Below are positions 1 to 25,649 of a stretch of 25,649 nt of DNA, one piece after another. The DNA comes from Pseudomonadota bacterium. Its GTDB lineage: Bacteria; Pseudomonadota; Gammaproteobacteria; Burkholderiales; Thiobacillaceae. The stretch is taken from NCBI GenBank assembly GCA_021821425.1, contig JAKACL010000007.1, positions 1 through 25,649 on the forward strand, in the 5' to 3' direction. The notes below the pieces were generated by a model. The model was not told where the DNA came from and made no database searches. It was given only the letters and a program-made list of their open reading frames with translations. Each line of letters opens with the position of its first letter. The stretch's first letter is position 1. The position numbers were made by a program, and so were the translations under genes.

Positions 1-45
1 CCGCAGCCCTTTGAACTGGGGAGCCCCCACGCATTCTTGTCGCCG

Positions 46-81
46 GGTTCGTCGAGCATCATGTTCGACGTTCGACGAGCC
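46..81 (-). terminator. Possible weak terminator downstream of sulP
   Basis: Just past the sulP stop codon, GGTTCGTCGA (46-55) and TCGACGAGCC (72-81) can pair over 10 bp with one G-T wobble around a 16-nt loop. A smaller stem, TGGGG/CCCCA, lies at 17-29. No U-tract follows either stem on the minus strand, so an intrinsic terminator is only suggested. The position after the last gene of the operon is the main support. Confidence 0.3.
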
Positions 82-89
82 ATGCCCAT

Positions 90-1835
90 TCAGGACTTCG
101 ACGGCGCCGGCTCGGCTTCTGGCGCCGGCCCCTGATTCAGCTTGAGTTCCCGATTGAGATATTCAAGCGCTTCACGATCGCTCGGAAAGATATGTTCCTT
201 GCCGATCATCTCGGTCAATCCGGTACTATCGAGCACCGCCTGCACCTGGCGCTTGAAACCGCTGAAATTGATGATGATCCCGTTATCGCGAAAGCGCGTG
301 ACGAGATTCGACAGCATTTCAATTCCCGATGCGTCAATGCAGTTGATGCCACTACTCTTCACCAGCACCTGTTTGAGCTCGGGATTTTCGCGTTCTAGTT
401 TTAGGAGGGCATCCTCGAAGTAGGCCACGCTGACGAAGCGCAAGTCGCCGTCGAACCGCAACGCGCTTAGGTGCGGATGCATGGGCTCCAGAGCGTGACG
501 ACCTATGTCACGCAAGGTCGCGTCATGATACATGCCGAGCAGCGCAATGTTCGGCTTCATCATGCGATAGAGCAGCAGCGCCAGCGAGAGCAAGATGCCG
601 GTCAAGATGCCGTTCTGGATATTGGGGGCGAAGGCAAGTGTGCTAACGAAAGTGAGCGCCGACGCAAGACCATCGTCGCGGCTGGTACGCCATGCCTTGC
701 TGAAGTTCTTGAAGTTCAACAGGCCGAACACGGCCATCATGATGATGGCGGCCAACACCGGCTTGGGCAGGTGATAAAGCAAGGGCGTCAGGAATAGCAG
801 CGTCAGCAGGACGAACAAAGCTGCGATGATTGACGACAGGCCGGTACGCGCATCGCTGGCGAGATTGAGGGCCGAACGCGAGAAGGAACCGCTGACCGGC
901 ATGGTGTTGCTGAACGCGGCTGCCACCTTCGCAAGGCCCTGACCTACCAGTTCACGATTCTGGTCCCATTGACAGCGCGTCTTGATGGCGATGATCTTCG
1001 AACTGGACATGGCCTCCATGAAGCTGATCAGCGCGATGACGAAACCCGCTGGCACGAGAGCGACCGTCGCCTGCCAGTCCATGACCGGCAAGCCTATCGT
1101 TGGCAATCCTTCTGGAATTTCGCCCACCACCTTCCCGCCCATCTCGGCATACCCTACAAGCCAGCTAATGGCGGTCAGGGCAGCGACGGTAATGAGCACG
1201 CCCGGAAGCTTAGGCGCATATTTCTTGAACGCGAATAGGGCCGTGAGAGAGACGATGCCGAAGACGAATGACAGAATGTGCGTTTGCGACGCGCTGCCCA
1301 GCACAGCCCAGACATCAAGGATGAAATGGCCACTTTGCTGTGGCGCTACACCCAGCAACGCGGGCAGTTGCGACAGGCCGATAATCAGCGCAGCGGCATT
1401 GATGAAGCCCATGAGCACAGGGTGCGAGAGGAAATTGAGCAACACGCCCATGCGCATGACGCCAAAGGCGATTTGGAACAAACCCGAGATCAATGCGAGC
1501 AGGACGACATACGCGAAGAACTGATCCGAGCCCTGTGCTGCCAGAGGCGCGACGCTCGCGGCAGTGAGCAGGGATGTCATCGCCACCGGTCCCGTTGAGA
1601 GTTGACGCGATGACCCGAACAGGGCGCCGATGATGGTCGGGATCAGCGCGGCGTACAGGCCGTAATAGGCGGGAACGCCGGCCAGCTGCGCGTATGCGAG
1701 GGACTGCGGAATCGCCACCAGGGATACGGTGACGCCGGCCAGCAGGTCAGCCCTCAGCGTGTCTCGGTCAAAGGAGAGCCGACGCAGCGCGCTGACCGGA
1801 TTGAAATAGGAAAGGACTTCGCTGAAAGATGACAT
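90..1835 (-). CDS. SulP-family anion (probably bicarbonate) transporter with STAS domain
   Basis: This 581-residue inner-membrane transporter belongs to the SulP/SLC26 family. The N-terminal three quarters consist of about 11-12 hydrophobic segments and include the family-typical stretch SLAYAQLAGVPAYYGLYAA. The cytoplasmic C-terminal part (roughly the last 130 residues) is a STAS domain with the conserved IDASGIEML loop. SulP members carry sulfate, bicarbonate or other anions, and the sequence alone does not fix the substrate. Its place at the end of a carboxysome operon, 59 bp after csoS1D, argues for bicarbonate import, because SulP genes recur beside carboxysome and RuBisCO loci in chemoautotrophs. 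No clear ribosome binding site precedes the ATG. The T-rich, TATACA-containing gap upstream could hold a weak promoter. The family call is secure; the bicarbonate role is inference. Confidence 0.9.
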   Translation of the reverse strand: MSSFSEVLSYFNPVSALRRLSFDRDTLRADLLAGVTVSLVAIPQSLAYAQLAGVPAYYGLYAALIPTIIGALFGSSRQLSTGPVAMTSLLTAASVAPLAAQGSDQFFAYVVLLALISGLFQIAFGVMRMGVLLNFLSHPVLMGFINAAALIIGLSQLPALLGVAPQQSGHFILDVWAVLGSASQTHILSFVFGIVSLTALFAFKKYAPKLPGVLITVAALTAISWLVGYAEMGGKVVGEIPEGLPTIGLPVMDWQATVALVPAGFVIALISFMEAMSSSKIIAIKTRCQWDQNRELVGQGLAKVAAAFSNTMPVSGSFSRSALNLASDARTGLSSIIAALFVLLTLLFLTPLLYHLPKPVLAAIIMMAVFGLLNFKNFSKAWRTSRDDGLASALTFVSTLAFAPNIQNGILTGILLSLALLLYRMMKPNIALLGMYHDATLRDIGRHALEPMHPHLSALRFDGDLRFVSVAYFEDALLKLERENPELKQVLVKSSGINCIDASGIEMLSNLVTRFRDNGIIINFSGFKRQVQAVLDSTGLTEMIGKEHIFPSDREALEYLNRELKLNQGPAPEAEPAPSKS

Positions 1836-1894
1836 CGCGGGTTATCGTTCGGCTAACTGAAGGTACTGTATAAAAAATTCATTTCCTAGCGCGC

Positions 1895-2524
1895 TCACGC
1901 CCCGGTCGCGCGCTGGTTGATTTGCTCGATCGCGTGCACGGCCGCGCGCTGGGCCTCTTCGGCCTCGGCCTCGCTGCCCATCATGGTCAGGCGGCCGAAG
2001 TTGCCGAAAGGCTTCACATCGACCAGCGTGACATGGGCTGCCTTCTCCGCCTCGTTGGCGGCATAAACGGCATACCCCGCAGGCTCGACTTCGAGGATGA
2101 ACATGCTCTTGCCCGGCAGGATCATCGAGCCCTTGCGCAACTGGCGGTTGATCAGGGTTGTGTGATCCGGCGTCATGCCGCGGATGATCTCATTCCAGGC
2201 GATGCGGCAGGCCATCCGCGTATCCATGGTGGTGTTGAGCTGGCGCAGGATGATGTTGCTCGCCTCCATCACCTCGCTCTGGTTGCGGTAGTGGATCTCC
2301 ATGGAACCGAAGGAGCGTTCGACCACCTGCTCGCCGAGGTGAACGTTGGTTTCCTTCAGCGCGATGTCGGACAGACGGTGCACCGCCATGCCCGGCGCGA
2401 CTTCGATCCATACGCATGCGTCGCCCGGGACCGGCAGAAAGCCCTGCGAGGACGTGGCGAGATACGACGCCAGCTGCGGCTGCAACGAGTCGATGAAAAC
2501 GAAGGTGCGTAGCGTGATATCCAT
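1895..2524 (-). CDS. csoS1D: CsoS1D, tandem-BMC (BMC-T) gated shell protein
   Basis: This 209-residue protein holds two successive bacterial-microcompartment folds, at about residues 5-100 and 112-205. That makes it a trimer-forming pseudohexamer of the carboxysome shell. E69-R70 in the segment [15 protein letters not shown] matches the Glu-Arg pair that opens and closes the large central pore in structurally studied CsoS1D proteins. Such pores are thought to pass RuBP and 3-phosphoglycerate. It begins 4 nt after the cbbO stop codon without an obvious Shine-Dalgarno, which suggests translational coupling. In chemoautotrophs csoS1D typically sits apart from the main csoS1 genes, as here. I assign it by tandem-domain layout, the ER pair and context. 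Confidence 0.85.
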
Positions 2525-2528
2525 GCAG

Positions 2529-4883
2529 TTATCGGGTCAGGCCCATGTAGAGCATCGGCAGCTTTTCGGGCAGACGCTCGACCTGGTCGAGAACGGTGAA
2601 ATTCGTGGCGCCGAAGATGCGGGACACATACTGGTCGGCGTGCGGGTCGAGTGACAGCGCATAGGTGGTGATGCCCTCGCGCTGCAGTTCCTCGACCGCG
2701 CGCTTGGTGTCGAAGCGCAGGTATTGCGGGTCGCGCACGTCGTTGTCGGCCGGTTCGCCGTCGGTGATGACGAACAGAACCTTCTTGCTTTTCGGCTGCA
2801 ATTTGAGTTGCGCGCCGGCATGGCGCAGCGCCGCGCCCATGCGGGTGGAATACGAGCCCTTCAGTCCGGCGAGGCGTGCCTTCACCAGATCGTTGTAGGG
2901 CTTGTCGAAGTCCTTGAAACGGTAGTAGTGGACGTCGTGACGGCCATCCGAGCAAAATCCGTGCAGCGCGAACGGATCGCCGATGCGATCGAGCGCATCG
3001 GCAAGCAACACGGTCGCCGAACGCGTCAGGTCCATGATGCTGTAGTCCTGGCCACGCACCTTGTCGTTGGACGACTCCGACATGTCGAGCAGCACCATCA
3101 CCGCAAGATCGCGCACGTTGCGCTTGTAGCGCATCATGATGCGGGTATCGGGCTGGATGCCCATGCGGATGTCGATCATGGCGCTGACCGCGGCGTTGAT
3201 GTCGAGCTCGTCTCCGTCTTCCTGACGGCGAATGCGCTGCATGGCCTGCGGGATCATCGACTCGATCAGATATTTCAGGCGCGAGATCACCGGCTTGTTG
3301 TCGGCGATGATCTTCTCGATCACCTCCAGCTCGCCCAGCGGCGGATGACGCTCCAGCACGGTGGCCCAGCTCGGCCGCTCAAGCTGGATCTGGTAATCCC
3401 ATTCGGGATAATGGTAGGGCTCCGAGATCGGAGGGCGACCTTCGAGTTCGTTGATCGTCACGCCCTCCTGGTCGAGATAGAACGGCGTTTCCAGGACCCA
3501 GATTTCTTCCGCGTCGTCGCCTGCGTATTCGTTGTTGACCTCGTTGACCATCTCCATCAGCGAGACTTTCTTGCGCACCTGATTGCCCCCCCAGGTCGCT
3601 TCCAGCGCCTCGGCTTCGTCGTATTCCTCCGACTCCCACACCGTGCGGTTGTCGTCGCGATAGATCGCGCGCAAGCCATCGGTACGCACGTTGAACTCCG
3701 GCAACGGGTACTGGGCCAGTGCATGGGCAAGTTCGACGCCGATATTCCAGCTGATCTGATTGGACGATAGATCGGTCTCCGCGCGGAACAGTCGCACCCC
3801 TTCCTGCACCCACGGATGCGGGTCTTTCGAATCCAGGTCAAGCAACGCACGCGCCAGACGGTTCAACAGATCGCCCACTGACTGCGGTTCGCTGGTGTCC
3901 GGCGGCGGATGCAATGCCAGCCACGACGCACGCATGTTGGGAAAGTCCCGGCACGCGAGTTCTTCCACGCGAGCGTCTTCGATGGCCTCGATAATCGCCA
4001 TCTGCGTGGTGTTGAGCATCTGCATCGACAGCGGCGCGCCGGTGTGCACCAGGTGCGCCGCACAATGGTTGGCCGCGGCCCGGTAAATTTCGAGGCCTGA
4101 CACCCGGGCCTCGTCGGGCGTATCGTCGCCAAACGGCTTGTAGTCGTCGAAAGCGTCGGCGATATAAATGACGAAGCGCTCGATGTAAGGCTTCAGGCCT
4201 TCACGGGCTTCATAGTCGCCCGAGGTCGGGCGCAGAAAGAAATCCCGGCCCCACATGGCGCGCAGATAGATGTTCAGGCGACGCTGAACGTCGACGAACA
4301 GCGTGCCTTTGCGCTGCTGCTGAAGCACACCCATCGAATCGGGCGTGGCGAGAGAGAAGTAGCCGACCTGTCCGTCAAAATCCGTCTTGTATGCCTGCGC
4401 GCCCCACTGTACCCAGCGACGCAGGCCACCCAGCGTCAATTGCGACAGCAGGCGCTCCAGGTTTTCCAGCATCGGGCGGAGCCCGCGCGGCGCTTGCGCC
4501 AGCACGATTTCGAGCACGTTGAGATAGGCGCGAAACAGGTTTTCGTCGCCAAGTCGCTGGGCGGCGAGCGGCGCGGTGGCCACGATCAGCGTCAGCACCT
4601 GGCCCGAGGTTTTCGACGCCATGGCCATCAGGAAATTGACGATATCGGGCAGCACGTCCTCGCCAATGGCGCGACTGACTTCCGGCATTTCCTGAATGTA
4701 GGTGACGACGATTTCCTCGCCGCGACCCAGATTATGAAGTGCGACCGCACCTTTCAGATAGTTATCCAGCCCGCGTGACGAAAACATCCGCGCCGCCTCG
4801 TTCCACGAGGCGCGCAAAACGTCCTGCGCGTCCGTCGGCAGGTCATCGAGAACCTGCTGGTACTCTTCGAGATGGATGGCCAT
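2529..4883 (-). CDS. cbbO: CbbO, VWA-domain adaptor of the CbbQO RuBisCO activase
   Basis: At 784 residues this matches the usual CbbO length. The long helical N-terminal part is followed by a C-terminal von Willebrand A domain. Its metal-ion-dependent adhesion site is visible as LLDMSESSN (D600, S602, S604), with a later [12 protein letters not shown] segment supplying further metal contacts. In the family, one CbbO sits on a CbbQ hexamer and docks on RuBisCO, so that ATP-driven remodelling frees inhibited active sites. It follows cbbQ after a 77-bp gap filled by a palindromic repeat that runs up to the start codon. No Shine-Dalgarno is evident there, so translation may depend on that structure. 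The ATG start gives the N-terminus expected for the family ([10 protein letters not shown]). Confidence 0.93.
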
Positions 4884-4885
4884 GG

Positions 4886-4960
4886 TCAGGGATTGGGGAT
4901 CAGGAATCAGGAATCAGGGGGCGTGCGTCTCCCCGAATCCTGAATCCTGGCCCCTGAATC
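4886..4960 (-). repeat. Imperfect palindromic intergenic repeat, copy 1 (cbbQ-cbbO gap)
   Basis: The gap between cbbQ and cbbO is filled by repeated GGAATCAG/GGATTCAG units arranged as two opposing arms around a short loop (about 4922-4930). The innermost pairing is GGGG with CCCC. On the minus strand the order is GATTCAGG units, a loop containing GCACG, then CCTGATTCCTGATTCC and CTGATCCCC. The same order of motifs recurs at 13951-14041. It may act as an RNA stem between two cistrons or be a dispersed genomic repeat. Confidence 0.7.
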
Positions 4961-5872
4961 TTAAAAATACGTTGTGACGGCGGAATCGAGTGCGTCGCGC
5001 ATGTCCGGGTCGTCCGTAATCGGGCGCACCAGTGCGACGCGACAGGCCGCCAGCGGCGCGACGCCTTGGGCGATCAACGAGCCTGCATAAATCAGCATGC
5101 GCGTCGACAAACCTTCGTCGAGGCCATGGCCCTTGAGGTTGCGCGCGCGCTCCCCGATGTGGACCAGATTTTTGGCCACATCGATCGACACGCCCGATTC
5201 GTGGGCCACGATCTCGGCCTCGACTTCGTGCTCGGGGTAATTGAAATCCAGGCCACCGAAGCGCTGTTTGGTCGACTGCTTCAGGTCCTTCATCAGCGAT
5301 TGATAGCCGGGGTTGTACGAGATCACGATCTGGAAATCGGGGTGCGCTTCGATCAGCTCGCCCTTCTTTTCAAGCGGCAGCTGACGGCGCGCGTCGGTCA
5401 GCGGGTGGATCACCACGGTGGTGTCCTGGCGCGCCTCGACCACTTCGTCAAGGTAGCAAATCGCGCCGTGACGCGCAGCCACAGCCAGCGGACCATCCTG
5501 CCAGCGGGTGCCGTTGGCATCCAGCAGGTAGCGGCCGACCAGATCGGACGCGGTCATGTCCTCGTTACATGCGACGGTGATCAGCGGCTTTTTCAGTTTC
5601 CATGCCATGTATTCGACGAAGCGGGTTTTGCCGCAACCGGTCGGGCCTTTCAGCATCATCGGCATGCGCACCGAATAGGCGGCCTCATACAGTTCGACTT
5701 CGTCGGCGACCGTACGATAGTAGGGCTCCTCGCGCACCATGTACTGGTCGAGGAGATCGGACGCGGACGCGGTCGAAGCCGGACGCGTCATGGCCTCCTG
5801 CTGGGATTGGGCAACGCGTGCCATGGCTTCCTGGCGAGGCGAGTAGGTGCGGAAAAAAGGGTCATTACGCAT
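4961..5872 (-). CDS. cbbQ: CbbQ, MoxR-type AAA+ ATPase of the RuBisCO activase
   Basis: This 303-residue MoxR-group AAA+ ATPase is the motor of the CbbQO RuBisCO activase. Walker A is GPTGCGKT (76-83), Walker B is AICYLDE (137-143) and a sensor-type Asn lies in ISYNPGY (about 187). The segment [25 protein letters not shown] just before Walker A is characteristic of CbbQ. The start used gives about 45 residues ahead of that conserved block, longer than most CbbQ proteins of about 270. An AGGT sits about 9 nt before this ATG, while the internal Met45 (VREEPYY block) has no good ribosome binding site, so I keep the long form. Placement between mcdB and cbbO fits the carboxysome-associated Q1O1 type. 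Confidence 0.93.
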
Positions 5873-5896
5873 GACGGATTACCTGCAAAGATGGAC

Positions 5897-6232
5897 TCAG
5901 TCCGGCCACACACGGTCAGGAAACAAGGCATTGCCGCTGTTCGGAACGCCGGCGCCGACCGAAACCTGCTCGCGAGAGGCATTGCCGCTCGATCGGGTGA
6001 CCTTCGGTTTGGACGGGGTCGACGTCGTTTCGACCTTGCTCGTGCTGGGCGCGGGCTTGCTTGAGGCCGGCTTGGCAGCGGCTTTCCGCGGCGCACGCTT
6101 TTTCGGCGCAGCCTTCGTTGCGGGTGCGGACTTCGCAGCAGCGGGTTTTGCGGCAGCCGACTTGACGGCGGGCGTTTGCGCGGCCTTGGCTTGACGTACG
6201 CTGGCGGACAGTTTGTCTTTCAAGTTTGTCAT
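5897..6232 (-). CDS. mcdB: McdB-like carboxysome positioning adaptor
   Basis: This 111-residue, low-complexity protein is dominated by Ala, Lys, Pro and Ser (repeats such as AAAKPAAAKSAPA) and lacks a recognisable fold. It ends in NALFPDRVWPD. Alpha-carboxysome McdB proteins are small, mostly disordered and end with an invariant Trp near the C-terminus, and W109 fits. McdB links carboxysomes to the ParA-like ATPase McdA so that they spread over the nucleoid. The start codon overlaps the mcdA stop (ATGA, 6229-6232), implying coupled translation. Homology cannot be shown by alignment in so disordered a protein. The call rests on position after mcdA, composition and the terminal Trp. Confidence 0.8.
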   Translation of the reverse strand: MTNLKDKLSASVRQAKAAQTPAVKSAAAKPAAAKSAPATKAAPKKRAPRKAAAKPASSKPAPSTSKVETTSTPSKPKVTRSSGNASREQVSVGAGVPNSGNALFPDRVWPD

Positions 6233-6864
6233 GATGCGATCACCTCATTAATGATGGCTTCGATCTCAGCTGCCGCCGGTGCACCCCGGCTCCCAAGCTG
6301 ATACACCGACACGCCTTCGAGTGCGGCACTGCGATAAATGGCGCGGCGGCGTATGCCGGTGTCGAGCACCGGAATGCCAAATTCTGCGATGGCATCATGC
6401 ATCGCCGCGGATAAGGCGCTTTTGGGCTCAAGCTGATTCAATACCAGATAGGCCTTAAGACGCTTGTTGGTTTTCTTCGCTTCCTCGATCTCCTGCGGCA
6501 AACGCAGACTGGCCCACAGATCGATCGGTGAAGGCAACACCGGAATCAGCGCCACATCGCAGGCACGCAAGGCTTGCAACGAGGCATGGCTTTCCAGCGA
6601 CGGCGGACAGTCGAGCACCAGATGCCGGTAGGCCTTGTAGTTCTGATGCAGACTCTTGGCGTCCCACTTGCCATTGATCTGCTTCACTGTAGCCGGAAAC
6701 GGCGCACTTCCCAGGCTGGCCCACTGACGCGAAGACGCCTGCGGATCCAGGTCCAGCACCAGCGTGTCATCGCGCTGGGCCAGTCCGGCCGCCAGGTTCA
6801 TCGAGAGCGTGGTCTTGCCCGCGCCGCCCTTCTGGTTGATGACAGCAATGATGTGGGTTGCCAT
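6229..6864 (-). CDS. mcdA: McdA, ParA-type ATPase for carboxysome distribution
   Basis: This 211-residue member of the ParA/MinD family begins MATHIIAVINQKGGAGKTT. It carries a deviant Walker A motif (residues 12-19) with the signature Lys12 and catalytic Lys17. Switch-type segments LDLDPQASS and LVLDCPPSLE follow. In alpha-carboxysome operons this ATPase binds the nucleoid and is displaced by McdB on carboxysomes, which keeps them spaced and inherited by both daughters. The gene starts 2 nt past the acRAF stop and overlaps mcdB by 4 nt. The position deep inside the cso operon rules out ordinary plasmid or chromosome ParA. Confidence 0.92.
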   Translation of the reverse strand: MATHIIAVINQKGGAGKTTLSMNLAAGLAQRDDTLVLDLDPQASSRQWASLGSAPFPATVKQINGKWDAKSLHQNYKAYRHLVLDCPPSLESHASLQALRACDVALIPVLPSPIDLWASLRLPQEIEEAKKTNKRLKAYLVLNQLEPKSALSAAMHDAIAEFGIPVLDTGIRRRAIYRSAALEGVSVYQLGSRGAPAAAEIEAIINEVIAS

Positions 6865-6866
6865 GC

Positions 6867-7148
6867 TCAGCCTTCCGGTTGCAGATACAGTGCATTGATC
6901 TTTTCGGCGAGGTCGAGTTCGGTCGCGCCCAACTCACCTTTTTCACCCGCCTCCAATGTGATATTCACATAGGTGCTGGCGAAATTGATGTTCTGCGGAT
7001 GCTGCCCGGTTTTCTCGGACAGCGCCGCGAGCGCGTCGAGGAACGCGCGCGTCGCACCATAACCGTCGAAGACAAACCGCCGCGACAGGGTAGGCGGTTT
7101 GCCACGCGCCTCCCAGCCTTGCGGCACCTCAGCCATGATGTTGTCCAT
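6867..7148 (-). CDS. acRAF, pterin-dehydratase-like RuBisCO assembly factor
   Basis: This 93-residue protein belongs to the pterin-4a-carbinolamine dehydratase-like family that sits in cso operons, where it acts as a RuBisCO assembly chaperone rather than an enzyme. The fold signature LSEKTGQHPQNINFASTYVNITL (about 43-65) aligns with the dehydratase active-site block. Only H50-P51 of the usual paired histidines remain, consistent with lost catalysis. The first ATG overlaps the end of the bacterioferritin-like gene by 20 nt. Met5 at 7136 (MAEVPQGW) would shorten the overlap and is an equally possible start, since neither has a strong Shine-Dalgarno. Confidence 0.85.
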   Translation of the reverse strand: MDNIMAEVPQGWEARGKPPTLSRRFVFDGYGATRAFLDALAALSEKTGQHPQNINFASTYVNITLEAGEKGELGATELDLAEKINALYLQPEG

Positions 7149-7563
7149 GGCTCATGCCGTCGAGTTCCTGTACATGCGCAATCTCCTCCGCAAGGATCCC
7201 TTTGAGCAAAGCGGCACAGTCTGCATCGCGCATCCGCTCCGCATGCGTTACCGCCTGCTCGTAGAGCCGGACAGCGTCCACCTCGAGCACCCGATCGCCC
7301 GCCAACATCTCCTCGACGGTACGGCCAAGTCGCGCCGGGGGCAAATTGCCCGCCGACGGCGCAATGCCGAGGACGATCAGTCGCTCCATCAAGCGTTCTG
7401 CGTGCTGCAACTCCTCAACGGCTTCGCGGCGCAACTGGGACGAGAGCGCGTAGTCGCCCCACAGGCGCGCCAGCACGCTTTGCGCGAGATATTGCTGGAC
7501 CGCGGCCATCTCATGCGTCAGCGCACGCGACAGCCAGCCCAAAGTGCGAGGATCCACGCTCAT
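7129..7563 (-). CDS. Bacterioferritin-like diiron protein of the cso operon
   Basis: This 144-residue four-helix-bundle protein keeps all six diiron ligands of bacterioferritin at the same numbers as Escherichia coli Bfr: E18, E51, H54, E94, E127 and H130, plus Tyr25. The haem-ligating Met52 of Bfr is replaced by Leu (sequence EELQH), and the C-terminus is somewhat shorter than the usual 158 residues, ending HGQHHG. It should therefore bind two irons but not haem in the Bfr manner. Genes of this kind are common in alpha-carboxysome operons, yet their role is not settled; iron storage, redox protection or oxygen removal are possibilities. It starts 12 nt after csoS1B with a weak ribosome binding site. 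Confidence 0.85.
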   Translation of the reverse strand: MSVDPRTLGWLSRALTHEMAAVQQYLAQSVLARLWGDYALSSQLRREAVEELQHAERLMERLIVLGIAPSAGNLPPARLGRTVEEMLAGDRVLEVDAVRLYEQAVTHAERMRDADCAALLKGILAEEIAHVQELDGMSHGQHHG

Positions 7564-7575
7564 CCGTCGAAGCGA

Positions 7576-7914
7576 TCAGCTGCGGGTCGAGGTGATTTCA
7601 CCGTCGCGACCGCCACCGGCTGCGTCAGGCGCGGTCGGCAGGATGCCTTCGACTTCGCTGTGCACGCGAGCAATGATGTGGGCGGCCACCAGGCCATCGC
7701 CCACGCGCTCGCAGGCATCGGCCCCAGCGCGAACGGCAGCGTTTACCGCACCGGTCTCGCCGCGCACCAGCACGGTCACATAACCCCCACCCACAAACTG
7801 ACGACCCACCAGACGGACTTCCGCCGCCTTGGTCATTGCATCCGCCGCCTCAATCGCGGGGACCAGACCGCGGGTTTCAATCATGCCAAGGGCAACACCG
7901 CTCACGTTAGCCAT
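7576..7914 (-). CDS. csoS1B: CsoS1B, BMC-H shell hexamer with C-terminal extension
   Basis: This 112-residue single-BMC-domain shell protein is the last of three near-identical paralogues. Residues 1-98 match CsoS1A except at positions 3, 5, 7 and 36, all conservative. A tail [14 protein letters not shown] follows, which is the length difference that distinguishes CsoS1B in Halothiobacillus. The pore-lining FVGGGY loop is intact. Hexamers tile the facets of the carboxysome, and the positively charged pore admits anions such as bicarbonate. GGAG lies 7 nt before the ATG. The S1B/S1A/S1C labels follow gene order and tail length. Confidence 0.93.
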
Positions 7915-7967
7915 GAGAATTCTCCAATACTTTTATTGCTGAACAAGACGCCCGGCCTGCCAAAAAC

Positions 7968-8264
7968 TCAGGCGTCGGGCGCGGTCGGCAGAATGCCTTC
8001 CACTTCGCTGTGAACGCGGGCGATGATGTGGGCAGCCACCAGGCCATCACCCACGCGCTCGCATGCATCGGCACCTGCGCGAACGGCCGCGTTTACCGCA
8101 CCGGTCTCGCCGCGCACCAGCACGGTCACATAACCACCACCCACGAACTGACGACCGATCAGGCGCACTTCTGCGGCCTTGGTCATGGCGTCAGCCGCTT
8201 CAATCGCGGGAACCAGACCACGGGTTTCAATCATGCCAAGAGCAATACCAGTCACGCTAGCCAT
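7968..8264 (-). CDS. csoS1A: CsoS1A, major BMC-H shell hexamer
   Basis: This 98-residue BMC-H protein ([16 protein letters not shown]...) differs from CsoS1C only at residues 3-5 and the last two positions. The FVGGGY pore loop and the [11 protein letters not shown] helix are those of the major alpha-carboxysome shell protein. Six subunits form a flat tile and many tiles form a facet. AGGAG sits 8 nt before the ATG. The high DNA identity to its neighbours makes this stretch a direct repeat of about 300 bp. Confidence 0.94.
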   Translation of the reverse strand: MASVTGIALGMIETRGLVPAIEAADAMTKAAEVRLIGRQFVGGGYVTVLVRGETGAVNAAVRAGADACERVGDGLVAAHIIARVHSEVEGILPTAPDA

Positions 8265-8307
8265 TCCATATCTCCTAAATTTAACGCTTGCTACGAATTA
8301 ACTACGA

Positions 8308-8604
8308 TCAGTTGCCCGGCGCGGTCGGCAGAATACCTTCCACTTCGCTGTGCACGCGCGCGATGATGTGGGCAGCCACCAGGCCATCGCCCACGCGTTC
8401 GCATGCATCGGCACCTGCGCGAACGGCAGCGTTCACCGCGCCGGTCTCGCCGCGCACCAGCACGGTCACGTAACCGCCGCCCACGAACTGACGACCGATC
8501 AGGCGCACTTCTGCGGCCTTGGTCATGGCGTCGGCCGCTTCGATTGCGGGAACCAGACCGCGGGTCTCAATCATGCCCAGTGCAATACCCATACGTTCAG
8601 CCAT
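8308..8604 (-). CDS. csoS1C: CsoS1C, major BMC-H shell hexamer
   Basis: This is the first of three tandem csoS1 genes, 98 residues, with the same BMC-H fold and FVGGGY pore loop as the next two. The start region MAERMGIALG is distinct from its paralogues, which shows that divergence is confined to the termini. It has the strongest ribosome binding site of the set (AAGGAG, 6 nt before ATG). A 102-bp gap containing a hairpin separates it from csoS4B, the largest gap in this part of the operon. That would allow separate, higher expression of the abundant hexamers. Confidence 0.94.
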   Translation of the reverse strand: MAERMGIALGMIETRGLVPAIEAADAMTKAAEVRLIGRQFVGGGYVTVLVRGETGAVNAAVRAGADACERVGDGLVAAHIIARVHSEVEGILPTAPGN

Positions 8605-8658
8605 TTTGTTGCTCCTTTATCACAAAGTTAAAAAATGAAATCCTTACTTCCTAAATTC

Positions 8659-8693
8659 CAAGGGCAATCGCGTCATCGCGTCTTCCCTTGCCC
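8659..8693 (-). promoter_or_regulatory. Intercistronic hairpin with tandem 8-mer between csoS4B and csoS1C
   Basis: CAAGGG (8659-8664) can pair with CCCTTG (8685-8690), or alternatively GGGCAA (8662-8667) with TTGCCC (8688-8693). The loop holds a perfect tandem repeat of ATCGCGTC (8667-8674 and 8675-8682). On the minus strand an A/T-rich run containing CATTTTTTAAC follows before the csoS1C ribosome binding site. It could be a processing site, a partial terminator or part of a secondary promoter region. Confidence 0.5.
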
Positions 8694-8706
8694 CTACACC
8701 AAAACC

Positions 8707-8952
8707 TTAAGCGTCCCAGTTGTCGATGATTCCGCAGATCGTCAGATCCGTGGTGACGTCCGGGTCGGGCATTGCCCAGCGCGCGGCGCTGCCACTTGAA
8801 GTGAACACCCATTTGCCGATGGGCACACCGACCGGGTCGGACGCCACCATCAAACCGCCGGACTGGCTTTCGAGCACGCGCAGCGAAGCGGTCTTCAGAC
8901 CCGGCACCCGGCGAGTACATACCAGCTCATCCTTGACGCGCATGATTTCCAT
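8707..8952 (-). CDS. csoS4B: CsoS4B, BMC-P (pentamer) vertex protein
   Basis: This 81-residue protein of the EutN/CcmL/CsoS4 family forms the pentamers that close the icosahedral vertices. Diagnostic segments are VASDPVGVPIGKWVFTSSGSAAR and the C-terminal TDLTICGIIDNWDA. It resembles CsoS4A over its full length, most clearly in GSxAAR and DLTIxGIID. It starts 12 nt after the csoS4A stop. Only about 60 subunits are needed per shell, so expression should be far below that of csoS1. Confidence 0.93.
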   Translation of the reverse strand: MEIMRVKDELVCTRRVPGLKTASLRVLESQSGGLMVASDPVGVPIGKWVFTSSGSAARWAMPDPDVTTDLTICGIIDNWDA

Positions 8953-8964
8953 TCATCCGCTCCG

Positions 8965-9222
8965 TCAGACGTTGTCCGCGGTCCAGTGATCGATGATGCC
9001 GACGATCGTCAAATCGGACGGGAACTCCTTGCTGCCCGCGGCTTCGCGCGCTGCCGATGAACCCACACAGATCACCCAGTCGCCGGGAATGCAGCCCACG
9101 GCGTCCACCGCGACACTCCGCGTGCCGCCTTCTCTTTCCTGCACCACCAGCAGCGGACGGTGACCGAATCCATTGATCCGGTTCGTCGATACCAGCGTTT
9201 TTTCGACTTTCATGATCCTCAT
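8965..9222 (-). CDS. csoS4A: CsoS4A, BMC-P (pentamer) vertex protein
   Basis: This 85-residue pentamer protein is the paralogue of CsoS4B. Conserved blocks are VEKTLVSTNRI, AVDAVGCIPGDWVICVGSSAARE and PSDLTIVGIIDHW, which match the Halothiobacillus-type CsoS4A closely. The upstream ATG (MRIMKVEKTL) is chosen because AAGGTGG lies just before it. The ATG three codons later also has a GAGG, so a short second start is possible. Loss of CsoS4 pentamers is known to leave shells leaky. Confidence 0.93.
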   Translation of the reverse strand: MRIMKVEKTLVSTNRINGFGHRPLLVVQEREGGTRSVAVDAVGCIPGDWVICVGSSAAREAAGSKEFPSDLTIVGIIDHWTADNV

Positions 9223-9261
9223 GTGACCACCTTCATAATCCCGCTTAGATGACTCAACATC

Positions 9262-10752
9262 CTAGTGAGCCGCTTGTCCGGCAAGGTCTTCGATAAACGT
9301 GCAGCGTTCGCTTCCCTGGCGGTCGCTCACTGCCATCTGGCAATACAGCAAACCTTGTTCATGGAGATGCCGGTAGCGTCCCTGGATTGCGGCCTTGACG
9401 CGCCGGCACCGTGACACCGTACGTTCACGAGAGCCCGGCACGCGCGACGAATAGTGGAAATGCACCAGCACCGGTACTGCCAGGCCACGACGGACATTCA
9501 GTCCGCTAAAAATCTTGATGCCGACGTCCATGTCGGGCGCACCTTCCTCGACCGTATCGAGATGGGCGTAGTAATACTTGTTGCGCAGCTGCACATAATT
9601 CGTGGCTTCGCCGGCGCAGATGAATGCCTCGTCATGACCGATGACCGAATAGCGCCCTTCGTGATGGTGGATCACATACTCGATCTGCGACAGATTGGAT
9701 TCCAGCAGTCGCACGATCAGCTTACGCATACCTGGCTGCAGCCCGCAGCTGTTCTCGGCACGCACAACCGCCGCTTCGATGGCATTGCGCGCACTTTGCG
9801 CGTCCATCCCCAGCGTGTCGCGAAAGAGCGGCGCGCTCTCGACAAAGCGCATCGGACAATTGCCGCTCTCGCTGTCGGGCAGGTGCACACGGATCGCATC
9901 GGTATCGGTGTCCATGCCGATCAGCAGCGTGTCCGGCGCCGCACCGTGACCGTAGGTATTCTCAATGGCCGCGCGCAGCTCGGCGAGACGATCGGCAGCT
10001 TCCTGCGTGGCAAGCGCATCATTGCTACCGTGCGCTGCACAGCCCTGCTGGCTGGGATTGGACGTGCTGTAGTGATACACCGCGATCTTCAGGTAATTGC
10101 CGGATTCGCCACCCGGCATGAATCCGGCAAGGCGTTCCAGCTCACGATGGGTCCAGTCGGCCACATCGCCCTCGACATCAAACAGCGCGCCGGCATACGC
10201 CTTGACATACACCGCATCGTTTGGCGCCATGCGGAACACAAAGGGCAGCAGACCCTGCAAGCGGCCGTCGGCGCAGGGGCTGACATCAATCGTGTGATAG
10301 CCGCACGAACGGATGAATTCGGCGTCGATCAGCATCCGCTCACGCCACGGCTGCTGATCGGATTCGGCCATATCGATGCACTCTTTGAAACTGCGGAAAA
10401 TGCAGTAGGAATGCAGAGCCCGCAGATCGAGTCCATTCACCCAGGCGTTCTCCAGCAGTTCCTGGGGCAGCCCGTAACCGAGTTTGTCTTGCGCCACGCG
10501 CTGAGCCCGCGACACGAAATCCATTTCGTGCTGGAAGGCCGACAGCGCCTTGAGCGTATCGACGATAGGCGCAAAGCGCCCACGCACCTGCTTTTCATAC
10601 GTATACAGACGGCGATTCAGTTCCGGATCGACAAGCGCATGCTCACAGCGCTGCCCCGATGCGATGACGCATGCCTGATTCGCGGACGTCTCCGCACTCT
10701 GCCGGAGGTATCCGGCAGAGTGCATCGCAGCAAGTCGTTTACGCGTATTCAC
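9262..10752 (-). CDS. csoSCA: CsoSCA, carboxysomal epsilon/beta-type carbonic anhydrase
   Basis: This 496-residue enzyme converts bicarbonate to CO2 inside the carboxysome beside RuBisCO. Zinc-site and catalytic residues are visible: C160, D162 and R164 in VSPCADGRLQG, and H227 and C238 in AVYHYSTSNPSQQGCAAHG. The C-terminal half is the divergent pseudo-active domain of the family. The N-terminal roughly 60 residues are variable and in relatives bind RuBisCO. The start is GTG with AAGGA 7 nt upstream, and that ribosome binding site overlaps the csoS2 stop codon. The gene follows csoS2 by 10 nt, the standard cso order. Confidence 0.95.
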   Translation of the reverse strand: MNTRKRLAAMHSAGYLRQSAETSANQACVIASGQRCEHALVDPELNRRLYTYEKQVRGRFAPIVDTLKALSAFQHEMDFVSRAQRVAQDKLGYGLPQELLENAWVNGLDLRALHSYCIFRSFKECIDMAESDQQPWRERMLIDAEFIRSCGYHTIDVSPCADGRLQGLLPFVFRMAPNDAVYVKAYAGALFDVEGDVADWTHRELERLAGFMPGGESGNYLKIAVYHYSTSNPSQQGCAAHGSNDALATQEAADRLAELRAAIENTYGHGAAPDTLLIGMDTDTDAIRVHLPDSESGNCPMRFVESAPLFRDTLGMDAQSARNAIEAAVVRAENSCGLQPGMRKLIVRLLESNLSQIEYVIHHHEGRYSVIGHDEAFICAGEATNYVQLRNKYYYAHLDTVEEGAPDMDVGIKIFSGLNVRRGLAVPVLVHFHYSSRVPGSRERTVSRCRRVKAAIQGRYRHLHEQGLLYCQMAVSDRQGSERCTFIEDLAGQAAH

Positions 10753-10762
10753 CGTTCAATCC

Positions 10763-13462
10763 TTAGCCGCGCGCGCCGCCCGACAGGGTCACCAGCGAAC
10801 CCTTGCCGGTGTTGCCCGACGAACCGGTAATGCGGCTGTCCGGCACGGGCGGGTGCTCAACCACCTCGCGGAAGCGCATCGCGTTCATGCCCATGCCGCG
10901 CGGCTCGCCGCGTTCAGAAAGATTGCGCGACAGGCTCGAGGGGCCTTCGGTGCCGGTCACCTTGCTCATCGCATTCCAAGCGTCGCCCGTCACCGAGCGA
11001 CCGGCCTGACTGCCTTCGCCGGTGAGACGCTGCGCCGCCGACAAAGCGGTTTCGGTCGCCGCCTGCTGCATGGCGATCGCAGCCTGCGAGGCCGTGGCAT
11101 CGCGATGACGGAATTCCGGCGTGCCGGTGATCAGCCCGTCGGCCTTGTTGACGGGGCCGGTGATCCGCTCGCTGCTGTAAGCCGAACCGGTGACGTCGTT
11201 GAACTGCCGCTGCTGCGCGGCGCGCGCCGGCGTGCTGATGCTGAAATCCTGCGGCGCAGGCGGACGCGACATTTCGATCTGCGTGCGACCCCGCGCAACA
11301 AAGCGCCCGCTGGTCGCGCACTGCGACGTTGCGTTGTCGACGCCGATGTAAGGCGTGCCGCTGATGACTTCACAGGCACCGCGCGCGTCGCCGGTCATCA
11401 CCGAGCCGCCCGAACCTGGGCGGTCGCCGGTCACGGCGGTTGCCGGGATCAGTGCGCTGGTCCGGATGCGCGCTTCCTGCGCTTGCACCGCGGGCGCCTC
11501 GCAAAAGCCGTTGAACTGGCCCCGTCCGATATACGGCGTGCCGCTGATCGGCGAACAGCCGCCCGACTCGTCGCCGGTGACACGGCCCGAGCGACCGACG
11601 TAGGAGCCGGTCACGGACTGGCCGCGCCAGGTCTGGTCAACCGCAACCTTGGCCACGGGCGCAACGGGGGTGCTCACGGCGCAGACCGCTTGTTGCTGGT
11701 CTGCTCCGATATATTCCGTTCCGGTGACGGGCTTGCACCCCCCCATCTCGTCACCGGACACTTTTGGGCTGCGGCCGACCTCCGTGCCGGTCAAGGACCG
11801 GCCCGACAGCGTACGCATGGTTGCAACCTTTTGCGGCGAGGCGGTATCGCACAGCGCGCCGAAACTTTCCGACGTGTAGTACTGCGAGCCCGTAATGCTT
11901 AGACAGGAACCCGGCTCGTCGCCAGTTACCTTGTTCGAGCGGCCGATCTCGGTGCCGGACACCGGCTGGTTGCCGCGCGACGACATCACGCTGACCTTGC
12001 GGGGCGATTCCGGTGCAGTCGTGTTGCAGACTGCAGAGAACTGTTCCTGGGCGAGATATTCGGTACCGGTGACTGCGCGGCAGCTGCCGCTCTCGTCGCC
12101 CGTGAGCTTGTCGGTGTGCCCAAGCGCAGTGCCGGTGACCGGCTTGCCCGAGGCGGTATGGCTGACCACGACTTTTTCGGGCGCCGTATCGCGCAGGCGC
12201 GAGGCGGCGTAATCGGTACCCGTGATGGCGCGGTCCGAACCCGGCTCGTTGCCCGTGACACGCTCGGCACGCAGCACCGAGGTACCCGTCACTACCTTGC
12301 CCTTGGGCGTCTCGGCAAAGCCGATTTTCGCGGGCGCCGGCGCGGGGCGGGTGGGACACATTTCGTCGTAACGCTCGGCGGCCAGATATTCCGTACCGGT
12401 GATCCCGCGGCAATTGCCAGGCTCATTTCCGGTCATATTGGTGGCACGGCCGACTTCGGTGCCGGTCACCTTGCGCTCGCCCAGCGTATGGCTGACGCCG
12501 ACCTTGGTCGGCGCCGGCGCGGGGCGGGTATTGCACAGAAGATCGTACTGCTCCTTGCCGACGTATTCGGTCCCAGTAATGGGGCGGCACGAGCCCGGCT
12601 CATTGCCCGTCACCTTTTTGCTGCGCTCGACCATGGTACCCGTCACCTCGTGGCCGGCCAGTGTATGGCCTTCCTCGACCTTGGGCGGAACGGCTCCCGC
12701 CGGCGTCGCCAGGAAGGCGCGCATCCGACCCGCCGGACGGCTTTCCTTGGCAGGCTTGGTGTTGCCCGCAAGCGACTGCACCAGGCGACGCTGCATGGCC
12801 TTCTGGCGGCCGGTCGCGCCCTTGGTGATGGCTGCCTGCCAATCCTGGCCGGGCATCGTGGACGCAATCTTGGTGGCTTGAGCCACGCGCTTCAGGCCGG
12901 CTTTACCGTCCTGGGACAAGGCCGCGCGACGTGCACGTGCCAAGGCGCGGCCCGTCGGCATGCTCGATTTTTTCGGCACGTCCGAGGCGGACGACACGGC
13001 CGCTGCCGGCATCACCGATGCGGCAGTCTGCCGGGTATCGCCACAGCCGCAGCCCTTGGCCACCGACTCGACTGCTGCGCTCGCGGCATGAGACGCGCCG
13101 GACTCGACGTGCGCCTTGGGACGCACACGGCCGCTGGGCCGAGATGCCGTCGGCTTGAGCGCAGCCTTACCCGCCGTGCTCAATGCTTCACGCCGCGCAC
13201 GGCTGGCGCTGCGACCGCTGTTGGCAGCGGCGGCACGAGCCTGGGCCATGATGGCGGTCTCGGACGCTGAACTCGCTCGGCTTTCGGCCTGGACGCTTGC
13301 CGCCTGCGGCGCAGAGCGCGACGCAGCGGGACGACTGGACATCACAGACGCAGTCTTGGTCACGCCGGCTTTGCCATGCAAGGCCATGGCTTTGCGACGC
13401 TTCAATGCCAATTCGCGGCCGGAGAGGTTCGCTGTGGCGGTGCTGTCGGTGGTTAGTGTCAT
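10763..13462 (-). CDS. csoS2: CsoS2, carboxysome scaffold protein (full-length CsoS2B)
   Basis: This 899-residue, largely disordered scaffold links RuBisCO to the shell. The N-terminal region (to about 255) has four basic helical repeats of the RRxAxxxxGKAG type (near 22-32, 89-101, 176-189, 219-232) that bind RuBisCO. The middle region (about 260-655) has seven VTG-rich repeats with pattern xVTGTxVGR...VTGxExG.C..ITGTxY. The third of these lacks both cysteines. The C-terminal region (about 660-899) has shorter xTG repeats and a conserved tail GKGSLVTLSGGARG that anchors to the shell. ATG at 13462 is preferred, with GAGG 6 nt upstream; a GTG lies one codon earlier. A -1 frameshift signal in the sixth repeat should yield a shorter CsoS2A of 570 residues. 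Confidence 0.95.
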   Translation of the reverse strand: MTLTTDSTATANLSGRELALKRRKAMALHGKAGVTKTASVMSSRPAASRSAPQAASVQAESRASSASETAIMAQARAAAANSGRSASRARREALSTAGKAALKPTASRPSGRVRPKAHVESGASHAASAAVESVAKGCGCGDTRQTAASVMPAAAVSSASDVPKKSSMPTGRALARARRAALSQDGKAGLKRVAQATKIASTMPGQDWQAAITKGATGRQKAMQRRLVQSLAGNTKPAKESRPAGRMRAFLATPAGAVPPKVEEGHTLAGHEVTGTMVERSKKVTGNEPGSCRPITGTEYVGKEQYDLLCNTRPAPAPTKVGVSHTLGERKVTGTEVGRATNMTGNEPGNCRGITGTEYLAAERYDEMCPTRPAPAPAKIGFAETPKGKVVTGTSVLRAERVTGNEPGSDRAITGTDYAASRLRDTAPEKVVVSHTASGKPVTGTALGHTDKLTGDESGSCRAVTGTEYLAQEQFSAVCNTTAPESPRKVSVMSSRGNQPVSGTEIGRSNKVTGDEPGSCLSITGSQYYTSESFGALCDTASPQKVATMRTLSGRSLTGTEVGRSPKVSGDEMGGCKPVTGTEYIGADQQQAVCAVSTPVAPVAKVAVDQTWRGQSVTGSYVGRSGRVTGDESGGCSPISGTPYIGRGQFNGFCEAPAVQAQEARIRTSALIPATAVTGDRPGSGGSVMTGDARGACEVISGTPYIGVDNATSQCATSGRFVARGRTQIEMSRPPAPQDFSISTPARAAQQRQFNDVTGSAYSSERITGPVNKADGLITGTPEFRHRDATASQAAIAMQQAATETALSAAQRLTGEGSQAGRSVTGDAWNAMSKVTGTEGPSSLSRNLSERGEPRGMGMNAMRFREVVEHPPVPDSRITGSSGNTGKGSLVTLSGGARG
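11720..11768 (-). promoter_or_regulatory. Probable -1 programmed ribosomal frameshift signal in csoS2
   Basis: The minus strand reads C CCA AAA at 11768-11762, exactly in frame as X XXY YYZ (codons P566-K567). After a -1 slip the ribosome reads AGT GTC CGG TGA and stops at 11751, giving a 570-residue protein. Starting 3 nt past the heptamer, TCCGGTGACG (11749-11758) is a perfect 10-bp inverted repeat of CGTCACCGGA (11720-11729) around a 19-nt loop. Two forms of CsoS2 made by -1 frameshifting are known in alpha-carboxysomes, and the product length fits the shorter form. Confidence 0.8.
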
Positions 13463-13483
13463 CACTTACCTCGAATCTAACGG

Positions 13484-13540
13484 GTTTGTTGAGGTCGCGG
13501 CTCCGTGATCATCGGAGTCGCAGCCGCGACCTCAACAAAC
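13484..13540 (-). promoter_or_regulatory. Perfect 19-bp hairpin between cbbS and csoS2
   Basis: GTTTGTTGAGGTCGCGGCT (13484-13502) is fully complementary to 13522-13540, with a 19-nt loop that itself holds CTCCG/CGGAG. It lies in the csoS2 leader, 22 nt upstream of its start, and has no U-tract on the minus strand. It most likely blocks 3' exonucleases from degrading the cbbLS message, or acts as a partial terminator. Either would favour RuBisCO over scaffold. Confidence 0.75.
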
Positions 13541-13565
13541 GAATCTTGAGATGCTGTTGCCTAGG

Positions 13566-13591
13566 GGCGACGGTATCGAAATACCGCCGCC
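13566..13591 (-). promoter_or_regulatory. UUCG-loop hairpin directly after cbbS
   Basis: CGGTAT (13571-13576) and ATACCG (13581-13586) pair around CGAA, which is UUCG in the minus-strand RNA, an unusually stable tetraloop. The stem extends past one mismatch by GGCG/CGCC. It starts 11 nt after the cbbS stop codon and precedes the 19-bp hairpin, so the cbbS 3' end carries two consecutive strong stems. Confidence 0.7.
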
Positions 13592-13601
13592 GACCTGCTT
13601 A

Positions 13602-13928
13602 TTAGCGATATACAACGAAGGCCATGCCCTGGCTCTGCGCGTAGTTGTCATACGCGACAAAACGCACCAGATGGTCAGGGAACTCGCGATGGCAGGCATC
13701 CAGCTCGGCCAGCACGGCGTCGACCGACTGCTCGCCAAAGAAGGGCAGCTTCCACATGTACCAGTAGTTGCTGGTGGCAGCGGTGCCTTTTTCGGTGTGC
13801 TCAACCGACGGGTTCCAACCCTGGCTGATGCAGTAAGCGATCTGGCGACGGACCTGATCAGCCGTCATCACCGGCAGATAGGAGAAGGTCTCGTATTTGG
13901 TCGCGGCTTTGTAAACTTGAACAGCCAT
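13602..13928 (-). CDS. cbbS: RuBisCO small subunit, form IA
   Basis: This 108-residue small subunit caps the L8S8 RuBisCO. Characteristic segments are [42 protein letters not shown] and [30 protein letters not shown]. The protein is short, without the long inter-strand loop of plant enzymes, as in proteobacterial form I. AAGGAA stands 8 nt before the ATG. It is separated from cbbL by 114 nt occupied by a palindromic repeat. Confidence 0.97.
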
Positions 13929-13950
13929 GATTTATTTCCTTTCAATGTTA

Positions 13951-14041
13951 GGGGTTAGGGGTCGGGGATCAGGGGCCAGGGAACGTGCGGCTAGGCCGCG
14001 CCATTTTTCCCTGGATCCTGAATCCTGATCCCTGAATCCTG
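13951..14041 (-). repeat. Imperfect palindromic intergenic repeat, copy 2 (cbbL-cbbS gap)
   Basis: This is the same repeat family as at 4886-4960: CCTGAATCCTG units face GGGGATCAGG units. Nested perfect stems are visible: CCAGGGA (13976-13982) with TCCCTGG (14008-14014), and inside it GCGGC-TAG-GCCGC (13987-13999). It fills the cbbL-cbbS gap and would form a stem in the mRNA between the two RuBisCO cistrons. Confidence 0.7.
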
Positions 14042-14042
14042 C

Positions 14043-15464
14043 TTACTTGTTCGCGATGTCCAGCTTGTCGACGGTATCGAATTCGAACTTGATCTCTTTC
14101 CACGTTTCCATGGCGATCTTGAGCTCGGGGCTGTTGGCCGCAGCGGCAATAAGGATTTCCTTGCCTTCGCGTTCAACGTCACGCCCTTCGTTACGCGCCT
14201 GCACACACGCCTCGAGCGCCACGCGGTTGGCGCACGCGCCGGCAGCGTTGCCCCAGGGGTGGCCGAGCGTACCGCCACCAAACTGCAGTACGGAGTCGTC
14301 ACCGAAGATGTTGACCAGTGCAGGCATGTGCCAGACGTGGATACCGCCAGACGCCACAGCGAACGCGCCGGGCATGGAACCCCAATCCTGGTCGAAGAAG
14401 ATGCCGCGCGAACGGTCTTCCGGAATGAAGGACTCGCGCAGCAGGTCGATCCAGCCCAGGGTCGATGCGCGATCGCCTTCCAGCTTGCCCACCACGGTAC
14501 CGGTGTGCAGGTGGTCGCCGCCGGACAGACGCAGAATCTTGGTCAGCACGCGGAAGTGAATACCGTGGTGCGGGTTGCGGTCGACCACGGCGTGCATGGC
14601 GCGGTGGATGTGCAGCAGCATGCCGTTGTCGCGACACCAGTTGGCCAGGCCCGTGTTGGCGCAGAAGCCGCCGGTGATGTAGTCGTGCATGATGATCGGC
14701 GCGCCGATTTCTTTTGCGTACTCGGCACGCTTGTACATCTCTTCCGGGGTCGGCGCGGTGACGTTCAGATAGTGGCCCTTGCGCTCGCCGGTCTCTTTCT
14801 CGGCCTTGAGGGTCGCTTCCTGAACGAAGTCGAAACGCTGACGCCAGCGCATGAAGGGCTGGCTGTTGATGTTCTCGTCGTCCTTGGTGAAGTCCAGGCC
14901 GCCGCGCAGACACTCGTACACGGCGCGGCCATAGTTCTTGGCGGACAGACCCAGCTTCGGCTTGATGGTACAGCCCAGCAGCGGACGGCCGTACTTGTTC
15001 ATCACGTCGCGCTCGACCTGGATGCCCAGGGGCGGGCCGCCGCAGGTCTTGACGTAGGCAATCGGGAAGCGCACGTCTTCCAGACGCAGGGCGCGCACCG
15101 CCTTGAAGCCGAACACGTTGCCGACCAGCGAGGTGAACACGTTGACCACCGAACCCTCTTCGAACAGGTCGATCGGGTACGCGATGAAGGCATAGAAACA
15201 GGTATCGTCGCCGGGCACATCCTCGATGCGGTAGGCGCGACCCTTGTAGTAGTCCATGTCGGTCAACAGGTCGGTCCACACGGTGGTCCAGGTACCGGTC
15301 GACGACTCTGCAGCAACAGCAGCAGCAGCTTCCTCGCGGTCCACGCCCGCCTGCGGGGTGATCTTGAAACACGCCAGGATATCGGTATCCAGCGGGGTGT
15401 ATTCAGGCATCCAGTACGTCTGCCGGTATTCTTTTACCCCGGCCTGATAGGTCTTCACTGCCAT
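14043..15464 (-). CDS. cbbL: RuBisCO large subunit, form IA (carboxysomal)
   Basis: This 473-residue catalytic subunit carboxylates ribulose-1,5-bisphosphate. The active-site segment [10 protein letters not shown] holds the Lys194 that is carbamylated, with metal ligands D196 and E197. Loop residues TIKPKLGLS (K168, K170), the HIHRAMHAV segment and the loop-6 segment [12 protein letters not shown] are intact. An in-frame extension upstream to 15629 has no conserved sequence. The start at 15464 is preceded by AAGGAG and gives the standard N-terminus [14 protein letters not shown]. Similarity to carboxysomal form IA and its place at the head of the cso operon define the type. Transcription is presumably driven by the divergent CbbR. 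Confidence 0.98.
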
Positions 15465-15555
15465 TATTTGCTCCTTAGCTTGCTGATTCAGACAAAAATT
15501 CCAAACCCTTAATACCTGGCTGCCGCGCTTCGCTTGCCAGGCCCTCAGGAAACCC

Positions 15556-15589
15556 TGAACAAAACCCCCGGCATCAGGGGACTTGTTCA
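15556..15589 (-). promoter_or_regulatory. Hairpin in the cbbL leader with competing alternative stems
   Basis: TGAACAA (15556-15562) pairs with TTGTTCA (15583-15589), and CCCCC (15565-15569) with GGGG (15577-15580), making a long stem. Competing options are TCAGG (15545-15549) with CCTGA (15554-15558), and CCCTGA (15553-15558) with TCAGGG (15574-15579). It lies about 90 nt upstream of the cbbL start in the likely 5' untranslated region. Confidence 0.45.
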
Positions 15590-15643
15590 AAGCTTCCCGT
15601 CTATTCTGTCCACGGCCCACGATGGCCATGACGCGACCGTAAC

Positions 15644-15671
15644 CTTATCTGTGCATTTGCATAATTAACAA
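15644..15671 (-). promoter_or_regulatory. Candidate sigma70-type promoter of the cbbL operon
   Basis: On the minus strand TTGTTA (15671-15666) and GATAAG (15649-15644) are separated by 16 nt, each matching 4 of 6 consensus bases. A start near 15637 would place the 17-bp dyad at about -63, the usual distance for a LysR-type recognition site. The weak consensus fits an activated promoter. Confidence 0.45.
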
Positions 15672-15708
15672 TTCATATTGATGATGAAATCCATAACCAT
15701 AGGTTATG
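15672..15708. promoter_or_regulatory. Candidate CbbR binding region
   Basis: CATAACC-ATA-GGTTATG (15692-15708) is a perfect 17-bp dyad containing the T-N11-A core typical of LysR-type boxes. It ends 8 nt before the cbbR start codon, so binding could also repress cbbR. A second, weaker dyad, TTCAT...ATGAA (15672-15688), lies between it and the cbbL promoter candidate, where activation sites usually sit. Confidence 0.65.
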
Positions 15709-15716
15709 ATTATTGA

Positions 15717-16634
15717 ATGCACATCACCCTGAGGCAATTGCAGGTATTCGAGGCGGCGGCGAGGCTGGGAGGATACACCCGCGCCGCGGAAGCGCTTCAT
15801 CTCTCGCAGCCAGCCGTATCGATGCAGATCCGTCAGCTCGAAGGTCAGGCTGGGATGCCGCTGTTTGACCAGATTGGCAAAAAACTCCACCTCACCGACG
15901 CCGGCCGCACACTCTATAGCCACGCCCAGAGCATTCTCGCCCAGGTCCAGGAGGCGCAGCTGGAGCTCGAGGAAATGCGCGGGGTGCGCCGCGGCCAGCT
16001 CAACATCACCATCGCCAGCACCGCCAACTACTTCGCGCCACGTCTCCTGGCGGCATTCTGCCAGCGCCACCCCGAGGTCAAGGTCAGCCTCGACGTCAGC
16101 AATCGCGAGCACATCCTCGAACTTCTCCACGAGACCGACAAGGACCTCGCCATCATGGGCCGTCCGCCCGAACCCTCGGATCTCGTGGCCCACCCTTTCA
16201 TGGAGAACCCGCTGGTGGTGATCGCCGCACCCAGCCATCCGCTGGCGCAGGCGTCCAATATTCCGCTGGCGCGTCTAAATCAGGAAACCTTCATCAGCCG
16301 CGAGATCGGTTCGGGTACGCGTATCGCCGTCGAGCGCTTTTTCGAAGAAGCGGGCACACGCCTCACCACGGCGATGGAAATGAGCAGCAACGAAGCCATC
16401 AAGCAGGCGGTCCAGGCGGGCCTCGGGCTCGGTGTGGTATCGGTCCACACCCTCGAGATGGAGCTGGCGCTTGAGCGCCTGGTGATCCTCGACGTCCAGG
16501 GATTCCCGATCCTGCGTCACTGGTACGTGGTGCACCGCCAGGGCAAGCGTTTCTCGACGGTGGCGCAGGCCTTCCTCAATTTCGTGATGGACGAGGCCGA
16601 ACAGCTGTTCGCCCCGCAAGCGATCAGGCGCTGA
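15717..16634 (+). CDS. cbbR: CbbR, LysR-type regulator of the cbb/cso operon
   Basis: This 305-residue LysR-type regulator has the family's N-terminal winged helix-turn-helix (MHITLRQLQVFEAAARLGGYTRAAEALHLSQPAVSMQIRQLE) and a periplasmic-binding-protein-like effector domain from about residue 90. CbbR proteins activate Calvin-cycle operons and sense metabolites such as RuBP, phosphoenolpyruvate or NADPH. The gene is divergent from cbbL with a 252-bp shared control region, the classic arrangement. No good Shine-Dalgarno precedes the ATG. The 3' end overlaps the end of the convergent sbtB-like gene by 11 nt, with no terminator between them. Confidence 0.93.
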   Translation: MHITLRQLQVFEAAARLGGYTRAAEALHLSQPAVSMQIRQLEGQAGMPLFDQIGKKLHLTDAGRTLYSHAQSILAQVQEAQLELEEMRGVRRGQLNITIASTANYFAPRLLAAFCQRHPEVKVSLDVSNREHILELLHETDKDLAIMGRPPEPSDLVAHPFMENPLVVIAAPSHPLAQASNIPLARLNQETFISREIGSGTRIAVERFFEEAGTRLTTAMEMSSNEAIKQAVQAGLGLGVVSVHTLEMELALERLVILDVQGFPILRHWYVVHRQGKRFSTVAQAFLNFVMDEAEQLFAPQAIRR

Positions 16635-16935
16635 ATTTCTCCGGCCGCAGCACCTGGGTATCCGTGATGAAAGCAGCCAGATGGTGGCCGCGTTTCATCA
16701 GGCGTTCGACATCGGCCAGCACCTCGTCAAGTCTGGATTCCGGCACCACCAGCATGAACAGGATGTTGCTTCCGCCCTCAAGCACGCCGGTCTGCAGTCC
16801 GGCGCTGCCCCCTCCGCGCGCTTCCAGCACGGTGTAGCCTGACGCTCCATGCTTCTCGGCGATGCCCACGAGGCGGTCCTCGAGGGTAACGTTGGCCACG
16901 ATATTGATGAGTTTCATGGGATAGCGCTGGGGCAT
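16624..16935 (-). CDS. SbtB-like PII-family regulatory protein
   Basis: This 103-residue protein has a PII-type ferredoxin-like pattern (KLINIVANVTLEDRLVGIAEKHGASGYTVLEARGGGSAG). The glycine-rich T-loop region and the second half fit proteins encoded next to sbtA. SbtB binds SbtA and gates bicarbonate uptake in response to adenine nucleotides. The cysteine-containing C-terminal loop of cyanobacterial SbtB is absent; the protein ends RPEKFSA. It starts 5 nt after sbtA without a visible ribosome binding site. Met7 (MKLINIV) is an alternative start. A diverged nitrogen PII is less likely because the uridylylated-Tyr T-loop context is missing. Confidence 0.78.
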   Translation of the reverse strand: MPQRYPMKLINIVANVTLEDRLVGIAEKHGASGYTVLEARGGGSAGLQTGVLEGGSNILFMLVVPESRLDEVLADVERLMKRGHHLAAFITDTQVLRPEKFSA

Positions 16936-16940
16936 GGCAA

Positions 16941-17915
16941 TCAGGCGGCGAGTCGGGTGATGACGTAATGGTAAAGCGGAATGCCGACCAGCACGTTGAA
17001 AGGGAAGGTCACGCCCAGGGACAACGTCAGATAAAACGACGGATTGGCCTCGGGGATGGCGAGCCGCATCGCTGGCGGCACCGCGATGTAGGAGGCCGAT
17101 GCGCCCAGTACCGCCACCAGTAGCACGCCCCCCTCGCTGAAGCCGAGCCAGTAATGGCCGACCAGGATGCCGGCGGCGGCGCCGATCAGCGGCATCACCA
17201 TTCCGAACGACACCAGGAACAGGCCGGTACGGCGGAATTCGGAAATGCGCTTGCCCGCTTCCATGCCCATTTCCAACAGGAACAGCGAGAGCACGCCCAT
17301 GAACAGGGTGCTGAAGAACGGCGTGATCGTCGCCAGCGAGTCGGGCTTCACCACCAGGCCGATGACCATGGCGCCGAAAAGCAGCATGACGCTGCCGTTG
17401 GTGAAGGCGTCGCGCAACAGCTCGCCCATGTGGTTCTCGCGCGCATCGTCCTCGCCGGCACCGGAACCCCGCGAAAAGCGCGCCAGCAGCAGGCCGACGA
17501 TGATCGCCGGCGATTCCATGATCGCCAGCATGATGACCGGGTAGGACTCGTGCGCGATCTCCTGCGCATTCAGGTAGGCAATCGCGGTGAGAAAGGTACC
17601 GGCGCTCACCGAGCCGTAGTGCGCGGCAATCGCGGAAGCGTTGAGCTTGTCGAGGCGCCCCGCGAGCAGGATGGCGTAGGCGGCGATCGGCAGGCCGAAG
17701 CCCAGCACCAGTGCCGCCGCCACCGCATTGAGCGCATCGCCCAGGTGGGCGTGAGACAACTCGATGCCGCCCTTGAGGCCGATACCGACGAGAAGATAGA
17801 TCGACAGCGCCTTGGCAAGCTCAGGCGGAAACTTGAGATCCGATCTGACCACCTGGGCGACGAAGCCCAAGGCAAAGAACAGCACAGCCGGAATCAGCAG
17901 ATTCGACAAGTCCAC
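16941..17915 (-). CDS. sbtA: SbtA, sodium-dependent bicarbonate transporter
   Basis: This 324-residue inner-membrane protein has about ten transmembrane segments in two inverted halves split by a hydrophilic linker (RFSRGSGAGEDDARENHMGELLRDA). Signature segments are LLVGIGLKGGIEL, HYGSVSAGTF and the second-half VLGASASYIAVPPAMR, typical of the SbtA (DUF897) family. A frame extends further upstream, but GTG at 17915 is preferred because GAGGAG lies 9 nt before it and the first membrane helix follows at once. SbtA is a high-affinity Na+/HCO3- symporter that feeds the cytosolic bicarbonate pool used by carboxysomes. It precedes the sbtB-like gene by 5 nt. Confidence 0.92.
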   Translation of the reverse strand: MDLSNLLIPAVLFFALGFVAQVVRSDLKFPPELAKALSIYLLVGIGLKGGIELSHAHLGDALNAVAAALVLGFGLPIAAYAILLAGRLDKLNASAIAAHYGSVSAGTFLTAIAYLNAQEIAHESYPVIMLAIMESPAIIVGLLLARFSRGSGAGEDDARENHMGELLRDAFTNGSVMLLFGAMVIGLVVKPDSLATITPFFSTLFMGVLSLFLLEMGMEAGKRISEFRRTGLFLVSFGMVMPLIGAAAGILVGHYWLGFSEGGVLLVAVLGASASYIAVPPAMRLAIPEANPSFYLTLSLGVTFPFNVLVGIPLYHYVITRLAA

Positions 17916-18066
17916 CTTAGAACGCTCCTCACTTATGCACGCTGGTTCCTGATAATGTTGCACCACAAGGCGGGCTTGTCGAAGGGGACGCGCAATAATT
18001 TCTCATGGTGAAAAAGCATGTCCGGTCTCAGGCGGCCGGGCCGCTCCACTACTGCGGGCGCCGCGC

Positions 18067-18687
18067 TCAGAATTTCGGGATATGCAATGTGCGGCTGATC
18101 ATCAGCGAGCCGGACACTGCGAACATCAGCACCAACGGGTGGAATTGCCCCGGACCGACCTGGATCATGCCGAACCAGAGCGCGTCGCCGATCGCGCCGT
18201 TCATCGCGGCAACGGCGATGACGACGACCAGCAGCAGCGAGCTGGGGATCGGCGTGCCTTCGAAGTAGCGTACCTTGTCGCCACCCTGCGCCAGCGTCTC
18301 GGCGGTGATGTTGTAGCGGGCCAGGCGGCTCACGCCGCATGCCACGAAGTAGATCAGGATCACCCGGTCCCACAGACCGTCCATCCCGGCGCCGTAGGCG
18401 ATGATCGCCGGCGCAACGCCAAAGGAAATCACGTCGGCCAGCGAATCCAGCTCGCGTCCCAGCAGCGAGGTTTGCTGGCGCCAGCGTGCAACGCGGCCAT
18501 CGAACACATCGAAGACAAACGCCACCAGTATCAGCACGCAGGCAAACAACAGGTGCAACACCGTTTGGGTTTCGACATGGCTGATCACGGCAAACAGCGC
18601 GCCCACGCCGCAGGCGGCATTTCCCAGCGTGAACCAGTCCGCGAGGTGAAAGCCGCGGATCATCGATAGATGCGTGTCGTGTTTCAT
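18067..18687 (-). CDS. pssA: CDP-alcohol phosphatidyltransferase, probably phosphatidylserine synthase
   Basis: This 206-residue integral membrane enzyme carries the full CDP-alcohol phosphatidyltransferase motif at residues 60-85: D60-x2-D63-G64-x2-A67-R68-x8-G77-x3-D81-x3-D85. Six or so hydrophobic segments follow the usual plan. The context IARYN-like LARYNITAETL and the type II length fit phosphatidylserine synthase, which makes phosphatidylserine from CDP-diacylglycerol and serine, the precursor of phosphatidylethanolamine. Another alcohol substrate cannot be excluded. The ATG at 18687 has GAGGA about 8 nt upstream; a longer frame upstream has no conserved sequence. It has no evident link to the carboxysome genes. 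Confidence 0.85.
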   Translation of the reverse strand: MKHDTHLSMIRGFHLADWFTLGNAACGVGALFAVISHVETQTVLHLLFACVLILVAFVFDVFDGRVARWRQQTSLLGRELDSLADVISFGVAPAIIAYGAGMDGLWDRVILIYFVACGVSRLARYNITAETLAQGGDKVRYFEGTPIPSSLLLVVVIAVAAMNGAIGDALWFGMIQVGPGQFHPLVLMFAVSGSLMISRTLHIPKF

Positions 18688-19149
18688 GGCGTGATGTCCT
18701 CTGGCAGGTCGGCCGACCTGAATACTATAGGTGGGCCCGGGGTGGCAAGGTTCCATCTTCAATTCCCCCGCCAAGAGTCGCCTGCACGCAAGCGCCTGGA
18801 CGGGCAGAGAAGGCGTCCGCAGGTCTAGTGCAAAGAAAGCGCCGAAACTGCCATCGAGGCAGTCGGTCTGAAGGGCGCACGCAGTACGTCCGCCGGGAAC
18901 AGGCTGATTGATTTATAAAGATCATTGCATGCGAAGCGCCGCGCCACTGCTTGCGCTCGTGCCTAGCGTTGTTCGCGCAACTGAGCGGGAACGGCGTCGT
19001 GGTAGGCTGTCTCGCCTTCCAGGTCGGAGACCGGCTGGAAGCGGATGCAGGACTGGTTCAGGAAGCACGGGGTGGCCTGAGCGCGGCTTTGCTGGCTGCG
19101 GTCGGCGCAGTAAGCTGTGCCGACACGTCATGCTTGCCTGAATGGACCG
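18688..19149. other. Intergenic stretch without a convincing gene
   Basis: These roughly 460 bases contain short open frames on both strands but none with family resemblance. A plus-strand start at about 18929 gives a signal-peptide-like MRSAAPLLALVPSVVRA, then turns into arginine-rich sequence. A different frame nearby reads more protein-like (LALFAQLSGNGVVVGCLAF). A frameshifted remnant of a small exported protein is possible but unproven. Confidence 0.4.
19101..19124. other. Ten-base-pair hairpin upstream of the GIY-YIG gene
   Basis: GTCGGCGCAG (19101-19110) pairs with CTGTGCCGAC (19115-19124) over 10 bp with one G-T, closing a TAAG tetraloop. It sits 25 nt before the start codon chosen for the GIY-YIG gene. 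No T-run flanks it on either side, so it is not a standard terminator. Confidence 0.5.
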
Positions 19150-19476
19150 ATGGGACGCCGCGACCACCACCACGTCTATGTGATCGAACTGTCGAAAGAC
19201 GTTCTGTACGAAGCCCGCTTCAAAAAAGCCAACCCCAACTACATCGCGGGCAAACCATGCCTGTATGTCGGGATGACGGGACTGGATCCCGACGTGCGCT
19301 TCGACAAGCACAAGGCCGGCATCCAGTCCAACCGCTACGTCCAGGCCTTCGGCCTGCGCCTGCTGCCCGAACTCTACGAGTTGTACAACCCGACCTCGTA
19401 TGACGACGCCTGCGCGCTGGAGGTGGAGCTGGCGATCGATTTCCGCGAAGCGGGCTATGGGGTGTGGCAGGCCTGA
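19150..19476 (+). CDS. Small GIY-YIG-like nuclease-domain protein
   Basis: This 108-residue protein resembles the GIY-YIG fold. VYVIEL (9-14) stands for the GIY strand, CLYVGMTG (37-44) for YIG, and R50 and H54 in DVRFDKHKAG lie where catalytic Arg and His/Tyr residues are expected. A Glu in LEVELAIDF could be the metal ligand. Stand-alone proteins of this size exist in many bacteria and their role is unknown; repair or nucleic-acid processing is only a guess. ATG at 19150 fits the fold best, and an alternative at 19117 adds 11 unconserved residues. It converges on the patatin-like gene with 25 nt between the stops. Confidence 0.7.
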   Translation: MGRRDHHHVYVIELSKDVLYEARFKKANPNYIAGKPCLYVGMTGLDPDVRFDKHKAGIQSNRYVQAFGLRLLPELYELYNPTSYDDACALEVELAIDFREAGYGVWQA

Positions 19477-19501
19477 AGGCTAAGCGCGCTTGCCCCCGCG
19501 T

Positions 19502-20386
19502 TCAACGCGCCCGCGCCCGGGCCAACCGGGCCTTCAGCTCCGGCATGATGGCGGCGGCGGCTTTTTCGCCTTCCAGGATGGCGAGGTGGCGGCCTTTGAA
19601 ATCGGTGCTGCTGACCGCGGCCGTCTGCGGACGGACGACGACGTCGGCATCCTTCAGCTCATGGCCGCTCAGGGTATGGCCCATGATGGCAAAGGTCTGC
19701 AGCAGCACGTCGAGCGTGCCGCTTAGCCGCTCGCGGCGGCTGACGTTGGAAATGTCCACCGCGATGACGAAATCCGCCCCCATGCTGCGCGCGGCCTGCG
19801 CCGGCACCGGCGAGGTGAGCCCGCCGTCCACGAAATCGCGGCCGTTGATCTCGACCGGCTGGAATACGCCCGGCACCGCGCTCGACGCGCGCACCGCCAT
19901 GCCGGCGTTGCCGCCGCGAAAGAGCACGCGCTCGCCGCTTTGCAGGTCGGTGGCCACCACGCCCAGCGGCTTGGGAAACTTCTGGATCGGCTGGTTCTTC
20001 ACGTGCTGGTTGATGAAGTCCTGCAGCGCCGCGCCTTTCAGCACCCCGCGATTGGGCAGGGTCCAGTCCGCCAGCAGGTCCTCCTTCATCTGCAGCGCCA
20101 GATTCTGCAATTCGAAGCCGCTCATGCCCGAGGCATAGAGCGCCCCCACCACCGAGCCCGCACTGGTGCCAACGACGATGTCGGGCACGATGCCCTGCGC
20201 TTCCAGCGACTTGATCACGCCGATATGGGCAAAGCCGCGCGCCGCGCCGCCCCCCAGCACCAGCGCGATCTTGAGCGGCGGTTTTTGCACCGCAACGGGC
20301 CCCGGGACAGGGGGCTTGGGTGCGGGAGCGGGCGCCGCGCAGGCAGTCAGCAGCGTGGCAAGCAGAATCAGGGACAGGTGGCGCAT
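19502..20386 (-). CDS. Patatin-like phospholipase, predicted lipoprotein
   Basis: This 294-residue protein starts with a lipoprotein signal (MRHLSLILLATLLTAC, lipobox LTAC, Cys16), followed by an Ala/Pro linker to about residue 35. The patatin domain then shows the oxyanion segment GGGAARGFAHIG (45-56), the nucleophile motif GTSAG with Ser75, and the DGG motif with Asp187, so the Ser-Asp dyad is complete. Family members hydrolyse lipid acyl esters. With a lipid anchor it should act at the inner face of the outer membrane or the periplasmic side. An in-frame extension continues upstream to 21457 but overlaps the GH13 gene in another frame and lacks conserved sequence, so the lipoprotein start is taken. 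Confidence 0.88.
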   Translation of the reverse strand: MRHLSLILLATLLTACAAPAPAPKPPVPGPVAVQKPPLKIALVLGGGAARGFAHIGVIKSLEAQGIVPDIVVGTSAGSVVGALYASGMSGFELQNLALQMKEDLLADWTLPNRGVLKGAALQDFINQHVKNQPIQKFPKPLGVVATDLQSGERVLFRGGNAGMAVRASSAVPGVFQPVEINGRDFVDGGLTSPVPAQAARSMGADFVIAVDISNVSRRERLSGTLDVLLQTFAIMGHTLSGHELKDADVVVRPQTAAVSSTDFKGRHLAILEGEKAAAAIMPELKARLARARAR

Positions 20387-20466
20387 GGAATAAACCGGCA
20401 GCAATTCGAAACCCGGATTATGCGGGGGAGGATGCTCAAAGTGGTGTGTCCTCTGCCGTCTGCGGC

Positions 20467-21909
20467 CTAGCAGCGCATGCTGAGCCAGCGTTTCGATTTC
20501 TCGTCCACGTAGCTGAGCGTCGCCTTCTTGAAGTTGAGGTCGACGAAGAGCTCGCAGCGCAACTCGCCATGGCGCCAGCACATGGCGACGCTGCTTTCGT
20601 TGGAATACATCAGGTGGAACACGCCGTCGAACGCAGGGTAGCTGCTGCGGAATTCCATCAGCTTGAGCAGGCGCCGCACCACGGGGTTTTTCACGGCCTG
20701 GGCGACTTCGTCCATGCTGTAGGCGTGGCGGTTGATGTCGCGCAGTTCGCCGGTTTCTTCCATCAGCTCGAGGTCGTTGCAGCCGGCGAGCAGGCCGACG
20801 TAGTAGACCTGCGGGATGCCGGGTGCAAAAAACTGGATCGCACGCGCGGCGATGTAGGCGTCGTCGTTGCGTTTCAGCGCATCGTAATAGGTGCAGGTGA
20901 GCTGGTAGATCGCGCCGACGCTGTGCACGTTGGCGGCGGAGCGGCGCAGGATGGGGTCGGCCGAGCGCTGGCTGACATTGTCGATCACCGCCTGGATCTT
21001 GTCTTTGGGCAGCACGCCTTCGACGTCGGGGATGCAGATGCCGTCGTGGGTGTCGAGCACGGTGAGCTGGTTGCGCGGACACATGCGCAGCCACTGCTTG
21101 AGGTAGGTGCTGTTGGCGTCGAGCAGCGAATACAGCAGCAGCGGCGCCAGCGCGAAGCCGTAGGGATGCATGCCGTGCAGCGCGATAGCGTACTGGAAGC
21201 TGGCGTGGTCGTGCACCTCGGGCAGGGTGTCGGCGCCATTTTCCCGGGCGACGCCGTCGATCCACTTGAGGATGTCGTAGACGTCCGGCTCGACCAGGAA
21301 GCAGCTGGTGCCGATTTTCTTCGTCGTGTAGCCGAACGCATCGAGGCGGAACAGCTTGACCCCGCGCGCGGTGAGGAACTTGATGGTGTCCTCCATCAGC
21401 GCATAGGTCTTGGGCGAACTGAAGTTGAGGTCGATCTGGTGTTCGGTAAAGGTGCACCAGACCCGGCCGCGACTGCCGTCGGCGAAGACCACTTCGCGGA
21501 AGGGTTCCTTTTCCTTGCGGATGTGGATGCGCGCCAGATCGTCGGCCGAGATCGGGCCGAGCTGGTCGACGTGCACGAAGAGGTCGGCGTATTCGGAATC
21601 GTAGCCGCGGGCGACGAAGTCCTTGAACTCCACGGATTCGTCGGAGATGTGGTTGAGCGTCAGGTCGAGGCAGAGGTCGAAACGCGCCGAGATTTTCTCG
21701 ACGTCGGCCCAGGTGCCGTATTTGGGGTCGATTTCCTTGTGGGTCAACGGCGAAAACCCGCCGTCGGCATTCGACGGATACGGCGGCAGGATGTGGACAC
21801 CGCCGATGGCCCTGGAAAAATGCCGGTCGATGATGGCGTACAGATCGGCCAGGTTGGTGCCCATTCGGTCGGGATAGGTGATCAGCTGGGCCTGGTTGCG
21901 CAGAGTCAT
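20467..21909 (-). CDS. GH13 sucrose-phosphorylase-like enzyme, probable glucosylglycerol phosphorylase
   Basis: This 480-residue (beta/alpha)8 enzyme belongs to the sucrose-phosphorylase group of GH13. The catalytic set is visible: nucleophile D190 in VKLFRLDAFGY, acid/base E231 in LPEVHDH, and the TS-stabilising D289 in VLDTHDG. QIDLNFSSP and NADGGFSPLTH are group signatures. Relatives phosphorolyse sucrose, sucrose 6'-phosphate, glucosylglycerate or glucosylglycerol. Being the last gene of a ggpS operon points to glucosylglycerol phosphorylase, which would yield glucose-1-phosphate and glycerol and so recycle the osmolyte. Sucrose phosphorylase remains possible. GAGG lies 8 nt before the ATG, and a hairpin-bearing 102-bp gap separates it from ggpS. 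Confidence 0.85.
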   Translation of the reverse strand: MTLRNQAQLITYPDRMGTNLADLYAIIDRHFSRAIGGVHILPPYPSNADGGFSPLTHKEIDPKYGTWADVEKISARFDLCLDLTLNHISDESVEFKDFVARGYDSEYADLFVHVDQLGPISADDLARIHIRKEKEPFREVVFADGSRGRVWCTFTEHQIDLNFSSPKTYALMEDTIKFLTARGVKLFRLDAFGYTTKKIGTSCFLVEPDVYDILKWIDGVARENGADTLPEVHDHASFQYAIALHGMHPYGFALAPLLLYSLLDANSTYLKQWLRMCPRNQLTVLDTHDGICIPDVEGVLPKDKIQAVIDNVSQRSADPILRRSAANVHSVGAIYQLTCTYYDALKRNDDAYIAARAIQFFAPGIPQVYYVGLLAGCNDLELMEETGELRDINRHAYSMDEVAQAVKNPVVRRLLKLMEFRSSYPAFDGVFHLMYSNESSVAMCWRHGELRCELFVDLNFKKATLSYVDEKSKRWLSMRC

Positions 21910-21939
21910 AAGGGGAACCTCGGAGTCATGCCGGTGCCG

Positions 21940-21962
21940 GCCCGCCGGGTCATCCGGCGGGC
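21940..21962 (-). promoter_or_regulatory. GC-rich hairpin between ggpS and the GH13 gene
   Basis: GCCCGCCGG (21940-21948) and CCGGCGGGC (21954-21962) form a perfect 9-bp stem with a 5-nt loop in the ggpS-GH13 gap. No U-tract follows on the minus strand. It may protect the upstream ggpS message or lower downstream expression. Confidence 0.6.
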
Positions 21963-22011
21963 GTGGGCAAGGCGGTGGATCGGAAAGATGAAAGGGCGTG
22001 CGGCGCAGGCG

Positions 22012-23517
<1,506 letters not shown>

Positions 23518-24257
23518 GGGAGTCCTCCGTTCGGTGAAAGCGTTGCAGTGCGTCGAGCACGCCGGCCGCGCCCGGATGCGGGCTGCGGTACACGTTGTCG
23601 TGGTGCTGGATGGCGGCATCGAGCGCGGCCTCGCGGTTGCCCACGGCCACGCCGGCCAGGCCGGTGTCGAACATCGACAGGTCGTTGAGCGTGTCGCCGG
23701 CAACCAGCGTGCGGTGCGCAGGCAGGTTCAGCGCCTGCAAGGTGCGCAGCAGGGTGGGGCCTTTCTGCACGCCGCGCGGCAGCACGTCGAAGTAGAGGCT
23801 GTCCGAGATCAGGGCGTCGAATCCCAGCTGCTGCACGTCGCGCTGCGCGGCATCGGCGTGCCCGGGGTCCTCGTAGTAATACGAGCGGCGGCGCCCGCTG
23901 ACGCCCGGTTGTTCGCGCAGCCCCGGATGCTGCTGCATCAACTGGTCGATGCGTGCGTGCGCATCGGCCGGCCAGCAGGTGTCCAACCACTGTTCCAGAT
24001 GCGGCAGCGGGGCATACCACGGCCCGCAGGCGACGCTGGTGCCGACGTCGCCGACCAGATGGTCGGGCTGCACCGGCAACTCCTTCGCCAGACCGCGCAT
24101 GAAGTCGAGCCCGCGCCCGCTGACGAAGATCAGCACGATCTCGTCGCGGCGCTGTGCGATCCAGTCGTACAGCGTCGCGCGTTCTGTGCTGCTGCCGCCG
24201 AGAAAGGTGCCGTCGAGATCGGTGGCGAGGATGGTCTGCGGCGTGCCGCTATCGGCC

Positions 24258-25448
24258 TTATGCATAACTCAAGCCCCAGGGCTGCACGGCCGGACGCGTT
24301 TCACTGTCACGTCCGATGGGCGGCCGCACCGTGTTCGGACGCGGCGGACGCGCCACCGGCGGCAGCACCGCCGGGGCGTTGTCGTGCAGCAGTTGCTGCA
24401 GGGCCTGTCCGGCTGACAGGCGCTGCGCCAGCACGTCGCGCACGGCGGCGGCCACGTTCAGACGCAGGCCATATTTGCGTTCCAGGATATGCACCGACAG
24501 CACGCTGACGGCGCCCTCGCTCAACGCGCCGTCCTCGGCAACAGCCCCGCCGCCGGGATGGCCGAGCCGCATGCCGAGCCGCGTGTTGCGCGACTGTTCG
24601 GAGGCTGCGGTCAGGAACAGGTCGCCGATCCCGCTGCTGCCGAACAGGGTTTCGATGCGGCCACCCATGGCCAGCGTGAGACGTCGCATGTCGTCGAGAC
24701 CGCGCGTGATGATACCGGCGCGCGCGTTTTCGCCCAGGCCTTGCGCGGTGGCCATGCCGCAGGCGATGGCGATCATGTTCTTCAGCGCGCCGCCCACCTG
24801 GGCGCCCACCACATCCCGGGTCAGTTCCAGCGAAATGCGGGCCAGTGCGAGCTGCTGCACCAGGCCATCGGCCACCCTGCGCGCGTCCTTGTAACGCGGG
24901 TGGAAGCGTTCCAGCGCCGGTAGCGCCAGCGTCAGCAGCGTGGATTTTCCACCTGCCACTTCATCGGCGAAGCTGGGGCCGCCAATCGATCCGGTCAGCA
25001 CGGCCTTGCCCAGTTCCGCGTCCAGCACCTGCGTCATCAGCGCACCGCTGCCCTGCTCGATGCCCTTGCTGGCGGTGAGCACCATCGTGCCCGGTTTCAG
25101 CAGCGGCGCGATCTGGCGGGCGATGTCCCGGGTGGCGGCCGAGGGCAGGGCGAGGATGACCAGTTGCGCGCCGTGCACGGCGTGCGCCATGTCTGTGGTG
25201 GCGCCGAGTCCTGACGGCAGCGCGATCCCCGACAGACAGTGCGGATGGTGGTTGCGGCTGTGGATCGCTTCCGCGACCGCCTGACGGCGGGCCCACAACC
25301 AGGTGGGTACGCCAGCGCGCTGCAGCGCGCTGGCGAGTGCCGTGCCCCAGGCGCCGGCGCCCAGCACGGCTGCACAGGTCAGCGGTTGATGCCCGTGCGG
25401 CGCAGGGGCAGGCAGGTTCGGATTTAAACCTTCGGTCATGTCGAACAT
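24258..25448 (-). CDS. gpsA: Glycerol-3-phosphate dehydrogenase [NAD(P)+]
   Basis: This 396-residue enzyme reduces dihydroxyacetone phosphate to sn-glycerol-3-phosphate. The Rossmann motif is GAGAWGTALA (30-39), and ASKGIEQG, GGPSFADEVAGG and GGALKNMIAIACGMA carry the usual substrate and catalytic lysines. ATG at 25448 is chosen because GGAG lies 6 nt before it. The protein is some 60 residues longer than typical GpsA: about 22 at the N-terminus and a proline/arginine-rich tail (LPPVARPPRPNTVRPPIGRD...) at the C-terminus. As first gene of the ggpS operon it presumably supplies the acceptor for glucosylglycerol synthesis. Whether it is also the housekeeping phospholipid enzyme cannot be told from this window. 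Confidence 0.9.
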   Translation of the reverse strand: MFDMTEGLNPNLPAPAPHGHQPLTCAAVLGAGAWGTALASALQRAGVPTWLWARRQAVAEAIHSRNHHPHCLSGIALPSGLGATTDMAHAVHGAQLVILALPSAATRDIARQIAPLLKPGTMVLTASKGIEQGSGALMTQVLDAELGKAVLTGSIGGPSFADEVAGGKSTLLTLALPALERFHPRYKDARRVADGLVQQLALARISLELTRDVVGAQVGGALKNMIAIACGMATAQGLGENARAGIITRGLDDMRRLTLAMGGRIETLFGSSGIGDLFLTAASEQSRNTRLGMRLGHPGGGAVAEDGALSEGAVSVLSVHILERKYGLRLNVAAAVRDVLAQRLSAGQALQQLLHDNAPAVLPPVARPPRPNTVRPPIGRDSETRPAVQPWGLSYA

Positions 25449-25527
25449 GTTGTCTCCAATATCGGGGCACGCCATCGGCATGCTCGTTGGATGGACGCCC
25501 GGACGCTGCGGGCAGCATTCGGACGGG

Positions 25528-25579
25528 CCGGGCATCGACGGGATGCCCGGGCGTATGGGCAAGCCTTCTGCGGGAAGGC
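25528..25579 (-). promoter_or_regulatory. Two hairpins upstream of gpsA
   Basis: CCGGGCATC (25528-25536) pairs perfectly with GATGCCCGG (25542-25550), and GCCTTC (25563-25568) with GAAGGC (25574-25579), each around a 5-nt loop. They lie 80-130 nt before gpsA, in its leader or after a gene outside the window. Neither is followed by a U-tract on the minus strand. Confidence 0.5.
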
Positions 25580-25649
25580 GTCTGCACCGGTGTTGCGGGC
25601 GGAAAAATCAAAAATCACCTGCGCTGTCGGCCGGCAATTGCTTGTTTTT

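Follow-up and report, generated by a model that had tools for sequence, protein, structure and literature searches.

The csoS2 gene of the window (the whole stretch of 25,649 nt analysed here) very probably carries a programmed −1 ribosomal frameshift cassette, which would yield a truncated protein, CsoS2A, beside the full-length CsoS2B. The gene is part of an alpha-carboxysome locus in which Pfam matches identify the RuBisCO large subunit, csoS2, CsoSCA, CbbQ and an Sbt_1 transporter; the remaining genes of the window were read from their open reading frames (ORFs) alone. The csoS2 product belongs to the CsoS2 family (PF12288, CsoS2_M, E = 2.2e-200 in a profile search). Its nearest relative on the tree is the csoS2 of a Thiobacillus sp. 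MAG (94% identity over 707 columns), and no relative was found on viral contigs. In the order of translation, the putative cassette has GGAGGU first, then, after 9 nt, the slippery heptamer C CCA AAA and, after another 6 nt, a bulged stem-loop (Table 1). A frameshift of this kind in repeat 6 (R6) is already known from Halothiobacillus neapolitanus; the added Shine-Dalgarno (SD)-like element is a variation on this known cassette.

Table 1. Features of csoS2 and of the putative frameshift cassette in the window.
Feature	Position	Strand	Remark
csoS2, long form CsoS2B	10763..13465	-	ORF; 900 aa from GTG 13465, 899 aa from ATG 13462
Predicted short form CsoS2A, 570 aa	11751..13462	-	zero frame to the heptamer Lys, then SVR and TGA
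GGAGGU, SD-like element	11778..11783	-	9 nt upstream of the heptamer; sole GGAGG in this csoS2
Slippery heptamer C CCA AAA	11762..11768	-	in csoS2 R6
−1 frame codons AGT GTC CGG (S V R)	11754..11762	-	read from the sequence
−1 frame stop TGA	11751..11753	-	made by the Gly-Asp codons GGT GAC
Stem, 5' arm	11749..11758	-	conserved core GGTGAC 11750-11755, starting 6 nt past the heptamer
Stem, 3' arm	11720..11729	-	conserved core GTCACC 11723-11728
Inner hairpin GGG/CCC	11729..11740	-	pairs 11738-11740 with 11729-11731; stacks on the outer stem, with a 5'-side bulge of 9 nt

The first-pass annotation had placed CCCAAAA in the X XXY YYZ phase of R6, followed by a −1 frame stop after three codons, and had predicted a CsoS2A of 570 residues. 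All three statements hold: the zero frame reads agC CCA AAA gtg, the −1 frame encodes SVR before its stop, and the product comprises 570 aa counted from the ATG (571 aa from the GTG). The site combines an in-phase heptamer, a defined −1 product and a downstream structure, the latter judged by pairing and conservation only. The csoS2 ORF contains only two in-phase XXXYYYZ heptamers, the second being a run of seven G (G7, 11738-11744) in the loop of the stem, likewise in X XXY YYZ phase.

Chaijarasphong et al. reportedly described the csoS2 −1 frameshift of H. neapolitanus in 2016. Aligned to the solved chains of CsoS2B, 8b12 and 9ly8, which we take to be those of H. neapolitanus, the Pro-Lys of the window occupies the same column as the published site (Lys being residue 567 of 869), and the two sites are therefore orthologous. 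The solved chains are matched by a Halothiobacillus-like gene (L160) at 912 bits, compared to 469 bits for the csoS2 of the window. The available text of PMC11365436 locates the H. neapolitanus site in repeat 6, and that of PMC5009743 gives a CsoS2A of 570 aa including three −1 residues, i.e. of the same length and with the same end column as the product predicted here, at a frameshifting efficiency of ~50%. Both systems share the gene, the repeat, the Pro-Lys column, the −1 direction, three −1 codons, a 570-aa product and a downstream stem-loop. They differ upstream of the heptamer: H. neapolitanus apparently lacks a 5' SD stimulator, as far as the available part of a review goes, whereas the window and 55 of the 61 genes of its clade have an SD-like element, in the window at 9 nt and across the clade at 9-14 nt. 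The cassette of the window is hence a variant of the known one, not an identical copy.

For comparison, 59 loci were taken from named genome contigs, and further loci were added; searches of a family and a class found csoS2 in 64 of the 117 genomes that share the family of genome G001 and in 72 of the 369 that share the class of genome G008. The 194 records read gave an ORF in 192 cases (all but L055 and L056), corresponding to 172 distinct csoS2 genes. Among these, 81 have the R6 site, 27 a different site at repeat 4 (R4, see below), and 64 neither. The R6 count is 82 minus L103, a chance match at residue 235, outside the M region and in another clade; the R4 count is 28 minus L170, whose −1 tail differs. 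Sequences of the same clade are not independent, and the three-codon −1 tail in 81 of 81 R6 genes is part of the definition of the site. The available text of PMC5009743 predicts csoS2 frameshifting for 79 of 162 species.

The alignment of relatives at the nucleotide level, which the first-pass annotation had suggested, supports its frameshift reading: heptamer (as C CCA AAR), phase and early −1 stop recur in the 81 R6 genes, the stem in all but one of them, and the codons elsewhere drift. Within these genes C CCA AAR occurs at only 1 of 157 other Pro-Lys dipeptides, CCA makes up 7.5% of the other Pro codons, and under synonymous randomisation (80 genes) an average of 0.97% of the draws for a gene contain the heptamer together with a three-codon tail. 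The rarity elsewhere and in random draws indicates that the R6 heptamer is more than chance. In 58 full genes (>850 aa) the strongest synonymous window of csoS2 is the R6 site (0.80, compared to a mean of 0.14), in agreement with the earlier suggestion that the signal is selected in this repeat. Three codons are invariant in 58/58 genes, namely CCA for the Pro, GGT for the Gly and ACC for the Thr of the downstream VTG. The window of lowest third-position entropy starts at residues 566-567 (0.65 bits, median 1.39), and codons of identical amino acids differ in 14.5% of pairs inside the site versus 50.8% outside. The top synonymous window is again the R6 site in the other R6 clade (0.65, 16 genes). 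Two clades without the R6 site show no comparable peak (maxima of 0.295 and 0.277 with 26 and 14 genes, respectively); a group without the R6 site that comprises five sequences only has windows up to 0.75. The synonymous scan of clades with neither the R6 nor the R4 site revealed no third frameshift site.

Downstream of the heptamer, the inverted repeat TCCGGTGACG/CGTCACCGGA is perfect over 10 bp, as had been noted. The 50 nt past the heptamer fold with −20.9 kcal/mol (z = −2.35; 2 of 200 shuffles are as good), and RNAalifold predicts a 7-bp hairpin 6 nt past the heptamer from 76 sequences. The stem alignment has 75 rows, 68 of them distinct; six of the 81 genes were omitted, five with longer or divergent loops and one cut off. 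All six core pairs are kept in 68 of 68 distinct rows, and the inner GGG/CCC hairpin is paired in 91.7% of cells of these 68 sequences. The outermost pair (columns 11/49) is present in just 17 of the 68, compared to 62 and 60 for the two pairs that follow. The previously described 3-nt spacer consequently applies to the full repeat of the window, whereas the conserved stem lies 6 nt past the heptamer. An exact search finds the 6-bp core possible in 80 of 81 R6 genes (all but L052), compared to 35 of 471 other repeat positions, and pairing falls from 90% to 25-45% once the stem partner is shifted along the sequence. Five Thioalkalivibrio genes have GAT in place of GAC together with ATC in place of GTC on the opposite arm, such that the pair is kept at the expense of a Val to Ile substitution. 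The divergent csoS2 genes L052, L050 and L053 (727-782 aa) retain the R6 heptamer; the core stem of L050 requires wobble pairs, and L052, with a broken stem and an intact heptamer, constitutes a natural test of the need for the stem.

Three arguments for the stem were discarded or modified. The change from KVTGDE to KVSGDE had been proposed to help create the pairing; this does not hold, as relatives with KVTGDE or KLTGDE form the same core stem, and the Thr-to-Ser change is rejected as its cause. Covariation is likewise rejected as evidence, as shuffling is neutral for both R6 and R4: in R6, 494 of 500 shuffles reach the observed level of paired cells and 263 of 500 that of pairs changed on both sides, as the core shows hardly any variation. 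Repeats 1, 4 and 7 of the window do not form this particular stem, as claimed, but repeat 7 folds with −22.3 kcal/mol by other pairing. R6 is the repeat of lowest folding energy in just 41 of the 81 genes; folding energy alone therefore fails to single out R6 and was dropped as sole evidence.

The SD-like element was absent from the first-pass annotation. A match of at least 5 nt within 22 nt upstream of the heptamer is found in 64 of 81 R6 genes, compared to 13.1% of background positions, and the matches share a single register of 9 nt in 62 of the 81. The element is not forced by the protein, since GGAGG occurs at the Glu codon of the motif in 37 of 56 genes versus 9 of 203 in other repeats; the Glu codon is GAG in 55 of 56 genes of the clade of the window versus 110 of 203 in other repeats. 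At 9-14 nt, the element is found in only 5 of the 20 genes of the other R6 clade, to which the Halothiobacillus-like genes belong. (Of the 61 and 20 genes of both clades, the tree places 57 and 17; the remaining 4 and 3, all partial genes, were allocated by hand.) The 5-nt test finds no SD-like element upstream in three Halothiobacillus-like genes (L159-L161), which agrees with what the review says of H. neapolitanus. The motif is missing in 6 of 61 and 15 of 20 genes, and is thus not needed everywhere. According to the available part of the review, SD stimulators of −1 frameshifting sit 9-14 nt before the heptamer, and the 9 nt of the window are at the lower end of this range. E. coli dnaX, as far as the available text describes it, likewise combines an internal SD sequence, a heptamer and a stem-loop and gives two products, the frameshifted one being shorter; the gene is unrelated, however, and its heptamer is A AAA AAG instead of C CCA AAA. 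Literature searches, whose coverage did not include Chaijarasphong et al. 2016 itself, returned no report of an SD element at csoS2 or of the R4 site.

In the proposed mechanism, the 16S rRNA tail of the translating ribosome would pair with GGAGGU, and the ribosome would meet the stem with Pro and Lys tRNAs on CCA AAA. Some ribosomes would then slip back by one base, decode AGU GUC CGG and terminate at UGA. The outcome would be a CsoS2A comprising the Rubisco-binding N region and the first repeats, but not the C-terminal shell anchor, alongside full-length CsoS2B. Slipping in this organism, its efficiency and the role of GGAGGU we infer from the nucleotide patterns; the division of labour between CsoS2A and CsoS2B is assumed by analogy to H. 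neapolitanus.

It is improbable that the cassette is a relic that gives little short form in this organism. The available text of PMC11365436 describes csoS2 placed at a neutral site in H. neapolitanus, where the long form alone was detected, and reports the short form to be dispensable; yet the nearest relative of the window (L001) keeps every part of the cassette, and the 58 genes show suppressed synonymous change at the site. Still less probable is a different RNA function of the conserved nucleotides, such as mRNA stability, pausing or an internal regulatory hairpin, with an incidental heptamer. The stem and GGAGGU could cause pausing, and neither needs a change of frame, but the invariant CCA (58/58), the −1 stop after three codons (81/81, by definition of the tail) and frameshifting at the same column in H. 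neapolitanus (available text of PMC5009743 and PMC11365436) argue against this reading. Transcriptional slippage is highly unlikely: G7, an in-phase homopolymer in the loop 17 nt downstream, is present in only 10 of the 81 R6 genes and was rejected as the main route, and the A run is four residues long in the window, while the AAAG variants (24 or 25 genes) have three. Programmed frameshifting remains the preferred reading for the R6 site.

A second class of csoS2 genes lacks the R6 site. In 27 short Thiobacillus genes (within L060-L087; e.g. L065, 2364-2453) the start of repeat 4 has the context CCA AAA AAG, and hence A AAA AAG, the heptamer of E. coli dnaX itself. The site probably represents a relocated frameshift, judging from sequence comparison. 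We consider it likely that csoS2 has two frameshift places, and that short (~650-680 aa), five-repeat Thiobacillaceae CsoS2, including that of Thiobacillus sedimenti, swap R6 for this dnaX-type heptamer; a conserved, dual-coded tail of 26 residues (GGNPSHERWRNGERHPTGSLVETFRR and variants) would then give a short form of ~325-346 aa with three repeats. The −1 tail has 26 codons in 27/27 genes and ends with TGA (26) or TAA (1). The zero-frame residue at this stop varies (Asp, Ala, Val), with a third base T in 27/27; the Asp codons at other GDE motifs of these genes are GAC (49) and GAT (3). As at R6, synonymous constraint peaks at the site (top window 0.94, compared to a mean of 0.35; 25 genes). 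Third-position entropy is 0.23 bits inside versus 0.93 outside, with little difference at positions 1 and 2, and identical-residue codons differ in 7.9% of pairs inside versus 34.4% outside. Random synonymous draws give the heptamer with a 26-codon tail in 0.12%. GGAG or GAGG is found at −16..−5 of the heptamer in 25 of 27 genes (background 3.9%); the stricter 5-nt SD test gives only 7 of 27 (background 10.8%), and two registers are seen. None of the 27 genes has a start codon (ATG, GTG, TTG, CTG) among the last seven −1 codons, which makes a separate small ORF unlikely.

Twenty-five of the 27 genes are on the tree and form one clade (support 90). Its relation to the clade of the window is an open fork, and gain and loss are not distinguished. 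L127 (G118), which joins the R4 clade, encodes an 863-aa CsoS2 with duplicated repeats and has no slippery heptamer at either PKKV copy; its PKKVET motif is the same, but is encoded by CCG AAA AAG or CCG AAA AAA, with GAC, and the protein therefore does not force the R4 nucleotides. L127 may reflect either loss of the site or the state before its gain. PKKV occurs in 117 of 120 L065 homologs among the matches listed. The L068 and L066 proteins are 100% identical to those of Thiobacillus sedimenti and Thiobacillus sp. 65-1059, and a 25-base R4 pattern, searched in 399 genomes of the order, matches 3, each of which already belonged to the R4 genomes. The downstream hairpin predicted by RNAalifold begins 31 nt past the heptamer and is doubtful as a direct stimulator; shuffling gives no covariation excess for it. 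A pseudoknot between the loop of this hairpin and the GGTGG next to the heptamer was weighed by eye and dropped, as some R4 sequences break the pairing.

In the three genes L159-L161, repeat 1 opens with A AAA AAG in phase, followed by a −1 tail of 10 codons; a lone in-frame AAAAAAG is hence not evidence of frameshifting. Two genomes harbor two csoS2 genes each (L128 and L129 in G075; L086 and L137 in G097); in G097, one gene has the R6 site and the other neither site. According to the available text of PMC9164163, Thiobacillaceae keep csoS1-4 apart from cbbLS, and some such loci are doubted; inspection of the L197 ORFs by eye agrees, with no cbbLS directly upstream of csoS2.

The available text of PMC12312397 names as an open question why certain carboxysomes require two CsoS2 forms while one suffices for others. 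The putative SD stimulator added relative to the model organism suggests that lineages may differ in how the A:B ratio is set. If the R4 site is real, selection for a short CsoS2 would have acted at another position of the gene too, on a product of different length with a tail of its own, and separate signals would serve the requirement for a CsoS2 truncated at its C-terminus. The role of the short form would become testable by comparison, and the atypical Thiobacillaceae loci, doubted as 'JEEPs or junk', would be under selection for two isoforms, an argument that they are working genes.
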